The position numbers were made by a program, and so were the translations under genes. Below the pieces are notes generated by a model. It was given only the letters and a program-made list of their open reading frames with translations, made no database searches and was not told the DNA's origin. This document shows, one piece after another, positions 1 to 64,000 of a stretch of 64,000 nucleotides of DNA; positions within the stretch are counted from its first letter, which is position 1; each line of letters begins with the position of its first letter. The stretch is from Bacteroidota bacterium (GTDB lineage Bacteria; Bacteroidota; Bacteroidia; UBA7662; CANHCV01): NCBI GenBank assembly GCA_947501265.1, contig CANMVY010000009.1, positions 27,587 to 91,586 of the forward strand. Reading direction: 5' to 3'.

Positions 1-1
1 A

Positions 2-304
2 GAAGCCGGATTGGCCAACTGTCCGCAAGTTTTGGTGTACCGATTGGATCGTTTAAGTTGGTTTCTTGCTAAGTTATTGGTGAAATTAAAATACATCAGT
101 TTGGTGAATTTGGTTCTCGGAAAAATGGAAGTGGAGGAGCTGGTTGGACCTTATTGGGGAGTGGATGAGTTATCGGAATCGTTGAATCGAACATTAGAAA
201 AAAAATCGGGCATAGCAACCCGTGAAAAATTGTTAGCGGCCTTTGGAGATTTGGAACCTGAGCCGCAAATTGCAGCAGATATTTTGAAAAGAATAAACAC
301 ATGA
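2..304 (+). CDS. lpxB: Lipid-A-disaccharide synthase, C-terminal fragment
   Basis: The gene enters from outside the window; only about the last 100 residues are present, in an open frame from base 2 to a TGA stop. The segment around CPQVLVYR and VKLKYISLVNLV matches the C-terminal glycosyltransferase region of LpxB, which joins UDP-2,3-diacylglucosamine and lipid X into the lipid A disaccharide at the inner membrane. LpxB normally ends with a conserved ISLVN stretch followed by a helical tail, as here. The stop codon overlaps the ATG of the next gene (ATGA type), suggesting translational coupling. The identification rests on a short piece but the motif match is good. Confidence 0.8.
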   Translation, partial: EAGLANCPQVLVYRLDRLSWFLAKLLVKLKYISLVNLVLGKMEVEELVGPYWGVDELSESLNRTLEKKSGIATREKLLAAFGDLEPEPQIAADILKRINT

Positions 305-744
305 TGGCACCCATTGAAAATTTTAGGTTGATGTTGATTTTCCGCATCTCCTTGTTTTTTGTCGCATTTTTAGGATTTTGTCCAAGTTTGTTTCACTTGT
401 GGGACTCCGATGCACAGATGTATTCGGCCATTGCCGGATTTGTGGTGGTTATTGTGATGTACTTGACTTTACGTCCGGCTTATTACTGTTTTGAAATCAA
501 CCGTGGCCATTTGTGGGTGGCGACCGATCGCGAAGCCGCCAACGAGGTTCATTTGAGCATTCCGCTCCATGAGATCATCGATTACAAATGGCAGGGGCGT
601 AAAGTAGTTTTTTATCGGATGTTGGAAAACGGCGCGGTGGCCATCAGTAAACCCACGGATGTGGGGTTGTCGTCACCGAGTCAGAAACGGGCCCTTCGTT
701 CCCTTTTCGAATCGTTGAAGAAAGATCATCCGTATGTGATTTGA
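301..744 (+). CDS. Small membrane protein, PH-like C-terminal part
   Basis: This is a 147-residue protein of unknown function. Two hydrophobic segments (about residues 10-30 and 41-58) form a hairpin in the membrane. They are followed by an 85-residue soluble part with alternating strands (YYCFEINRGHLWV, KVVFYRML, GAVAIS) and a final helix (QKRALRSLFESLKK), a pattern seen in bacterial PH-like membrane proteins. The start is the ATG overlapping the lpxB stop; a second ATG follows immediately. The tight coupling to lpxB suggests an envelope role, but that is inference. No catalytic motif is visible. Confidence 0.7.
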   Translation: MMAPIENFRLMLIFRISLFFVAFLGFCPSLFHLWDSDAQMYSAIAGFVVVIVMYLTLRPAYYCFEINRGHLWVATDREAANEVHLSIPLHEIIDYKWQGRKVVFYRMLENGAVAISKPTDVGLSSPSQKRALRSLFESLKKDHPYVI

Positions 745-1017
745 TGGGGTGATTTTCCACCCATTCCCAAGTCGTTAATGGGCCCTTGAAAGTGTTTCTA
801 TATTGGGTTCAACCAAGGTGTCGGACCTAATTATAGAAAGCGGGGTCTCGATACGTTTCTTTCAGAAAAACTCGACCACCGCGTTGTTGTGATCGACCAC
901 CACTTGGTTCTCGAGCATTTCGGTGAACTCAGGGAGTACCAATAAGAAAATTGAACCTCAAGCAAACGGGGGCGACCGCCCCCTACCCAAAGGCAATTTA
1001 CGGATTTTTTGGGGAAC

Positions 1018-1077
1018 TAGTCGTATTGAAACGTTTATAAACGTAAGTAAACGATTATAAACGTTTCAATACGACTA
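1018..1077. repeat. Perfect 23-bp inverted repeat with 14-nt loop
   Basis: The arms 1018-1040 and 1055-1077 are exact reverse complements (TAGTCGTATTGAAACGTTTA followed by TAA) around a 14-base spacer. The inner part ACGTTTATAAACGT (1031-1044) is itself a perfect palindrome, so two alternative foldings exist. There is no T-run after it, so it is not a classical terminator. It could be a protein-binding site, a REP-like element or a miniature mobile element. Confidence 0.85.
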
Positions 1078-1218
1078 CCAAAAATCTACATCTTAACTTT
1101 ACTTCTGGGGAGGGGTGGGTGTTCCCTGAGTCCAATCGAAGGGAATTTCCGGTGTCTAAAGCTCTCGTTTCTGGTGTCTGAGGGCCTCGAAGACACCATT
1201 TCCTCCATTCGCTCTTCA

Positions 1219-1242
1219 AGTATAAACGCATGCGTTGATACT
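1219..1242. repeat. 24-bp near-perfect palindrome
   Basis: AGTATAAACGCATGCGTTGATACT-type symmetry is present with a single mismatched base pair. The palindrome sits 14 bases beyond the stop of the lolD-like gene. It may help end minus-strand transcription, although no U-tract follows on either strand, or it may be a binding site. Confidence 0.6.
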
Positions 1243-1255
1243 GTTTCTAAAAACA

Positions 1256-1912
1256 TCACTCTCCAAAAACCCGCCCATCACGCAACTCAATGTTTCGGTG
1301 GCTACGCTTGGCCAATTCCTCGTTGTGCGTAACAATTAAAAAGCCCTGCTGCTCGTATTCGGCTAAATCGAAAAACAACTGATGTAGAGACTCCGCATTT
1401 CGGGTGTCTAAATTACCTGAAGGCTCGTCGGCTAAAATCATTTTTGGGCGGTTGATCAAGGCGCGGGCAACGGCAACACGCTGTTGTTCTCCACCCGATA
1501 ATTGCCCGGGTAAATGCGAAACTCGATTCGATAATCCCACTTTTTCCAATAACTCCAATCCGCGCTTTTTCAGCTCTTCTGTTGGTCGATTCCCAATCAA
1601 ACCGGGCAAAATCACGTTTTCTAAAGCAGTAAGTTCTCCCAACAAATGGTGAAATTGAAAAACAAAGCCAATGGATTCATTCCTCCATTTCGCCAATTCC
1701 TTTTCTTTCATTCCTTCCACCGGCACGCCATCCCAAATAACTTTTCCGCTTTGAGGAATCAACAACGTTCCAGCAATGTGCAATAAAGTCGATTTTCCGG
1801 CTCCAGAAGGGCCAACCAACGTAGTTACTTGTTGAGAAGGAATGTTCAAAGAAACATTTTCCAACACCTTCAACGAACCAAATGAATGAGAAATTTCTTG
1901 AAGCTGCAACAT
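1256..1912 (-). CDS. lolD: ABC transporter ATP-binding protein, LolD-like
   Basis: This is a 218-residue ATPase. It shows Walker [10 protein letters not shown] (about residues 34-42), the Q-loop in VFQFHHLL, the signature LSGGEQQR, Walker [13 protein letters not shown] and the switch His in IVTHNEE. The length and the EPSGNLD form fit the LolD/MacB family, which releases lipoproteins from the inner membrane for transport to the outer membrane. The LolCE-type permease is not in this window. It is the last gene of a minus-strand envelope operon, one base after the HU/SPOR gene. MacB- or FtsE-like function cannot be excluded from the ATPase alone. Confidence 0.88.
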
Positions 1913-1913
1913 A

Positions 1914-2855
1914 TCAGTGCTTCAATATCCAAGCCTCGGAATCTACGTCCAACCGCACTTTTTCCAACGCCTCTAAAGCTTCGTTGCGGGTATCAAAATG
2001 CTCTGTGGCTAAACGAAAACGACCTATTTCTGGGAAGTTCAAGGCCATCCAATGCAGAGACTTCGCTTTTTCTATTGCTTCGCTTTCCGAAGTGGTAGAG
2101 CCAACAATAATGTAAAAACCAGCTTTTGGGTCTTCAATCTTCACATCTTCTTTCGCTTCAACGTTGGGTAGGGAAGAGGGTTCCGCGGATTTCTGTTGTG
2201 GTTCTTCTTTCAAAGAATCGAAACTGCTAGAAGGTTGGGTTTGAACCAACTGAGCCGTATGATGTGCATCCTTTGACCCATCCGAAAACGGATTCATCCA
2301 AAACAAGGTGCCGGTAAAAATGACCAAAACGATGGAAGCCGCAATCGCCCTCAATGGAAATTTTTTTGGCGAGATCTCCACTCCAGTGGCCTCTTCAAAA
2401 ACCGATTCAAATTGTGGGGTAGGAGAGGCGTTGCGCAAAACCGGACGCACTTGTACCGGTGCAAGACCAAAAGATTCGGGTAAAATATGATTCTCTTCAA
2501 AGGGAATAAAACGCCAACTTTCGTCGGGGCGAACCACAAGTTCTCCAACTCCTTCGAAAACCAACCGTTTTTGTTGTTCCAATTCTTCCAATAAAAATTG
2601 AACCATTCCCTGAACCAATTCGTGCGATTCTTCCGTGGTTAAGTCGAAAGTGCCTTTGAATTCATTTTCCAATACCCCATCGGTCTGAGCAATGGATCGA
2701 TTGAAAGAAATTTCTTTTTGAGGAGGAATGATTCGATGCGTTACCGGATGCCATTGTGCCGTTTGATAACGGGCATAAAAAGCCCCAAAACCATGCAAAA
2801 TTAATGCATCATACTTCTCCAAGAGAAATTGTAAACGTTGGGTAAAGGGCATCAT
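1914..2855 (-). CDS. HU-CCDC81 and SPOR domain protein
   Basis: This 313-residue protein has the layout of Bacteroidota HU-CCDC81/SPOR proteins. Residues 1-140 hold two HU-like modules (LHGFGAFYARY; LVFEGVGELVVRPD). A single transmembrane helix follows (AIAASIVLVIFTGTLFWM, about 170-187). Then comes a low-complexity linker rich in S, E and K, and a C-terminal SPOR domain (GFYIIVGSTTSESEAIEKA, about 240-313). SPOR domains bind denuded septal peptidoglycan, so a periplasmic, cell-wall-binding role with a cytosolic HU-like head is expected. Two adjacent ATGs are possible starts. It lies 24 bases after the barrel gene and one base before lolD. Confidence 0.85.
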   Translation of the reverse strand: MMPFTQRLQFLLEKYDALILHGFGAFYARYQTAQWHPVTHRIIPPQKEISFNRSIAQTDGVLENEFKGTFDLTTEESHELVQGMVQFLLEELEQQKRLVFEGVGELVVRPDESWRFIPFEENHILPESFGLAPVQVRPVLRNASPTPQFESVFEEATGVEISPKKFPLRAIAASIVLVIFTGTLFWMNPFSDGSKDAHHTAQLVQTQPSSSFDSLKEEPQQKSAEPSSLPNVEAKEDVKIEDPKAGFYIIVGSTTSESEAIEKAKSLHWMALNFPEIGRFRLATEHFDTRNEALEALEKVRLDVDSEAWILKH

Positions 2856-2879
2856 GGCTTCAAAGATAGAAAAAAGTGA

Positions 2880-4523
2880 TCAATGGTTCCAGCGAATCCC
2901 CATCAAAACATTGGGACCATAGGCGGGAACTCCAAAATAAAGCGCATAATTGGTGAATGCCATGTTTTGCAAGCGACCAAAAAAGCTCAATCCTTTTTTC
3001 CATTCGTGGTCCATGGTGAGCGTCAAATCTGGAACCCATGGAAGGGTAGAAACAGTTTTTTGTCCACCAGCAAAGGTGCGAATTCCCCAAATATGGGCTT
3101 CTAATCCCACTTTTGTTTTGGGCTGAAGCGCATATTTCACGTTTAAATCCAACTTAACTCTTGGGGTGTAATACGCAGCATCCAAGGATGTAGTTTTGAG
3201 ATTTTGAAGAAGGCATCCCATCGACATTTCCCATTGGCCATCAAATTTTTTCTGCAGTGTTCCTTCCAATTTTTGAACCTTGGTTAAAGAATCAAAAGCA
3301 ACTTGGAAGGTCGATTCCATTTGCTGGGGATAGGAAACGTAGAAAGGCATGTTTTGATAGGTCCCAGCACTTGCTTTTGCGGAAATCATCCAGCCCGATT
3401 CCAAGGTGTGGTTGCCAGAAATACCTAGGTTCCAACGTTCCGTGGTGTTCAGCAATAGAGATGGTGTGGACATGAACGGGTTAATTTTGCTCATTTGAGC
3501 GTAGGTATTCCATTGCAAACCGCTGTTGAAAATCACCTTAGCTTGGGTGTTTTCATCCAATTGGTAACCAATAGAAAAGCGGGGGAACAAATGCAATTTG
3601 GTTGAATCGGTTAAACCCGAGTAACGTTCAGTAACAATTCCCAAGGCAGCCTCGAGTTGAGCTTGGTCTGTTTTTTTCTGGATGGAAGGCGTAATTTCTA
3701 CCACATTTCGATTGAATTGAGGAATCACCAATGAGTTCGGATTGAGACCTACCGTTTTAAAACTTACGTCAATCTTGGTCGAAAATGCCGATAATATCAC
3801 GGGAGATGCCGAAGCGTAGAGTTGAAGCATTCCCTCCGAAGCTCCGATTTGGTCAACTAAATTTTGGTACCTCACTCCTGCTTTCCACGGAAGAAATTCC
3901 GATTTTCCGGCTACCTCTCCATCGAAGCCGAATTGGCGGTAGGAATTGGATAGCGAATCGCGAACAAGGCTGTCGGTGGCCCAACCGTAGCGGCGGTTCC
4001 AACGATGGTCAAAATCTACGCCCACCTTACCGCCGAATGCAGCAGATTGAAACTGGTCTTCCAAGCGAATGCGCGAGTCGGAATAGTGGGGATTTAACGT
4101 TGAATCTGCCAAATTCAATTTGCCAAACGCACTTTGATGACCAACGTGAACCAGCAGCAAATTGCTTTTGGCTGAAAACCCGCCGTCGTATCCAAACACG
4201 GGATTGATGGTAGATCCGAATCCGGCTAACAAGGTGTTTTTGGGAGTTTTTAAATCGGTCACACCGCGAAATGATGACGGTGCTTTAAATTCGGGTTTAA
4301 ATTTTGGCGAAAGGTATCGTTCGATTCGGGTGTATTTGAACACCGGTTTTTCCTTTTCAATTTCAGGTAAACTGGGTTTGAAAATCATTTTTGTGGGATC
4401 CAATAAATTCGGTTTATAGGTGTTAACCACCATCACAGAATCTACTTTTAATCCGGTTCTGGGTTGAGCCCAAACCGCTAAAGTTCCCAAAATCGAGATG
4501 GAAAAGAGCAGTCTTTTTTTCAT
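2880..4523 (-). CDS. Outer-membrane beta-barrel protein
   Basis: This is a 547-residue protein with a signal peptide (MKKRLLFSISILGTLAVWAQ). A periplasmic-type segment rich in Pro and Lys (about 25-90) precedes alternating amphipathic strands to the C-terminus (PNVLMGIRWNH), as expected for a TonB-dependent-receptor-like barrel without a plug. It starts 2 bases after the TPR gene, so the two are probably made together and may form one envelope complex. No family name is certain. The function is unknown. Confidence 0.75.
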   Translation of the reverse strand: MKKRLLFSISILGTLAVWAQPRTGLKVDSVMVVNTYKPNLLDPTKMIFKPSLPEIEKEKPVFKYTRIERYLSPKFKPEFKAPSSFRGVTDLKTPKNTLLAGFGSTINPVFGYDGGFSAKSNLLLVHVGHQSAFGKLNLADSTLNPHYSDSRIRLEDQFQSAAFGGKVGVDFDHRWNRRYGWATDSLVRDSLSNSYRQFGFDGEVAGKSEFLPWKAGVRYQNLVDQIGASEGMLQLYASASPVILSAFSTKIDVSFKTVGLNPNSLVIPQFNRNVVEITPSIQKKTDQAQLEAALGIVTERYSGLTDSTKLHLFPRFSIGYQLDENTQAKVIFNSGLQWNTYAQMSKINPFMSTPSLLLNTTERWNLGISGNHTLESGWMISAKASAGTYQNMPFYVSYPQQMESTFQVAFDSLTKVQKLEGTLQKKFDGQWEMSMGCLLQNLKTTSLDAAYYTPRVKLDLNVKYALQPKTKVGLEAHIWGIRTFAGGQKTVSTLPWVPDLTLTMDHEWKKGLSFFGRLQNMAFTNYALYFGVPAYGPNVLMGIRWNH

Positions 4524-4525
4524 GA

Positions 4526-7500
4526 TTATTGTCCTCCCTCCATTTTTTTATAATCTTCCAATTTCTTTTTCGCCTCTTCCAAAAGCTCGGGTTGATCTTC
4601 ATTCTCGATCAATCCTTCCAAAGTAGCGATGGCTTGGAAGATGTTTTTCTGTGCCACGTAGCTATCGGCCAACAGCATGAATCCTTTCGAAATCCAGGTG
4701 CCGTAAAAAGGTAATTTTTCGGTTAAGTCGAAAATTGCGTTTTGGCATTTGTCCTGTTTCCCTTGTTTGAAATAAATCATGGCTTGCAGGTATCGTGCTT
4801 CAGCTGCTTTTTCATCTTTCACCTGGTTCAATACTTTCTCCAAAGCGGTGAAAGCTGCTCCCAAATTGTTGTTTTCAATTTCAGCTTTACCCAAATACAA
4901 ATTTGCCAAAGCCTGCATTTCAGTTGGTACAGAACGGCTGTTCAACAATCGTTCTGCAGCTTTTTTACAATCTCCGTAATTTCCAAGGGCAAACAAACAC
5001 TGGGTTTCGCCGGCCTTCGCATCCAACAAATTTCCTTCCGATAAAGCGAACTTTTGTAGCTCCTGGAAGAATTGAAGGGCTTTCGAGTAATTTTTCAATT
5101 GAAACGCCAACCGAGCCGCGTTGATGTAAGATGCTTCGGAATAAGAATTTCGTTTTTGGGCAATGATATACTCGTAATCTTCCAAGGCTTGGGTACGGAA
5201 ATTCATGCGATTGTAACACTCTGCTCGCAAGAAATGCGCTTTGTCAACAAATAAACCTTGAGGGAATTTCTTGAGGTAATTGGAATAATCGTCAACGGCA
5301 TCCTTGCAAATGTTTTTCTTTCTAAACTGATTCTCGGCGGCAAGGAAAGTCAACGAATCTTGCTTCGCTTCTGAAGGTTGGTTGTTGGAGTGAATGCTAG
5401 CGTATTTCAAATAATCGTCTACCCGATTCAGCGTGCTGTAAATGTTTTCCAAGGTCTCCATCGCATCTTCAGATTCGTTGGTTCGTGGATAATTTTCAAC
5501 TACTTGCTTTAAGGTTACAATGGCATCTTCGTATTTCTCCAAATTGTATTCAATCAATCCTTTGGTAAGGAAAGCCTTCTTCAAATAAGCACTTTCTTTT
5601 CGTTCAGAAATCAACTGCTGAAGAACCACCAAAGCTTCATCAAACTTTACCTGGGTGAAGTACATGCTGGCAATTTCCAACAAAACTTGATCTTTGTAAG
5701 CGGAGTTGGGGTATTTAAACAAAAGCGTTTTTAGCTGTTCTAATTTGTCGTTTGTTTTTCCTTCTAAACCGGTTAAAATAGCCATTTGCAACTCGGCGTA
5801 CTCGGCCCCCGGCCATTGGTTTTTGCTGATTTCACCATAGGCGTTTTTGGCACTAGCGTAATTGCCTGAAAGAAAATGAAGATCGCCCAAACGGCCATAC
5901 AAATCGGCGGCAAAACCTTGCCCTAAAACTTTCAAAGCCGCTATACGATTCAGCTCAAATTCGTTGGCAGCTTTCGAAAATTCGGCAGCCGCTTGTGCAT
6001 TTTTTAATGTTTTGTAATAGCTGTAACCCAAGGTGTAACGAGCAACCATGGGCGATGATTCGATGGGTAATTTGAAAGTTTCCTCGTACTGATTCAAGAA
6101 CTTTTGATGGGAGAAGTTGCATCCTGCATAATCTCCTTGTTTGAAGAGGGCTTCAGCACGCCAGAAATGGGATAAAATTTCAATTTTCTTATCCACCAAA
6201 TGCTGTTGTGATTTGTAAAAACAATTAATGGCTTCTTTGTAGTCTCCGGCATTGTAAAGTTCTACACCGCGGTAATAGGAAGCACGTTGATAGGTTTTCT
6301 TCGTAACATAATCGAATTCAGGAATCTTCTCTAAAATTTCTAAGGCCGATTTAAAGTCGTTGGCTTCCAATAGCATGGTAGAAAGAAGTTCCCTCGCTTT
6401 GGTGTTGAATTTGCTTTTGGGGTAATCCTTGATAAAGTTTTGAAGAGCCGGAAGTGCTCCAACCAATTGACCTAATTCGTACGATAGCTGAGCATATTGG
6501 AAAGAACTTTCCTCTTTTAAAATGGGATCGAAATTCATTTTTGAAGCAGCCTGAAACGCCAATCGCGCCTGGTCTTTGTTCCCATTTTCCAAAAGCGAAT
6601 GCGCGAGGTAATAGGTGGCATTCTGACCCATGGAGTCTTTCTGAACACCTACTTTTCCCAATGGATCCAATGCTTCCTTGTAATCTTTGATGAAGAAAGA
6701 CGACAAACCAAGGTAGTAATTTTCTGTTGGGCTTAACTTCTCAGATTGACTGGTTTTCTTCAAAAAAGATTGGCATTTGAAATAGTCTTTGGTTTGGAAA
6801 TAAGCTAAACCAAGCAAGCGGTAAAGAGCAATTTCTTCACTTCCTGAAATGTTTCCAACTTTATTTTGAGCGTAAGAAATAACCTCTGAATATTGTTTTA
6901 ACTCGTACAACAACTCCGCCACTTTTACGATGGCTTCTTTGGAGTAACTGGGGTCGGCATCAATTTTTTTGTATTGTTCGATGGCCTTTTGGTAATCCTT
7001 TTCTGAGATTAAAATGTACGCTAACAGGTAATTTACCTGCCCTTTGTAGGGGGAGGGAAGTTCTTTGATGTCGTTCAGCAGGTTTTTTGCATTCTTGTAA
7101 TTCCCCTTTTGAAATTGACAAACGCCCGTCATGTAATTGATCTGAATCAGCTCATCGGCTTGAAATTGTTCTTTATTTTGAATCGATTGAAGTTGATTCA
7201 AGGCTTTGGGGTAGTCTTTTTTCTGAAAAGAGGAGGTTCCAACGATCCACCAACCTAAATCTTGGTAGGAACTGTTTCCCTCTTGAAGGAATTGCTCCAA
7301 TTGATTGATTTTTTCAGGATGATTCTTTGCATCGCAAATCATTCGAAGGGTTTTCCAATCTCGTTGTTCAAAGAGTTGAGGAGAAATTTTCTCCAATTCA
7401 TTGAGGGAGGAAAGACAAGGCAACCAAGCTCGATGCTCTAATTGGAAATGAACATCCCGCTGAAGAACCCATTCGGGTTGCATTCCAAGATTCCTTTGGG

Positions 7501-7555
7501 CCAAAACAACCGAAGTTGAAAATCCAAAAAGAAAAAGAACCAAAAGTTTTTTCAT
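4526..7555 (-). CDS. Giant tetratricopeptide repeat protein, exported
   Basis: This is a 1009-residue protein with signal peptide MKKLLVLFLFGFSTSVVLAQ, made almost entirely of degenerate TPR/Sel1-like helices. The units recur every 34-37 residues with the G-Y-A/P pattern, such as GNYKNAKNLL, KDYQKAIEQY, GDYKEAINCF, GNYASAKNAY, EKYEDAIVTL and GNYGDCKKAA. Such proteins act as periplasmic scaffolds. It lies between the TonB receptor (1-base gap) and the barrel (2-base gap), and this order is consistent with a periplasmic bridge between outer-membrane partners. The specific role is inference. Confidence 0.85.
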   Translation of the reverse strand: MKKLLVLFLFGFSTSVVLAQRNLGMQPEWVLQRDVHFQLEHRAWLPCLSSLNELEKISPQLFEQRDWKTLRMICDAKNHPEKINQLEQFLQEGNSSYQDLGWWIVGTSSFQKKDYPKALNQLQSIQNKEQFQADELIQINYMTGVCQFQKGNYKNAKNLLNDIKELPSPYKGQVNYLLAYILISEKDYQKAIEQYKKIDADPSYSKEAIVKVAELLYELKQYSEVISYAQNKVGNISGSEEIALYRLLGLAYFQTKDYFKCQSFLKKTSQSEKLSPTENYYLGLSSFFIKDYKEALDPLGKVGVQKDSMGQNATYYLAHSLLENGNKDQARLAFQAASKMNFDPILKEESSFQYAQLSYELGQLVGALPALQNFIKDYPKSKFNTKARELLSTMLLEANDFKSALEILEKIPEFDYVTKKTYQRASYYRGVELYNAGDYKEAINCFYKSQQHLVDKKIEILSHFWRAEALFKQGDYAGCNFSHQKFLNQYEETFKLPIESSPMVARYTLGYSYYKTLKNAQAAAEFSKAANEFELNRIAALKVLGQGFAADLYGRLGDLHFLSGNYASAKNAYGEISKNQWPGAEYAELQMAILTGLEGKTNDKLEQLKTLLFKYPNSAYKDQVLLEIASMYFTQVKFDEALVVLQQLISERKESAYLKKAFLTKGLIEYNLEKYEDAIVTLKQVVENYPRTNESEDAMETLENIYSTLNRVDDYLKYASIHSNNQPSEAKQDSLTFLAAENQFRKKNICKDAVDDYSNYLKKFPQGLFVDKAHFLRAECYNRMNFRTQALEDYEYIIAQKRNSYSEASYINAARLAFQLKNYSKALQFFQELQKFALSEGNLLDAKAGETQCLFALGNYGDCKKAAERLLNSRSVPTEMQALANLYLGKAEIENNNLGAAFTALEKVLNQVKDEKAAEARYLQAMIYFKQGKQDKCQNAIFDLTEKLPFYGTWISKGFMLLADSYVAQKNIFQAIATLEGLIENEDQPELLEEAKKKLEDYKKMEGGQ

Positions 7556-7556
7556 A

Positions 7557-9860
7557 TCAGAAAGTTAAGCTCATGGCCAAACTGGGCAGAACCGGCAACT
7601 GATTTACTCGACGGTAATTTACACGGTCGAAGTAAAAAATGTTGGCTCGGTTGTACGCGTTTGATACCGAGAAAGTAACGTCGAAATCAGCATCTTTGAA
7701 AACAGGCATAGATTTTTTAACAGATAAATCCATGCGGTGATAATCGGGAAGTCGGCCAGCATTAAAATCAGCGTAAATTATTCCTAAACTGCCATTTGAT
7801 CCCAAAAAGTTGGTTCCAATTCCTTTGTCGTCCAAAGGAGTTTTTTCGTAAAAAGACTGGGTCTGGGTAAATGGAAAACCTGAACCGTAATTGAAACGGG
7901 CACTGGCCTCCCACAACTTTCCTTTTCCAAACATGTACGTAGCAACCAAGTTGATGTTATGGCGTCGATCGAAAACCGGAGCGTATTTACGAATTCCATC
8001 GTAACGATTCACGTAGGTAAGGGAGTAAACGAACCATAAATAAAGTTGCTTTTTCTCATATTTGGCACGGAAATCCCATCCGTAGGCATCCCCATTTTCA
8101 ACAATGAAATCTTTGGTAAGCAAATCTGGAGTATTGCCACCGCTTTCAAAAATTTTATTTCGGTTGATATTGATGATTTGGCCGAAACGCTTGATGAATG
8201 CCTCAGAATTAATTTCCAAATTTGGATGAGGATCCCATTCTATTCCAGCTACCAAGTGAGCAGCTTTTTGCAATTTAGAGGTTACTGGAGATCCGTTGAA
8301 ATTCTTGGGAATATCTTCGAAAGAAGGACTCGAAAGAAACCCATAGAATAAATTCACAACATCTTTGTCGCTGCTAGCAGAGAATAGATTTTGAGAATAC
8401 AAACCGCTCGCAGCTTTGAAACGAACCTTTTTGGAAATATTCCATTTCATTCCGATGCGTGGTTCAACCGAAGTCTCACGAATGGAAGCGTAATACTGCA
8501 AACGCACACCTGGTTCAATCACCAATTTAGGCTTTACAATGCGGTATTTCGCAAATCCACTCAATTCAGTTGAATATTTGGTGTCGTAAATGGTGCGATT
8601 TGCTTGATTGGTAAATCGGAAATCGGTTTGCATGTTAAGAATGTCGAAACCGTAGTTCAATTCATCTTTTCCCAAGAAATAGCTGAAATTTAATCCAGAA
8701 TTGAAGGAGGAAATTTTGGAACTTCTCGGCAATCCGTCTGCTTCGTTTTGGCTAATAAGGTAGTCGGAAAATGCAGCATTTCCACGGATGATGGTGGGAG
8801 ATCCTTCAGGAACCAAAATGAAGTTTGCTCCGGCTCCTCTGTTTTTCCATCCGATGTTGGTTGCATTGGGGTATTGAACGCGATCATCGAAATTGAAACC
8901 AAACAAATTCAGCTTGGAACCACTTCTAGAATTGAAAGAAATTTTGCCGTAAATATCATTGAACGAAAAGGGAAGACCCTGTCCGTTGGTGTCAGCATAC
9001 GAATACAAAATGGGCGATGTTTTGTCCAAATAAGAGGTTTTTCCGCTAACCAAATAGGTTGGTGCCAATTTGGAATCGGTAGACTTGCCTATTGGACCTT
9101 CCATGATTAGTTTGGAAGCAAATGGAGAAACTGAAATTTTTTGTTTGTGAAATTTCTGATTTCCATCGCGGGTATTTACGTCCATTACGGCAGAAACGCG
9201 GCCGCCGTATTGGGCATTGAAACCAGCAGAAAGGACATCGGCGGTTCGAATGATATCGGTTTCAAAAACAGAAAACAACCCAATGGAGTGAAATGGATTG
9301 TAAATCACCATTCCATCCAACAGTACTTTGTTTTGAATGGGTGCTCCACCTCGAATATAAAGCTGTCCTCCTTGGTCGCCTGTGAATACGACCCCTGGAA
9401 GAATTTGCAAATACTGAGCGATGTCGGGCTCACCACCCACGGAAGCAATTTTCGAAATTTGACGAGAGGTAATGGTTTCAACAGAAATATTGACACGTTC
9501 GGCTTTTTTTTCTGCATCGGCATTGATGGAAATGCCGCCCATTTCTACACCTTTGGGTGCAATCTCAAGTCGAAGTGTTTTAACATCACCAGCTTTTAAA
9601 TTGATGGTTTGAGTCAAAGTGTCGAATCCAAGGTTGGACCCCACCAAGGTGTAAGTTCCGGGAGGGACTTTTGAAAGGACAAACAATCCGGTGGCATCTG
9701 AATTGGTGCCAAATTTGGTTCCTTTGAGGGCCACCGTTCCGAATAAAATGGGTTCTCCCGTTTTTTTATCATACAAAAATCCGCGAATGGTCCCAGTAGT
9801 TTGGGCTATTATGGAAGTGGCAAAAAAGATTAGGGCAAAGGTTAAAATATTACGCTTCAT
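7557..9860 (-). CDS. TonB-dependent receptor with carboxypeptidase-regulatory domain
   Basis: This is a 767-residue outer-membrane receptor. A signal peptide ([20 protein letters not shown]) is followed by a CarboxypepD_reg-like beta-sandwich ([20 protein letters not shown], about 22-105). The plug domain follows ([42 protein letters not shown], about 125-235), then a barrel ending in SLAMSLTF with a C-terminal Phe. The plug begins with the EPDIAQYLQ variant of smaller receptors and not with SusC. The substrate cannot be read. Its ATG lies inside the end of accA (11-base overlap), so expression is coupled to fatty-acid synthesis. Confidence 0.9.
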
Positions 9861-10803
9861 TGAATACCCCCATTTTTACGAATTTGGCCATACGTTCTTG
9901 AATTCTTTCTTCTGCATCCATGGGGATCAGTTCTTTGAGTGATTCAACAATTTTCTTTTGCAAGTTTTTGGCAGCTTCTTCCGGATTAACGTGAGCACCA
10001 CCGAGTGGTTCCTTGATGATTCCATCGATCAAGCCGTTTCCGAGCATGTCTTTTGCCGTTAATTTGAGTGCTTCGGCAGCTCGTTCTTTGTGTTCCCAAC
10101 TTCTCCATAAAATGGAAGAGCAAGATTCTGGTGAGATAACCGAATACCAGGTGTTTTCCATCATAAAAACGCGATCTCCAACTCCAATGCCAATCGCACC
10201 TCCCGATGCTCCTTCGCCAATGATCACGCAAACCACGGGAACGGTAAGAAGAAACATGTCTTGGATATTGCGTGCAATTGCTTCAGCTTGTCCGCGTTCT
10301 TCCCCTTCAATGCCAGGAAAAGCTCCCGGGGTGTCGATCAAACAAACGATGGGTTTGTTAAATTTTTCAGCCATTTTCATCAGTCGAAGTGCCTTTCGGT
10401 ACCCTTCTGGGTTGGCCATGCCAAAGTTCCGGTATTGGCGTTGCTTGGTGGTATTTCCTTTTTGATGCCCAACGAACATCACGGTTTGCCCTTGGATTTG
10501 ACCGAAACCGCCCACCATGGCTTTGTCGTCTTTTACGTTTCGATCACCGAATAATTCAACGAAACCTTCGGAGATTCTTTCGATGTATTCCAATGTATAG
10601 GGTCGTTCAGGGTGGCGAGAAAGTTGGACTCTTTGCCATCCAGATAGGTTTTTGTACAAACTTTTTTTCGATTCTTCAATTTTCTTTTCAATATCAGAGA
10701 TGGAAGCACTGAGATCTACTTTGCTTTTTTTAGAAACTTCGCGGATGCGATCGAGTTCTTCGTAAAGGTCTTGAATGGGTTTTTCGAAGTCGAGAAACTG
10801 CAT
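9850..10803 (-). CDS. accA: Acetyl-CoA carboxylase carboxyltransferase subunit alpha
   Basis: This 317-residue protein has the usual AccA length. The N-terminal helical part ([17 protein letters not shown]) is followed by the crotonase-fold transferase core with [50 protein letters not shown] and [10 protein letters not shown], all hallmarks of the family. It joins AccD to transfer the carboxyl group from biotin to acetyl-CoA, giving malonyl-CoA. It is the first gene of the six-gene minus-strand run that continues into receptor and envelope genes. A promoter with good Bacteroidota spacing lies just upstream. Confidence 0.97.
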
Positions 10804-10824
10804 GGTTGGTTATTTTTGAACGGG

Positions 10825-10854
10825 TAAAGATACGAAGTCGCTTGGGTTGGGCAA
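10825..10854 (-). promoter_or_regulatory. Predicted accA-operon promoter
   Basis: On the minus strand a TTG (10852-10854) and TATCTTTA (10825-10832) are spaced by exactly 19 bases. This matches the Bacteroidota consensus TTG-N19-TAnnTTTG except for the last base. It lies just upstream of accA and would drive the whole run to lolD. Confidence 0.55.
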
Positions 10855-10873
10855 GGTCAAAGAAATCCACAAT

Positions 10874-11497
10874 TTAGCCAAAGATGACGGAAATGAGGTG
10901 CTGATTGTACATTGAGGTGAAATGCCGGTAAGTCGGTAATTTACTTGAAATTCCTGTATCAAACCCATGCTCCTGCCACTCCACATCCCGCATCCCTAAA
11001 AATGTTTTCGTGATGGGCCACTGAAACTTGTAAAAAGCTTCCTTTAAACTGAAAATTTCTGTTGCTTTTTCCGATTGAAATTCCAGTGGAAATTGAAGCA
11101 AATGCTCCTGTTCAAATTCGGTAAAAAGCCGATTCCAGATTTTTGGTTGAACCCTGTTCCTTAGCTCAATGTCTATCCCCAAACTTTGAAAATCTTTTTT
11201 CCAACCTACAATTGCACCTGCTAAACCTTTGGAATGGGAAATGGATCCTACAACACCTTCTGGCCAGGAAACCTGCCCGTCGGGTTCGCTCAGTAACTCC
11301 AACTGCGCTATCGGAAATCCCATTTTTTTCAACGCCATCTTGGCGCAGGTTCTTCCACGAATGAAATCCAATTGTTTGCTAAAATGCCGATTCGAAATGA
11401 GCTCCAGCTCTCTTGTAGTGAGGAATTCAGAACCAATTTCCTCCTCCACCGTAAAGTGTTGGAAAATGCCTAAATCGTTGAGCTCACCGAATTCCAT
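10874..11497 (-). CDS. 4'-phosphopantetheinyl transferase superfamily protein
   Basis: This is a 207-residue protein of Sfp/AcpT type. It shows the P-loop-like SISHSKGLAGAIVG, the metal-binding motif LGIDIELRN and the catalytic FSLKEAFYKF (the usual W/F-S-x-K-E-A-x-Y-K). It attaches phosphopantetheine from CoA to carrier-protein serines. The length is slightly short for Sfp (about 220-230) but all motifs are intact. Its closeness to accA (70-base gap) fits a role in activating acyl carrier protein, though specificity cannot be read. Confidence 0.9.
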   Translation of the reverse strand: MEFGELNDLGIFQHFTVEEEIGSEFLTTRELELISNRHFSKQLDFIRGRTCAKMALKKMGFPIAQLELLSEPDGQVSWPEGVVGSISHSKGLAGAIVGWKKDFQSLGIDIELRNRVQPKIWNRLFTEFEQEHLLQFPLEFQSEKATEIFSLKEAFYKFQWPITKTFLGMRDVEWQEHGFDTGISSKLPTYRHFTSMYNQHLISVIFG

Positions 11498-11750
11498 GGT
11501 GCGAAGTTAGGTTGTTTTTATTGATCTAAACTCCACCTAAACCAATTCACTTTTACCTGCTTTTTCGATGTAAAAACCATCAGAATTGCATTGTTATTGC
11601 GCTATTTGAGTTTTTTTTAACAGTTTGAAGTCGAATTGTGGCAAGAAGATTAACATTATTTTATCCGTTTCATATACGGATAATCGGATTTTCACCTTCT
11701 ACATTTGCAGTCGTTTGGGAAACAACCACCCACGCCCTTATCTTAGAATC

Positions 11751-12527
11751 ATGAATCGCATTGTTTCACTTCTTTTCGTTTTGATAACCGCATTCTCCCT
11801 AAAAGCTCAGCAATCCGTGCAATGGGGAATGGGAAATCAAAAGCAGTTTGGCTCGCTTTACTCCCGTTCATTTTCCAATGCTGCTTGCCGCGCCGATTCA
11901 GGAATTCAATACGGATTTTCGTTCTTAAATAAATACGGAATTCAAGAGTTGAACGATTTCAATGCGGGTATTTTTATCCAAAAAGAGACTCAACAAGGCG
12001 GAATGTTCATGTGGAACTCAGGTGTTGCTAATTTTTCGCAACGTGGCATACATGCTGCATATTCTCGAAAGTTGGATGCAAATTTTTGGGCTGGTTTGGG
12101 CCTAACTACTTATCAAATTGTTATTCCGGGTTTTGTAAACGAAAATTATATTTCTGGAAGTTTGTATGCTTCGGGAAAAACAGGGAAAAATACAGATTGG
12201 GCTGCTTCTGTGCGTTCCTTGGAAGGTTGGGTTGATACCGCACAGCCCATTCAACCTTCCATTGATGCTGCCATTTCTCATTCATTTGGTCCTTTTTGCA
12301 AATCGGTTATTGAAGTTTCGTTAGACCCCATCTATTCCATTCAGGTGCGGTTGGGTTTGGCATATCAAGTTCAAAAGAAATGGTCGTTGCAACTTGGATT
12401 TCAAACGAAACCGCAGACCATTTCTTTGGGAATTGCTTATCAACCTGGGAAATTTAGAATCGGCTGGGGCGCAATGAATCAAAATCCGCTGGGAAGCCAG
12501 ATGGGGTTAACCGTAGAAAAAAGATGA
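11751..12527 (+). CDS. Exported beta-strand protein, probable outer-membrane barrel
   Basis: This is a 258-residue protein with signal peptide MNRIVSLLFVLITAFSLKAQ. I chose this ATG over an in-frame upstream extension because it begins the signal peptide exactly. TACATTTG (11700-11707), a good -7 box, lies 43 bases upstream. The mature part is all alternating strands with Gly and aromatics (FWAGLGLTTYQIVIPGF, VRLGLAYQVQKKWSLQLGFQ), as in small outer-membrane barrels of the PorP/SprF type, though no signature allows that name. Its stop overlaps the next ATG by 4 bases. Confidence 0.7.
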   Translation: MNRIVSLLFVLITAFSLKAQQSVQWGMGNQKQFGSLYSRSFSNAACRADSGIQYGFSFLNKYGIQELNDFNAGIFIQKETQQGGMFMWNSGVANFSQRGIHAAYSRKLDANFWAGLGLTTYQIVIPGFVNENYISGSLYASGKTGKNTDWAASVRSLEGWVDTAQPIQPSIDAAISHSFGPFCKSVIEVSLDPIYSIQVRLGLAYQVQKKWSLQLGFQTKPQTISLGIAYQPGKFRIGWGAMNQNPLGSQMGLTVEKR

Positions 12528-14557
12528 GGAAAGTAGTTTACTTGTTTCTTTTATTTCTGGTTGCTTCAGAGGTTCATTCGCAAACCAAAACTCAAAATGC
12601 AACCGAAGATTTGATCCAAGCCATTATTGAAAATGCAGGCTCAGATTTCGACTTTACCGACTTGTTTTCTAAGTTGGATTATTGGCAAAGGCATCCGATG
12701 GATTTGCAATCGGTTGGTCGAGAAGAACTGAAGCAGATTCCATTGTTGTCTGAGATTCAAATTGAACAATTTATAGCCCATCGTACTCTTTATGGAGCAT
12801 TTTTATCGGTGTATGAATTGCAATCCATTGATGGTTGGGATTTAAAAACCGCACAATTATTAGCACCATTTTTAACAGTATTAGGTACGCCCATGGTCCA
12901 AAATTCCGATGATAAGCACGATTTAATGCTGCGATCTAGAGCGAATTTTCCTTTGGCATTCGGGTATTCAGACACCTCCTCGAAACGGTATCTGGGTGCA
13001 CCAATTGGGAATTTTATTCGGTACAAATATGCTTACGGAAATCGATTAACCTTGGGTTTTGTAGCTGAGAACGATCCGGGCGAAGCCTATCGCTTCGATT
13101 CCGCCCAACTGGGTTTTGATTTTACCTCAGGACATGTTCAATGGATGGGCAAAAAGTGGGTAAAAAAGGTCATTATTGGCGACTATAACGTTCAGTTCGG
13201 ACAGGGATTAACGGCTTGGTCGGGTTTGGCATTTGGTAAATCGCCATTTGTGTTGAATATTTTGCGGCAGGGTAGGGGAATCGTGCCCTATACCAGCGCC
13301 AACGAAGCCCAATATTTTCGAGGCGGTGCGCTGGTTTTAGCACATCCGAGGACTCCCATAGAGTTGAGCTTGTTCACCTCTATTAAAAATTCCGATGCCA
13401 ATTTAACGGCCAATAACGATTCGGTGTTATTCGGTGAAGACGTCGTAGTAAGCGGTTTGAATTTGTCGGGCTACCACCGAACCCTTTCGGAACTTGCCGA
13501 TCGGAAATCGGTAAGAACAACTCAATTGGGAGGGAACTTAAAATGGAAGTTTTCCTCAGGTTCTGTTGGTCTTACGGTATTACATAGTACATTTTCTCGT
13601 CCTTTTGTGAGAAATTCAGCCTTATACGATCGGTATGATTTTCAGGGTAATCGGATATTAAATGTTGGGTTTGACCATCAGTTTTCTATCAAGAATTTAT
13701 TGGTTTGGGGCGAAGTTTCCCACGGCGATTCTGGTTGGGCGGTTACGGAAGGAGTTTTAATTCCTTTGGATGCTCGATTTACGCTTGCTGCCATGTACCG
13801 TAACTTTTCACCTCAATTTCATACATTGTTCGGAAGTGCAATTGCAGAAAATACACTTGCGACCAATGAAGAAGGATTTTACTTCGGATTTCAAGCGATA
13901 CCAAGGAAAAAATGGACCGTTTCTTCGTACATCGATCGATTTGTTTTTCCATGGTTGCGTTTTGGGGTAGATGCTCCAAGTTCCGGTTGGGAAAGTTTGG
14001 TAAACATTGATTATACACCCAACCGGAAATCAAGTTTTTATTTGCGCGGCAGGTACCGTATCAAACAAGAGAACAGTTCTTTGTCTGCTGCTCCAATTTC
14101 TCCATTGGTTGATTATTCAAGGTTTGGACTTCGCGGAAATGCGAAGTTTTCAACCGGCGAAATGATTACCTGGCAAACCCGATTGGAATGGAGTGGTTTT
14201 CAGAAAGAAACAACTTCTGAAAATGGATTCGCATTGTTTCAAGATTTTCAATACAAAAAGTTAAGTAGTCCTATTACCCTAAATCTGCGTTGGGCATGGT
14301 TTCAAACACCTTCGTTCAATACCGCCATTTATGCCTATGAAAGCGATTTACTCTATTATTTTTCAGTGCCTGCCTTGTACGGTAATGGAAGCAGAATGTA
14401 TGCTTTGGTAAAATGGGACTTGGCGAAAAACATGGAACTGTCGTCTAAATTCGGAGTTTTTCATTCAAAAGATCGAAACGAGTGGGGAAGTGGTGTGGAT
14501 TTGGTGACGGGTTCTACGAAATACGATTGGAGAATTCAATGGAGGATGGTGTTTTAA
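12524..14557 (+). CDS. Helix-hairpin-helix protein with outer-membrane barrel
   Basis: This is a 677-residue protein with signal peptide MRKVVYLFLLFLVASEVHSQ. Residues about 50-120 carry two helix-hairpin-helix units (LQSVGREELKQIPLLSEIQI; FLSVYELQSIDGWDLKTAQL), like ComEA. The remaining 550 residues are amphipathic strands (GQGLTAWSGLAFGK, FRGGALVLAH, FYLRGRYRIKQ) forming a predicted barrel that ends in WRIQWRMVF. The family is common in Bacteroidota and uncharacterised. The link between a DNA-binding-type hairpin and an outer-membrane barrel is suggestive of DNA uptake, but that is inference. The 3' end overlaps the helicase gene by 19 bases. Confidence 0.8.
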   Translation: MRKVVYLFLLFLVASEVHSQTKTQNATEDLIQAIIENAGSDFDFTDLFSKLDYWQRHPMDLQSVGREELKQIPLLSEIQIEQFIAHRTLYGAFLSVYELQSIDGWDLKTAQLLAPFLTVLGTPMVQNSDDKHDLMLRSRANFPLAFGYSDTSSKRYLGAPIGNFIRYKYAYGNRLTLGFVAENDPGEAYRFDSAQLGFDFTSGHVQWMGKKWVKKVIIGDYNVQFGQGLTAWSGLAFGKSPFVLNILRQGRGIVPYTSANEAQYFRGGALVLAHPRTPIELSLFTSIKNSDANLTANNDSVLFGEDVVVSGLNLSGYHRTLSELADRKSVRTTQLGGNLKWKFSSGSVGLTVLHSTFSRPFVRNSALYDRYDFQGNRILNVGFDHQFSIKNLLVWGEVSHGDSGWAVTEGVLIPLDARFTLAAMYRNFSPQFHTLFGSAIAENTLATNEEGFYFGFQAIPRKKWTVSSYIDRFVFPWLRFGVDAPSSGWESLVNIDYTPNRKSSFYLRGRYRIKQENSSLSAAPISPLVDYSRFGLRGNAKFSTGEMITWQTRLEWSGFQKETTSENGFALFQDFQYKKLSSPITLNLRWAWFQTPSFNTAIYAYESDLLYYFSVPALYGNGSRMYALVKWDLAKNMELSSKFGVFHSKDRNEWGSGVDLVTGSTKYDWRIQWRMVF

Positions 14558-17500
14558 ACAAGGCCAATCGGTCTTATCAAAGGCTTGTTCAATTCAAGCA
14601 ATCGGGAGAACGATCGTTTACCTGGAGAACAGAGTGGGAGTATTTCTTGGAAAGAATGACCCAGAATGATGCGCGTAATTATCGCAGTGGTTTAAGTCGT
14701 TGGTTGTTTTTGATCAAAGAAAAAGAAGCAAATTCCAATTTAGAAGCAGATGCTATTGTTCTTTGGAAGGCGTTGTTTGAATTAGATTTTCTTTCATCAG
14801 GCATGGAAAACCAAATTCTTGTATATGGGAATTGGTTTTTAAGCAACGGAACGAAACCATTGCCACTGGAAACGGCTGAAGTTGTTTTCCAGCAATCTGA
14901 AATTATTGAGTTAACGCTGCTGCAAATTCAACCGGAAGTTGTTGGATTTTCATTTACGCATCAAAAAAATTGGATCATTGAGTTAGGAAGAAATTCTTTT
15001 TTTGATTTTTCGGATTATTTCCCTTTGCTTGAAGTAGGGCAAAAAGTGAGTTTGTTTCATTTTTTACCAGAAGATAATCGTTTAAAAGTAACACCTGAAA
15101 GTAGGATGATTCTCGATCCCGATGCTTTGTTTTCGGTTTCAGATATTTCAGAAGTTTTTGGTCCAAATGGTCAACGCTGGAAATCGTTTTTTGGGAATAA
15201 GTTTAAATCAGAGGTTTTTTCGATTCATCTTTTGCTAGGAACACTTGCCAACGATTTATTGGACCAAATGGTGGTGGCGGGAAAATACGATTCGGATTGG
15301 ATCCAGCAAACCATTCGAAAATCGCTCCTAAAGAATAAGTTACAAGCATCAATTTTTGATCAGAATCAACTAAAAGAATTGGTTTTAAAGATTCAAAATG
15401 TTGTTGCTCCCAACCTTATAACTTTTGTAAAGCAAATTCGAAAAGGGAGCAAGGGCATTCGAATAGAGCCAACCTTTGTTTCCATTGCCGACGGTTTCAC
15501 CGGACGTTTGGATTTATTGCTTGAAAAGGAATCTGGTGCTATGGATATCATCGAGTTAAAGTCGGGAAAAGCGCCAGAAGCTTGGATAGATTTGAAATAC
15601 GAGGTTCAAACCATTTTGTATTATCGACTGATTCGGCAAACCTACGGGGAAAAGGCATCGGTTAGCGGCGCCATCCTCTATGCATCTTCTCCCGATCGAT
15701 CGCTGCGCAACCTCAACGTTGATCAAATATATCCCTACCTCATTCAAGCTGATGAGGCCAGAAACTTTATTTTATCAACTTGCAAGCGATTGGCCTCCTT
15801 TCAATTGAGTGAGGTTCACGGCGCAATCAAAGCCCTTGAACCCGGTTTTGAATCAACTCAAAGTGCTTTTGGAATAAAAAAGGTGATTTCTTTTTTGGAA
15901 GGGTATCATTCGATCACCGCATTTCCCGAAGCAAACTACTTGCGAGCTTATTTTTTAGGCATGTTAGGCGTTCAAATGCGTGAATGGCTTTCTTTAAAAC
16001 TAGGCGATTACCAAAGTGGAATTCACCGAAAAAACAAAGGAGCAGCATCCATTTGGTCGGAATCCGTTGCAGAAAAATTGGATAAATTTTCCATCATTCA
16101 AGCCGCTACCTTGTTGGAGGTGGATGACCAGAAGATGGTGTTTCAGCACAGTGGATGGCCCCATCCATTTCGAATTGGAAGCTTGGTGCAAATCACAGTA
16201 TGCGATGCCAATCAACAACCGAAACCGCTAAATGAACAATGGTTCAGAGGTGTTGTACTTTCGCTTGAAGCGCAAAAAATTACCCTTCAATCCTTTGCCC
16301 CTCGTTATTCCAATGAACACATTTCGGAAATTCCTTTCTTCAATTTGGAAGAAGTATTTTTAGATAGTACCATTTGGGCAACCATTAAATCGCTCTCTAA
16401 CCTCTTTCCTAACCCAAATAACACCAAAACCATTGAAAAGATGCTTGGTTGCTCCGAACCAACCTTTTCACGAATCGATTTTTCAAAGGAGGATCGTACC
16501 GACTGTGCTGTTGAAATGGCTCGTTGTGCGAACGATTACCTGCTCATTCAAGGGCCTCCAGGAACTGGAAAAACCTCCAGGGTCCTTACCCAAATCGTTC
16601 GAAGTTTTCAAGAAAACGAAGAGAAAACTGTTGTTTTAGCCTTTACCAATCGAGCAGTGGAGGAAATTGCTCAAAAATTCAAGGCTCAAAACATTTCCTT
16701 TTTTTCGCTTCGAACCGAAGAGTCAGATTCGTTCCAAACCATAAAAGAGTACTCGGATGCACTCAAAGAATCTTCCGTTTATTTGTCTACCATTGCTTCT
16801 TTTTCCGCTCGTTTTCCCGACTTTTTGTCCATTACAGGGCCAATCCCTAACTTAATTGTCGACGAAGCAAGCCAGGCAACCGAGAGTCAACTTTCGGGAA
16901 TTATTCCTTTGTTTCAACGCTTCATTCTCATTGGGGATCACCAGCAATTGCCTCCGGTTCTTGCACAAGATTTTGAATTGAATGATCTTTCAAAGCTTAA
17001 ATCAATTCAAAACACAGCCATTAAAACCACCATGGAGCGAATGGAGGAAATTGGGTTGTTTAGTCGCTGGACCGATTCTCTTTTTGAGCGATTATGGTTT
17101 CTCAACGACCGAAATGGATGGAAGGGGATGGTAACGTTGGATACCCATTTTCGGATGCATGAACATATTGCACAGGCTCTTTCATCCCATTATTTACCTA
17201 CCGAGTTAAAAGTTGGAAATGATTTTCAACAAAGTGATTGGTTGATTCGAGACGGGTGGGGAGAGAAATCCCATCAGAGAAGATTGGTGTTTGTTGAAAA
17301 TCGAATTCTTGATCGAGGAAAAGTAAATCGATCTGAAGCCGATGATTTGGCTAGAATTGTTCTTCAATTGATCTCAAGAAAAAGCCAAGAACAAGATTGG
17401 GGAGATTTTATCGGAATCATTACCCCTTGGAGAGCTCAAATTGAAGAAATAAAAGAAGCCATTCGAAGGCAACGGACGTTATCAGATTTGCAAGTCGAAA

Positions 17501-17775
17501 TTGAAAAATTAATCCCTATTGATACGGTTGAGCGATTTCAGGGCAGTGAAGCCGATTATATTTTGTTTTCAACTTGTGTGAATGGGAGGAATTATTTAGA
17601 GGCGCTCACTTCAACCGAGCAGAACGGGGTAGATCGAAAACTATTGGTTGCAGTTTCTCGGGCGAGAAAGCAATTCGTCTTATTGGGGAATCGGCAATTT
17701 TTAATTGATTCTTCTCCTTACGAGCAGTTGATCAATTGGATTGAAATAAACGGGAAAGTTTTATCTATGGATTAA
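14539..17775 (+). CDS. Dna2-like nuclease-helicase (PD-(D/E)XK plus SF1B)
   Basis: This 1078-residue protein has two enzymatic halves. A Cas4/RecB-type nuclease has GRLD (D325) and ELK (E339, K341). An SF1B (UPF1/Dna2) helicase has Walker A GPPGTGKT (672-679), DEAS (775-778), GDHQQLPPV, and motifs around DTVERFQGSEADYI and VAVSRARKQFVL. Such proteins unwind DNA and cut flaps or ends. Dna2/Cas4 iron-sulfur cysteines are not evident: only isolated Cys are seen near the nuclease. I start at the ATG inside the previous gene's end, since the in-frame upstream piece is that gene read in another frame. The 3' end overlaps the convergent porE-like gene by 11 bases. Confidence 0.88.
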   Translation: MEDGVLNKANRSYQRLVQFKQSGERSFTWRTEWEYFLERMTQNDARNYRSGLSRWLFLIKEKEANSNLEADAIVLWKALFELDFLSSGMENQILVYGNWFLSNGTKPLPLETAEVVFQQSEIIELTLLQIQPEVVGFSFTHQKNWIIELGRNSFFDFSDYFPLLEVGQKVSLFHFLPEDNRLKVTPESRMILDPDALFSVSDISEVFGPNGQRWKSFFGNKFKSEVFSIHLLLGTLANDLLDQMVVAGKYDSDWIQQTIRKSLLKNKLQASIFDQNQLKELVLKIQNVVAPNLITFVKQIRKGSKGIRIEPTFVSIADGFTGRLDLLLEKESGAMDIIELKSGKAPEAWIDLKYEVQTILYYRLIRQTYGEKASVSGAILYASSPDRSLRNLNVDQIYPYLIQADEARNFILSTCKRLASFQLSEVHGAIKALEPGFESTQSAFGIKKVISFLEGYHSITAFPEANYLRAYFLGMLGVQMREWLSLKLGDYQSGIHRKNKGAASIWSESVAEKLDKFSIIQAATLLEVDDQKMVFQHSGWPHPFRIGSLVQITVCDANQQPKPLNEQWFRGVVLSLEAQKITLQSFAPRYSNEHISEIPFFNLEEVFLDSTIWATIKSLSNLFPNPNNTKTIEKMLGCSEPTFSRIDFSKEDRTDCAVEMARCANDYLLIQGPPGTGKTSRVLTQIVRSFQENEEKTVVLAFTNRAVEEIAQKFKAQNISFFSLRTEESDSFQTIKEYSDALKESSVYLSTIASFSARFPDFLSITGPIPNLIVDEASQATESQLSGIIPLFQRFILIGDHQQLPPVLAQDFELNDLSKLKSIQNTAIKTTMERMEEIGLFSRWTDSLFERLWFLNDRNGWKGMVTLDTHFRMHEHIAQALSSHYLPTELKVGNDFQQSDWLIRDGWGEKSHQRRLVFVENRILDRGKVNRSEADDLARIVLQLISRKSQEQDWGDFIGIITPWRAQIEEIKEAIRRQRTLSDLQVEIEKLIPIDTVERFQGSEADYILFSTCVNGRNYLEALTSTEQNGVDRKLLVAVSRARKQFVLLGNRQFLIDSSPYEQLINWIEINGKVLSMD

Positions 17776-19639
17776 TGCGAACGATCTTAATGGCAATCCG
17801 TCTGTTCTTTGATCGCCCGGGTTCAGAACCATTATCGGCAATGGGTTGAGCATCTCCATAACCTTTGAATTCAATTTGGTTGAAGGGAACTTCTAACAGG
17901 CGAAGTTTTAAAAACAATGCTTTTGCACGCTTTTCAGACAGTTTTTGATTGGCATCCTTTTTTCCTACTGCATCGGTATGTCCTTGAATTTCTACCCTTA
18001 ATTGGGGATTCGACTTAAGAAAACGTGCCAATACGACAATTTCAGAATCGGAAGCCGGTAGGATACTGTCGGAATTGCTTTCAAAAAAGATATTGGTTAA
18101 TGAAACCATTTTTCCTACTTGAAGCGGTTCCATTGCAACGGTCATTTCCGATTGGGTGGGAGCAAATTGTCCTGAAAAAAACAAATATCCTGGAGCTTCA
18201 GCATGAATGCTGAACGTTTTTTCGGAAGGAACGCAAATGATTTCAGCTCCACCATTGGGTTTCGTGAAATCGTTGAAATAATTGGTTCTACTTATGGGTT
18301 CATTGATGGTTAAATGAACGGAGATAGGAGCATTGGTTTGTGCATCGATAAATTTAAAACGATTCCATTGGGTTGGCCAAGGTTGGAATGGTTCGGGAAC
18401 ATCAAATGAAAACAAATCAGTTTTGCCCAAATTGGGAGTTCCATCGGAAGTGAGAATTCCAGATTTGCCTTCGGTGCTGATCCATATTCCCGATTGATCC
18501 ATGGCGTTGTTGATGGGCGATCCAAGATTCTTGGGTTTATTCCAACCGGAATCTGTTAGGTGAGAAACAAAAAGGTCTTTGGCTCCGAAACCTGGATGAC
18601 CGGCACTCGCGAAATACAAGGTTCTGCCATCTGGATGAGCGAAAGGCGAAGCCTCATCGTAGCGGGTGTTAATGGTTGGGCCAAGGTTTTCTGGAATACT
18701 CCACCCGCTTGGCAGATGAACGCTTTTCCAGATGTCCCATCCGCCGTACCCGCCGGGACGATTGGATAGGAAATACATCGTTTTCCCATCGGAGCTGATG
18801 CTTGGCTGAGACTCCCACCAAGGGGAATTGATGATGGGATCTAAATTTTTGGGAGTGCCAAAACGGCCATTCGCCATTTTTTCACTGACGTAGATATCGC
18901 ACGACCCACGCGAGTCGGCTCGGTCGCAAGCGGTGAAAAATAGGAGTTTCCCATTTCCTGAAACCGAACTTCCTCCTTCATTGGAAGCGGTGTTGATTTC
19001 CAAAGAGACCGGCTCTGAAAGGTCAAACGTACCATCCGATTTTTTATTGGAGACATAAATATCTTCGTCGTTGACTCCTCTTCGAGTGAAAAATAAATGT
19101 TGCCCTGTAGCATCTAACCATCCTCGATTTTCATAGAATGGGGTGTTGACATGGTCTCCCAAATTTTTCAAATCAACTCGATAAGGTGTTTTTAAAGCTT
19201 CCAAAGAAAAAGTGCAATCCGCCAAATACATTTTTCCATCTTGGTGAGCTTGATAAGATAAATTTTTGAAAGTCAATAATTTTTGAAAATCCAACTGTGC
19301 GCCTGAATAATCAGATTTTCGCATTTTTAAAATCCCAGCATTCAGGTAAACTTTGTAATAAGTGGCGATCTGAAAAGCTTTGATTTTCTCGTAAGAAATA
19401 AGGGCCAAGGAATCACTGCCCGTTTGGAAATAGAGATCTGCTAAAGAAAGGAGAGAATTAACGTGTTCGGGGTTGGAGGCATGAACTTGTTCAAGAAGTA
19501 CAATGGCTTCGGGATAACGATTGGCATTGATTTCTTTGATTGCTTTTTGATAAATTTTTTCAACCTTTTTCGGAAGGTTCGTTTGAGCCAATGAGGCCAA
19601 ATGAAATACTGAAAACAGAAGGAAAGCGATGCGTTTCAT
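17765..19639 (-). CDS. PorE-like OmpA protein (TPR, PD40 propeller, CRD, OmpA)
   Basis: This 624-residue protein has the full PorE order. A signal peptide (MKRIAFLLFSVFHLASLAQ) is followed by TPR helices (about 25-140). WD40-like/PD40 repeats come next (HLFFTRRGVNDEDIYVS, LFFTACDRADSRGSCDIYVS, YFLSNRPGGYGGWDIW, LYFASAGHPGFGAKDLFV). After a carboxypeptidase-regulatory-like fold (about 430-500) comes an OmpA C-terminal domain with EIQGHTDAVGKKDANQKLSEKRA that binds peptidoglycan. PorE anchors the T9SS ring to the cell wall, and this genome clearly exports T9SS cargo. Several PorE-like paralogues are normal in these genomes, so the exact role is open. Confidence 0.82.
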   Translation of the reverse strand: MKRIAFLLFSVFHLASLAQTNLPKKVEKIYQKAIKEINANRYPEAIVLLEQVHASNPEHVNSLLSLADLYFQTGSDSLALISYEKIKAFQIATYYKVYLNAGILKMRKSDYSGAQLDFQKLLTFKNLSYQAHQDGKMYLADCTFSLEALKTPYRVDLKNLGDHVNTPFYENRGWLDATGQHLFFTRRGVNDEDIYVSNKKSDGTFDLSEPVSLEINTASNEGGSSVSGNGKLLFFTACDRADSRGSCDIYVSEKMANGRFGTPKNLDPIINSPWWESQPSISSDGKTMYFLSNRPGGYGGWDIWKSVHLPSGWSIPENLGPTINTRYDEASPFAHPDGRTLYFASAGHPGFGAKDLFVSHLTDSGWNKPKNLGSPINNAMDQSGIWISTEGKSGILTSDGTPNLGKTDLFSFDVPEPFQPWPTQWNRFKFIDAQTNAPISVHLTINEPISRTNYFNDFTKPNGGAEIICVPSEKTFSIHAEAPGYLFFSGQFAPTQSEMTVAMEPLQVGKMVSLTNIFFESNSDSILPASDSEIVVLARFLKSNPQLRVEIQGHTDAVGKKDANQKLSEKRAKALFLKLRLLEVPFNQIEFKGYGDAQPIADNGSEPGRSKNRRIAIKIVRINP

Positions 19640-19732
19640 GGAAGTCTAAAGGTAAGAAAAATCCCTATTATCTTTTTTCAAGCGGTGGGAATGTGGAAAT
19701 AAATAGATGGAATTCTTGCAAAATGGACAAGA

Positions 19733-19755
19733 AAAAAGCCGCTTTCGCGGCTTTA
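19733..19755 (-). terminator. Rho-independent terminator of the SPOR-like gene
   Basis: Read on the minus strand, an 8-bp stem AAAGCCGC/GCGGCTTT with a 4-base loop is followed by a run of six T. It begins 4 bases after the stop of the SPOR-like gene. Confidence 0.85.
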
Positions 19756-19759
19756 AAAC

Positions 19760-20350
19760 TTATTTTTTGAAGATGACTCCTTCGGCTTCAGCGGCTTCTT
19801 GAGTAATTCTTTTTCCGTCTTTGTAACAAACAATCCAAGCATCGGCTAAACCGAGCTTTTTGAGCTCATCTCGAAAGTCTTCTGCTTTGTTAATTTTCGT
19901 AAAATATCCCAAAACATACTTGATTTGGTTTTCCACCATTTCGGTTTCAATTTCGGATTTTCCAAGTCCTTTTGCTCGGTATTGGTTATATGCTCCAAGT
20001 TGAACCTTGAAATAAAGTCCTGATTTTTCTTTCATTGGATTAGAATTTACTTCCTCCAATGCTTGTTTTTCTTGCTGTTCTTTTATTACTACAGAAACCT
20101 TTTTCAAGGAATCCATCTCTGCTTTGTTGGCGTTCATTTCAGTGCTCATGTTATTGAGCAATAATTGCATTTCATCCTTTTCGGTAGAACATTTTTTCAA
20201 ATCGGTAGATTTACTTTCCAGGTTCTTAATTACAGCAGCAACCTCGTCAACCGACATTTTTTTAATCTTTTTGCGCTCCTCTTTGGTCATTTCTTGTCCG
20301 AAAGAAAAGATAGTTGCCAATGAAAAAATAGAAATGAATAAAGTTTTCAT
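19760..20350 (-). CDS. Exported coiled-coil protein with SPOR-like C-terminus
   Basis: This is a 196-residue protein with signal peptide MKTLFISIFSLATIFSFGQ. The upstream in-frame extension (12 residues) precedes this and is rejected. A basic/acidic coiled-coil region (EMTKEERKKIKKMSVDEVAAV to about residue 110) precedes a SPOR-like domain. That domain has GLYFKVQLGAYNQYRAKG, YVLGYFTKINKAEDFRDEL and DAWIVCYKDGKRI. Relatives are often labelled ezrin/radixin/moesin-like because of the coiled coil, but the SPOR-like end is more informative. A -7 box TAGCTTTG (minus strand, 20365-20372) lies just upstream, and the terminator follows at once, so it may be a single-gene unit. Confidence 0.8.
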   Translation of the reverse strand: MKTLFISIFSLATIFSFGQEMTKEERKKIKKMSVDEVAAVIKNLESKSTDLKKCSTEKDEMQLLLNNMSTEMNANKAEMDSLKKVSVVIKEQQEKQALEEVNSNPMKEKSGLYFKVQLGAYNQYRAKGLGKSEIETEMVENQIKYVLGYFTKINKAEDFRDELKKLGLADAWIVCYKDGKRITQEAAEAEGVIFKK

Positions 20351-20388
20351 GATTAAAATTTTTCCAAAGCTACAAAAAAAAAGCAAGA

Positions 20389-21690
20389 TTAGTTAATCTG
20401 GGGTAGTGTGATGGAGAATTCGGTGTAACTGCCAACTTCTGATTTTAAAGAAATTTGTCCCCCCAGTTTGGTTACAATTTCGTGAACCATGTACAAACCC
20501 AAACCCGTTCCGGGTTTTGCATCGGTTCCTCGAAAGAACATGTCAAAAACTTTCTTTTGATATTCCTCTGGTATTCCTAATCCATTATCCCAAACAATGA
20601 TTTTCGCATTTTTGGGGGAAGTCTGGATGTCAATCTTGATTTGTGGGTTGTCTTTCGTCGTATTCGAGTAATGGATGGCATTAGAAAGAAGGTTATTCAG
20701 AACGATTTTTAACCGGGTAGGATCGGAGTGAAATGGAATTTCATCGTGGATTTGAATGATCTTCTCAATTTTTTGAGATTCTTCGTTGAATTCATGCTGA
20801 AGAAAAATATCGCCGATTAACTGCTGGAAATGAATGGGTTTAGATTCAATGTTCTGTCGAGCATTTTTAGCAATGTGGATGATGTCGAAAATGAAATCAT
20901 TCATTTTGTGTATAGATGCCTCTTGTAAATTCAAATAGGTATTGATTTGTTTGGGATCATCTTCCATTTTCATCAATTCTATTAATCCCAAAACCGATGC
21001 AAGTGGAGATCTTAAGTCATGTGAAATCGCGTAAAAGAAATAATCCAATTCTTTGTTTGCCTTTGATAAAGCGATGTTTTGATTCTCTAATTTGGATTGA
21101 TGTTGCATTAAATCCCTGCTTTTGGTTCGCACAACTTGCAATGAAAAATAGGAATAAATTAAAATAGCTACAAATCCTAAAATCCAGAAAAAGGCACTAC
21201 AAGTTTGTTTTTGGTGATAATTTAAAGGTACTTCTGCCCCAAACATCTCGTAATTGTACCACGAAAGAAGATAAACCAAAAAGATGGAAATAATGATGGC
21301 AGCAACTTTCCAGCGATGAGAAAAGTGAAACGACATGAACGCATTCACGACATTCACAAAAAACAAAAACTGAATACCAGTATCAAATCCAAATAGCCAT
21401 GTTCCCCACGAAACGGCCAACAATCCGGTGTAAACCGAAAAAGTTCGTGCTAAGGTGTGAAGCTTAAAATGATTAAAAATTGGACTCAATCCATACAACG
21501 ATGCCAGAAAAAATAACTGAATCCAATAGGTTTTATCAGGAAATTGGACGTAGGAAAAAACAACCAATGGATAAACCAAAAGGGATAAATAAGTGGTCAT
21601 CATGTTGGTTGCACGAATTTCTAGTGCATCCTCTCGTTGAGTTTCAGGGGTAATTCCTGCCTCAGTTAGCGTACGAAGAAACATGATCAT
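20389..21690 (-). CDS. Membrane sensor histidine kinase
   Basis: This is a 433-residue kinase. About six hydrophobic helices (residues 30-205) form the sensor region, followed by a short coiled coil. HisKA has the phospho-acceptor in YAISHDLRSPLASVLG. HATPase_c shows NNLLSNAIHYSN (N box), VWDNGLGIPEEYQKKVFDMFFRG (G1 and F) and GTGLGLYMV (G2). I place the start at the ATG overlapping the PAP2-like gene's stop (ATGA); a longer upstream frame lies inside that gene. No response regulator is adjacent. It is the third gene of a run led by rpoN, so it may act on the NtrC-type regulator further along, but this is only a guess. Confidence 0.9.
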   Translation of the reverse strand: MIMFLRTLTEAGITPETQREDALEIRATNMMTTYLSLLVYPLVVFSYVQFPDKTYWIQLFFLASLYGLSPIFNHFKLHTLARTFSVYTGLLAVSWGTWLFGFDTGIQFLFFVNVVNAFMSFHFSHRWKVAAIIISIFLVYLLSWYNYEMFGAEVPLNYHQKQTCSAFFWILGFVAILIYSYFSLQVVRTKSRDLMQHQSKLENQNIALSKANKELDYFFYAISHDLRSPLASVLGLIELMKMEDDPKQINTYLNLQEASIHKMNDFIFDIIHIAKNARQNIESKPIHFQQLIGDIFLQHEFNEESQKIEKIIQIHDEIPFHSDPTRLKIVLNNLLSNAIHYSNTTKDNPQIKIDIQTSPKNAKIIVWDNGLGIPEEYQKKVFDMFFRGTDAKPGTGLGLYMVHEIVTKLGGQISLKSEVGSYTEFSITLPQIN

Positions 21691-22310
21691 AGCATCGTAA
21701 CGGTTTGAAGGAATGAAGTGGAAATAAAGATGCCTAAAAACAATCCAATGATTAGTTCTTCCAATTGATGCGCACCGGAAATCCACCGGACTCCTGTTAC
21801 GATTCCACAAATGAATATCGAGCAGATCAATAAAACCAGTCGTAATTCATGAGGTAAACTCTTGTTGAAGATAAAAATGGGAATCAACAAAGCCCAACCC
21901 GAAGCATGCGCGCTTATTTTGAATCCTTTGAAGTAGCAAAGCGATAAAATCAGTAGTAAAATTCCCCCGCTTCCGGTGGTGAACCAAATCAAATTTGCCA
22001 TTTCCCCCAACTCACTCCTAAGATTTACCGTGTAACCTAACCAAAAGATTCCTCCAATCAAAAAAGGCCAAACCCGACTTGTTGCGTTCTCCATCTCCCA
22101 ATCTGTTTTTTGACCAAGTCGGCTGGAGAAAGAGATTAAAATGGGAATCAAGGCCACAAAAAACAATTCATACCCCAGAAATAACCCAAACGTTGAACTG
22201 AAGAATCCGAATCTCGCAGTTAAAAATGTTCCGAACCACAAACACAAAATCCATGTTGGGATCCATAACGGGTGGAGCAACAGGGAACTCAAAAAATAAA
22301 AACGTTTCAT
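21687..22310 (-). CDS. PAP2-superfamily-like integral membrane protein
   Basis: This is a 207-residue protein with about six membrane helices. The motifs KISAHASGWALL and GVRWISGAHQLEELIIGLFLG correspond to the second and third phosphatase motifs of PAP2 enzymes (SGHA and R-x5-H-x3-D). The last acidic residue is Glu here and the first motif (K-x6-RP) is not clear, so it may be a degenerate or divergent lipid phosphatase. Its first base overlaps the last base of rpoN and its stop overlaps the kinase start, so the three are translationally coupled. Confidence 0.7.
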   Translation of the reverse strand: MKRFYFLSSLLLHPLWIPTWILCLWFGTFLTARFGFFSSTFGLFLGYELFFVALIPILISFSSRLGQKTDWEMENATSRVWPFLIGGIFWLGYTVNLRSELGEMANLIWFTTGSGGILLLILSLCYFKGFKISAHASGWALLIPIFIFNKSLPHELRLVLLICSIFICGIVTGVRWISGAHQLEELIIGLFLGIFISTSFLQTVTML

Positions 22311-23743
22311 TAAATTTCTTTTCGTAAACGAGCTACCGGAATTCCAAGTTGCTCCCGGTATTTAGCAACCGTTCTTCTTGCAATCGTATACCCTTTTTCC
22401 ACCAAAATGTCGGTCAATTTATCATCGCTTACCGGCTTGCGCTTGTCTTCTTGCTCGATGCAATCTGACAAAATTTTCTTTACCTCTTTGCTCGATACTT
22501 CTTCGCCAGAATCGGTCATGATTCCTTCCGAAAAGAAATGTTTCAGGCTAAAGGTTCCATAAGGGGTATGAACAAATTTGGAATTCGCCACCCGAGAAAT
22601 GGTAGAAATGTCCATCCCAATCTCCTCTGCGATGTCCTTCAAAATCATGGGTTTTAATTTGGTTTCGTCTCCCGATAAAAAATACGCGTCTTGGTGACGA
22701 ACAATAGCGTCCATGGTGGTTAACAAAGTGGTTTGACGTTGTTTGATGGCATCCACAAACCATTTGGCTGAGTCCAATTTGCTTTTAATGAAAACCAAAG
22801 TCTCTTTCACCTTTTTATCGTTCTCGGCTTGTTTGGTGTAATCCTTCAGCATTTCTTGGTAATCCTTACTTAGTCTGAGTTCAGGAGCATTCTTGGCATT
22901 CAACTTTAAACTAATTTCTCCCTGATCAACATGAATAATGAAATCGGGGATAATCGTACCCAACTGATCGTCATCCTCGGCTGTACCACCCGGTTTGGGA
23001 TTGCACTTAATAATTTCATGTTGGGCCTTTCTAAAGAGGTCTTCATCCAATTCCAGCACTTTCATAATTTTCTCAAAGTGCTTTTTGGAAAACAGATCAA
23101 AGTAGAGTTCCACCATCTCAATGGCCACATTGATGGCCACATTCCGCTTTTTCTTTTTTAATTGAATCAGCAAACATTCTTGAAGATCGCGTGCACCAAC
23201 TCCTGCCGGATCAAATCCTTGTATTTTTAAGAGAAGATGCTCAAGATCTTCCTCCGAAACCATCAGATTTTGGGTGAAAGCCAAATCATCAGATAGGTTC
23301 ATCAGAGGTCTTCGTAAATATCCATCCGAATCGATGGAGCCAATGATGTGAACAAGGATGGCCCGGTCGCGTTCCGATAAATCCAACTCCCCAGCCTGGG
23401 CCATCAACTTCTCGTGGAAGGAGTTTCGCTTCGCATAGGGAGATTCCTTATCATCGTCGTCATCATCGTAATTCAAATCCTTCGTTCGAAAATCCGCAAT
23501 GCCGTCATCCTCCAAATATTCACTCAAATCGAAATCCAATTCATCTTCTTCCTTTTGATCCTCCTCCGTTTCAGACTCGTTTTCAAAGTCACTTGAATCC
23601 TCTTCCAAGGCCGGATTTTCTTCCAATTCTTCTTTGATACGCTGTTCCAAGGAAGCCGTAGGCACCTGCAGTAATTGAATGAATTGAATTTGTTGCGGAC
23701 TAAGGCGCTGAAGTTGTTTTAACTTTAGGGTTTGTTTAAGCAT
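22310..23743 (-). CDS. rpoN: RNA polymerase sigma-54 factor
   Basis: This 477-residue protein has the RpoN layout. The Gln/Leu-rich activator-interacting region I is LQRLSPQQIQFIQLLQVP, and an acidic region II follows (about 40-95, many D and E). The core-binding region is next (LVHIIGSIDSDGYL, GVGARDLQECLLIQL). The HTH (DIAEEIGMDISTISRVANSK) and the RpoN box ARRTVAKYRE near the C-terminus bind promoters. It recognises -24/-12 promoters and needs an NtrC-type ATPase to open them; such an ATPase lies 1.8 kb away on the other strand. The gene leads a coupled run with the PAP2-like protein and a histidine kinase. Confidence 0.98.
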   Translation of the reverse strand: MLKQTLKLKQLQRLSPQQIQFIQLLQVPTASLEQRIKEELEENPALEEDSSDFENESETEEDQKEEDELDFDLSEYLEDDGIADFRTKDLNYDDDDDDKESPYAKRNSFHEKLMAQAGELDLSERDRAILVHIIGSIDSDGYLRRPLMNLSDDLAFTQNLMVSEEDLEHLLLKIQGFDPAGVGARDLQECLLIQLKKKKRNVAINVAIEMVELYFDLFSKKHFEKIMKVLELDEDLFRKAQHEIIKCNPKPGGTAEDDDQLGTIIPDFIIHVDQGEISLKLNAKNAPELRLSKDYQEMLKDYTKQAENDKKVKETLVFIKSKLDSAKWFVDAIKQRQTTLLTTMDAIVRHQDAYFLSGDETKLKPMILKDIAEEIGMDISTISRVANSKFVHTPYGTFSLKHFFSEGIMTDSGEEVSSKEVKKILSDCIEQEDKRKPVSDDKLTDILVEKGYTIARRTVAKYREQLGIPVARLRKEI

Positions 23744-23837
23744 AGATTTCGTACTGCAAAGAAAATAAAGATTTTTCCGCTTTCGAAGTTAAACTATTTT
23801 TATTACCATGGTCTATTCCAGAGAAAATTTTCTTTTT

Positions 23838-25118
23838 ATGAGATTGTTCCTTGTTGTTGTTTTCATTTTCAAATTATTACCGGTTTTTTCTCAAAATTTG
23901 TATTTCCCTCCAACCACCGGAAATCAATGGGACACCCTTTCTCCCGCCAATTTAGGTTGGTGTGCGAATCGAATTGATTCCCTTACTGATTTTTTGCGTC
24001 GCAACAATACCAAAGGGTGCATCATTTTGAAAGATGGAAAAATTGCCTACGAAAAGTATTTTGGTTCGTTTCAGGTAGATTCTCCTTGGTATTGGGCAAG
24101 CGCTGGAAAAACCCTTACAGCAACGTTGGTGGGTATTGCCCAACAAGAAGGCCGGCTCTCTATCTACGATACCACCTCCAAATACCTCGGCGCCGGCTGG
24201 ACCAGCCTTCCCCGAAACAAAGAGGATCTCATTAACATCCGACACCAGCTTAACATGACAACAGGTTTGGATGAGCGAGTTGCTGACTTGAATTGTAAAC
24301 TTGACACGTGTTTGAAGTATCGCACAGACGCAGGAACTAGGTGGTATTATCATAATGCGCCTTACCTCCTGCTTCATGATGTTCTTGAACAGGCAACGGG
24401 GCAAACCATCAACAATTACACCCTTCAAAAAATCATGGTTCCTACCGGACTTCGTGGACTCTGGGCCAGCGATGGAGTCTTTTATTCAACCACCCGCTCT
24501 TTTGCACGTTTCGGTTTGTTGATGCTGAACAAGGGAAAATGGAGCAACACGGTGGTGCTTTCCGATACCAATTATTTCCGAGAAATGACCACTCCAAGTC
24601 AAACGCTGAATAAAAGCTACGGTTATTTGTGGTGGCTCAACGGACAACCCAGTTATCAGCTTCCATTGGTTCCACTTGTCATTCAAGGGAACTTAATAGC
24701 TACTGCACCCAATGAGATTATTTGCGGCCTCGGAAAAAACGATCAAAAACTGTACATCTGGCCGCAACAAAATTTGGTGGTCGTTCGACTCGGGGAGTCT
24801 GCCGGTGGAGTCAATCCCGCTCTTTCCAGTTTCGATAATCAATTCTGGATTCAAATCATGCAATTGCTCTGCAACGTGAACTCTACTTCTGCCATCCAAG
24901 AAACGCGGCTCTCCATTTTTCCCAATCCCGCTTCCCAAACGATTCGGTTTTCATCCCCTGTTTCTCAGATTCAAATCCTCGATGTTCATGGGAAAACGAT
25001 CCTTCAACAACAGCAGGAATCCTCCGAAATCAACATCGCTCATCTTCAACCTGGAATGTATTGGATCATGGGAAAATCACAGGGAGTGTGGGTGAAACAG
25101 AAATGGTTGAAGCAATAG
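23838..25118 (+). CDS. Secreted serine hydrolase (beta-lactamase fold) with T9SS signal
   Basis: This is a 426-residue protein. I take the ATG that begins signal peptide MRLFLVVVFIFKLLPVFSQ; an in-frame ATG 10 codons earlier is possible. The class C beta-lactamase/penicillin-binding fold shows S88-A-G-K91 and Y171-H-N173. The C-terminal 75 residues form a T9SS type A sorting domain (LSIFPNPASQTIRFSS, INIAHLQPGMYWI, WLKQ), so it is exported to the cell surface. It probably hydrolyses esters or peptides, but the substrate is unknown. Confidence 0.88.
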   Translation: MRLFLVVVFIFKLLPVFSQNLYFPPTTGNQWDTLSPANLGWCANRIDSLTDFLRRNNTKGCIILKDGKIAYEKYFGSFQVDSPWYWASAGKTLTATLVGIAQQEGRLSIYDTTSKYLGAGWTSLPRNKEDLINIRHQLNMTTGLDERVADLNCKLDTCLKYRTDAGTRWYYHNAPYLLLHDVLEQATGQTINNYTLQKIMVPTGLRGLWASDGVFYSTTRSFARFGLLMLNKGKWSNTVVLSDTNYFREMTTPSQTLNKSYGYLWWLNGQPSYQLPLVPLVIQGNLIATAPNEIICGLGKNDQKLYIWPQQNLVVVRLGESAGGVNPALSSFDNQFWIQIMQLLCNVNSTSAIQETRLSIFPNPASQTIRFSSPVSQIQILDVHGKTILQQQQESSEINIAHLQPGMYWIMGKSQGVWVKQKWLKQ

Positions 25119-25174
25119 ATTTCCACAAGAAAATTTTACGTACTTTTTATTAGACAATTTCACGCTGAATTGAT

Positions 25175-25182
25175 TAGATTTG
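25175..25182 (+). promoter_or_regulatory. -7 box of the RNase P RNA promoter
   Basis: TAGATTTG matches the Bacteroidota -7 consensus TAnnTTTG and ends 4 bases before the predicted RNA 5' end. No TTG is found 19 bases upstream, so the -33 box is poor. Confidence 0.5.
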
Positions 25183-25186
25183 CGAA

Positions 25187-25566
25187 GTCGGTCGGTTCGG
25201 CTTGTCGCTTGTTTGAAAGAAAGCAAGAGGAAAGTCCGGACAACCAAGGGCAGCGTGCTTCCTAACGGGAAGGCACCGGAAACGGTGACAGAGAGTGTCG
25301 CAGAGAAAAACCGCCGATTGCGAAAGCAAGGCAAGGGTGAAAACGTGGGGTAAGAGCCTACGATGCTTCAAGGTGACTTGAAGGAGGGATAAACCTCACG
25401 CGTTGAAAGGCCAAATAGGCAGTGAACAGAAGCGGCCCGTTTCGATTCCTTCGGGAATTTCACTGTGGGTAGGCCGATGGACCTTGTGGGCAACTGCAAG
25501 GCTAGATGAATGGCAAGCTCGGGGGAAACCCTCAGACAAAATCCGGCTTACAGGGCCGGCCGACAT
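25187..25566 (+). ncRNA. rnpB: RNase P RNA, bacterial class A
   Basis: The universal core is clear: GAGGAAAGTCCGGACAACC near the 5' side (CR-I) and AGACAAAATCCGGCTTACAG near the 3' side (CR-V), with ACAGAGAGTGTCGCAGA and CAGTGAACAGAAGCGG-like P-helices between. The terminal helix P1 pairs GTCGGTCGG (from 25187) with CCGGCCGAC (to 25564). This RNA is the ribozyme that cuts 5' leaders from tRNA precursors. A T-run follows the 3' end. It sits between a secreted hydrolase and the NtrC-type regulator, which starts about 20 bases later. Confidence 0.96.
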
Positions 25567-25588
25567 TTTTTAAAAAAAGGAGTGAAGT

Positions 25589-26947
25589 ATGTCGAACATC
25601 CTCATTATTGACGATGAGCGTTCCATTCGGGCCGCACTGAAAGATTTATTGGAATTTGAGGGTTTTCAAGTTACGGAAGCCGAGGATGGACATGCCGGAT
25701 TGGACGCGGCCAGAAAAAATCATTTTGACTTGGTTTTGTGCGATATCAAAATGCCGGGAATGGATGGTTTGGAGTGTCTGGCTCAATTGCAATCCATGTA
25801 TCCCGATCTTCCGGTCATCATGATCTCCGGACACGGAACCATGGAAACCGCCGTGGAAGCCACCCGATTGGGAGCATTCGACTTTCTCGTAAAACCGCCG
25901 GATCTGAATCGCTTGCTCATTACCGTTCGCAATGCCTTGGATCGCGGACATTTAGCGGCGCAAACCAAAGTCCTCAAACAAAAAATTTCCCGAACGCAAG
26001 AAATCATTGGGGAATCGTCGGCCATCCAAAACATCAAATCCACCATCGATCGGGTGGCACCCACGGAAGCGAGGGTGCTCATCACCGGTGAAAATGGAAC
26101 CGGAAAGGAATTGGTGGCCCGTTGGATTCACGACAAATCAAACCGAACCAAAGGTCCTTTGATTGAAGTGAATTGCGCAGCCATTCCATCGGAATTGATC
26201 GAGAGTGAACTCTTCGGACACGAAAAAGGAAGCTTCACTTCCGCCATCAAGCAACGTATTGGTTATTTCGAGCAAGCCAATGGCGGAACCTTGTTTCTGG
26301 ACGAAATCGGCGATATGCCTTTGGCCGCTCAAGCCAAAGTTCTTCGTGCTCTCCAAGAAGGGAAAATCTCCCGAGTAGGCGGCGAAAAGGAAATTAAAGT
26401 CGACGTGCGCGTGATCGCCGCTACCAACAAAGACCTCGTGCGGGAAATTGAGGAAAAAAACTTCCGAATCGATCTGTACCACAGGCTTTCCGTTATCATC
26501 GTTCACGTTCCGGCCTTGGCCGATCGGAAGAACGATATCCCTATTCTGGCAGATAAGTTCCTTAAGGAAACGTGCGAAGAATACCATATTCCTCAAAAGC
26601 GATTTACCGTAAAAGCCTTGGAAGCGTTGAAAACCTTTCCTTGGTCCGGAAATATTCGTGAATTGAAAAACGTAGTGGAACGATTGGTTATTCTTTGCGG
26701 CGACGTGATTTCCGACGAAGAAGTCAATCAGTTTACTCGTCCACTCGAATTCGGCTCCATGAGCACCTTGGAAGCCATCATCAATAATTTTTCGGATCTA
26801 CACGATTACAAAGATTTCGTTGAAAAGGAATTCATCGAGCGGAAATTGAAATCCAACCTATGGAACATCACCAAAACTGCCGAAGAAATTGGCATTCAAC
26901 GAAGCCATCTCTACAATAAAATTGATAAATACGGATTTACCCGATGA
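25589..26947 (+). CDS. Sigma-54-dependent response regulator (NtrC family)
   Basis: This is a 452-residue activator. The receiver domain has D8/D9, phospho-acceptor D52 and K102. The AAA+ domain has Walker A GENGTGKE (167-174), Walker B TLFLDEIGD (234-242) and an arginine-finger region. The C-terminal Fis-type helix-turn-helix is ITKTAEEIGIQRSHLYNKI. The sigma-54-contacting GAFTGA loop reads GSFTSA (214-219), a variant I recall from Bacteroidota regulators. It is expected to activate the sigma-54 encoded nearby. The cognate kinase is not adjacent. It starts about 20 bases after rnpB and its stop overlaps the next ATG (ATGA). Confidence 0.95.
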   Translation: MSNILIIDDERSIRAALKDLLEFEGFQVTEAEDGHAGLDAARKNHFDLVLCDIKMPGMDGLECLAQLQSMYPDLPVIMISGHGTMETAVEATRLGAFDFLVKPPDLNRLLITVRNALDRGHLAAQTKVLKQKISRTQEIIGESSAIQNIKSTIDRVAPTEARVLITGENGTGKELVARWIHDKSNRTKGPLIEVNCAAIPSELIESELFGHEKGSFTSAIKQRIGYFEQANGGTLFLDEIGDMPLAAQAKVLRALQEGKISRVGGEKEIKVDVRVIAATNKDLVREIEEKNFRIDLYHRLSVIIVHVPALADRKNDIPILADKFLKETCEEYHIPQKRFTVKALEALKTFPWSGNIRELKNVVERLVILCGDVISDEEVNQFTRPLEFGSMSTLEAIINNFSDLHDYKDFVEKEFIERKLKSNLWNITKTAEEIGIQRSHLYNKIDKYGFTR

Positions 26948-27873
26948 AAAGATATTGCATTTTTTTGGGGTTACTTTTTGTAACCCTTTTTTCATTTGCT
27001 CAGAACAGCCAAGAAGTGGAAGTGGTTGTTCAGGGAGATACCTTGAGAGGGGTTTTAGATTTACCTTCTGAAAAGGTCAAACAGGTCATTTTGTTGCTCC
27101 CCGGAAGCGGGCCAACCGACCGCAATGGGAACAATCCGCAAATGAAATCCAATGCCTATTTGCAACTTAGCGAGGAATTGCAAAAGGGTGGGGTAGGAGT
27201 GCTTCGAATCGACAAAAGAGGCATTGGAAAATCGACCGTTAAAAATTTCAATGAACGTTCGTTGCGATTTGAAACTTTTGTTTTGGATGCAATTGAATGG
27301 GCAAAATGGTTGAGGTCATTGGGCTATGAAGTGGTCATTGCCGGCCATTCGGAAGGGAGCTCCATCGGTATTTTAGCCAGCCAAAAAGTGCCGGTGAAAG
27401 GACTCATTTCTTTAGCTGGACCAGGTCGCTCGGCTGGAGAAATTCTTCAGGAACAAATCGGTCAACAGCCGAAGGAAATCCAAGAAATGGCACTTCCCAT
27501 TTTATCAACGTTGAGAAAAGGAACCCAGGTTTCCGATGTTCATCCGTTCATGATGGGCCTTTTCCGGCCTAGTGTTCAACCGTATTTGATTTCTTGGATG
27601 GCCGTAGATCCCGCCAAGGAAATTTCTACCCTACAAATTCCGGTTTTGGTGCTCCAAGGCGATCGCGATTTACAGGTAAGGGTACAAGATGCCAAAATAC
27701 TCGCCAATCGCTCTAATAACTCGAAAATCGTGATTTTAAAAGGGGTGAATCATGTCTTGAAAAAGACCGGCAAAGACCGGGAATCCAATATGAAATCCTA
27801 TGCCGATCCCAGCCATCGCATTGATCCGAGCGTTGCTCGCGAAATTTTATCCTGGCTGGGCTCCATTCGTTAA
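26944..27873 (+). CDS. Exported alpha/beta hydrolase
   Basis: This is a 309-residue protein with signal peptide MKRYCIFLGLLFVTLFSFAQ. The alpha/beta-hydrolase fold shows the oxyanion region LLPGSGPTDRNGN, the nucleophile elbow GHSEGS, the acid in LQGDRDLQV and the catalytic His in GVNHVLK. The family includes periplasmic serine esterases and peptidase S33-like enzymes. The substrate is unknown. Translational coupling to the sigma-54 regulator is notable, since the regulator may sense the same stimulus. Confidence 0.85.
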   Translation: MKRYCIFLGLLFVTLFSFAQNSQEVEVVVQGDTLRGVLDLPSEKVKQVILLLPGSGPTDRNGNNPQMKSNAYLQLSEELQKGGVGVLRIDKRGIGKSTVKNFNERSLRFETFVLDAIEWAKWLRSLGYEVVIAGHSEGSSIGILASQKVPVKGLISLAGPGRSAGEILQEQIGQQPKEIQEMALPILSTLRKGTQVSDVHPFMMGLFRPSVQPYLISWMAVDPAKEISTLQIPVLVLQGDRDLQVRVQDAKILANRSNNSKIVILKGVNHVLKKTGKDRESNMKSYADPSHRIDPSVAREILSWLGSIR

Positions 27874-27931
27874 TTCTTTGTTTAAAGGCTTTCCCTTTTT
27901 TTGAAGTATTTTTGTTTCGGGAAATCCTGCT

Positions 27932-30586
27932 ATGAGCGAAGAACAACAATCCAACCAACCCGAGAAAATCCACGATATCCCCGCAGTTTCGGGGTTATAC
28001 GAAAATTGGTTTCTCGATTATGCCTCTTACGTTATTCTGGAACGTGCCGTTCCGGCTATTGAAGACGGTTTGAAGCCGGTACAACGGCGCATTTTACACT
28101 CCATGAAAGAAATGGATGATGGTCGTTTCCATAAGGTGGCGAACATCATTGGGCAAACCATGCAATACCACCCTCACGGGGATGCGGCCATCGGCGATGC
28201 CTTGGTGAATTTGGGTCAAAAAGACCTTATGATCGATTGCCAAGGAAACTGGGGCGATGTTCGCACTGGGGATTCGGCTGCAGCGCCCCGTTATATCGAG
28301 GCTCGATTGTCTAAATTCGCTTTGGAGGTCGGATTCAATGCGCAAACCACACGTTGGCAGTTGACTTACGATGGTCGAAAAAAAGAGCCCATTGCGCTGC
28401 CCATGAAATTCCCACTTTTGCTCGCTCAAGGGGTGGAAGGGATTGCCGTTGGACTTTCTACCAAAATTCTTCCGCATAACTTTCAAGAGCTTTGCAAAGC
28501 ATCCATCAAGGTGCTTAAAAAGCAATCCTTCGAGCTATTTCCCGATTTCCAAACGGGCGGTTATGTCGATGTTTCCAATTACAATCAGGGTGGACGAGGA
28601 GGTAAAGTTCGGGTTCGTGCTCGAATTGAAGAGTTGGATAAGAAAACGCTCATCATCAAGGATATACCTTACAGTACCACAACCGATTCTTTAATTGATT
28701 CCATCCTAAAAGCTTCCGAAAAGGGCAAGGTGAAAATCAAACAGGTAGTTGATAATACCGCCAAAGATGTGGAAGTGGTTGTTCATCTTCACCCTGGAGT
28801 TTCTACCGATCTCACCATCGATGCGCTGTATGCCTTTACCGATTGCGAATTGAGTATTTCTCCGAATGCCTGCGTTATTGTTGATGAGAAGCCGCATTTC
28901 CTAACGGTGACCGATATCCTCAAGTATTGCACACAACATTCCTTGGATTTGTTGAAATGGGAGTTGGAAATCAAGCTTTCCGAGCTGAAAGAAAAATTCC
29001 TTTTTTCATCCTTGGAGAAAATCTTCATTGAAAATCGCATTTACCGAGATATTGAAGAATGTACCACTTGGGAATCGGTGATTGAAACCATCGATCGAGG
29101 ATTGGAGCCATTCAAAAAGCAGTTTTACCGAGAGATTACCGTCGAAGATATCGTTAAGTTGACTGAAATTAAGATCAAACGTATTTCCAAGTTTGATGCT
29201 TTCAAGGCCGATGAAATGATGCGCAATTTGGAGGAACAAATGGTAGAAACCGAGCATCATTTGGCGAATATCGTCGATTACACGATTGCTTGGTACGAAA
29301 AGCTGTTGGAGAGGTACGGTAAAGGAAAAGAAAGAAAAACCGAGATTCGGGAGTTTGATACCATCAACATTACCCAAGTTGCGGTGGCCAACCAAAAACT
29401 TTACGTTAACCGGGCCGACGGATTCGTGGGTTACGGAATTAAAAAGGATGAATTCGTTGGGGATTGTTCCGACATCGACGATATCATCGTTTTTCGAAAA
29501 GATGGAAAGCTCATCGTTTCGCGGGTGGAAGAAAAGAAGTTTATTGGAAAAGACATTCTTCATGTGGCCGTTTGGCGGAAAAATGACGAACGTCGTGCCT
29601 ATAACTTGATCTACGTAGATGGCTCAACAGGAACGACTTACGCCAAGCGATTTAATGTTGTTGGGATTACCCGCGACAAAGAATACGATCTCACCAAAGG
29701 ATCGAAAGGAAGCAAAATTCTTTATTTGACAGATAATGCTAATTCTGAATCGGAAATCGTTAATGTTCAGCTTTCCAACTTGGCAAAAGCCCGAAAAAAG
29801 GTATTCGATTTTGACTTTGCAGAAATTGCCATCAAAGGCCGAGGCTCGCAAGGGAATATCCTCACCAAGCAGCCTCTTCGAAAGATCCAATTCAAAGAAA
29901 AAGGGCGCTCCTCCATTGGTGGAGTTAAAGTTTGGTTTGAAGAGAATGTGGGTCGATTGAACAAAGACGGACGTGGTCGTTTTCTTGGTGCCTTCGATAG
30001 CGACGATCGAATTCTGGTGATTTTCAACGACGGAAGTTACGAGTTGACAAATTTCGAATTAACCAACCACTACGATTTTGCCAAGATTTACCGTTTGGAA
30101 CGCTGGAACCCCAAACGCCCATTGTCGGTGGTTCACTACGTTGGAGAAAGCGAAACATGGGCGTGCAAACGATTCCTGATTGAAACCAGCACCACCGATA
30201 AACGGTTTTCATTCATCTCCGAAAGTGCTGGCTCTAAGTTCGTCTTTGCCACCACGGTCGATAATCCGCTCGTTGATTTGTGGGTAAAAAATGGTCGTTC
30301 CAAAGAACAAGGAAAGTCCTGGGATTTGTCGGAGTTCATCGATGTAAAAGGTTGGAAAGCAAATGGAAATAAAATTTCAGATAAACCGATTGTTGAAGTT
30401 GTTTTAACCAATCCCGACCCTGATCCCGATCCTTTGGCCGCCCTTCCGGTGGTCGATGAAAACAAGTCGTTCGACGAGGGCGGCGACGATGAGATGGGCG
30501 ACGATGCTATCGAAATCGGAACCACCATCGAATTTGATATTAAACCCATTAACCCCGACGATTTAACTCAAGGTAGCTTATTCTAA
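27932..30586 (+). CDS. parC: DNA topoisomerase IV subunit A (GyrA/ParC family)
   Basis: This 884-residue protein is a type IIA topoisomerase A subunit. It has ERAVPAIEDGLKPVQRRIL, QYHPHGDAAIGDAL and the catalytic tyrosine Y121 in AAAPRYIEARLS. The C-terminal half carries GyrA-type beta-pinwheel blades (VANQKLYVNRADGFVGYG, ITRDKEYDLTKGSKGS) and ends in a very acidic tail with DPDPDP and EGGDDEMGDD. ParC is favoured over GyrA because the canonical GyrA box Q-R-R-G-G-x-G is not seen. parE is not in this window. argS begins one base after its stop. Confidence 0.9.
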   Translation: MSEEQQSNQPEKIHDIPAVSGLYENWFLDYASYVILERAVPAIEDGLKPVQRRILHSMKEMDDGRFHKVANIIGQTMQYHPHGDAAIGDALVNLGQKDLMIDCQGNWGDVRTGDSAAAPRYIEARLSKFALEVGFNAQTTRWQLTYDGRKKEPIALPMKFPLLLAQGVEGIAVGLSTKILPHNFQELCKASIKVLKKQSFELFPDFQTGGYVDVSNYNQGGRGGKVRVRARIEELDKKTLIIKDIPYSTTTDSLIDSILKASEKGKVKIKQVVDNTAKDVEVVVHLHPGVSTDLTIDALYAFTDCELSISPNACVIVDEKPHFLTVTDILKYCTQHSLDLLKWELEIKLSELKEKFLFSSLEKIFIENRIYRDIEECTTWESVIETIDRGLEPFKKQFYREITVEDIVKLTEIKIKRISKFDAFKADEMMRNLEEQMVETEHHLANIVDYTIAWYEKLLERYGKGKERKTEIREFDTINITQVAVANQKLYVNRADGFVGYGIKKDEFVGDCSDIDDIIVFRKDGKLIVSRVEEKKFIGKDILHVAVWRKNDERRAYNLIYVDGSTGTTYAKRFNVVGITRDKEYDLTKGSKGSKILYLTDNANSESEIVNVQLSNLAKARKKVFDFDFAEIAIKGRGSQGNILTKQPLRKIQFKEKGRSSIGGVKVWFEENVGRLNKDGRGRFLGAFDSDDRILVIFNDGSYELTNFELTNHYDFAKIYRLERWNPKRPLSVVHYVGESETWACKRFLIETSTTDKRFSFISESAGSKFVFATTVDNPLVDLWVKNGRSKEQGKSWDLSEFIDVKGWKANGNKISDKPIVEVVLTNPDPDPDPLAALPVVDENKSFDEGGDDEMGDDAIEIGTTIEFDIKPINPDDLTQGSLF

Positions 30587-30587
30587 C

Positions 30588-32357
30588 ATGGAACAATTAA
30601 CGGCAATTTTAGCGGCCCATTTGCAATCGACTCACCACATCGAATCGGTTGAAAACCTCATTCAATGGCAAGAAACACGACCTGAGTTTGAAGGAGACCT
30701 CACTTTGGTGGTTTTCCCATTTCTCAAGGTCATCAAAAAATCACCCGAACAGCTCGGTCAGGAATTTGGTCAATTGTTTTTGGATCATGCTCCATCAGTT
30801 CTAGCTTTCAATGTGGTAAAAGGCTTTTTAAACCTCACCATCGCATCGGAAGAGTTTGTACATACGCTGCAACAGCTTTCGTTTTCCGATCTTCCAAAAA
30901 CAGGCAAAAAGGTCGTGGTGGAGTATTGTTCGCCCAATACCAACAAACCGCTTCACTTGGGACACGTTCGAAATAATTTGCTCGGATTTTCAGTGGCCAA
31001 CTTGCATCAATCCATCGGGTGTGATGTTGTTAAAGTACAGGTAATCAACGATCGAGGCATTCACATCTGTAAGTCCATGTTAGCTTGGCAGAAGTTCGGA
31101 AATGGAGAAACACCGGAATCTTCCAGGATGAAAGGTGATCATTTAGTTGGGAAGTTCTATGTTGCTTATGATCAAGAGTTTAAGCGGCAAGTGAAAGAGT
31201 TGCTTGAAAAAGGTTTAACTCAAGAAGAAGCTGAAGCAAACGCCCCTATTTTATTGGAAGCCAGAGAAATGCTTCAGAAATGGGAGCAAGGAGATGTTGA
31301 GGTGATGGATCTTTGGAAAACCATGAACGAATGGGTGTTCAAAGGCTTCGAAGCCACCAACCAACGCATGGGTGTTTCCTTCGATAAAAACTATTACGAG
31401 AGCCAAACCTACCTCCTCGGAAAAAAATACGTGGAACTCGGTTTGGAAAAAGGGGTGTTCTACAGAAAAGATGACGGATCGGTTTGGATCGATTTAACGG
31501 CTGATGGCTTGGATGAAAAGTTGGTTCTTCGCAAAGACGGCACCAGCGTGTACATCACCCAAGACATTGGAACTGCCTTGGAGCGCTTCGAGGATTTTCA
31601 CATGGATTCCATGATTTACACCGTGGGAAATGAGCAGGATTACCATTTCAAGGTGTTGTTCAAAATTCTCGAGAAACTGGGTTTTGAATGGGCAAAAAAT
31701 TGCTTCCACCTGAGTTATGGAATGATCGAGTTGCCCACCGGAAAAATGAAAAGTAGGGAAGGAACCGTGGTCGACGCCGATGATTTGATGCAGGAGATGT
31801 TTGAAGTTGCGAAGGAACGTACCTCGGAACTTGGGAAAATTGACGGTCTTTCTGAAAAAGAAAGCCACGATTTGTTTGAAATGATCGGTTTAGGTGGATT
31901 GAAATATTTCCTTTTAAAGGTGGATCCCAAAAAGAAAATGGTTTTCAACCCCGAAGAATCCATCGATACCCAAGGGAACACGGCTACCTTCATTCAATAC
32001 GTTCATGCGAGAATCAAATCCATCCTGAGAAAAGCAAACCAAGAGGGTTTAACGACTCGTTATGCCGGGGAGAAACTTGATTTGGAGTCTTCAGAAAAAG
32101 AATTGGTGAAGAAATTGAATCAATTCACATCGGTTCGAATGGAGGCTGCAACGCAAAATAATCCGGGCCATTTGTGCAATTACGTGTACGATTTAGCCAA
32201 GACCTACAACAAGTTCTATACCGAGTGTCCGATTTTTAAGCAACCCAGTCCGGATCCTCAAACCGTGGTTTTTCGGTTGTGGTTAAATCAGAAAACGGCG
32301 GATTGTTTGAAATACGCTACTGGATTATTGGGAATTGGTGTTCCAGAAAAGATGTAA
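30588..32357 (+). CDS. argS: Arginyl-tRNA synthetase
   Basis: This is a 589-residue class I synthetase. The N-terminal Add1 domain (1-100) is followed by the HIGH-type motif HLGH (123-126) in PNTNKPLHLGHVRNN. The KMSK-like loop GKMKSREG lies near residue 390, and a DALR anticodon-binding domain ends the protein. It charges tRNA-Arg. It starts one base after parC and is followed by a tRNA-maturation gene, so the run groups translation genes. Confidence 0.97.
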   Translation: MEQLTAILAAHLQSTHHIESVENLIQWQETRPEFEGDLTLVVFPFLKVIKKSPEQLGQEFGQLFLDHAPSVLAFNVVKGFLNLTIASEEFVHTLQQLSFSDLPKTGKKVVVEYCSPNTNKPLHLGHVRNNLLGFSVANLHQSIGCDVVKVQVINDRGIHICKSMLAWQKFGNGETPESSRMKGDHLVGKFYVAYDQEFKRQVKELLEKGLTQEEAEANAPILLEAREMLQKWEQGDVEVMDLWKTMNEWVFKGFEATNQRMGVSFDKNYYESQTYLLGKKYVELGLEKGVFYRKDDGSVWIDLTADGLDEKLVLRKDGTSVYITQDIGTALERFEDFHMDSMIYTVGNEQDYHFKVLFKILEKLGFEWAKNCFHLSYGMIELPTGKMKSREGTVVDADDLMQEMFEVAKERTSELGKIDGLSEKESHDLFEMIGLGGLKYFLLKVDPKKKMVFNPEESIDTQGNTATFIQYVHARIKSILRKANQEGLTTRYAGEKLDLESSEKELVKKLNQFTSVRMEAATQNNPGHLCNYVYDLAKTYNKFYTECPIFKQPSPDPQTVVFRLWLNQKTADCLKYATGLLGIGVPEKM

Positions 32358-32361
32358 TTCG

Positions 32362-33765
32362 GTGCTAAAACATCCTTTTTTTGAGAAAGTTAGGGAAGTG
32401 GCAGAATCCTCCCAAACCGAATGTTACGTCGTAGGCGGGTACGTTCGCGATTTGATTTTAAATCGAGAATCCAAAGACGTCGATTTTGTTGTCATTGGTG
32501 ATGGGGTTTCCTTCGCTGAAAAAATGGTGAAAACCGTTCCTGGCTGTTCCCATTACGGGTATTATGCCAATTACGGAACAGCCGCATTTCGCTTCGAAGA
32601 CGACCTGGAAGTAGAGTTTGTTGGCGCTCGCAAAGAATCGTACCAGTCCGATTCCCGAAATCCCGTCGTTGAATTCGGGACCTTTCAGGAAGACATGGAA
32701 CGCCGTGATTTTACCATCAATGCCTTATCCATTCAAATTTACCCACAATTCGGGTTGCTGAAAGATCCTTTCGGTGGTATTGCCGATTTGGAAGCCAAAC
32801 GGATTGTTACGCCAATGGATCCGCTAACAACGTTTTCCGACGATCCTTTGCGCATGCTTCGTGCTATTCGATTTGCTGCCCAGCTCCAATTTCACATTGA
32901 TCCCGTTACGCTTCAGGCCATTTCCGATCAAGCTTCACGACTTTCTATTGTGAGCAAAGAGCGGATTGTGGAAGAATTAAACAAGATCATCTTATCTAAA
33001 AGACCGTCTATCGGCTTTAAGTTGCTTTTTGATACCAAGGTATTACACGAATTTTTCCCTGAAATGGTGGCTTTGCACGGGGTGAAAGAAGTGAATGGAA
33101 TTCGACACAAGGATAATTTTTACCACACCCTCCAAGTGTTGGATCAAATCGCCTTGCTAACCGATGATTTATGGACGCGTTGGTCGGCGATTTTACACGA
33201 TATTGCCAAACCTCCAACCCAACGATTTGAACCTAAGGTTGGATGGACTTTTCACGGTCACGAAGACATGGGAGCTCGCATGGTTCCCGGAATTTTTAAA
33301 CGCCTCCGTTTGCCGCTGAACGAAAAAATGAAATACGTTCAGAAATTGGTTCGTTTGCATTTGCGGCCCATGTCGTTGAACAAAGAAGATATTACCGACA
33401 GTGCCATTCGCCGTTTGGTGTTCGACGCGGGCGACGATTTGCGGGGGTTACTTACCCTTTGCAGGGCCGACATTACCTCTAAGAATGAAGCCAAAGTAAA
33501 GCGTATTCTTGAAAATCTCAATTTACTGGAATCTAAAATTGCCGATTTGGAGGAAAGGGATCGAATTCGTACTTGGCAGCCACCCATTACCGGCGAAATC
33601 ATCATGGAAACCTTTAAAATTCCAGCATCGAGAGCAGTTGGAGAGATAAAAACAGCGGTGCGTGAAGCCATCCTCGATGGAAAAATTGAAAGCGATTATC
33701 CATCGGCTTTTGAGTATATGCTCGAAATTGCCAAAAATTACGGATTGAAACCGCCTGTAAATTGA
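32362..33765 (+). CDS. cca: CCA tRNA nucleotidyltransferase with HD domain
   Basis: This 467-residue protein has the poly(A) polymerase/CCA-adding head: GGYVRD (25-30) and metal-binding D39-V-D41. It continues with the RFAAQLQFHIDP helix and a C-terminal HD domain (LHDIAKPP, FHGHEDMGARM). It adds or repairs the 3' CCA of tRNAs; the HD part may remove phosphates. I use a GTG start 5 bases after argS, because the family starts close to LNHP-type sequence (here LKHPFF). An in-frame TTG inside argS would add 9 residues. Its end overlaps the miaA start (TTGA). Confidence 0.9.
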   Translation: MLKHPFFEKVREVAESSQTECYVVGGYVRDLILNRESKDVDFVVIGDGVSFAEKMVKTVPGCSHYGYYANYGTAAFRFEDDLEVEFVGARKESYQSDSRNPVVEFGTFQEDMERRDFTINALSIQIYPQFGLLKDPFGGIADLEAKRIVTPMDPLTTFSDDPLRMLRAIRFAAQLQFHIDPVTLQAISDQASRLSIVSKERIVEELNKIILSKRPSIGFKLLFDTKVLHEFFPEMVALHGVKEVNGIRHKDNFYHTLQVLDQIALLTDDLWTRWSAILHDIAKPPTQRFEPKVGWTFHGHEDMGARMVPGIFKRLRLPLNEKMKYVQKLVRLHLRPMSLNKEDITDSAIRRLVFDAGDDLRGLLTLCRADITSKNEAKVKRILENLNLLESKIADLEERDRIRTWQPPITGEIIMETFKIPASRAVGEIKTAVREAILDGKIESDYPSAFEYMLEIAKNYGLKPPVN

Positions 33766-34601
33766 CGAATTCCAAACATATTATTGCCGTGGTTGGTCCA
33801 ACCGCCGTTGGAAAAACGGCACGAGCAATTGAAATTGCCCAAAAGTTTCAAACAGAAATCCTTAGTGCAGATAGTCGGCAAGTTTACCAAGAAATGAACA
33901 TTGGGGTAGCCCGTCCGAGTGTAGAAGAATTGAGCGCTGTTCCTCATCATTTTATAGCCTCGCATTCGATTCATCAGCCGTTAACGGCAGGACAATTTGA
34001 GCGCGAGGCTTTGGAAACGTTGTCGAACCTATTTCAAGTTCACGACACGGTTGTGGTTGTTGGTGGTTCGGGATTGTACATCAAAGCTTTGTTGGAGGGA
34101 TTGGATAACTTACCGAAGGATGACCATGTTCGGGCAGCTTTGATGGAAGAGGGAGAATCGTTGGGTTGGGATCAATTGTCAAAAAAATTGGAAGAGTTGG
34201 ATCCCGAATATGCGCGAACGGCCGACTTGAAAAATCCACGTCGCTTGGTTCGCGCCTTGGAGGTGATGGCCATTACCGGTAAAAAGTTTAGTGAACTTCG
34301 TTTAAAAGCAGCATTGGAACGACCTTTCACAACGACTTACGAAAACATGGAAATGGATCGTTCGGACTTGTATGATCGCATTAACCGGCGGGTAGATGAC
34401 ATGATGGAGTTGGGATTGTTGGAAGAAGTTCGTACCTTGATTTCGTTCCAGCGGTTGGAACCACTTCAAACGGTGGGTTACGCCGAATTTTTTCCCTACT
34501 TCGATGGAGAATATTCGCTCGATTTTGCCGTTGATAAAGTGAAACAGCACAGCAGGAACTACGCCAAACGGCAACTGACGTGGTTTAAGCATCAAATCTA
34601 A
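33762..34601 (+). CDS. miaA: tRNA dimethylallyltransferase
   Basis: This 279-residue protein has the P-loop GPTAVGKT (12-19), the substrate motif SADSRQVYQEMNIG, VVGGSGLYIKALLEG and the C-terminal QHSRNYAKRQLTWF, all typical of MiaA. It transfers a dimethylallyl group to A37 of tRNAs that read UNN codons. The start is a TTG overlapping the stop of cca by 4 bases (TTGA), so it is translationally coupled. It is slightly shorter than the usual 300-310 residues but complete at both ends. Confidence 0.95.
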   Translation: MTNSKHIIAVVGPTAVGKTARAIEIAQKFQTEILSADSRQVYQEMNIGVARPSVEELSAVPHHFIASHSIHQPLTAGQFEREALETLSNLFQVHDTVVVVGGSGLYIKALLEGLDNLPKDDHVRAALMEEGESLGWDQLSKKLEELDPEYARTADLKNPRRLVRALEVMAITGKKFSELRLKAALERPFTTTYENMEMDRSDLYDRINRRVDDMMELGLLEEVRTLISFQRLEPLQTVGYAEFFPYFDGEYSLDFAVDKVKQHSRNYAKRQLTWFKHQI

Positions 34602-34605
34602 TCCC

Positions 34606-36396
34606 ATGAAAAAAATCTTCTCCTTGAAAGAGTTAATGACCCAAAGTCGAACCACTCTTTCCAGATTTCCCTTGACTTTTGTTTTCGCTTTGGTATCAGC
34701 GGTCTTGGCCATTGTTCTCATTGAAAATGATATCGAGGATATTTGGTGGGTTCATATCAACGTCATCTTATTGCTTGGTCTTCCTTTGTTCACGGCCTTG
34801 CACGTTTGGTTGGAGAATTTGAGCATTTCTACCCTTAAGAAACAATTGATTCTTTTGGGAGGAGTAGGGTTAATGGGATTGTTGATGTTCGAAATTCCGA
34901 ACATCAAAATGTTACCCCAAAGTTTCGCTTTGCACTTTTTCGGGTTTGCCATTTTGTTTCACTTGTTAGCCGCTTTTTTGCCTTTTTTTCGATCGAATTC
35001 CATTCAAGCCTTCTGGCAATTCAACAAAACGATGTTCCTCCGTTTTTTACTAGGCGCTTTGTATTCAGCAGTCTTGTACGGAGGATTATCGTTGGCTCTT
35101 CTCGCTCTTCAATTCTTATTCGAAATGGAGATTCACGAGAAAATTTGGATTGATCTTTTGTTGATCATTGGCCTACCTTTCAATACGATTTTCTTTTTGG
35201 GTGGTTTGCCGGTAGATGTTTTGTCTTTGGAGGAAGATCGTTCCTTTCCCAACGGCTTGAAGAAGTTTGTTCAATACGTTTTGATGCCGTTGGTGGTCAT
35301 TTACCTTTCTATTTTATACGTGTATTCGGCGAAAATTTCGTTTCTCACGGAACTGCCTCAAGGTTGGGTAACCTATCTAATTTTGGCTTTTGCCACAGCG
35401 GGGATGCTGGCGCTCTTGTTGGTAAGTCCCCTTCAGCAAGATGAAAAAGCGCCCTGGGTGAAATGGTACACCAAAGGATATTATTGGGCGCTTTGGCCGC
35501 TCATCATTTTGTTGTTTGTGGCCATTTCAACGCGTTTTTTAGAATACGGATGGACCGAAAATCGGGTAATCATTTTCGGATTGGCCCTTTGGCTCGCAGG
35601 AATTACCGCCTACTTTACTTTTTTAAAACGCACCAACATCATCAGCATTCCTTTGTCTTTGTTTGTCTTGGTGGCTGTTTTACTTCTCGGTCCGTTGAGT
35701 GCCGAAAATGTTGCTAAGCGAAGTCAGCGAAATCGGTTGAATTCCATTCTCACCGAACAAAAATGGATGGATGAAAATGGAAAAATCTTGGAAGATAAAA
35801 TCCGAACCTCGACCAATGATTCCATCAAATACGAGTTAAGTCAAACCATTGAGTTTTTAGCTGGACATTTTGGTAATAATGGTTTAGATGGATTTTTGCC
35901 ATCCGATTCTACCTTAGCACCGTTGAATGAAGAAAATGAAGTTTACGCTTATATGAACCGATTGGAAGAGGACTGGAAACTACCAAATTCTAATCCCAGT
36001 AGGGCAGATAATCAGGATAAATTTCAATCTAAAGAAATTCACATCGACTATGATAGATACAATTGGAATGAAATTCCTTTGTTAGGAGCCAAAAAGGCAT
36101 ATAGAATGGATAATTATTCAGGAAAGTATCGGATAGAGGATCAAACCCTGATTTGCGAGGAGAACGGTAAAAAGACCAAGGTTGAATTAAAATCATTCAT
36201 TCAACGACTTCCAAAAAGGTTGAAAGGAGAAGAATTCCAAAATAATAACCTGAACGAAGATTTGTCTCAATTTTCCACAGAAATGAATGGAAGAAAAGTG
36301 GTTGTACTATTTTATCGATCGAGCTTGAACGTTGAGCGTGAATCTGGTAAGGTTTTGCAATTTTACTGCAATGATGGATTTGTTTTAGAATATTGA
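34606..36396 (+). CDS. DUF4153-type integral membrane protein
   Basis: This is a 596-residue protein whose first 390 residues hold about ten membrane helices (FALVSAVLAIVLI, LLLGLPLFTALHVWL, FALHFFGFAILFHLL, and so on). The multi-helix N-terminal part and its LSLEEDRSFPNGLKKFVQYVLMP loop are of the DUF4153 type. A soluble C-terminal part (about 400-596) follows, probably outside the membrane. Function is unknown; four bases separate it from miaA, so it belongs to the same run. Confidence 0.8.
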   Translation: MKKIFSLKELMTQSRTTLSRFPLTFVFALVSAVLAIVLIENDIEDIWWVHINVILLLGLPLFTALHVWLENLSISTLKKQLILLGGVGLMGLLMFEIPNIKMLPQSFALHFFGFAILFHLLAAFLPFFRSNSIQAFWQFNKTMFLRFLLGALYSAVLYGGLSLALLALQFLFEMEIHEKIWIDLLLIIGLPFNTIFFLGGLPVDVLSLEEDRSFPNGLKKFVQYVLMPLVVIYLSILYVYSAKISFLTELPQGWVTYLILAFATAGMLALLLVSPLQQDEKAPWVKWYTKGYYWALWPLIILLFVAISTRFLEYGWTENRVIIFGLALWLAGITAYFTFLKRTNIISIPLSLFVLVAVLLLGPLSAENVAKRSQRNRLNSILTEQKWMDENGKILEDKIRTSTNDSIKYELSQTIEFLAGHFGNNGLDGFLPSDSTLAPLNEENEVYAYMNRLEEDWKLPNSNPSRADNQDKFQSKEIHIDYDRYNWNEIPLLGAKKAYRMDNYSGKYRIEDQTLICEENGKKTKVELKSFIQRLPKRLKGEEFQNNNLNEDLSQFSTEMNGRKVVVLFYRSSLNVERESGKVLQFYCNDGFVLEY

Positions 36397-36397
36397 T

Positions 36398-37180
36398 ATG
36401 AACATTTATCAAGAAAACCGAAAGTATTGGGATCAACGTGTAGCGGTTCATGTTGAATCTGAATTTTACGATGTAGCATCGTGGAAAGGCGGCAAATCGT
36501 CCCTGAATCCTCCGGAATTGGAGTTGTTACCCGCCAACTTAAAAGATGTGCGCATCCTTCATTTGATGTGCCATTTCGGACAGGATTCCATTTCCCTTTC
36601 TCGAATGGGCGCCAGAGTTACAGGAGTCGATTTTTCGTCCAAAGCCATTATTCAAGCCAAAAGTTTTGCAGAAGAATTGGGTCAGACCACCAAGTTTGTT
36701 CAGTCAAATCTTTACGAGTTGGAAGAGCATTCGCTGGGAGAATACGATATCGTTTACATGAGTTACGGAACGTTATTGTGGCTGGACGATTTATCGAAAT
36801 GGGCTCAAATCGTGGCCAAGCATCTCAAACCCTATGGGAAATTGATCTTGGTGGATTTTCATCCCGTTTGCTCAACGGTTGGCGACGACGGTTCGTTGTT
36901 TCACTATCCGTATTTCAATCGCCAACCCATCGTTGAAACAACGACGGGGAGTTATGCCGATCCGGAATCCAACGTGGGAGGAACCAACATCACCTTCAAT
37001 TATTCGTTTCAAGACATTTTGGATTCAATCCTCAAAGCGGGGTTACGATTGGAGAAATTTAAGGAATGGGATTATTCCCCATACCCTTGTTTTTCTTGGT
37101 TGGAAGGTGAAAACGGAATGTTCCGACATCGTTCCAAGGTGGATATTCCCTACGTTTACGGCCTCATTGCCGAAAAATAA
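36398..37180 (+). CDS. Class I SAM-dependent methyltransferase
   Basis: This is a 260-residue enzyme with motif I ILHLMCHFGQDSISLSRMGA, motif II VTGVDFSSKAI, and YDIVYMSYGTLLWLDD in the acidic-loop position. Cys-His replace the usual E/D-x-G of motif I, a variant of the related DLCCGQGQ-type proteins. The C-terminal half shows aromatic-rich segments (FNYSFQDILDSI, WDYSPYPCFSWL). The substrate is unknown. It starts 1 base after the DUF4153 gene. Confidence 0.85.
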   Translation: MNIYQENRKYWDQRVAVHVESEFYDVASWKGGKSSLNPPELELLPANLKDVRILHLMCHFGQDSISLSRMGARVTGVDFSSKAIIQAKSFAEELGQTTKFVQSNLYELEEHSLGEYDIVYMSYGTLLWLDDLSKWAQIVAKHLKPYGKLILVDFHPVCSTVGDDGSLFHYPYFNRQPIVETTTGSYADPESNVGGTNITFNYSFQDILDSILKAGLRLEKFKEWDYSPYPCFSWLEGENGMFRHRSKVDIPYVYGLIAEK

Positions 37181-37219
37181 TTGGTTGGAATTCAAGGTAT
37201 TTTTCATTTACTTTGAAGA

Positions 37220-37738
37220 ATGCTTTTGAAAAAATCGATCTTTATTGGCATGATGGCTGTTATTTCTTTGGCCTCATGCACCAAGTCTACCTACAGTAAA
37301 AAGACCATCAATGGTGTATGGTTCGTTGATAGCATTGCCTACAATGGTTCGCTCAATGTTCCTTTTGGGCTAGGAGGGAGATTTTCTGGTGAAGCCAAAC
37401 AACGTGGCTACATCGCCTTTATTCGGGAAACGTCCGAGGTCTTTTACGACATTACTTTTGAAACAGATTCGTTGCGTGTTGGAAATTTTGCCATCGGTCC
37501 GTTGGAGGTTCGAATGAAAGAATCAGGAACCTTTACCGAAACCGATTCGCTCATCCACGTGATTCCCGCAGAAGGCGGTGCCGAGTTTGATATCATGAAA
37601 ACCAATCAAATTCTTACCGAAGCGTCATGGAACACCAAAGCTGCTACAAAAACCAAGGTTTCAGTTCCATTCCTTGGCTCCATTGAAGTTCCAGCCAACT
37701 TCGATTTGGTGATGAAAGCTAAAAAAGCTAAACCATAA
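37220..37738 (+). CDS. Lipoprotein of unknown function
   Basis: This is a 172-residue protein with a lipoprotein signal (KKSIFIGMMAVISLASC; lipobox L-A-S-C). The mature part is a beta-rich domain (GVWFVDSIAYNG, RGYIAFIRET, YDITFETDSLRVGNFAIG), consistent with a small lipid-anchored beta-barrel of lipocalin-like type, but no family can be named. It is the last gene of the plus-strand run and is followed by a terminator. Confidence 0.75.
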   Translation: MLLKKSIFIGMMAVISLASCTKSTYSKKTINGVWFVDSIAYNGSLNVPFGLGGRFSGEAKQRGYIAFIRETSEVFYDITFETDSLRVGNFAIGPLEVRMKESGTFTETDSLIHVIPAEGGAEFDIMKTNQILTEASWNTKAATKTKVSVPFLGSIEVPANFDLVMKAKKAKP

Positions 37739-37740
37739 CA

Positions 37741-37767
37741 AAAAAACCGCCATTCGGCGGTTTTTTT
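37741..37767. terminator. Bidirectional terminator
   Basis: The stem CCGCC/GGCGG with loop ATTC is bounded by AAAAAA on the left and TTTTTTT on the right. It works for both convergent genes. Confidence 0.9.
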
Positions 37768-37769
37768 GT

Positions 37770-38969
37770 TTAATTCATTTCTTTTTGATACGCAATCAAG
37801 CCAGCTTGAAGGGCATCCATAGCCAAATCTAAATCGTGTTTATTCAGGACATACGCCATTCGAACTTCTTTTTTTCCAAGTCCAGGTGTAGCGTAAAATC
37901 CGGTTGCTGGCGCCATCATCACTGTGGTGCCGTTGTGCTCAAATGATTCCAACATCCACTGGCAAAATTTATCGGAATCGTCGATAGGAAGTTCCACCAC
38001 GACATAAAAAGCACCACCGGGATTGGGGCACGTTACCCCAGGCATGGCATTTAGTCGCTTAACCACCAAATCGCGGCGAGAAACATATTCTGCCGAAACC
38101 TCTTCAAAATAGGTAGAAGGAACTTCAATCGCAGCCTCAGCGCCAATTTGTTCGAAGGTTGGTGGACTCAATCGCGCTTGAGCGAATTTCAAGGCGGTGC
38201 TCATCACTTCTTTATTTCTGGAAATCAACGTGCCGATTCGAGCGCCGCAAGCCGAGTATTTTTTAGAAACCGAATCTATAACGATCGCGTGTTCTTCCAA
38301 TCCGTCCAACGTTAGAATGGAAATGTGTTCTTTTCCTTCGTAACAAAAATCGCGATAAACCTCATCGGCAAACAAAAACAAATCGTACTTCAAGGCCAAA
38401 TCGCGCAAAGCCAATAGCTCTTCTTTGGAATACAAATAACCCGTTGGATTATTGGGATTGCAAATGATGATTCCTTTGGTTTTATCAGTAATCAATGCTT
38501 CGAATGCTTCGGAAGAGGGGAGTGCAAACCCGTTCGAAATGCTGGCCGTGATGGGTTTTACGGTTACCCCAGCCATGGTAGCAAATCCGTTGTAATTGGC
38601 ATAAAAAGGTTCAGGAATAATAACTTCATCGCCTGGATTGAAGCACGACATCATGGCGAATACAATGGCTTCCGATCCTCCAACGGTAATCATGAGATCG
38701 GTAGAGGTAATCGCAATGCCTTGGTTGGTGTAGTACTGCGCCAATTTGGTTCGATACGATTCGTTCCCAGCCGAATGAGAGTAAGCCAAAACATCAATAT
38801 CAACGTTTCGGATGGCATTCATGAATTGAGGTGGGGTAACAATATCGGGCTGCCCAATGTTGAGGTAAAAAATTTCGGTGCCTCGTTTGGCAGCTGCCTC
38901 TGCAAAAGGAACAAGCTTACGAATCGGTGATGCGGGCATTTGGTGTCCGCGGTTTGAAATGGCTGGCAT
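37770..38969 (-). CDS. Pyridoxal-phosphate aminotransferase, fold type I
   Basis: This is a 399-residue class I/II aminotransferase. It has the N-terminal YLNIGQPDIVTPP, IICNPNNPTGYLY, the ADEVYRDFCYEG motif with its PLP-contacting Asp and Tyr, and the Schiff-base lysine in DSVSKKYSACGARIG. Members act on aspartate, alanine or aromatic amino acids; specificity cannot be read. It is 3 bases after the DUF1573 gene. Confidence 0.9.
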   Translation of the reverse strand: MPAISNRGHQMPASPIRKLVPFAEAAAKRGTEIFYLNIGQPDIVTPPQFMNAIRNVDIDVLAYSHSAGNESYRTKLAQYYTNQGIAITSTDLMITVGGSEAIVFAMMSCFNPGDEVIIPEPFYANYNGFATMAGVTVKPITASISNGFALPSSEAFEALITDKTKGIIICNPNNPTGYLYSKEELLALRDLALKYDLFLFADEVYRDFCYEGKEHISILTLDGLEEHAIVIDSVSKKYSACGARIGTLISRNKEVMSTALKFAQARLSPPTFEQIGAEAAIEVPSTYFEEVSAEYVSRRDLVVKRLNAMPGVTCPNPGGAFYVVVELPIDDSDKFCQWMLESFEHNGTTVMMAPATGFYATPGLGKKEVRMAYVLNKHDLDLAMDALQAGLIAYQKEMN

Positions 38970-38972
38970 GGA

Positions 38973-39437
38973 TTAGTTTTGATCTTTTTGTAAAATGGAA
39001 GGTTTTTGTGATGAAGGCGAAATCGGCTCGTTGGGTTGCTGAGGAATCACATCGCCTTTGATGTTGAGCACTTTTACCGGTGTTTTGGCATTGGTGGTGA
39101 TGGTTACAGAACGATCGAAAGCACCCGGACGTCCGGCAGAATTGTACGTGGCCTTAACGAAACCTGTTTTTCCGGGAGGGATGGGGCCACGGGTCCAATC
39201 GGGTGTGGTGCATCCGCAAGAAACATTGACACGAGAAATGACCAAAGGCTCTTCGCCAACGTTGGTGAATTTAAATTCGAAAGAGGGCAATTCACCTTCC
39301 CGAATTTTTCCGAAATCGTGGGTTTCTTTTTCGAAGCGGATTTCGGCCTTGGATTGTTCGGGTTGTTCTTGGGCGGAAGCGGAAAGGCCGAAACCTAACC
39401 ACATCAGTCCCATCAGGGCTATTGTTTTCATCATCAT
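38973..39437 (-). CDS. DUF1573 domain protein, exported
   Basis: This is a 154-residue protein with a signal peptide (KTIALMGLMWLGFGLSASAQ). A DUF1573 Ig-like domain follows, with HDFGKIREGE, FKFTNVGEEPLVISRV, SCGCTTPDW and PPGKTGFVKATYNSAGRPG. Such proteins are widespread exported Bacteroidota proteins of unknown function. The start (one of three adjacent Met codons) overlaps the stop of the hydratase gene by 4 bases. Confidence 0.9.
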   Translation of the reverse strand: MMMKTIALMGLMWLGFGLSASAQEQPEQSKAEIRFEKETHDFGKIREGELPSFEFKFTNVGEEPLVISRVNVSCGCTTPDWTRGPIPPGKTGFVKATYNSAGRPGAFDRSVTITTNAKTPVKVLNIKGDVIPQQPNEPISPSSQKPSILQKDQN

Positions 39438-40207
39438 TTGCTTTTAAACTTTTGAATGGCGTTCCTCGTGAATTCAGAAAGAACCAATTTTCCGCTGATG
39501 CCCGCTCTTTCAATCAACAATTGATCCCAGTGTTCGGTTCCAGCCCAAAAGATTTTCTTCAATTCCTGCATGGCCTCTGGATTCGATGAAGCCAATTTTT
39601 GTGCCAATGTTTGAATAGCAGCATCCATCTCTTCAGCATTTGAAAAAACTTGAGCGTACAACCCGTGTTGTTCGGCCCAACGGGCACTTCTCCATTCGGT
39701 AGCATCGATGGCGAGCTGCGACATTCCGGAAACACCAATTTTTCGTTCAACCGCAGGACCAACCACAAACGGACCAATTCCAACGGCAAGTTCCGATAAT
39801 TTAACCGATGCACTTTCAACGGCAAAACAATAATCAACCGAAGAGGCAATTCCAACGCCTCCGCCTACTGCTTTTCCTTGAACTCGTCCAATCACCAATT
39901 TAGGACATTGGCGAAGGGCATTGATAACCATAGCAAATCCGGAAAAGAAACGCTTTCCTGTTTCTAGATCGTCAATGGCAATCAATTCATCAAAAGACGC
40001 TCCAGCACAAAAGGCCTTGTCGCCTACGGATTGAAGAACGATGACTCTGGAATCTTCATGTTTTCCTTCGTTTTCAATGTTTTCGGCCAACGAACGCAAA
40101 ACAGCACCGGGAAGGGAATTGGATTGCGGGTGATAAAAAGTTATGGTTGCAATTCCTTGAGAACGGTGAACCTCAACGCCACCATTTGGAAAATTTTGTG
40201 AATTCAT
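39434..40207 (-). CDS. Enoyl-CoA hydratase/isomerase family protein
   Basis: This is a 257-residue crotonase-fold enzyme. It has the oxyanion-hole segment FCAGASFDELIAI, VQGKAVGGGVGIASSVDYCF, and Glu in KLSELAVGIGPFVVG. It acts on CoA esters in beta-oxidation or leucine breakdown (methylglutaconyl-CoA type), which cannot be told apart here. The ATG was chosen to match the normal family N-terminus; the 9-codon upstream extension has no support. It leads the short run with DUF1573 and the aminotransferase. Confidence 0.9.
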   Translation of the reverse strand: MNSQNFPNGGVEVHRSQGIATITFYHPQSNSLPGAVLRSLAENIENEGKHEDSRVIVLQSVGDKAFCAGASFDELIAIDDLETGKRFFSGFAMVINALRQCPKLVIGRVQGKAVGGGVGIASSVDYCFAVESASVKLSELAVGIGPFVVGPAVERKIGVSGMSQLAIDATEWRSARWAEQHGLYAQVFSNAEEMDAAIQTLAQKLASSNPEAMQELKKIFWAGTEHWDQLLIERAGISGKLVLSEFTRNAIQKFKSK

Positions 40208-40348
40208 GCCGCAAAGTTCGAAAAAAAAGTGCAAATGAAGGGTCTAATAAAATGGACAAATTGAAGGAGGTAAGAAAGAAAAAAACGCATTTAAACCGAC
40301 TTGAAGGTTTTAGCTCTATTTTTGAAAAGGCATTGAAAAATGGTTTTT

Positions 40349-43300
40349 ATGAAAAAAGTTCTTTACCCGGTATTGTTCCTGTTTTTTGGATTGATCTACC
40401 TTTCTAGTTATGGACAAACCTCTGAAATTCGTTACGGAGGAGTCAAATTGGGATTAAACATGGGCGGTGGTTGGCAGCAATCCGACGTTCAACAAGTTTA
40501 TCCAATGTTTTCTCGCGGATTAACCCTGGGAATTCCCGTTTACAGCAAGCCAAATGCTTTTTGGGCGGTTGATCTTCGTGGACGTTGGTTGAACGCAAAG
40601 TCCGAAGGAAATCAGACCTTCAGGACTGTTGCAAGCGATGAAAATGTCTTCAAGCAAGATTTTAATTTTTCGAATGCTTATCAAGCTACGGATAGTTTAT
40701 TCCATAATCATCGCACCATTTTTAAAGAAGGAAACCTAGAATTGGTTTTGGGATTTAATCGTTTGCGTGAAAAAACTGGGATTTATTTGTACGGATTTGG
40801 AGGATTGGGAATTGCAGGATATCAGGTTTTCCAAGAAATCATTCGCGAAAATGGAGACGGATACAATTTTTCCTCCATCAATACGAATCAGAAAGATCCC
40901 TATCAAATTGCTGATCAAATTCGTAACCTTCAGAAAGATGGAAATCTTTTTACCTTGGATTACGAATCGGCAGCTGTAGGGTACGATTTAAACACGTATC
41001 GTTTAAGGTTCACACCCTCGTTAGGTGCCGGTCTTGGTTTTTACCTCACTCCAGGGTGGATGATTGGATTGGAACACAAAGTTTCATTTCCTTGGAAAGA
41101 AGATCGCTTGGATGGTTATGCTTCAACCGATATTCGTGCGAAATACGACCGCTTTCATTATACAGCCTTAAAAACAGAGTTTACGATTGGCGGTCGCTTG
41201 AATCGAAAAAATCGTGGAGACAAAGGAAATCAGGTACAAAACGACATAGAACCCAGTGTTCGTTGGGAATTTCCTGTCGGAAATCCTTATGAATCTGCCT
41301 CTTCTGTAGTAACAGTTCGAGCCAAAGTGTTTCAGGTAAAAGAACGAAGTCAAATTACTTTTTTGGTGAATGGAGTTCAGGATGACCGATTTTCATGGAA
41401 TCCAACTTCCCAAACACTCACATCTACCCTAAACCTTCAGCGCGGGTCCAATGAAATTGTGGTGATGGCTCGAAACGATCAAGGCCAAGCTTCGGGTTCT
41501 CGCACCCTTGTTTACGATGTAAAACCGGTGTTCATCGATACCATTCGCAACAATCCGCCCACCAATACCGTATTGGCTCCTCAAATTTTTTGGATGAACC
41601 CTTCAGGCGGTATGGGCAATACTTCGGATGAAATCTTCACTTTTCAAGCCGTAGTGAAACAAGTCACTGAAAAAAATCAGATCCAATTGATGGCTCGCGG
41701 AAATCAAATTTATGATTTCACTTTTGATGCCAATTCAGGAACGGTTTCCGCAGTGCTTCCCTTGGTAATTGGAGTAAACCGATTGAATGTTATTGCCCGA
41801 AATGCAGGTGGTACTCAATCTTCTACAGCCGAAGTTACCGTTGAAAGAAATTCGACGCCCAGCAATTTTGGAAAAGCACCAACCATCGATTTGATGCGCC
41901 CAACTTCCCGTAACTTTTTCTCTACAACCCAAGAAAAAGTGCTTTTTGAGGCCGTGGTAAAGCAAGTTACCGATCCATCTCAAATTACCCTCACTTTTGA
42001 TCAGCAAAAGGTAACCAATTTCAGCTTCAATTCCATTTCAGGAATGGTGACCGCCAATTTAATGTTGGAACCCGGAAACCATTACCTCAGCATTCGTGCA
42101 AGAAATGAATTTGGAAGTGATGTTGAAAATCTCATGCTGGTGCGAGAAGGAGGGACGTTCGACCCGGTTAATCCAACCAATCCAACCAATCCAACCAATC
42201 CAACCAATCCAACCAATCCAACTAATCCAACCAATCCAACTAATCCAACTAATCCAACCAATCCAACTAATCCAACTAATCCAACTAATCCTACCAACCC
42301 GACAAATCCAACAAATCCAACAAATCCTAATAACCCAACCAATCCCATTGCAGCTCCTCAAATTGTCTTTACCAAACCTTCACGGAGTCCGTTCAATTGG
42401 GTAAATACCTTTACTTCTTATGAATATGCAGCGGTAGTGAAAAACGTTGCTCGTTCTCAAGATGTGAAAGTCTACATCAATGGAAATGAAACCGTTGCTT
42501 TTTTCTACAATGAATCCAATGGAGTTTTAACTGGTTCATTTTTCTGCAATCAAGGCTCCAATACCATCCAAATTATTGGAACCAATTCCAAGGGTACAGC
42601 TGCGGAAACAGCGATCGTAAATTACAATTCAGAAAATCCCCCAACTCTTCAGTGGTTAAGTCCAACCCAACTCACCACATCGAAAGCCACCGAAATCATC
42701 CAAGTTAAGGTTGCTAACGTTAAAAATAAATCCGATATCCAAGTCAGTGTAAATGGCAAATCGGTATTTTTTACGTATTCGTATTCCAATCAAACCATCA
42801 CCATTTCTACCCCACTTCAATTAGATGCAAATGTCATTGAAATCAAAGCAAAGAATTCTGCCGGATCTGATCAATTGGTGAAAACCATCACTCGAACATC
42901 CACCACCGGTTCAAATGGAAATACAGGCGGAAATACGGGCGGAAACACCGGCGGAAACACCGGCGGAAACACCGGCGGAAATACGGGCGGAAGCACCGGC
43001 GGAAGCACGGGCGGAAGCACAGGCGGAAGCACAAATCCTCCTGTTGCATTAGCTCCAACCGTTCAATGGACCACACCGTCTTCTTCATCTATTCGAGTGA
43101 ATTCCATAGATTACACCGCCGTTGCACAAGTGCGAAACGTTGCAACCTCCAATGAATTAACGGTTACCCAAAATGGAAATCCCATTGCATTTCAATTTTC
43201 ACCAGAAGATGGAAGCGTGCAAGTGCCGCTTTCCCTTCAAGATGGAATCAATACTGTTTCCATCTTGGCAAGAAATGCTGGAGGAAGCGATTCGAAATCG

Positions 43301-44257
43301 GTTCGAATTACGTTGGCAACTCCAACTGGAACACCAAGTAATCCATCTGCCGAGCCCGCCGACCCTAACCGAATTCCTAGAATTATTTGGGTAAACCCTT
43401 CAGGAAGAATGAATAATACCAGCTATTCTTCTACCTATCGCGTTCAAATTCGATTTGAAAATGTTACGGCTTCCAGCCAAATTCGATTTAAATTGAATGG
43501 TGTTAATCATGTATTTGGATTTGATGCTTCAACCAAAACCTTAGAAACCAGCATTCGTCCTCGCACCGGAGATAACTATCTTTTTGTAGAAGTAAACACG
43601 GCCAACGGACATGCCGAAGATTCAGCTCAGTTGTACCACGATTTGACCAGCAATTCGGGAGCGCCATTGCTGAATGTTTTGAATCCGGCTCGTAGAAATT
43701 CTACCGTGAATCAAGATCGCATTACCCTCCAAGCGGAGGTGAGGAATGTTTCAAGCAACGAAGAAATTGAAGTCATTCACAACAATAATGTGGTGAGCTT
43801 TTCGTACGATCCCGTTACCTTCCGAATGACTTGTCCGTTGCAACTAACGGTGGGAATTAATCCGATAACCATTACCGTTACAACACCAAATGGCCGTGAA
43901 CAAGAGCAATTGGTGATTAACTATCAGCCGGAACCAACTCCCGGACAAACGGAAAGCACCCCTCGCAGCGGTGGTGGACAATCGCCAAATCGTGGTAACC
44001 AAATTCAAGAGCCACAGAGAAAGGTAGAAGAAAGTAAAACGCCCAAAACGCCAACGGCCAGCCTGCGACCTGTTAAACCCACAACAACCGAGCCTACAAC
44101 ACGGCCAAGTCAGTCGGCAACGCCCAAGCCTACGGTGAAAGAGCCCGTAAGAACGGCTCCTCCGGTGAATAATGCGCCATCCAAACCCAAAGCAGATCCA
44201 TCGGAAACGCCGAAACCTAAAATGAATAAGCCCACGCCAAAAACAGGTGGCGAATGA
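40349..44257 (+). CDS. Large surface protein: N-terminal barrel plus eight Ig-like repeats
   Basis: This is a 1302-residue protein. Signal peptide MKKVLYPVLFLFFGLIYLSS is followed by about 270 residues of barrel-like strands. Eight repeats of about 90-95 residues follow. Each opens with a P-x-I/V-x-W/F segment and has QVTxxxQI, NG, a strand, and N-x-I/V-x-I-x-A-R-N-x-x-G, which suggests bacterial Ig-like or PKD-like folds. Two low-complexity linkers interrupt them: (NPT)n at residues 608-667 and (GGNT/GGST)n at 860-895. A Pro/Thr/Lys-rich tail ends the protein, with no T9SS sorting domain. It probably works at the outer membrane as a stalk or adhesin. A -7 box TATTTTTG (40317-40324) lies upstream. 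The stop touches the ancestral stop of the disrupted alkylation repair gene. Confidence 0.85.
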   Translation: MKKVLYPVLFLFFGLIYLSSYGQTSEIRYGGVKLGLNMGGGWQQSDVQQVYPMFSRGLTLGIPVYSKPNAFWAVDLRGRWLNAKSEGNQTFRTVASDENVFKQDFNFSNAYQATDSLFHNHRTIFKEGNLELVLGFNRLREKTGIYLYGFGGLGIAGYQVFQEIIRENGDGYNFSSINTNQKDPYQIADQIRNLQKDGNLFTLDYESAAVGYDLNTYRLRFTPSLGAGLGFYLTPGWMIGLEHKVSFPWKEDRLDGYASTDIRAKYDRFHYTALKTEFTIGGRLNRKNRGDKGNQVQNDIEPSVRWEFPVGNPYESASSVVTVRAKVFQVKERSQITFLVNGVQDDRFSWNPTSQTLTSTLNLQRGSNEIVVMARNDQGQASGSRTLVYDVKPVFIDTIRNNPPTNTVLAPQIFWMNPSGGMGNTSDEIFTFQAVVKQVTEKNQIQLMARGNQIYDFTFDANSGTVSAVLPLVIGVNRLNVIARNAGGTQSSTAEVTVERNSTPSNFGKAPTIDLMRPTSRNFFSTTQEKVLFEAVVKQVTDPSQITLTFDQQKVTNFSFNSISGMVTANLMLEPGNHYLSIRARNEFGSDVENLMLVREGGTFDPVNPTNPTNPTNPTNPTNPTNPTNPTNPTNPTNPTNPTNPTNPTNPTNPTNPTNPNNPTNPIAAPQIVFTKPSRSPFNWVNTFTSYEYAAVVKNVARSQDVKVYINGNETVAFFYNESNGVLTGSFFCNQGSNTIQIIGTNSKGTAAETAIVNYNSENPPTLQWLSPTQLTTSKATEIIQVKVANVKNKSDIQVSVNGKSVFFTYSYSNQTITISTPLQLDANVIEIKAKNSAGSDQLVKTITRTSTTGSNGNTGGNTGGNTGGNTGGNTGGNTGGSTGGSTGGSTGGSTNPPVALAPTVQWTTPSSSSIRVNSIDYTAVAQVRNVATSNELTVTQNGNPIAFQFSPEDGSVQVPLSLQDGINTVSILARNAGGSDSKSVRITLATPTGTPSNPSAEPADPNRIPRIIWVNPSGRMNNTSYSSTYRVQIRFENVTASSQIRFKLNGVNHVFGFDASTKTLETSIRPRTGDNYLFVEVNTANGHAEDSAQLYHDLTSNSGAPLLNVLNPARRNSTVNQDRITLQAEVRNVSSNEEIEVIHNNNVVSFSYDPVTFRMTCPLQLTVGINPITITVTTPNGREQEQLVINYQPEPTPGQTESTPRSGGGQSPNRGNQIQEPQRKVEESKTPKTPTASLRPVKPTTTEPTTRPSQSATPKPTVKEPVRTAPPVNNAPSKPKADPSETPKPKMNKPTPKTGGE
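42170..42349 (+). repeat. In-frame 9-bp tandem repeat, 20 units (NPT)n
   Basis: The unit AATCCAACC (with AAT/ACN variation) is repeated 20 times in frame, giving 17 NPT followed by NPN, NPT and NPI. Pure identity over many units predicts length change by slippage. The linker separates the third and fourth Ig-like repeats. Confidence 0.97.
42926..43033 (+). repeat. In-frame 12-bp tandem repeat, 9 units (GGNT/GGST)
   Basis: The unit GGCGGAAAYACN is repeated five times, then GGCGGAAGCACN four times. It encodes five GGNT and four GGST tetrapeptides between the fifth and sixth Ig-like repeats. Neither unit contains a stop in this frame. Confidence 0.95.
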
Positions 44258-44283
44258 TTACAAATGCTTCAACGCCTCTCGTT
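44258..44283 (-). pseudogene. Displaced 3' end of the DNA alkylation repair gene
   Basis: Read on the minus strand, this piece gives R-E-A-L-K-H-L and a TAA stop, and it joins the frame of the alkylation gene's conserved K-R-E-A-L segment. The intact gene therefore once ended here, touching the stop of the Ig-repeat gene; the present gene instead ends in sequence brought by the insertion. This is a direct frame reading, strongly supported by the shared 14 bases. Confidence 0.85.
44270..44283 (+). repeat. Left copy of a 14-bp direct repeat at the insertion
   Basis: CAACGCCTCTCGTT is identical to 47290-47303. It marks the left junction of the inserted element; the final GTT begins the element's GTTATGC box. 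Confidence 0.9.
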
Positions 44284-47200
44284 ATGCCCAATGCTATGAA
44301 CGACAACTGTACAGACAAAAATGACTAAATTTGACAATATAATTTTACAGAAAACATGACCAAACAAGACGCTTATAAAAAAATCAAAAAACTGGTAGAT
44401 CGGTTTGACGAACAAAAAGAATTTTATAGAAAGGCTGAATACAATGAAACTCTAACTAGACGTGACTTTATTGACCCTTTCTTTAAAGCACTTGGTTGGG
44501 ACATAGACAATGAAAATGGTTATGCGGAAAGTTATCGTGAAGTGATACACGAGGACAAAGTCAAAGTTGGTAAAGCAACCAAAGCGCCTGATTATTCATT
44601 TAGGCTAGTTGGTGGAAAAAGATTATTTTTTGTTGAAGCTAAAAAACCAAGTATTGCAATTAAAGACGACATTTTACCAGCATATCAAGTTAGACGTTAC
44701 GGATGGAGTGCAAAACTTGCAATTAGTATTGTAACTGACTTTGAAGAATTTGCCATTTACGATTGCACAAAAAAGCCAAACCCAAGCGACAAAGCAGCAA
44801 CAGCAAGACTTAAATACATTACTTATTCCGACTATTTAAAAGAGTTTGATTTCATTTGGGACACATTTAGCAAAGAGAAAGTTCTTCAAGGTAGTTTTGA
44901 CAAATTTGTTCAAAGCGACACATATAAAAAAGGAACAACAACTGTTGACAATGAATTTCTACAATCCCTAGACAGATGGAGGACTTATCTCGCAACTTCA
45001 ATCAGTTGGAACAATAAAAACCTTAATGAAGACGAAATAAATTTTGCTGTTCAGCAAACCATTGACAGAATTATTTTCTTAAGAATTGCAGAAGATAGAA
45101 GCATTGAACCATATGGCAATTTAAAGTCTGTTCTTAAAAGTGGTGAATATTACGACAACCTATTTAGAATTTACCAAGAAGCAGACGACAAATACAATTC
45201 AGGACTTTTTGATTTTAACAAAGACAAAATTAGTAAAACATTAAAAGTTGATAACAAAGTTGTAAAATCTATTATCAATGAACTTTACTACCCTGAAAGT
45301 CCTTACGAATTTTCAGTTTTGTCAGTTGAAATTTTAGGGACAGCTTATGAACAGTTTCTTGGAAAACAAATTAAAGTTGATAAGGCACATCGTGCAAAAA
45401 TAGAAGAAAAACCAGCAGTAAGAAAAGCAGGTGGCGTTTACTATACACCACAATACATAGTTGACTACATAATAAAATACTCCGTTGGAAAACTGATAGA
45501 AGGCAAAGCACCAAAAGAAATTGCAAAAATAAAAATAGCCGACCCTGCCTGCGGCAGTGGCAGTTTTTTATTAGGTGCTTATCAATATTTACTTGATTGG
45601 CATAAGAATTACTACACTGATAATGGTAAGCGGTCTAAAGGAAATAAAGGCAATCCATTAACACCTGAGGGCAATTTAACAACTGCTGAGAAGAAACGAA
45701 TTTTACTTAATAACATTTTTGGAGTTGACATTGACGTTAACGCAGTAGAAGTAACAAAATTATCACTTCTTTTAAAATGTATGGAAGGCGAAACGCAAGC
45801 GAGTATTGAAACACAGATGAAACTTTTTAACGACAGAGTTTTACCTACACTAGACAACAATATCAAAAGTGGAAATAGCTTAGTTGATACTGATTATTAT
45901 GACGAAGAGTTCGACTATGGAGATGAAAAAACAATAAAGCCATTCAGTTGGAAGAAATCATTTGCAGACATATTTAAACAAGGTGGCTTCGATGTAATTA
46001 TAGGAAATCCGCCTTGGGTTTCATTGAATGGAAAATTTGGTAACGATATATTAAATCCACAAGCGCAGCAATACTTGATTCGGAAGTATTCTGGTAATAC
46101 TTATAGACCTAATCTATATGAATATTTTGTTCACAAGGGTCTCGAACTTATCAATGAGAAGGGTTATTTCACTTTCATTGTTCCTGATAGGCTAGGTTAT
46201 AATGAACAATTCATTAGCCTTCGTACAAAAATTCTAAAAACTTACAAAATAGAAGAATTACTTTATAAAGCACCATTTCCAGGAATTGTAACAGACACTT
46301 TAATTTTCCGAATAACTAATAAAAAGGAAAAGGAAAACAACTATAAGATTGTTGTAGGTGAGTTTGGGAAAAAACTCCAAACTAAATATTCAAATGATTA
46401 TTTAGTAGATACTGAGAAGAAGTTCAGCTATGAAAGCAATGACCAATCCTCAAAAGTCATTGACAAGGTATTTAAGAATAAAAGAGCAACGCCATTTTCT
46501 GAAATCATTGAAAGTAAAACAGGCGTTATCCTTGACACAAAACAAGTTTCAAAGGAGAAAAAAAATAGTAACCAAATAAAAATTGCAAAAGGCAGAAGCA
46601 TCGGTAAGTATTGTTTTTTGGACAATTTTTATTGTGAATTTGGCCCGAATACAATCAAAGGTGGCACTAATGATATTAAGAAGCTTGGTGTAAAAGAAAA
46701 GGTTCTTTTGCGGAAAACAGGTTTTCCAATTATTGCAACATTTGATTGTTCTGGAATGTATCCAGAACAATCATTGTATTTTCTAATAAATAATAAAACC
46801 TCGAACTCATTAAAATATTTTACTGCCTTAGTTAATTCAAACCTTTTTCAATTTGTTTACATCAATAAATTGGTAACAAATAAAGACAGCACACCACAAT
46901 TAAAAAAAGTTGATCTTGATAAGTTTCCTGTAGTCGTATGTGATTTAAAGAACAAAGACGAAAAAGCAAAACACGATGAAATTGTGAAGCAGGTTGACTT
47001 GCTTTTAAAGTTCAATGACGAATTAAACGAAACAACTTTTCAAAATAAAATTGAACACTTAAAGACACGAATTGAACATTGTGAAGAACGTATTAATGAA
47101 ATAATTTTTGACTTATACGGACTGACAAAAACAGACATTGAAACAGTTGACAAATATGATGAGAAATAGAAGCACTGGGCATAACAGCGGTTTTGCAAAA

Positions 47201-47300
47201 AAGCGGGTTCAGTGGTTAAATGAGCATTCTACCTCGCATCAACTTTTGTGGTATGTTGACAGTTTAGTGCTCCGAAATCCGCTTCTTCGCAACGCCTCTC
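44281..47300 (+). mobile_element. Inserted approx. 3-kb element carrying a type IIG R-M gene
   Basis: The element has a GTTATGC box at its left end and a GCATAAC box near its right end, in inverted orientation, joined by a long hairpin (47193-47292). These are features of integron cassettes with an attC site. The exact ends are uncertain by about 14 bases because of the flanking direct repeat. The element carries one gene, no transposase and no integrase, and is AT-rich compared with both neighbours. Insertion into the end of a chromosomal gene is shown by the displaced stop. No integron array is visible around it. Confidence 0.75.
44356..47169 (+). CDS. Type IIG restriction-modification enzyme (Eco57I-like)
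   Basis: This 937-residue single protein combines an N-terminal endonuclease (PD at 78-79 and E94-A-K96 in FFVEAKK), a helical linker and an amino-methyltransferase. The methyltransferase has AdoMet motif I DPACGSGSF (from residue 396) and the catalytic NPPW (551-554). A C-terminal target-recognition part ends in a coiled coil (EHLKTRIEHCEERINEIIF). It should methylate adenine in its recognition site and cut unmodified DNA. No separate specificity or restriction gene is present. The base composition (many AAA, GAC, ATT codons) differs from the surrounding genes, consistent with recent transfer. It is the only gene of the element. Confidence 0.9.
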   Translation: MTKQDAYKKIKKLVDRFDEQKEFYRKAEYNETLTRRDFIDPFFKALGWDIDNENGYAESYREVIHEDKVKVGKATKAPDYSFRLVGGKRLFFVEAKKPSIAIKDDILPAYQVRRYGWSAKLAISIVTDFEEFAIYDCTKKPNPSDKAATARLKYITYSDYLKEFDFIWDTFSKEKVLQGSFDKFVQSDTYKKGTTTVDNEFLQSLDRWRTYLATSISWNNKNLNEDEINFAVQQTIDRIIFLRIAEDRSIEPYGNLKSVLKSGEYYDNLFRIYQEADDKYNSGLFDFNKDKISKTLKVDNKVVKSIINELYYPESPYEFSVLSVEILGTAYEQFLGKQIKVDKAHRAKIEEKPAVRKAGGVYYTPQYIVDYIIKYSVGKLIEGKAPKEIAKIKIADPACGSGSFLLGAYQYLLDWHKNYYTDNGKRSKGNKGNPLTPEGNLTTAEKKRILLNNIFGVDIDVNAVEVTKLSLLLKCMEGETQASIETQMKLFNDRVLPTLDNNIKSGNSLVDTDYYDEEFDYGDEKTIKPFSWKKSFADIFKQGGFDVIIGNPPWVSLNGKFGNDILNPQAQQYLIRKYSGNTYRPNLYEYFVHKGLELINEKGYFTFIVPDRLGYNEQFISLRTKILKTYKIEELLYKAPFPGIVTDTLIFRITNKKEKENNYKIVVGEFGKKLQTKYSNDYLVDTEKKFSYESNDQSSKVIDKVFKNKRATPFSEIIESKTGVILDTKQVSKEKKNSNQIKIAKGRSIGKYCFLDNFYCEFGPNTIKGGTNDIKKLGVKEKVLLRKTGFPIIATFDCSGMYPEQSLYFLINNKTSNSLKYFTALVNSNLFQFVYINKLVTNKDSTPQLKKVDLDKFPVVVCDLKNKDEKAKHDEIVKQVDLLLKFNDELNETTFQNKIEHLKTRIEHCEERINEIIFDLYGLTKTDIETVDKYDEK

Positions 47301-47307
47301 GTTTGGA
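47171..47307 (+). repeat. attC-like hairpin at the right end of the element
   Basis: GCATAAC (47179-47185) corresponds to the R'' box. TTGCAAAAAAGCGGGTT (47193-47209) pairs with AATCCGCTTCTTCGCAA (47276-47292) at 14 of 17 positions, including a central AAGCGG block. The expected closing R' box GTTATGC is missing here: GTTTGGA follows at 47301. GTTATGC instead stands at the left end of the element (44281), as would happen if recombination occurred at G^TT. AGCACTGGGCATAAC (47171-47185) mirrors GTTATGCCCAATGCT (44281-44295) in 14 of 15 bases. Confidence 0.55.
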
Positions 47308-47946
47308 GAGGTTAGAAAGCGGATGTTTTTCAACAAAGCCTAAAACCCAATCGGGTGAGGTTCGGGCATATTGACGCAAGGCCCACCCGATTGATTTTCG
47401 AATGAAAAATTCCTTTTGTTCAAAATGGGGCAACATGCATCGTTCTAACCAGCCTTCGTCGGTTTTGCTTTTGTAGGTAAGTTGGTGCAAAATAGCCACC
47501 CGATTGAACCAAAAATGCGAGTGAGAAATCCACCTGGGCAAAACCTCCTCCCGCTTTTCGGGGAATGAACTAAAATATCCTCCTGCCCAATTCGATGCGA
47601 TAAAATCCAACGTATCCCACCAGGGGCGGGAATGGATGCAATGCTCCAAAATAGAGAGGAAATTTTCCGACTTCCATAGTTTTTGTTTGTGCGCCCACTC
47701 CATGCCGAGGTATTGGAATTCTCGATGGGGCGCATCCCACAATAGATGGAAAAAATCAAAGTTTTCCGATTCCGTTTCCCAACGCACCTTTAGCCACTCT
47801 TTGGTGATCTCTTTTCGCAACGGACTTGAAATTCCAAGAAAGTCACCTTGGTCTTTCATGTATTTTTTCATGCCAACGCTTTTTTCGGGGTTGGCATTTC
47901 TTTTCAATTCAAGTGCAATGATTTCGAAAGTTTGTTGCGGATTCAT
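47239..47946 (-). CDS. DNA alkylation repair protein (HEAT-like), C-terminus altered by insertion
   Basis: This 235-residue helical protein has the ALK family pattern. The WWDTLDFIASNWAGGYF and FWFNRVAILHQLTYK segments, FIRKSIGWALRQYARTSPDWVLGFVEKHP and the final LSKREAL are all expected. Members flip or excise alkylated bases such as 3-methyladenine. The last 16 residues (RRSGFRSTKLSTYHKS) are read from the inserted element and replace the ancestral KHL. Since the change is at the extreme end, activity may be kept. It is divergent from priA. Confidence 0.88.
   Translation of the reverse strand: MNPQQTFEIIALELKRNANPEKSVGMKKYMKDQGDFLGISSPLRKEITKEWLKVRWETESENFDFFHLLWDAPHREFQYLGMEWAHKQKLWKSENFLSILEHCIHSRPWWDTLDFIASNWAGGYFSSFPEKREEVLPRWISHSHFWFNRVAILHQLTYKSKTDEGWLERCMLPHFEQKEFFIRKSIGWALRQYARTSPDWVLGFVEKHPLSNLSKREALRRSGFRSTKLSTYHKS
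47290..47303 (+). repeat. Right copy of the 14-bp direct repeat
   Basis: It is identical to the left copy at 44270-44283 and lies inside the alkylation gene's coding sequence (read as KREAL on the minus strand). Confidence 0.9.
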
Positions 47947-48007
47947 GTTCCGAAATTAGTGGAAAAGAAAAACTTCTTCCCTAGATTTTTGACCTTATTT
48001 TTGTTGA

Positions 48008-50473
48008 ATGTCGCTTTTTCAGGAAATAGGAGCTTATGTAGATGTATTGCTACCCTTGCCATTGGAAAATGCGTTTACGTATGCCGTTCCACCTGCTTTA
48101 GTAGAAGAAATTCAGGTTGGTAAACGAGTAGTAGTGCCTTTTCAAAAAGGGAAATTTTATTCCGGACTCATCATCAATATTCACGCTGAAAATCCAACTT
48201 CCTATCCTTGTAAAATGGTAGAAGAGGTATTGGATGTATTCCCATTATTGGAGGAAAAGCACCTTCAGTTTTGGAAGTGGATGAGTCAGTATTACCTATC
48301 GCCCTTGGGCTTGGTGATGAATCAAGCTTTTCCTTCTGCCCTAAAGTTGGCCTCCAAAACCATTCTCTTGCCGAACCCCGATTTCGATGCAGAGACCGAG
48401 ATGGAGTTGAGCGACCAAGAATTTATGCTGTTGGAAGCAATTCAGATTCGAGGGAAAATCGATTTGGACGAGGCTGCGAAAATCATTCGTAAGCGTTCCG
48501 CCTTTGGAGTTGTTCGCAGCCTTATTCAAAAAGGTGGCGCTATGGCTACCGAAGAAATCAACGAAAAGGTGGCGCCGAAATTCGAAAACGTTTTATCGCT
48601 TCACCCAAATTTTCGAGAGGATCCCCAATTGCGCATCCTTTTCGATGTGCTTGAAAAAGCACCCAAGCAACTTGATGCGCTATTGGTCTTCCTTCAAATG
48701 TCGAAGAACCCCACCTTTGAGGTAAGTCGAAAGGAGTTCCTTAAACATCCCAAAGTTCAAGTGCAACCCATCTCGGCCCTCATTCAAAAAGGGATATTGC
48801 TGCAATCCAAACAAAGGGTAAGCCGTTTGTTGGAATCTGCCGTCGAAAAGAAAGAAATCATCCTTTCCTCGGCTCAGTCCCAAGCTTTGGATGAAATAAA
48901 AACAGGATTTTCTCGGTTCGCAACCGTGCTTTTCCGAGGGATCACCGGAAGTGGGAAAACGGCTATTTACATAAAATTGATTGAAGAGCAGTTAAAACAA
49001 GGAAAACAAGTCCTTTTCTTGGTCCCGGAAATTGCCCTCACTACGCAATTGCTTGGAAGAATTCGTCAAGTTTTCGGAGAAGTCGGGGTTTACCATTCCA
49101 AAATGAACGAGCAAGAAAGGGTTGAATTGTTCAATGCTGTGGTGCAAAATCAGTTTCAATTGGTATTGGGTGTGCGCTCTGGAGTTTTCCTTCCCTTTTC
49201 AAACCTGGGATTGATCATTGTAGACGAGGAGCATGATACGGCTTACAAGCAGGCCGAACCCTCTCCACGGTTCCATGCCCGAGATAGTGCCTTGGTTCTC
49301 GCACAACTTCAAAATGCTCAGGTTTTATTGGGGTCTGCAACTCCATCGATAGAGTCGTATTTCGCTGCTCAATCGGGGAAAATTGGGTTGGTGGAATTGG
49401 ATGAGCGATTTGGAGAAGCGGTTCCCCCTGCCATCGAATTGATTGATATGGTAAAAGCCAAGGAGCAAGGGGCCATCAAAGAATATTTTAGTTTCGCACT
49501 TCTTTCCGAAATACAAGAGAAAGTAGAGAACAACGACCAAGTTATTTTATTTCGAAATCGTCGAGGGTATCACCCTGTTCAACAATGTTCTACCTGTGGG
49601 AAATTGGTTGAATGCCCCAACTGCGACGTTTCCCTCAATTACCACAAAGGGAGTCAAAACCTCGTTTGTCACTATTGCGGGCACCAAGAGAAGTCGGTAA
49701 GTTCTTGTAAATCATGTGGAAGTGAGGAAATAAGTATGCTCGGATTTGGGACCGAAAAAGTTGAAGAAGATGTGCAAGCGCTTTTCCCCGATTACAAGAT
49801 TGAACGTTTGGACCAAGATGTGACCAAGAAGAAATCGGCTTTCAAAGACATTTTTAAAGCCATGGAAGAGGGAGAAATCGATATTTTGGTAGGTACACAA
49901 ATGATTTCCAAGGGATTGGATTTTGAAAATGTAACGTTGGTTGGGGTGCTCAATGCTGATCAATCTTTAAGTTGGACAGATTTTCGAGCTGTTGAACGAA
50001 CATTTCAGCAATTGATGCAAGTGTCGGGTAGGGCAGGGAGGCACCTGAAAAAGGGAAAGGTTCTCATTCAAACGCGGCAACCCCAACATCCGATGTTTTC
50101 ATTTCTTAAAAAGCAAGATTATCCTTCTTTTTTTCATTGGCAAATCAAAGAAAGAAAGGAGTTCGGGTATCCTCCATTTTCAAAAATGATGGTGATTACC
50201 TTGTCTGGGAAGAAAGAAGAAATTGTTGACGAAGCTGCTCAATTGATGGCCAAAAAGTTGAGAATTTCGCTTCCAAAAGGAACGTTAGGGCCAGTTCCTC
50301 CTCCGGTTAGTAAAATCAACAATCGGTATTACCGTCAAATTCAGGTAAAATACCAGGTGGAAAAAATTAAGCCGCAAACGATCAAGGCGCACCTGCACGA
50401 CCTTCAAAAAGCCCTCCAAGGTGCGCCCATCTTTAAATCTATTTTTATTTCGATTGATGTAGATCCAGCGTAA
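48008..50473 (+). CDS. priA: Primosomal protein N' (replication restart helicase)
   Basis: This is an 821-residue SF2 helicase. The N-terminal 3'BD domain (VDVLLPLPLENAFTYAVPP) binds 3' DNA ends. The helicase core follows with Walker A GITGSGKT, DEEHD and GSATPSIES. A zinc insert has eight Cys in CSTCGKLVECPNCD and later CHYCG and CKSCG pairs. The C-terminal half has QMISKGLDFENV and QVSGRAGR. It reloads the replisome at stalled forks. A -7 box TATTTTTG (47996-48003) is 4 bases before the start, so the message may be leaderless or nearly so. The gene is divergent from the alkylation gene. Confidence 0.97.
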   Translation: MSLFQEIGAYVDVLLPLPLENAFTYAVPPALVEEIQVGKRVVVPFQKGKFYSGLIINIHAENPTSYPCKMVEEVLDVFPLLEEKHLQFWKWMSQYYLSPLGLVMNQAFPSALKLASKTILLPNPDFDAETEMELSDQEFMLLEAIQIRGKIDLDEAAKIIRKRSAFGVVRSLIQKGGAMATEEINEKVAPKFENVLSLHPNFREDPQLRILFDVLEKAPKQLDALLVFLQMSKNPTFEVSRKEFLKHPKVQVQPISALIQKGILLQSKQRVSRLLESAVEKKEIILSSAQSQALDEIKTGFSRFATVLFRGITGSGKTAIYIKLIEEQLKQGKQVLFLVPEIALTTQLLGRIRQVFGEVGVYHSKMNEQERVELFNAVVQNQFQLVLGVRSGVFLPFSNLGLIIVDEEHDTAYKQAEPSPRFHARDSALVLAQLQNAQVLLGSATPSIESYFAAQSGKIGLVELDERFGEAVPPAIELIDMVKAKEQGAIKEYFSFALLSEIQEKVENNDQVILFRNRRGYHPVQQCSTCGKLVECPNCDVSLNYHKGSQNLVCHYCGHQEKSVSSCKSCGSEEISMLGFGTEKVEEDVQALFPDYKIERLDQDVTKKKSAFKDIFKAMEEGEIDILVGTQMISKGLDFENVTLVGVLNADQSLSWTDFRAVERTFQQLMQVSGRAGRHLKKGKVLIQTRQPQHPMFSFLKKQDYPSFFHWQIKERKEFGYPPFSKMMVITLSGKKEEIVDEAAQLMAKKLRISLPKGTLGPVPPPVSKINNRYYRQIQVKYQVEKIKPQTIKAHLHDLQKALQGAPIFKSIFISIDVDPA

Positions 50474-50480
50474 AAAAAAG

Positions 50481-50510
50481 TTGGAATTTAGGTAAAAATA
50501 AGTAATTTTG
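50481..50510 (+). promoter_or_regulatory. SRP RNA promoter
   Basis: TTG (50481-50483), a 19-base spacer and TAATTTTG (50503-50510) match the Bacteroidota consensus in every defined base. The RNA begins a few bases downstream. Confidence 0.8.
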
Positions 50511-50512
50511 TG

Positions 50513-50604
50513 CGGGCTTCACGACCAGCTCCCTCTGAACTCCCCCAGGACAGGAATGTAGCAAGGGCAGGAGGTTGTAGCGGTGCGATGAGGCCCTTTT
50601 TTAT
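50513..50604 (+). ncRNA. ffs: Signal recognition particle RNA (small bacterial type)
   Basis: The helix-8 core is recognisable: CCAGGACAGGAATGTAGCAA followed by GGGCAGG, with the GGAA tetraloop. The outer stem pairs GGGCTTC near the 5' end with GAGGCCC near the 3' end, followed by a T-run. The RNA binds Ffh and targets membrane proteins. Its promoter fits the consensus exactly. Confidence 0.93.
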
Positions 50605-50610
50605 CCCCCT

Positions 50611-52053
50611 TTATTTCTTAATCCAACGAAGTAAATCTCGGTTTTTCCCCGATTGAATTTCGATCAGATAAATCCCATTCGGCCATGATTCTGTTAGTAC
50701 GGAATCTCGGTTTTGGAATTCGCCCACGGTTTGTCCTTGTAAATTTCGAACAATTAATTTTGTTACCGGTGAATTGGTGCGAACGGTAAATTGATCGTTT
50801 CCGGGGTTAGGAAAAATACTTGCTTTCAACGAAAGATCTTGGGTCGCTAATTGGGTTCCTGCAATGTAAACCTTTTCAACCACATCCAAAACAGTAGTAC
50901 AGCTGGTATCAAACACGGAGAAGTTAAATAAACCTCTCGTAATATCGTCGTATCCATCGTACAATTTCGCATCGATGGAGGCAGAATCGGTTTCGCAGAA
51001 GCAGTTTCGGGCAAGATTAAGGTTCAAATTCGAACCATTGACCACATGATATTGGGAATTGTAGCAAATTTTGTTTTGTTTGATGATGGGATAATTACTT
51101 CCAAAGGTTAATCCTGAATTGATTTGAACCGCCGTATCGTTGTTGGTAACGACGCTCCATTCCAAAATGCAATTCTCGCCCAAATCAAATCCGAGATCTG
51201 ATCCCTGAAGGATAATGTTTTTGATGTGAACCCCGCTTGCATCGACGATGCCTTGGTTGTTATTGTAGAAAACAGATTGTTCTACTTTTCCCTGAACGCC
51301 TCGAATGCCAATGCGATTGTTAGAAAAAGAATCTAAGTTCACTTCGATGGAACCAATTCCACTGATGGCCATATCGTTATTGGAAAAAGAACTTTGCTGA
51401 ATAACGGCATGGGAACCGTATGGATTGACTCCAACGTCGTTGCCGTTAAAGTTGGAGTTGTTAACCGTTATCCAAGGCGTGGCAGATGGAAGCAAATTGC
51501 CAGATAAACCTACCATGTTATTCTGGAAAACACAAGAATCGAAAATGCTTTTATTGAAGGCAGTGTAAGCATATCCATTGGTTTTCCAAACGCATTGGTG
51601 AAAAACGGAAGAATCGGGTAAAACCCCGTTATCTACAAAAAATCCGTAAAAGGAATTCGATAAATGGAAATAATCGGCCCTTAAGACGGCGCCTTGAGTA
51701 CGCATGATTTTTAATCCGTACCAGCCATCTCGCCGTTGCTTGAGGGTTTCACCTTCGAATTGAACGGGCAAATTGGGTTGACCCACCATTTGTAAGGTGC
51801 CACGAACTTCCAAATAATTGGTTCCTACCGACGTGCCATTTCCGGTTTCTCGAACCAAAACTTTGGTGCCCGGTTCGATGGTTAATGTTGCTCCCGGAAA
51901 AACAACCACCGGGCCTGTCATGATGTACGGACTATTGCTGCGGGTCCACGTGGTATTTTGATAAATCCCTCCAGAAACATTGGTTTGTGCCTGAGAGTGA
52001 ATAGCGAATAGAATGCAGAGTAGAGTTGAAACCTTTTTGAGATAAAAATTCAT
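50611..52053 (-). CDS. Right-handed parallel beta-helix protein with T9SS signal
   Basis: This is a 480-residue protein with a signal peptide (KKVSTLLCILFAIHSQAQ). An N-terminal cap (ATLTIEPGTKVLV) precedes repeated short strands with asparagine ladders (NFNGNDVGVNPYGSHAVIQQ, SSFSNNDMAISGIGSIE, DSFSNNRIGIRGVQGKVE), as in pectate-lyase-like helices. The C-terminal 75 residues (ASIFPNPGNDQFTVRT, ESWPNGIYLIEI, LLRWIKK) are a T9SS type A sorting domain. It is probably a cell-surface carbohydrate-binding or -degrading protein; the substrate is unknown. Confidence 0.87.
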   Translation of the reverse strand: MNFYLKKVSTLLCILFAIHSQAQTNVSGGIYQNTTWTRSNSPYIMTGPVVVFPGATLTIEPGTKVLVRETGNGTSVGTNYLEVRGTLQMVGQPNLPVQFEGETLKQRRDGWYGLKIMRTQGAVLRADYFHLSNSFYGFFVDNGVLPDSSVFHQCVWKTNGYAYTAFNKSIFDSCVFQNNMVGLSGNLLPSATPWITVNNSNFNGNDVGVNPYGSHAVIQQSSFSNNDMAISGIGSIEVNLDSFSNNRIGIRGVQGKVEQSVFYNNNQGIVDASGVHIKNIILQGSDLGFDLGENCILEWSVVTNNDTAVQINSGLTFGSNYPIIKQNKICYNSQYHVVNGSNLNLNLARNCFCETDSASIDAKLYDGYDDITRGLFNFSVFDTSCTTVLDVVEKVYIAGTQLATQDLSLKASIFPNPGNDQFTVRTNSPVTKLIVRNLQGQTVGEFQNRDSVLTESWPNGIYLIEIQSGKNRDLLRWIKK

Positions 52054-52167
52054 TGCTTTGATTTTAGAATCTGAACACCACCTTTTCCATTTTGTTTTGT
52101 CATAAATCCTCTAAAAAGAAGTGCAAAGATTCATTTCGTGTTTATTTTTGTTTCAAACCTAAACTGT

Positions 52168-53535
52168 ATGAAAAAACATTACCGCTTTTTTGGAGTTCTC
52201 CTCGGTCTATTTGCTGGATTGATGGCGATGGCTCAACCTCAAAATGCTATGGATTTTGATGGAACCGATGATTTTATCACCGCTCCTTCTGCAACGGCTA
52301 CCGTTGCTGGCGCTCAACAAATGTCTGTTTCTTGTTGGGTCAATCCACAATTCACCACCCACCACGAAGGCTTTTGCGGATTTCGCAACAACACCAATGC
52401 TGATTTCTATCTACTTAAATTGCAGGGTACAACAAACATCGAAGCGCGTTTTCGCAATAGCAACGGTACGGCCTACACCATTGCTGCTCAAAATGTGGTA
52501 ACCGCTGGAACATGGACTCATATTGCTATGACCTACGATGGAACTCGTTTGAGATTTTACAAAGATGGAGTATGCACGGATTCAGTAACAGCAACTGGTA
52601 CGATTTCAACCACGTCAACATCAGACTTTTTTGTTGGTGGTGTGCCTTGGCAGGGGACCTATTTTCACGCCATGGGCTTGATCGATGAAGTTACTTTGTG
52701 GAATCGTGCCATCTCAACCCAAGAGGTTAATTGCATGATGCGTGCTCCAGTGGATACTGCTGCAGCCGGATTGCAATTGTACTACCAATTCAACCAAGGG
52801 GTTGCTAATGGAACAAATTCAACGATCATGATGGCCACCGATTCAAAAGCTAACATCGACGGGGTATTGAATAATTTCAACCTGACTTCAACGACATCTA
52901 ATTTTGTAACGGGTGTGACCAATTTCACTCCAGTATCGGCCAACATCTGCCCAGGAGGTTCTTACTCCGTTGGAAATCGTAATTTCACAACGGCGGGAAA
53001 TCATATCGTTCGAATTTCTGGTCGCGATGGTTGCGATTCTGTTGTGGTGCTTTCTTTATCGGTTACCGACACGGCTGTGGTAAACAACGGTCCCGCATTG
53101 AAAGCTCGCCAAGATTCTGCGACTTATCAATGGGTTCGTTGCAACCAAGGATTTGCTACGATTGCAGGTGCTACCACACAAAGTTATACTCCACCTGTAA
53201 GCGGCGTTTATGCATGTATCGTTACCTATAAAGGTTGTACCGACACTTCTGGATGTCGCATTTACAACCGCCTTGGAGCCGGGAATATGAATTGGTCGGA
53301 AGCGGTTGTTGCCTATCCCAACCCAACCCACGATCGTTTAAACGTAGAAGTTACATTAACCCAAGGGATGTACCAATTCCAAATTACCGATTTGAACGGT
53401 CGAGTTGTGAAAACTGGAACAGGAATGGCCAATCAACGGGAAGTGATTTCCATGAATGACCTTCAAAAAGGAATTTACCTACTGAAGATCAATTCGAATG
53501 GTGAGCAAGCTACCTTAAAAGTGGTAAAACAATAA
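52168..53535 (+). CDS. LamG/concanavalin-like surface protein with T9SS signal
   Basis: This is a 455-residue protein. I start at the ATG of signal peptide MKKHYRFFGVLLGLFAGLMA (an earlier in-frame start is weaker). Residues about 25-215 form a LamG-type lectin fold (AMDFDGTDDFITAPS, MSVSCWVNPQ, TWTHIAMTYDGTRLRFYKDG, GLIDEVTLWNRAIS). A disulfide-rich Ig-like stretch (CPGGSYSVGNR, CIVTYKGCTDTSGC) follows, then a T9SS sorting domain (AVVAYPNPTHDRLNVEV, MNDLQKGIYLLKI). A -7 box TATTTTTG lies at 52143-52150. It is divergent from the beta-helix gene and both are T9SS cargo. Confidence 0.88.
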   Translation: MKKHYRFFGVLLGLFAGLMAMAQPQNAMDFDGTDDFITAPSATATVAGAQQMSVSCWVNPQFTTHHEGFCGFRNNTNADFYLLKLQGTTNIEARFRNSNGTAYTIAAQNVVTAGTWTHIAMTYDGTRLRFYKDGVCTDSVTATGTISTTSTSDFFVGGVPWQGTYFHAMGLIDEVTLWNRAISTQEVNCMMRAPVDTAAAGLQLYYQFNQGVANGTNSTIMMATDSKANIDGVLNNFNLTSTTSNFVTGVTNFTPVSANICPGGSYSVGNRNFTTAGNHIVRISGRDGCDSVVVLSLSVTDTAVVNNGPALKARQDSATYQWVRCNQGFATIAGATTQSYTPPVSGVYACIVTYKGCTDTSGCRIYNRLGAGNMNWSEAVVAYPNPTHDRLNVEVTLTQGMYQFQITDLNGRVVKTGTGMANQREVISMNDLQKGIYLLKINSNGEQATLKVVKQ

Positions 53536-53540
53536 AAACT

Positions 53541-53569
53541 AAAAAGCGGGCTTCGGCCCGCTTTTTTTT
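53541..53569. terminator. Bidirectional terminator
   Basis: The stem GCGGGC/GCCCGC with TTCG loop is flanked by AAAAA and TTTTTTTT. It serves the LamG gene and the convergent small TPR gene, whose stop overlaps its right edge. Confidence 0.92.
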
Positions 53570-53882
53570 AATCCATCAAATTCAATTCCGTTTCCAATTC
53601 TCCTTTGGTTTTCAGATCTTTCTTTTCGATGGCCCATCGGATGCCATCTTCCAAAAGTTCGATCGCTTTTTCATTTTGATTTAATTGAACTGCAACTCGG
53701 CTCCATTGAAGGTACATGCCCAGGTAATCGGGAGCGATGGAATAAAGCTTGTTGTACCATTCCATTGCCATGTCCCAATCTTCCATTTTTTGGTATTCGT
53801 GGGCAATGGCGTAAACAATGAAAGAATCTTGCTCATTTGTTTCAAAGATTTCAAACAACTGTTGTAGTCTAACGTTTTTCAT
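53568..53882 (-). CDS. Small TPR protein
   Basis: This is a 104-residue protein with two to three TPR-type helix pairs (IVYAIAHEYQKMEDWDMAMEWYNKLYSIAPDYL, given as its parts QDSFIVYAIAHEY and MAMEWYNKLY; QWSRVAVQLNQNEKAIELLEDG). No signal peptide is seen, so it is probably cytosolic. I start at the ATG of MKNVRLQQLFEIFE; a longer frame upstream overlaps the divergent etfB promoter. The function is unknown. Confidence 0.75.
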   Translation of the reverse strand: MKNVRLQQLFEIFETNEQDSFIVYAIAHEYQKMEDWDMAMEWYNKLYSIAPDYLGMYLQWSRVAVQLNQNEKAIELLEDGIRWAIEKKDLKTKGELETELNLMD

Positions 53883-53893
53883 AAGTACCTTTG
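53862..53893 (+). promoter_or_regulatory. Predicted etfB-etfA promoter
   Basis: TTG (53862-53864) and TACCTTTG (53886-53893) fit the consensus with a 21-base spacer, slightly long. The box overlaps the start of the divergent TPR gene. Confidence 0.5.
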
Positions 53894-53930
53894 TGCGCCT
53901 TTGAGGCACAATATTAAACAAAAAAAGCTT

Positions 53931-54671
53931 ATGAAGATTCTCGTTTGCGTTAGTCAGGTTCCTGACACAACCACGAAGATTACCTTCACCCCCGACAACA
54001 AATCGTTGAATACGGCAGGGGTTCAATTCATCATCAATCCGTATGATGAGTTAGGAATTACCAAAGCCTTGGAATTGAACGAACAAACGGGAGGTGGAAC
54101 GGTAACTGTCATCACAATTGGAGGAGTAGATACTGAACCCAACATTCGTAAAGCTTTGGCCATGGGTGCTGATGATGCCGTTCGCATTGACGCAGAACCT
54201 ACCGATGCTTTTTTCGTTGCTCAACAAATTGCGAATTACGCAGCCTCTCAAAATTTTGATCTCATTTTCACCGGTCGTGAATCCATCGATTACAACGGCG
54301 GACAGGTTGGTGGAATGATTGCTGAATTAATGAATCTGCCTCACGTTAACGTTATTACAGCGATTACCGTGAACGGAAATACGGGTACTGTTGAACGCGA
54401 CATTGATGGCGGACGCGAAGTGGTGGAAGTAACAACTCCCTTTTTAGTGTCGGCCCAAAAAGATTTGTGCGAGCCACGTATTCCGAACATGCGAGGAATC
54501 ATGACCGCTCGCACCAAACCTTTGCAAGTTATTGCTGCCAACGGAAGCGAAAAACGCACCGAGGTGGCACAATTTCAAGCACCTGCTCCAAAATCAGGAG
54601 TGAAGTTTATCGATCCAAATAACATGGACGAATTGGTTTCATTGCTTCACAACGAAGCGAAAGTACTTTAA
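53931..54671 (+). CDS. etfB: Electron transfer flavoprotein subunit beta
   Basis: This is a 246-residue FixA/EtfB-type protein: MKILVCVSQVPDTTTKI, FIINPYDELGITKALEL, VTVITIGG and GRESIDYNGGQVGGMIAEL. It pairs with EtfA to carry electrons from acyl-CoA dehydrogenases to the quinone pool. The start was chosen at MKILVCV, the usual N-terminus. It is followed by etfA after 2 bases. Confidence 0.95.
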   Translation: MKILVCVSQVPDTTTKITFTPDNKSLNTAGVQFIINPYDELGITKALELNEQTGGGTVTVITIGGVDTEPNIRKALAMGADDAVRIDAEPTDAFFVAQQIANYAASQNFDLIFTGRESIDYNGGQVGGMIAELMNLPHVNVITAITVNGNTGTVERDIDGGREVVEVTTPFLVSAQKDLCEPRIPNMRGIMTARTKPLQVIAANGSEKRTEVAQFQAPAPKSGVKFIDPNNMDELVSLLHNEAKVL

Positions 54672-54673
54672 TC

Positions 54674-55621
54674 ATGAGTGTATTAGTTTTTGCTGAAAAT
54701 TCTGAAGGACGCTTTAAGAAAGCTGCTTTCGAAGGAGTTGCCTTCGCGTCGGCCATTGCTGGCGGATCCGTTACTGCGGTGGTATTGGGAAGCATGGATG
54801 CTGCCAATGCCGCTGAATTGGGAAAATACGGTGCTTCTAAAGTGCTTCATTATTCCGATGCCTCTTTCAATTCGATGGACGCCGGCGTATTTGCGCAGGT
54901 TATTTCTGATGCGGCTTCCAAAGTGGGAGCTCAATGGGTTATCGTCTCCAATACCTACACCGGTAAAGCCGTTGCTCCTCGCGTTGCTGTACGTTTGAAT
55001 GCGGCTTTTGCTCCTGGAATCATTGCACTTCCCGAAGGAAATACCGTAAAACGTTCCGTTTTCTCGAACAAAGGATTTGCTGATTTTTCGCTGAATCAAT
55101 CGGTGAAAGTAGTTTCCCTTACGCCCAACTCCTATTCCTTCGCTGAAGGTTCTGGAATGGCTGAGGTTGAATCTTGCTCTTTTTCTCCTTCTGGAAATCG
55201 TGTATCTGTAAAAGAAGTGAAGAAGGCCGCCGGCAAAGTGCCCTTGACCGAAGCGGAAGTTGTGGTTTCCGGCGGTCGTGGATTGAAAGGTCCCGAAAAC
55301 TGGCACTTAATCGAAAATTTAGCCGATACTTTGAACGCAGCTACAGCGTGCTCCAAGCCCGTTTCCGATGTTCATTGGCGCCCTCACAGCGAGCACGTTG
55401 GACAAACTGGAATCACCATTAAACCGAATTTGTACATCGCTTGCGGAATTTCTGGAGCTATTCAGCATTTGGCTGGAGTGAGTTCTTCCAAGGTGATTGT
55501 TGCCATCAATACCGATAAAGAAGCACCTTTCTTCAAGGCTGCTGATTATGGCGTTGTTGGTGATGTTTTTGATGTTCTTCCTCGATTGAACGACGCCATC
55601 AAAGCATTCAAAAACTCGTAA
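54674..55621 (+). CDS. etfA: Electron transfer flavoprotein subunit alpha
   Basis: This is a 315-residue FixB/EtfA protein. The N-terminal half is an AMP-binding-like fold (MSVLVFAENSEGRFKKAAFE). The C-terminal FAD-binding domain has VVSGGRGLKGPENWHLIENL, HSEHVGQTGITIKPNLYIACGISGAIQHLAG and VAINTDKEAPFFKAADYGVV. It forms the ETF heterodimer with the preceding gene; both are transcribed together. Confidence 0.96.
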   Translation: MSVLVFAENSEGRFKKAAFEGVAFASAIAGGSVTAVVLGSMDAANAAELGKYGASKVLHYSDASFNSMDAGVFAQVISDAASKVGAQWVIVSNTYTGKAVAPRVAVRLNAAFAPGIIALPEGNTVKRSVFSNKGFADFSLNQSVKVVSLTPNSYSFAEGSGMAEVESCSFSPSGNRVSVKEVKKAAGKVPLTEAEVVVSGGRGLKGPENWHLIENLADTLNAATACSKPVSDVHWRPHSEHVGQTGITIKPNLYIACGISGAIQHLAGVSSSKVIVAINTDKEAPFFKAADYGVVGDVFDVLPRLNDAIKAFKNS

Positions 55622-55646
55622 AATAGTTCGTTTTAAATAAAATGGA

Positions 55647-55675
55647 AAGCCTCGATGAAAATCGGGGCTTTTTTA
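55647..55675 (+). terminator. Terminator of etfB-etfA
   Basis: AAGCCTCGAT pairs with ATCGGGGCTT around a GAAA loop (one G-U pair), followed by TTTTT. Confidence 0.88.
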
Positions 55676-56095
55676 TTTCTTCTTTCTTCGTTTAACTTCA
55701 ATACTGGGATTGATTTCCAACATGGACTGAATAAATTCTTCCTTTTGTTTGGGAGAAATAAGGACGTAATCCCAGGGTGATTTCCGAATCTCCAAACGGT
55801 CCAAGCTTGCGGCAGGAGAACTTAGCGGATTGTTGGTTTCGATGATTTTTTGAACCTCGGAAATGAGGATTTTCTTTCGGAATAGAAAGCCACTTTTTAC
55901 TTCCAGTTCAGTTCCTTGAATGGTGTAAATCGTGGTTAAAAAAAGATGGGAAATCCAGAAAATAAGAAGGATCATCACGGCCGCAATCCACCAGATTTGT
56001 TGAACAAGAAGTAGAACCGTTACGCCTCCCCAAATTAAGCCGATGATCACAACGAATCCCCAGCCAATTTTCGAACGAAACACCCGTTTCTCCAT
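55673..56095 (-). CDS. PH-like domain membrane protein
   Basis: This is a 140-residue protein with two membrane helices (FVVIIGLIWGGVTVLLLVQQ, IAAVMILLIFWISHLFL). A soluble beta-rich C-terminal part follows with TIYTIQGTELEVKSGFL, KKILISEVQKIIET and LDRLEIRKSPWDYVLISP, as in bacterial PH-like (bPH) proteins that follow a membrane hairpin. The lysine-rich end (RRKKK) may be a topogenic signal. The function is unknown. Confidence 0.8.
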   Translation of the reverse strand: MEKRVFRSKIGWGFVVIIGLIWGGVTVLLLVQQIWWIAAVMILLIFWISHLFLTTIYTIQGTELEVKSGFLFRKKILISEVQKIIETNNPLSSPAASLDRLEIRKSPWDYVLISPKQKEEFIQSMLEINPSIEVKRRKKK

Positions 56096-56100
56096 CGAAT

Positions 56101-57327
56101 TTAACCTTCAATTTTAAGTTTTTTACCCAACCAAAGGGCAATGAACGTGCAGAAAATAGCAATGTATCCCACCCATTCGTACCGTTCAATAGGTCCGTTT
56201 TTGATGGGTTGGAATACAATTTGAGAGGAAATAAACGCAGCAAAAGCGCTGGATAAATGCTGAACGGAACTATTCACACTCATAAATCCTCCTCGAATTT
56301 TCATGGGAACGGAACTGGTGATCATGGCGTTGGCAGGAATCATTCTTCCTCCTGAACAGATAAAGAATAAACTGCTTACCGTTAAAATAAGAGGTAAACC
56401 GATTTCAGAAATGGGTGGGCAGTTGGTGATGAAGTAAATGGGAACAATGGCAACGACGCTCATGATGGCGAAAACGGGATAACGACCGTATTTATCCGAT
56501 AACTTTCCAGCCAACGGAGCAACGCCCACACTTGCTAACCCTCCAACTAAATAAATAAGATTGAGCTGATCTTTCGAAAATCCAACGTTATGGATCATGT
56601 AACTGGCAATGAAAGGGATAATGGAAAACTGCCCCAACATCAACAAAAACGTTAAAATCAAAGCATTTCGGTGGTTGTTTACCGAGAAAGCGGCAACAAG
56701 TCCAGAAAATGGATTCCGTTTTTCTTTTCCTGCTCCATCGGGGCGAGGAATATCGGGAACGTAAGCGCGTAGCGCAATGAATACCAACAACCCAATGCCA
56801 ACCACGGCTAAAAATGGAGTTTGCCAGCTGTATCGATCGGCTAAAAATAAACCAAATGGCACACCGATAACCGATGCCAGCGCAAATGCACTCATCACAA
56901 TGCCGATGGCCGCACCTCGCTTTTGAACAGGAATCGTGTCGCCGATGAAGGCCATGACCATGCCCGACATTAATCCGCCAAAGGCCCCTGTAAAAGCACG
57001 AGCCAAAAGCATGGTGGTGAAATCTACCGCAAAAGCACAAGCCAAGGTGCCCAAAAGAAATCCAATGAAAATAACTGTTATCGCTTTCTTGGGCCTCGTT
57101 TTATCAATAAAAGAAGAAACTATTAAACCTGCAATACCAGCCGTTAAGGTATAAATCCCAACCAAAAATCCAAATTGGGAAGTCTTGATTCCAAATTCCT
57201 CCTCAAAAGTAGGACCAAGGGGATTCATGATCATAAAATCCAAAACATTCACAAATTGTACCATAGCAAAGGTGAAAAGCATGGTAAAAGGAAGTTTATA
57301 ATTTGGAGCAAGTTCTTGGTGGTTCAT
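56101..57327 (-). CDS. Major facilitator superfamily transporter
   Basis: This is a 408-residue transporter with about 12 helices. It opens with a cytosolic stub and FAMVQFVNVLDFMIMNPLGP, has motif A-like FIDKTRPKKAI between helices 2 and 3, and GKLSDKYGRYPVFAI in the second half. Family members export drugs or sugars; the substrate cannot be read. A 5-base gap to the PH-like gene suggests co-transcription. Confidence 0.88.
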   Translation of the reverse strand: MNHQELAPNYKLPFTMLFTFAMVQFVNVLDFMIMNPLGPTFEEEFGIKTSQFGFLVGIYTLTAGIAGLIVSSFIDKTRPKKAITVIFIGFLLGTLACAFAVDFTTMLLARAFTGAFGGLMSGMVMAFIGDTIPVQKRGAAIGIVMSAFALASVIGVPFGLFLADRYSWQTPFLAVVGIGLLVFIALRAYVPDIPRPDGAGKEKRNPFSGLVAAFSVNNHRNALILTFLLMLGQFSIIPFIASYMIHNVGFSKDQLNLIYLVGGLASVGVAPLAGKLSDKYGRYPVFAIMSVVAIVPIYFITNCPPISEIGLPLILTVSSLFFICSGGRMIPANAMITSSVPMKIRGGFMSVNSSVQHLSSAFAAFISSQIVFQPIKNGPIERYEWVGYIAIFCTFIALWLGKKLKIEG

Positions 57328-57396
57328 TCAACAAAGTTAATGGATTAAACAGGCTGAGTGGGATTCCGAAAAAACTATTACATTTGCCATACCACT

Positions 57397-59931
57397 ATGA
57401 AGAAAATTTTATGGGGATTCATTGGCTTTTTGGCTGGTGTTTCCATGTTAACCGCCAAACCCTTTGTGGTTGTTTTTAAAAATCAATTGAACCTGGTTGA
57501 AATGAATCGGTCTTGGGATCTGAACAAAGTTCCAGCCGACCATCGTACCAAGGAACTTCTTCGAAAGGCCATTCAATTGCAAAAAGGGGAAAAAGAAAAT
57601 TGGGAAAAGTTTTTAGCGAATCAGCCATGGAGAAACGAGGTTGTCGTTAAACATTTTTTCTTTATTACCAACGCAGTTTGGGTAGATCTTCCTCAAGAAG
57701 CCATTGCCTCCTTACTTCGTAATTCTTTTGTAGCCGAGGTTGTACCAGAGGATCAATTGCAATTGGGAGTTCAGCTACCCATTCAAGAACAACCTTCAAC
57801 CGAGGCCATCAACGGCACCGAGTCCGGTTTAAGAGCCGTTGGTGCGCCCTTCATGTGGAATTTAGGTTACACCGGACGCGGCCGGAAGGCGCTCGTTTAC
57901 GATACAGGTTTCTGGGATGATCATCCTGCCGTTAAATCTCGGTTTTTAGCTCGCTATTACCCGTATCAAAGAAGCTGGAGAAGTTTTGATTTGAAGTTCC
58001 CGGGTGATAAACAAAACAGTCATGGTACCCACGTTTCGGGAACCATCGCTGGATTAGATCCTGCCAATCGAGATACCATTGGCATGGCCATGAACGCTTA
58101 TTTGATGCACACCGATCCCATTGTTAGCGATTTGGCCGATGTGAAAAATTGGCCTTTGATTATGCTGGGTTACGAGTGGGCCATCAATCCCGATCGGGAT
58201 ACCGCTACCATCAACGATATTCCCGACGCCATCAATAACAGCTGGGGTAGAGGGGGATTGGTCGATTCAACGTTTTGCGGCCTAACCTTACTTACCCAAA
58301 CTTTCCGCTTCGTGGAGGCCGCTGGAATTGCTAATATTTATTCGGCGGGAAACAATGGCCCCGGTCCTTCCACTGTTGGTGCGCCCCAAGAAATCGCCTT
58401 GGATAAAACCCTTCCGTTTACGGTGGGCGCCCTCGATGGAAATACAGCCGGTTACCCCATTGCATCTTTTTCCTCTCGCGGACCCACCGGCTGCCCTATC
58501 TCTCCCAACGATTCTTCCATTTTGATTCGCCCTGAGGTTACAGCTCCAGGATTCAGCGTTCGATCTTCAATTGGACATAACCAGTATTCCAATTACAACG
58601 GAACGTCGATGGCTTCTCCCCACGTAACCGGTGCGGTGTTGCTGTTGAAAGAAGCATTCCCCATGTGCACCGGAAAACAAATTTTAGAGGCTTTGTATTT
58701 TTCCGCTGCCGATTTAGGCGCTCCAGGCGAGGATAATGTTTTCGGAAATGGAATCATCAATTTGCCGAACGCTTATCAGTATTTGTCAACACGATTTACT
58801 CCCGTTCCGGCATTATCTCGTCAATACGACGTTGCCATGGGAACGGTAAGTAATATCCCAAGTCCGCACGCCTTGTATTGTTCCAATTCCGTTTCTCCAT
58901 CCATTCAAATGAAGAACTTAGGAGATAGTGTCATTCAAGTGATCGATGTTTTGGTTTATCAAAAGGATTCGCTCATTCAAACGATTCCTGTCAATCAAAC
59001 CATTGCCGTGGGAACATCCGTTCCTTTTAGCTTATCGAGCATTCCATCTCAATGGGGGATGAATGAATTAACGTTAGCGCTTCGCTCCAACCAAAATGAA
59101 TGGGATACCATCAATAACCGATTTACCTTCCGCTTTCATCGATTGAAAAATCAACCAATTCCATTTAAAGAAGATTTTGAAGGAAAAAATATTTACACTC
59201 AAAGTTCATCGTGCATCGTTAATCCCGATCGCGATTTGAGTTGGGACACCATTCCTGTAGGAGGTTCCCCTCGAGGAACTACGGCTGCTTATGTTCGAAA
59301 TAATCGCTACGTGACCGGTTTGAATCAGTTCGATGGGATGGTTTTTGGTTCGTTTGATTTTCCCACGGGAAGTCCGGCCTATTTGTATTTCCGATATTCT
59401 TATCGCTACAGTTTGCCTAGTCGCTCCGATTCCCTTCGAGTAAAGTTCAGCGAAGATTGCGGGCAAACGTGGCAGTACGTTGCTTTCGATAACGGAGGCG
59501 TTCCTTTGTCGTCGGGCCGAGGCGGGAATTTCCGTCCGGATTCTGCTCATCACTGGCGTGACACCACCATCAACATTTCGGTATTGGCTGGCAAGAGTAA
59601 CGTTTATATGATGTTCGAGAACAAAAGCCAGCAAATGGGCAATTTGTATGTAGATGATATCGTTTTGGATCGACAAGTGATTACTTCTTTGGCTGAAGTA
59701 CCCACCTCAAATTGGAGTTTTTATCCCAACCCGTCTTCTGGAAACATACACATTCAAGCCGAGGAAAACGATCAGTTTTCAATCATTGACCTTCAAGGAA
59801 GGATCAATCAACGTTTATCCATGACCTCATCAACACAAACATTTTCTTTAGAACATCTTCCCAAGGGAATTTATTTGTTGGAACGAAAATCTAAAGGTTC
59901 GGTTTCAATCAAAAAAATGGTGATTCAGTAA
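57397..59931 (+). CDS. Subtilisin-like (S8) protease with T9SS signal
   Basis: This is an 844-residue exported protease. Signal sequence MKKILWGFIGFLAGVSMLTA and a propeptide (about 25-140) precede the catalytic domain. The domain has Asp in ALVYDTGFWDDHP, His in NSHGTHVSGTIAG, the oxyanion Asn in YSAGNNGPGPS and Ser in YNGTSMASPHVTGAV. A beta-sandwich region (about 480-760) and a T9SS type A sorting domain (WSFYPNPSSGNIHIQ, LEHLPKGIYLLE) end it. It is secreted to the surface or medium to digest proteins. A -7 box TACATTTG lies at 57379-57386, giving a very short leader. Confidence 0.92.
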   Translation: MKKILWGFIGFLAGVSMLTAKPFVVVFKNQLNLVEMNRSWDLNKVPADHRTKELLRKAIQLQKGEKENWEKFLANQPWRNEVVVKHFFFITNAVWVDLPQEAIASLLRNSFVAEVVPEDQLQLGVQLPIQEQPSTEAINGTESGLRAVGAPFMWNLGYTGRGRKALVYDTGFWDDHPAVKSRFLARYYPYQRSWRSFDLKFPGDKQNSHGTHVSGTIAGLDPANRDTIGMAMNAYLMHTDPIVSDLADVKNWPLIMLGYEWAINPDRDTATINDIPDAINNSWGRGGLVDSTFCGLTLLTQTFRFVEAAGIANIYSAGNNGPGPSTVGAPQEIALDKTLPFTVGALDGNTAGYPIASFSSRGPTGCPISPNDSSILIRPEVTAPGFSVRSSIGHNQYSNYNGTSMASPHVTGAVLLLKEAFPMCTGKQILEALYFSAADLGAPGEDNVFGNGIINLPNAYQYLSTRFTPVPALSRQYDVAMGTVSNIPSPHALYCSNSVSPSIQMKNLGDSVIQVIDVLVYQKDSLIQTIPVNQTIAVGTSVPFSLSSIPSQWGMNELTLALRSNQNEWDTINNRFTFRFHRLKNQPIPFKEDFEGKNIYTQSSSCIVNPDRDLSWDTIPVGGSPRGTTAAYVRNNRYVTGLNQFDGMVFGSFDFPTGSPAYLYFRYSYRYSLPSRSDSLRVKFSEDCGQTWQYVAFDNGGVPLSSGRGGNFRPDSAHHWRDTTINISVLAGKSNVYMMFENKSQQMGNLYVDDIVLDRQVITSLAEVPTSNWSFYPNPSSGNIHIQAEENDQFSIIDLQGRINQRLSMTSSTQTFSLEHLPKGIYLLERKSKGSVSIKKMVIQ

Positions 59932-59932
59932 C

Positions 59933-61123
59933 ATGGCGAAGTGGCGATCGATTTACCTCAGGGGTGGAAGATGGAAGTGGTTGTTTTTTGCAGCTGCGGT
60001 AGGGATTGCTGTTTCTTCAGTGATTTATACCAATCGATTCATTGCCGATTTGGAGGAGCAGGAAAGAAACCACATCAAATTATGGGCATTGGCTTACCGC
60101 GATATTACCGCTTCTGCCGGCGACGGAAACGTTAACCTTGCCTTTGAAGTGATCCGGTCGAACCAAAACATTCCTGCCATCCTCACCGATCAGTCAAAAA
60201 TGCCCATCGATTTCATTCATATCGATTCTTCAAAAATCTTGAATGCAAACACCCAACAAATTGATACGTCTAAAGCGCTCAAAATCATGGGGCGAATGTC
60301 GGCAGTTCACGAACCCATCCAAATTGTTTCGGGAAGGAATACCTACAATTACATTTATTACGATAACAGTACTTTACTGAAGGCCATTGAGGTTTTTCCA
60401 TTCTTGCAATTGGCAGTCATCGCCGTCTTTTTATGGATTGCTTACTATGCTTTCATGGCTTCAAGGAGATACGAACAGGATTTCTTGTGGGTGGGTATGG
60501 CCAAAGAAACGGCACACCAATTAGGGACACCGATCTCTTCGTTGATGGCTTGGTTGGAAGTATTGAGAATAGATGCTAACGACACCACAAGTGATACGTT
60601 GAATGAAGTAAAGAAGGACATTCAGCGATTGGAACTGATTACGGATCGGTTTTCAAAAATTGGAAGCACGCCTCAATTGGAAGCCCACGATTTGAAACGG
60701 GTTTTGGATGAGGCGTTGGATTACCTCAAGTTGCGGGTTTCGAGCAAGGTGATTTTTGAAGTAGAGGTCCCGCAAGCCGAGGTATGGGCTAAAATTAATC
60801 CGCCATTGTTTCATTGGGTGATCGAGAACATTGTGAAAAATGCAGTAGATGCCATGGAAGCACAAGGAACCATTACGTTTCATCTGTTGGAAACTCCACG
60901 CAGGGTTTACCTCGATATTGCCGATACCGGGAAGGGAATTCCGCAAAGCCAATTGAAATCCATTTTCAATCCGGGAGTAACCAGCAAAAAACGGGGTTGG
61001 GGATTAGGACTATCCTTGGTTAAACGAATTGTAGAAAACTACCACAGCGGGAAGGTATTTGTTAAGCATTCGGAAATAGGCAAGGGAACAACCTTTCGGA
61101 TTTCTCTTCCTTTGTTGAATTAA
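59933..61123 (+). CDS. Membrane sensor histidine kinase
   Basis: This is a 396-residue kinase with two membrane helices (WLFFAAAVGIAVSSVIYT and LQLAVIAVFLWIAYYAF) enclosing an approximately 120-residue extracytoplasmic sensor. The phospho-acceptor His is in AKETAHQLGTPISSLMAW. The ATPase has ENIVKNAVDAME, ADTGKGIPQSQL, FNPGVTSKKRG and GLGLSLVKRIV. It starts 1 base after the protease gene, so it may be co-expressed; no regulator is adjacent. The end overlaps the convergent ilvE by 4 bases. Confidence 0.93.
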   Translation: MAKWRSIYLRGGRWKWLFFAAAVGIAVSSVIYTNRFIADLEEQERNHIKLWALAYRDITASAGDGNVNLAFEVIRSNQNIPAILTDQSKMPIDFIHIDSSKILNANTQQIDTSKALKIMGRMSAVHEPIQIVSGRNTYNYIYYDNSTLLKAIEVFPFLQLAVIAVFLWIAYYAFMASRRYEQDFLWVGMAKETAHQLGTPISSLMAWLEVLRIDANDTTSDTLNEVKKDIQRLELITDRFSKIGSTPQLEAHDLKRVLDEALDYLKLRVSSKVIFEVEVPQAEVWAKINPPLFHWVIENIVKNAVDAMEAQGTITFHLLETPRRVYLDIADTGKGIPQSQLKSIFNPGVTSKKRGWGLGLSLVKRIVENYHSGKVFVKHSEIGKGTTFRISLPLLN

Positions 61124-62202
61124 ATTTTCTCCAACCAACCGAAGGGATCAGGAGCGTGCCCAAGTTTCAAATCGTTCAACATGCTGTACAACAGCGGTGC
61201 AACTTTTGCTTCTTCAACGGGTGGAAGTTCCATTCGTTTTCCTTGATAAGATATCGATTGAATGGGTGCAATGGTGGCTGCAGTACCAGCGCCAAAGGCT
61301 TCTTCCAATAATCCCGCAAAATGAGCATCAACAATTTCCTGAGCGTAAATGTCACGAACTTCCACTTTCCATCCGTGGTGTTTGGCCAATTGAATAACGC
61401 TATCTCGGGTAACACCGTGCAAAATGGTGCCCGTTGTTTGGGGAGTAATTAAGGTGCCGTCGATCACGAAAAACAAATTCATGGTTCCAGATTCCTCAAT
61501 TTTCGACATGGTTTTCCCATCCAACCAAATCAATTGATCGAATCCTTGTTCTTTGGCTAGCTTTTGAGGAAGCATGGCTGCTGCGTAGTTTCCAGCGCAC
61601 TTCGCTTCGCCGGTTCCATTGGGAAAAGCACGAGTGAAATCTTCACTCATTTTCACGTGCAACGGCTGGTTGTAATAAGGACCAACAGGACATGTGAAAA
61701 TGATGAATTTGTAGGAATCGGATGGGCGAATACCAACGTAATCATCGGTTGCAAATCCGAAAGGACGAATATAAAGGGAGGTGTTATCCAAACTGGGGAT
61801 CCAATCGGAATCAACCTTCAGCAATTCTTTTAATCCGTCGATAAAAATTTCTTTAGGAATAGCCGGCATGCACATCCGGTCTGAGGATAAATTGTAACGC
61901 TTGAAATTTTCCTGAGAGCGGAAAAGAAAAATTTCTCCTTCTGCATTTTTGTAAGCTTTCATTCCTTCAAAAATTGCCTGACCGTAATGAAGAGCCGAAA
62001 TGGCCGGCATCAATTCGATCGGTCCATAAGGAACGATTCGCACGCTTTTCCAATGCCCATCTTCATAATCGGCAACCAACATATGGTCGGAGAATACTTT
62101 GCCAAACGGCAGATTATTAAAATCAACCGTGCTTAGACGAGATTTGTCAATGGGATGAATGGTAGGTTTCAATGCGATAAAATTTTCGCAAAGATATTCC
62201 AT
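61120..62202 (-). CDS. ilvE: Branched-chain amino acid aminotransferase
   Basis: This is a 360-residue fold-type IV aminotransferase. Motifs include HYGQAIFEGMKAYK, FRSQENFKRYNLSSDRMCMP, YIRPFGFATDDYVG, AKCAGNYAAAMLPQKLAKE, and EESGTMNLFFVIDGTLITPQ. It interconverts leucine, isoleucine and valine with their 2-oxo acids. The start was set at MEYLCENFIAL, which avoids an upstream extension into the divergent gene's region. Confidence 0.95.
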   Translation of the reverse strand: MEYLCENFIALKPTIHPIDKSRLSTVDFNNLPFGKVFSDHMLVADYEDGHWKSVRIVPYGPIELMPAISALHYGQAIFEGMKAYKNAEGEIFLFRSQENFKRYNLSSDRMCMPAIPKEIFIDGLKELLKVDSDWIPSLDNTSLYIRPFGFATDDYVGIRPSDSYKFIIFTCPVGPYYNQPLHVKMSEDFTRAFPNGTGEAKCAGNYAAAMLPQKLAKEQGFDQLIWLDGKTMSKIEESGTMNLFFVIDGTLITPQTTGTILHGVTRDSVIQLAKHHGWKVEVRDIYAQEIVDAHFAGLLEEAFGAGTAATIAPIQSISYQGKRMELPPVEEAKVAPLLYSMLNDLKLGHAPDPFGWLEKI

Positions 62203-62236
62203 TTCCTTTTTGTTGAATACATTTGTTGGTGTGAAT

Positions 62237-62776
62237 ATGGATTTAAACGAGTTGGCCAAACAACCGGAAACGGTTTTAGCCTTGATGGAGGGAGAACTTC
62301 TGTTTCAATTTCATGGAGAATTGACGGGAGAAAGGGAGAAAGAGGAACAAAATCATCCTAATCCATCGGTTTCTAATGATCTTGGTCGGAAAGAAGTTGT
62401 TGAGTCAGCGGTTATTAAGGAGCCTCAGCCCATTCCCTTGGTAATTTTGGTATTCTTAAAGGGAGATGGAACGGTTCCTGAAGAGCAACGGGAGTTTCTT
62501 CGAAAGATGATTCGGGCCACCGAAATTCCGGGTTCGCACATGAAGTACAAAGAGTTTCATCATCTTGAAGAGGTTGAATCATGGAAGAAGGAGTGGATTC
62601 CACAAAGATGGTTGAGTTTTGGATTAAATAATCAGCCCATACCTCAATTTAACATGGAGGATAAATGGGGGAGGGGAATTGAAAGTCCGACCATTGAAAG
62701 CATGTGGAGCGATGTCCCTACGAAGACGATTTTGTGGAAATTGATGCAAGAGTATTTCAATTTGAAGAAGGCATGA
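62237..62776 (+). CDS. Uncharacterised protein upstream of rdgB
   Basis: This is a 179-residue soluble protein without signal or membrane segment. A variable acidic/polar N-terminal third precedes a more ordered part with PIPLVILVFLKGDG, EEQREFLRKMIRATE, FHHLEEVESWKKEW and TKTILWKLMQEYFNLKKA. I do not recognise a family. The start at MDLNELAKQPE follows a -7 box TACATTTG (62218-62225). Its stop overlaps the ATG of rdgB (ATGA), a coupling that suggests linked use, for example in nucleotide or DNA metabolism; this is speculation. Confidence 0.75.
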   Translation: MDLNELAKQPETVLALMEGELLFQFHGELTGEREKEEQNHPNPSVSNDLGRKEVVESAVIKEPQPIPLVILVFLKGDGTVPEEQREFLRKMIRATEIPGSHMKYKEFHHLEEVESWKKEWIPQRWLSFGLNNQPIPQFNMEDKWGRGIESPTIESMWSDVPTKTILWKLMQEYFNLKKA

Positions 62777-63360
62777 AATGGGTATTAGCGACCCGCAATG
62801 CGGGGAAGGTAACCGAGTTTCAGCGATTGGCGGATGAGTTAGATGGGGGAATTGAGTGGTTGAGTTTGCGGGATGTTGGATTTCGTGAAGAAGTAGAAGA
62901 GCATGGAAATACGTTAGCTGAGAATGCTCGATTAAAAAGTTGGGCGGTTCATCGGCAAATAGGATTGCCGGTATTGTCGGATGATTCGGGGTTATTTGTA
63001 GATGCGTTGGATGGAGCTCCAGGTGTTCGAAGTGCTCGATTTGCTGGGGAAGATTCCAACGATGAGAATAACAATACCAAGTTATTAGGAATGATGGAAG
63101 GAATGGAAGGCCGGGATGCGCATTTTTCGGTAGTCTTGTGTGCGGTTATGGATGGAAAAGAGATGTTGTTTGAGGGTAGTGTGGAAGGAGCAATTGCTAA
63201 ATCGTTGGAGGGGAATGATGGTTTTGGGTACGACCCTTTGTTCATTCCGAATGGGTTTATGGAAACTTTTGCCAAGATTTCTTGGGAACATAAAGATGCA
63301 ATAAGTCATCGAAGGAGGGCAATGGAGCAGTTTCTTCGTTGGAAGAAGAATTTTTTTTAA
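62773..63360 (+). CDS. rdgB: Non-canonical purine NTP pyrophosphatase
   Basis: This is a 195-residue Ham1/RdgB protein: MKWVLATRNAGKVTEFQRLA at the start, LPVLSDDSGLFVDALDGAPG with the acidic active-site residues, and GFGYDPLFIPNGFMETFA at the end. It removes ITP, dITP and XTP from the nucleotide pool. The ATG overlaps the previous stop by 4 bases. An upstream extension is the previous gene read in another frame. Confidence 0.95.
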   Translation: MKWVLATRNAGKVTEFQRLADELDGGIEWLSLRDVGFREEVEEHGNTLAENARLKSWAVHRQIGLPVLSDDSGLFVDALDGAPGVRSARFAGEDSNDENNNTKLLGMMEGMEGRDAHFSVVLCAVMDGKEMLFEGSVEGAIAKSLEGNDGFGYDPLFIPNGFMETFAKISWEHKDAISHRRRAMEQFLRWKKNFF

Positions 63361-63476
63361 AAAAATGACACATGATGTTTTTTCAGTAATGTACCTTTTT
63401 TGAGACACTTAGAAAGGGTGTGGCGATGGGGAGAAAAAAAAAGTTGAATTTTTTAGAAAAAAAGTTGGGCCAGTGC

Positions 63477-63506
63477 TTGCGGAATTAGAAAATGGTCTTA
63501 CCTTTG
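63477..63506 (+). promoter_or_regulatory. tRNA-rRNA operon promoter
   Basis: TTG (63477-63479) is followed after exactly 19 bases by TACCTTTG (63499-63506), a complete match to the Bacteroidota consensus. Upstream lies an A/T-rich stretch (63436-63465) that can act as an UP-like element. Confidence 0.85.
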
Positions 63507-63518
63507 CAATCCCAATCG

Positions 63519-63527
63519 GTTCTTTGA
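63519..63527 (+). promoter_or_regulatory. boxA-like leader motif, copy 1
   Basis: GTTCTTTGA recurs exactly at 63769-63777, before 16S. It resembles the antitermination boxA (TGCTCTTTAA) used in rRNA leaders. Confidence 0.45.
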
Positions 63528-63544
63528 GTAACACAAAATCATCA

Positions 63545-63620
<76 letters not shown>

Positions 63621-63630
63621 ACCCAACCCT

Positions 63631-63716
63631 ACCCGGGTGGTGAAATCGGTAGACACGCAGGACTTAAAATCCTGTGCTCCTTAAAGAGCGTGCGGGTTCA
63701 AGTCCCGCCCCGGGTA
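63631..63716 (+). tRNA. tRNA-Leu (TAA)
   Basis: The acceptor ACCCGGG pairs with CCCGGGT. A long variable arm (GTGCTCCTTAAAGAGCGT) identifies class II. The anticodon loop CTTAAAA contains TAA. Discriminator A is followed by CAA, so CCA is not encoded and needs the CCA-adding enzyme encoded in this window. Confidence 0.96.
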
Positions 63717-63768
63717 CAACCCGTTGCTTCAGGTGGTCTATTGATTGCCCAAAGTAGATAGGGATTTA

Positions 63769-63777
63769 GTTCTTTGA
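63769..63777 (+). promoter_or_regulatory. boxA-like leader motif, copy 2
   Basis: GTTCTTTGA repeats the 9-mer of the tRNA leader, about 90 bases before 16S. Confidence 0.5.
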
Positions 63778-63865
63778 AATAGTGAAGGATAGAAGTTAAA
63801 AGGTAAAAACGAAGTCAATTCTAGGAACCTTTGAGTATAAGCCGGGATTAAAAAAAACAAACTAT

Positions 63866-64000
<135 letters not shown>

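Follow-up and report, generated by a model that had tools for sequence, protein, structure and literature searches.

The insert at the end of alkD

The locus lies in the window, the whole stretch of 64,000 nucleotides of a Bacteroidota contig that was analysed here. An Ig-repeat gene is followed in the same direction by a gene for a single-chain restriction-modification (R-M) protein, and alkD, a DNA alkylation repair gene, faces both from the opposite strand. The features are collected in Table 1.

Table 1. Features of the alkD locus (positions in the window)
Feature	Position	Strand	Basis
Ig-repeat gene, co-directional, upstream of the cassette	40340..44257	+	ORF list
Cut-off native alkD end, REALKHL-stop	44258..44281	-	ORF reading
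Left 14-bp repeat copy, end of the ancestral alkD target	44270..44283	+	exact search; empty sites
Cassette start GTTATGCCCAATGC, R'-type box, its G from the target	44281..44294	+	13/14 complementary to 47172-47185
Integron-type gene cassette (very likely)	44282..47289	+	TT of the G|TT cut to last cassette-derived base; empty sites in G001 and G002; end complementarity
937-aa Type IIG R-M protein (by domain content)	44356..47169	+	Pfam: HSDR_N nuclease part, Eco57I/N6 methylase, TaqI_C specificity domain; PADLOC REase_MTase_IIG, E 3.8e-192
attC-type folded site, R'' flank GCACTGGGCATAAC at 47172-47185, 3' end altered	47172..47301	+	covariance model R1, 107.9 bits; fold
alkD (DNA_alkylation)	47239..47946	-	PF08713; 47290-47946 native, 47239-47289 a 16-residue insert-encoded tail and stop
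Right 14-bp repeat copy; 47290-47301 in place of a CAAAACG-type attC end	47290..47303	+	comparison with other attC sites
Target hairpin CCTCTC-GTTTG-GAGAGG, G|TT cut in the loop	47295..47311	+	17/2000 shuffles as good

An earlier note on this DNA had proposed that a compact R-M element was inserted into the end of alkD, with the same 14 bases on both sides and the old gene end still visible. An exact search of both strands of the 2.33-Mb genome found the repeat, CAACGCCTCTCGTT, at the two ends of the insert and nowhere else. The minus strand beyond the left end encodes REALKHL-stop, the native alkD end that the insert cut off and that continues the KREAL of the present gene; the alkD ORF now closes with KREAL followed by the 16 insert-encoded residues, RRSGFRSTKLSTYHKS. 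The insert is also richer in AT than its surroundings, as had been noted: its G+C content is 0.329, about 10 points below that of the Ig-repeat gene (0.435) and of the right flank (0.433).

Alignment with relatives lacking the R-M gene, which the note had suggested as a check, bore out its ancestral order, in which the stop of the Ig-repeat gene touched that of alkD. Both congeners compared carry an empty site, TTACAAATGCTTCAAGGCTTCTCGTTTGGAG in G001 and TTACAAGTGCTTCAGTGCTTCTCGTTTAGAG in G002, and in both AlkD finishes KREALKHL-stop. Among 21 AlkD relatives the C-terminal region contains REA in 20 and EA in all 21; the insert-encoded tail, whose presence in relatives had been named as counter-evidence, was found in none of the 21.

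The net insert is 3020 bp long, with cuts at 44281|44282 and 47301|47302. As read in the empty sites of the two congeners, the target contains G|TT and is neither an attI nor an attC. The ORFs of at least 80 aa inside the insert are the R-M ORF on the plus strand and one of 84 aa on the minus strand; a single R-M gene is carried, with no transposase or integrase inside, in agreement with the earlier description. The ORF list and the pattern of the ends gave neither a transposase nor the terminal inverted repeats of a DDE transposon.

The R-M protein is predicted from its domain content to be of Type IIG and, like other enzymes of that type, combines nuclease, methylase and specificity parts in a single polypeptide. 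It is an ordinary member; the unusual part is its carrier. The opening 75 bp of the cassette gave no listed sigma-70-type site, although promoters of Bacteroidota differ from that type. Read-through from the co-directional Ig-repeat gene is the predicted source of expression, and the R-M protein is predicted to act as a restriction barrier.

Cassette structure and attC-type arrays

The left end of the insert is complementary at 13 of 14 positions to GCACTGGGCATAAC, the start of the folded stretch at its right end, the next best stretch listed reaching 10. The R-M ORF is followed by a match to the attC model at 47172-47314, and the insert's own start and end are R boxes complementary to each other, with the cut at G|TT. 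This complementarity follows the logic of integron cassettes: a circle holding both halves of one attC, opened at G|TT. We conclude that the insert is very likely an integron-type cassette, consisting of a Type IIG R-M gene and an attC-type site. It does not belong to an array but lies at a G|TT within the final codons of alkD, and the integron-like tyrosine recombinase of the host itself likely placed it there. The R-M element occupies a secondary, attG-like G|TT site. By analogy with attC x attG exchange in classical integrons, the folded strand of the circular cassette would have undergone strand exchange at the G|TT in the alkD end, and the insertion would have been completed by replication or repair.

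Of the compact defence unit moving into a conserved gene end that the earlier note had described, the insertion of an R-M gene into the end of alkD stands; a unit defined by the R-M gene and a preference for conserved gene ends do not, and an attC-type cassette takes their place. The note had missed the attC-type fold at the right end, whose first 14 bases match the reverse complement of the insert's left end at 13 positions.

The folded right-end stretch was matched by BLAST in 26 of 60 genomes, including that of the host, often in several copies on one contig. An alignment of 36 sites gave 17 predicted pairs, 14 of which have pair-keeping changes on both sides, and covariance model R1 was built from it. 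At E <= 1e-8 the model matched in 113 of 149 class genomes and in 81 of 101 genera; the 36 class genomes lacking a match at this threshold belong to a set made up mostly of drafts. No Rfam family reached its gathering score on the insert or on the searched 40 kb of an array in G005. That array (G005:C35, 40 kb) contains fourteen site copies, located by pattern search, which bound 13 cassettes. In all 13 the cassette start agrees with the reverse complement of its own end at 10-13 of 14 positions, against a mean of 6.8 and a maximum of 12 for other pairings. At further loci the same start/end rule was obeyed by 57 of 66 neighbouring pairs (at least 7/9 positions). Cassettes of the attC type form a large class with many genes as cargo, mostly in arrays beside an integron-like recombinase.

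These arrays bear on two other origins of the insert. Had a DDE transposase acting in trans moved a non-autonomous, transposon-like unit and duplicated 14 bp of the target, this would explain the exact direct repeat at both ends, the target that occurs only once in the empty sites and the lack of a recombinase inside the insert. We regard this origin as very improbable: the left end pairs with a point inside the right-end fold and not as a terminal inverted repeat, which is the rule of the array cassettes, other cassettes are cut at G|TT without such a repeat, and in arrays next to a single type of recombinase the folded ends follow one another head to tail. Extremely improbable is single-strand transposition (HUH, IS200/IS605-like) of a hairpin-ended unit, which fits the strongly folded end and the precise left cut but not the in-register complementarity within arrays, nor the link of those arrays to a tyrosine recombinase with an attI.

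Returning to the cassette reading, relatives of the R-M protein were collected at E <= 1e-80 and were found in 22 of 247 class genomes, that of the host among them. The set retained has 30 loci and includes the window. No attC lies within 1.5 kb of the matched stretch at any of the 29 other loci (20 partial and 9 full-length matches). That no R-M relative is a cassette, as this count had suggested, rested on short flanks and was overturned by L313 and L314. Longer stretches around the 20 partial matches (cut by contig ends at L301, L305, L313 and L314) contain an attC on the gene strand at these two loci, with a matching cassette start (12/14 each) before the R-M gene. Their R-M open frames, of 1004 and 1008 residues, lie inside multi-gene cassettes of arrays, and the proteins are only about 39% identical to that of the window. 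An attC was therefore found for 2 of the 29 distant relatives and not for 27, the stretch around the nine full-length matches being only 1.5 kb. To judge from these sequences, R-M genes of the wide family do travel in such cassettes; the present cassette itself was found nowhere else.

The genus of the host contains further R1 sites outside arrays: on contigs C2, C3 and C6 of the host genome (G000) besides the R-M cassette, on eight contigs of G002 other than its recombinase contig C84, and on C138 of G001. Some of these sites are degenerate, and a cassette start could be assigned to only some. The cargo includes, at L130 (G002), a C-5 methylase and an MvaI/BcnI-type endonuclease and, at L064, a Fic/Doc gene preceded by a small ORF lacking a family match. 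Base-exact empty sites of L064, L121, L128 and L130 were not recovered from congeners, the flanks being too diverged.

The right junction

Other attC sites mostly read CAAAACG or CAAACCG just before the cut. The right end of the insert reads CAACGCCTCTCG, which is the target's own sequence at 12 of 12 positions: a 12-bp target copy stands in place of the last ~15 nt of the cassette, and the conserved REAL motif of AlkD is retained. The classical attG reaction is expected to give clean junctions free of any target copy, and the right junction found here is not of that kind.

A repeat of 14 bp is not typical of these cassettes. Among 28 others, each first or single and with a left flank that could be used, left/right identity at the cut never ran beyond 4 bases, which rules out a general target duplication; 17 of these 28 precede another attC, so that only 11 compare host with host. 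The comparison left out L145 and L159, where a contig end cuts the left flank, and attC matches lacking a clear start, among them L130; of 108 attC matches, three were not entered (two cut by an end and one antisense). L130 provides a second repeat of this kind, with CACAAAGCTA and the preceding G on both sides of its R-M cassette; no alignment of its ancestral site was obtained in G000. Read by eye, the switches to the target copy fall at 3-nt microhomologies in both cases, CAA at alkD and GCA at L130. An attC end of the G005 type would extend AlkD as KRFAAL (translated by hand); the target copy keeps KREAL.

We prefer, as an unproven account, repair copying followed by selection for the REAL motif. 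The right junction would have been finished by copying 12 nt of an intact target and rejoining the cassette at the CAA microhomology, and the copied version may have been kept because it preserves the conserved REAL C-terminus of AlkD. Alternatively, the 12-bp copy could have arisen in the recombination itself, both strands being cut around the overlap and mismatch repair turning both overlaps to the target version. The window and L130 both carry the target version on the two sides of the insert, as this would predict; we nevertheless hold it to be rather unlikely, as the target copy is not seen in the 28 other cassettes and the replaced stretch is 12 nt, against the 15 nt of a normal attC end. 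This alternative bears on the junction alone and not on the nature of the element.

Target folding was compared at 10 sites. Shuffled sequences folded as well as the alkD target in 17 of 2000 cases, as well as L139 in 159 of 2000 and as well as each of the other eight in at least 351 of 2000. Hairpin targets were rejected as a general rule, the alkD target standing out among the 10 sites and L139 less so.

The recombinase platform and known integrons

A recombinase gene with its attI was found at the end of host contig G000:C4, where the array is lost at the contig end; the host genome thus carries an integron-like platform. The attI sequences of G000 and G001 are identical at 40 of 40 positions before the cut and at 19 of 40 after it, and against G002, a further member of the genus, the values are 30/40 and 15/40. 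A single attI thus leads into three sequences that differ from G|TT onward.

Named genomes were scanned with 11 aligned recombinases, which gave at least 584 relatives; the best 80 of these were kept. The hosts of these 80 loci are Flavobacterium, Algoriphagus, Cyclobacterium, Pedobacter and many Bacteroidota MAGs, and include three MAGs labelled Ignavibacteria, Ignavibacterium and Azoarcus. The attC model found 131 sites at the 80 loci, all 131 on the recombinase strand, with 128 downstream and 3 upstream. Where 1.5 kb or more follows the recombinase gene, 37 of 42 loci have an attC, the exceptions being L208, L220, L246, L280 and L283; where the contig ends sooner, 4 of 38 have one. The arrays begin about 105 bp past the end of the tyrosine recombinase gene and are preceded by a conserved attI-like site, in which the cut falls at G|TT. 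First cassettes were tabulated for 36 of 37 attC-bearing loci (L253 has no clear start) and for L211; in 33 of these 37 the cassette starts 71-137 bp past the recombinase stop, and in 34 it is preceded by AG.

The host recombinase was aligned with the structure of IntI4 (2a3v) over 17-187 and 208-283, with 20 residues in place of 62 in the chain. The same short form is common to all 11 aligned recombinases, and the IntI-specific segment is therefore missing. The integron integrase family TIGR02249 was matched in 16 of 16 genomes and above its cut-off in none of the 16; it also matches weakly in all 14 control genomes, so that a match alone proves nothing. In length and catalytic core the recombinase resembles XerA, XerC and XerD (NF040815, TIGR02224 and TIGR02225), its best NCBIfam match being NF040815, with 216.2 bits against a cut-off of 220. 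Unlike the genes of those proteins, the present ones stand 5' of attI and cassette arrays. Such a neighbourhood is not the expected context of chromosome-dimer resolution. The IntI-specific insertion is described as something integrons cannot function without, even if its conservation within the subgroup is incomplete (PMC8138268), and as a defining feature of IntI (PMC9668308). We call the platform an integron-like variant: it has the layout and site logic of an integron and fails in one defining feature of IntI.

The points that count against the cassette reading are the non-canonical right junction, the 27 of 29 R-M relatives showing no attC in the stretch examined, recombinases short of the IntI-specific segment and below the TIGR02249 cut-off, and the loss of the host array at a contig end.

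Bacteroidota are among the phyla with integrons (PMC8618304, PMC9668308), intI genes occur in the Bacteroidetes/Chlorobi group (PMC2426708), and R-M and other defence genes are known in integron cassettes (PMC12444791). The IntegronFinder 2.0 paper gives for Bacteroidetes earlier only cassette-less integrases and then one complete integron, in Salinibacter ruber (PMC9024848). Integrons in Bacteroidota as such are thus not new; the present lineage is new as far as can be seen from titles and abstract openings of a literature incompletely covered.

In many Bacteroidota, recombinases without the IntI insertion precede attI sites and cassette arrays. We think it somewhat probable that Bacteroidia hold a large integron lineage, largely overlooked in the surveys consulted and run by Xer-like recombinases without the IntI-specific domain, that its cassettes, R-M cassettes included, leave arrays for chromosomal genes, and that repair copying at one junction can rescue an interrupted gene end. 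Should these recombinases be active, the IntI-specific domain would be shown to be dispensable, a large and little-read pool of cassettes would be opened, and the descent of integrons from Xer-like recombinases would become testable. At the alkD locus, where empty sites are available for comparison, a defence gene from an integron-like system has clearly settled in a chromosomal gene.

In Treponema integrons the recombinase and the cassettes are co-directional (PMC3607928). Likewise, the present recombinase gene reads toward attI and the cassettes; the hosts differ, being here mostly Bacteroidota. The present recombinase lacks the IntI-specific segment.

Integron cassettes inserted at genomic attG sites were reportedly described by Loot et al. 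in 2024. For classical integrons, the insertion of cassettes outside integrons, at secondary sites, is known (PMC10127599). There, too, a cassette lies with its attC outside the integron, and the G|TT that it occupies belongs to neither an attI nor an attC. The present case differs from them in three respects: the recombinase is of another lineage, the right junction carries a 12-bp target copy, and translation of the attC supplies the C-terminal tail of AlkD.

Relatives of the Type IIG R-M protein

For several of the R-M relatives at loci L174-L203, the match to the window protein was confined to the first ~540 residues (62-81% identity), a partial match which suggests that the C-terminal specificity part has been exchanged in these proteins.

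Two Type IIG-like relatives that share only ~39% identity with the window protein lie in multi-gene cassettes, L313 and L314, each of which contains a small ORF, the R-M relative and one more ORF. Within each of these cassettes the two ends match each other.

Borders and surroundings of other cassettes

The sequence CG|TCA(G/A)ACTGTCTAAAAAC follows several last cassettes, at the right ends of loci L010, L137 and L170; at L170 a similar inverted stretch lies opposite, on the left. It may be a 3' border that these loci share, or else a hairpin that served as target.

In the congener G002, a small cassette cluster with Fic/Doc cargo lies between two exact copies of a 51-bp repeat, in which an M42-type peptidase gene ends; the register of this repeat does not match the cassette ends.

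Other repeats and features

A short interspersed repeat of the window's genus (locus L128) occurs in many places in the host genome, G000, and in the congener G001; in two congeners BLAST gave more than 20 matches per genome.

Coordinates of the features
Sequence	Feature	Position
Window	RNase P class A	25189-25566
Window	Long Asn-Pro-Thr repeat in the Ig-repeat gene, several frames open	42100-42360
Window	Bacteroidales-type small SRP RNA	50507-50600
Window	Two tRNAs and start of 16S rRNA gene	63545-64000
L064 (G002:C81)	51-bp repeat	5351-5401, 6814-6864
L128	Interspersed repeat	3797-3885
L313 (G258:C6)	Multi-gene cassette	137-5766
L314 (G235:C57)	Multi-gene cassette, minus strand
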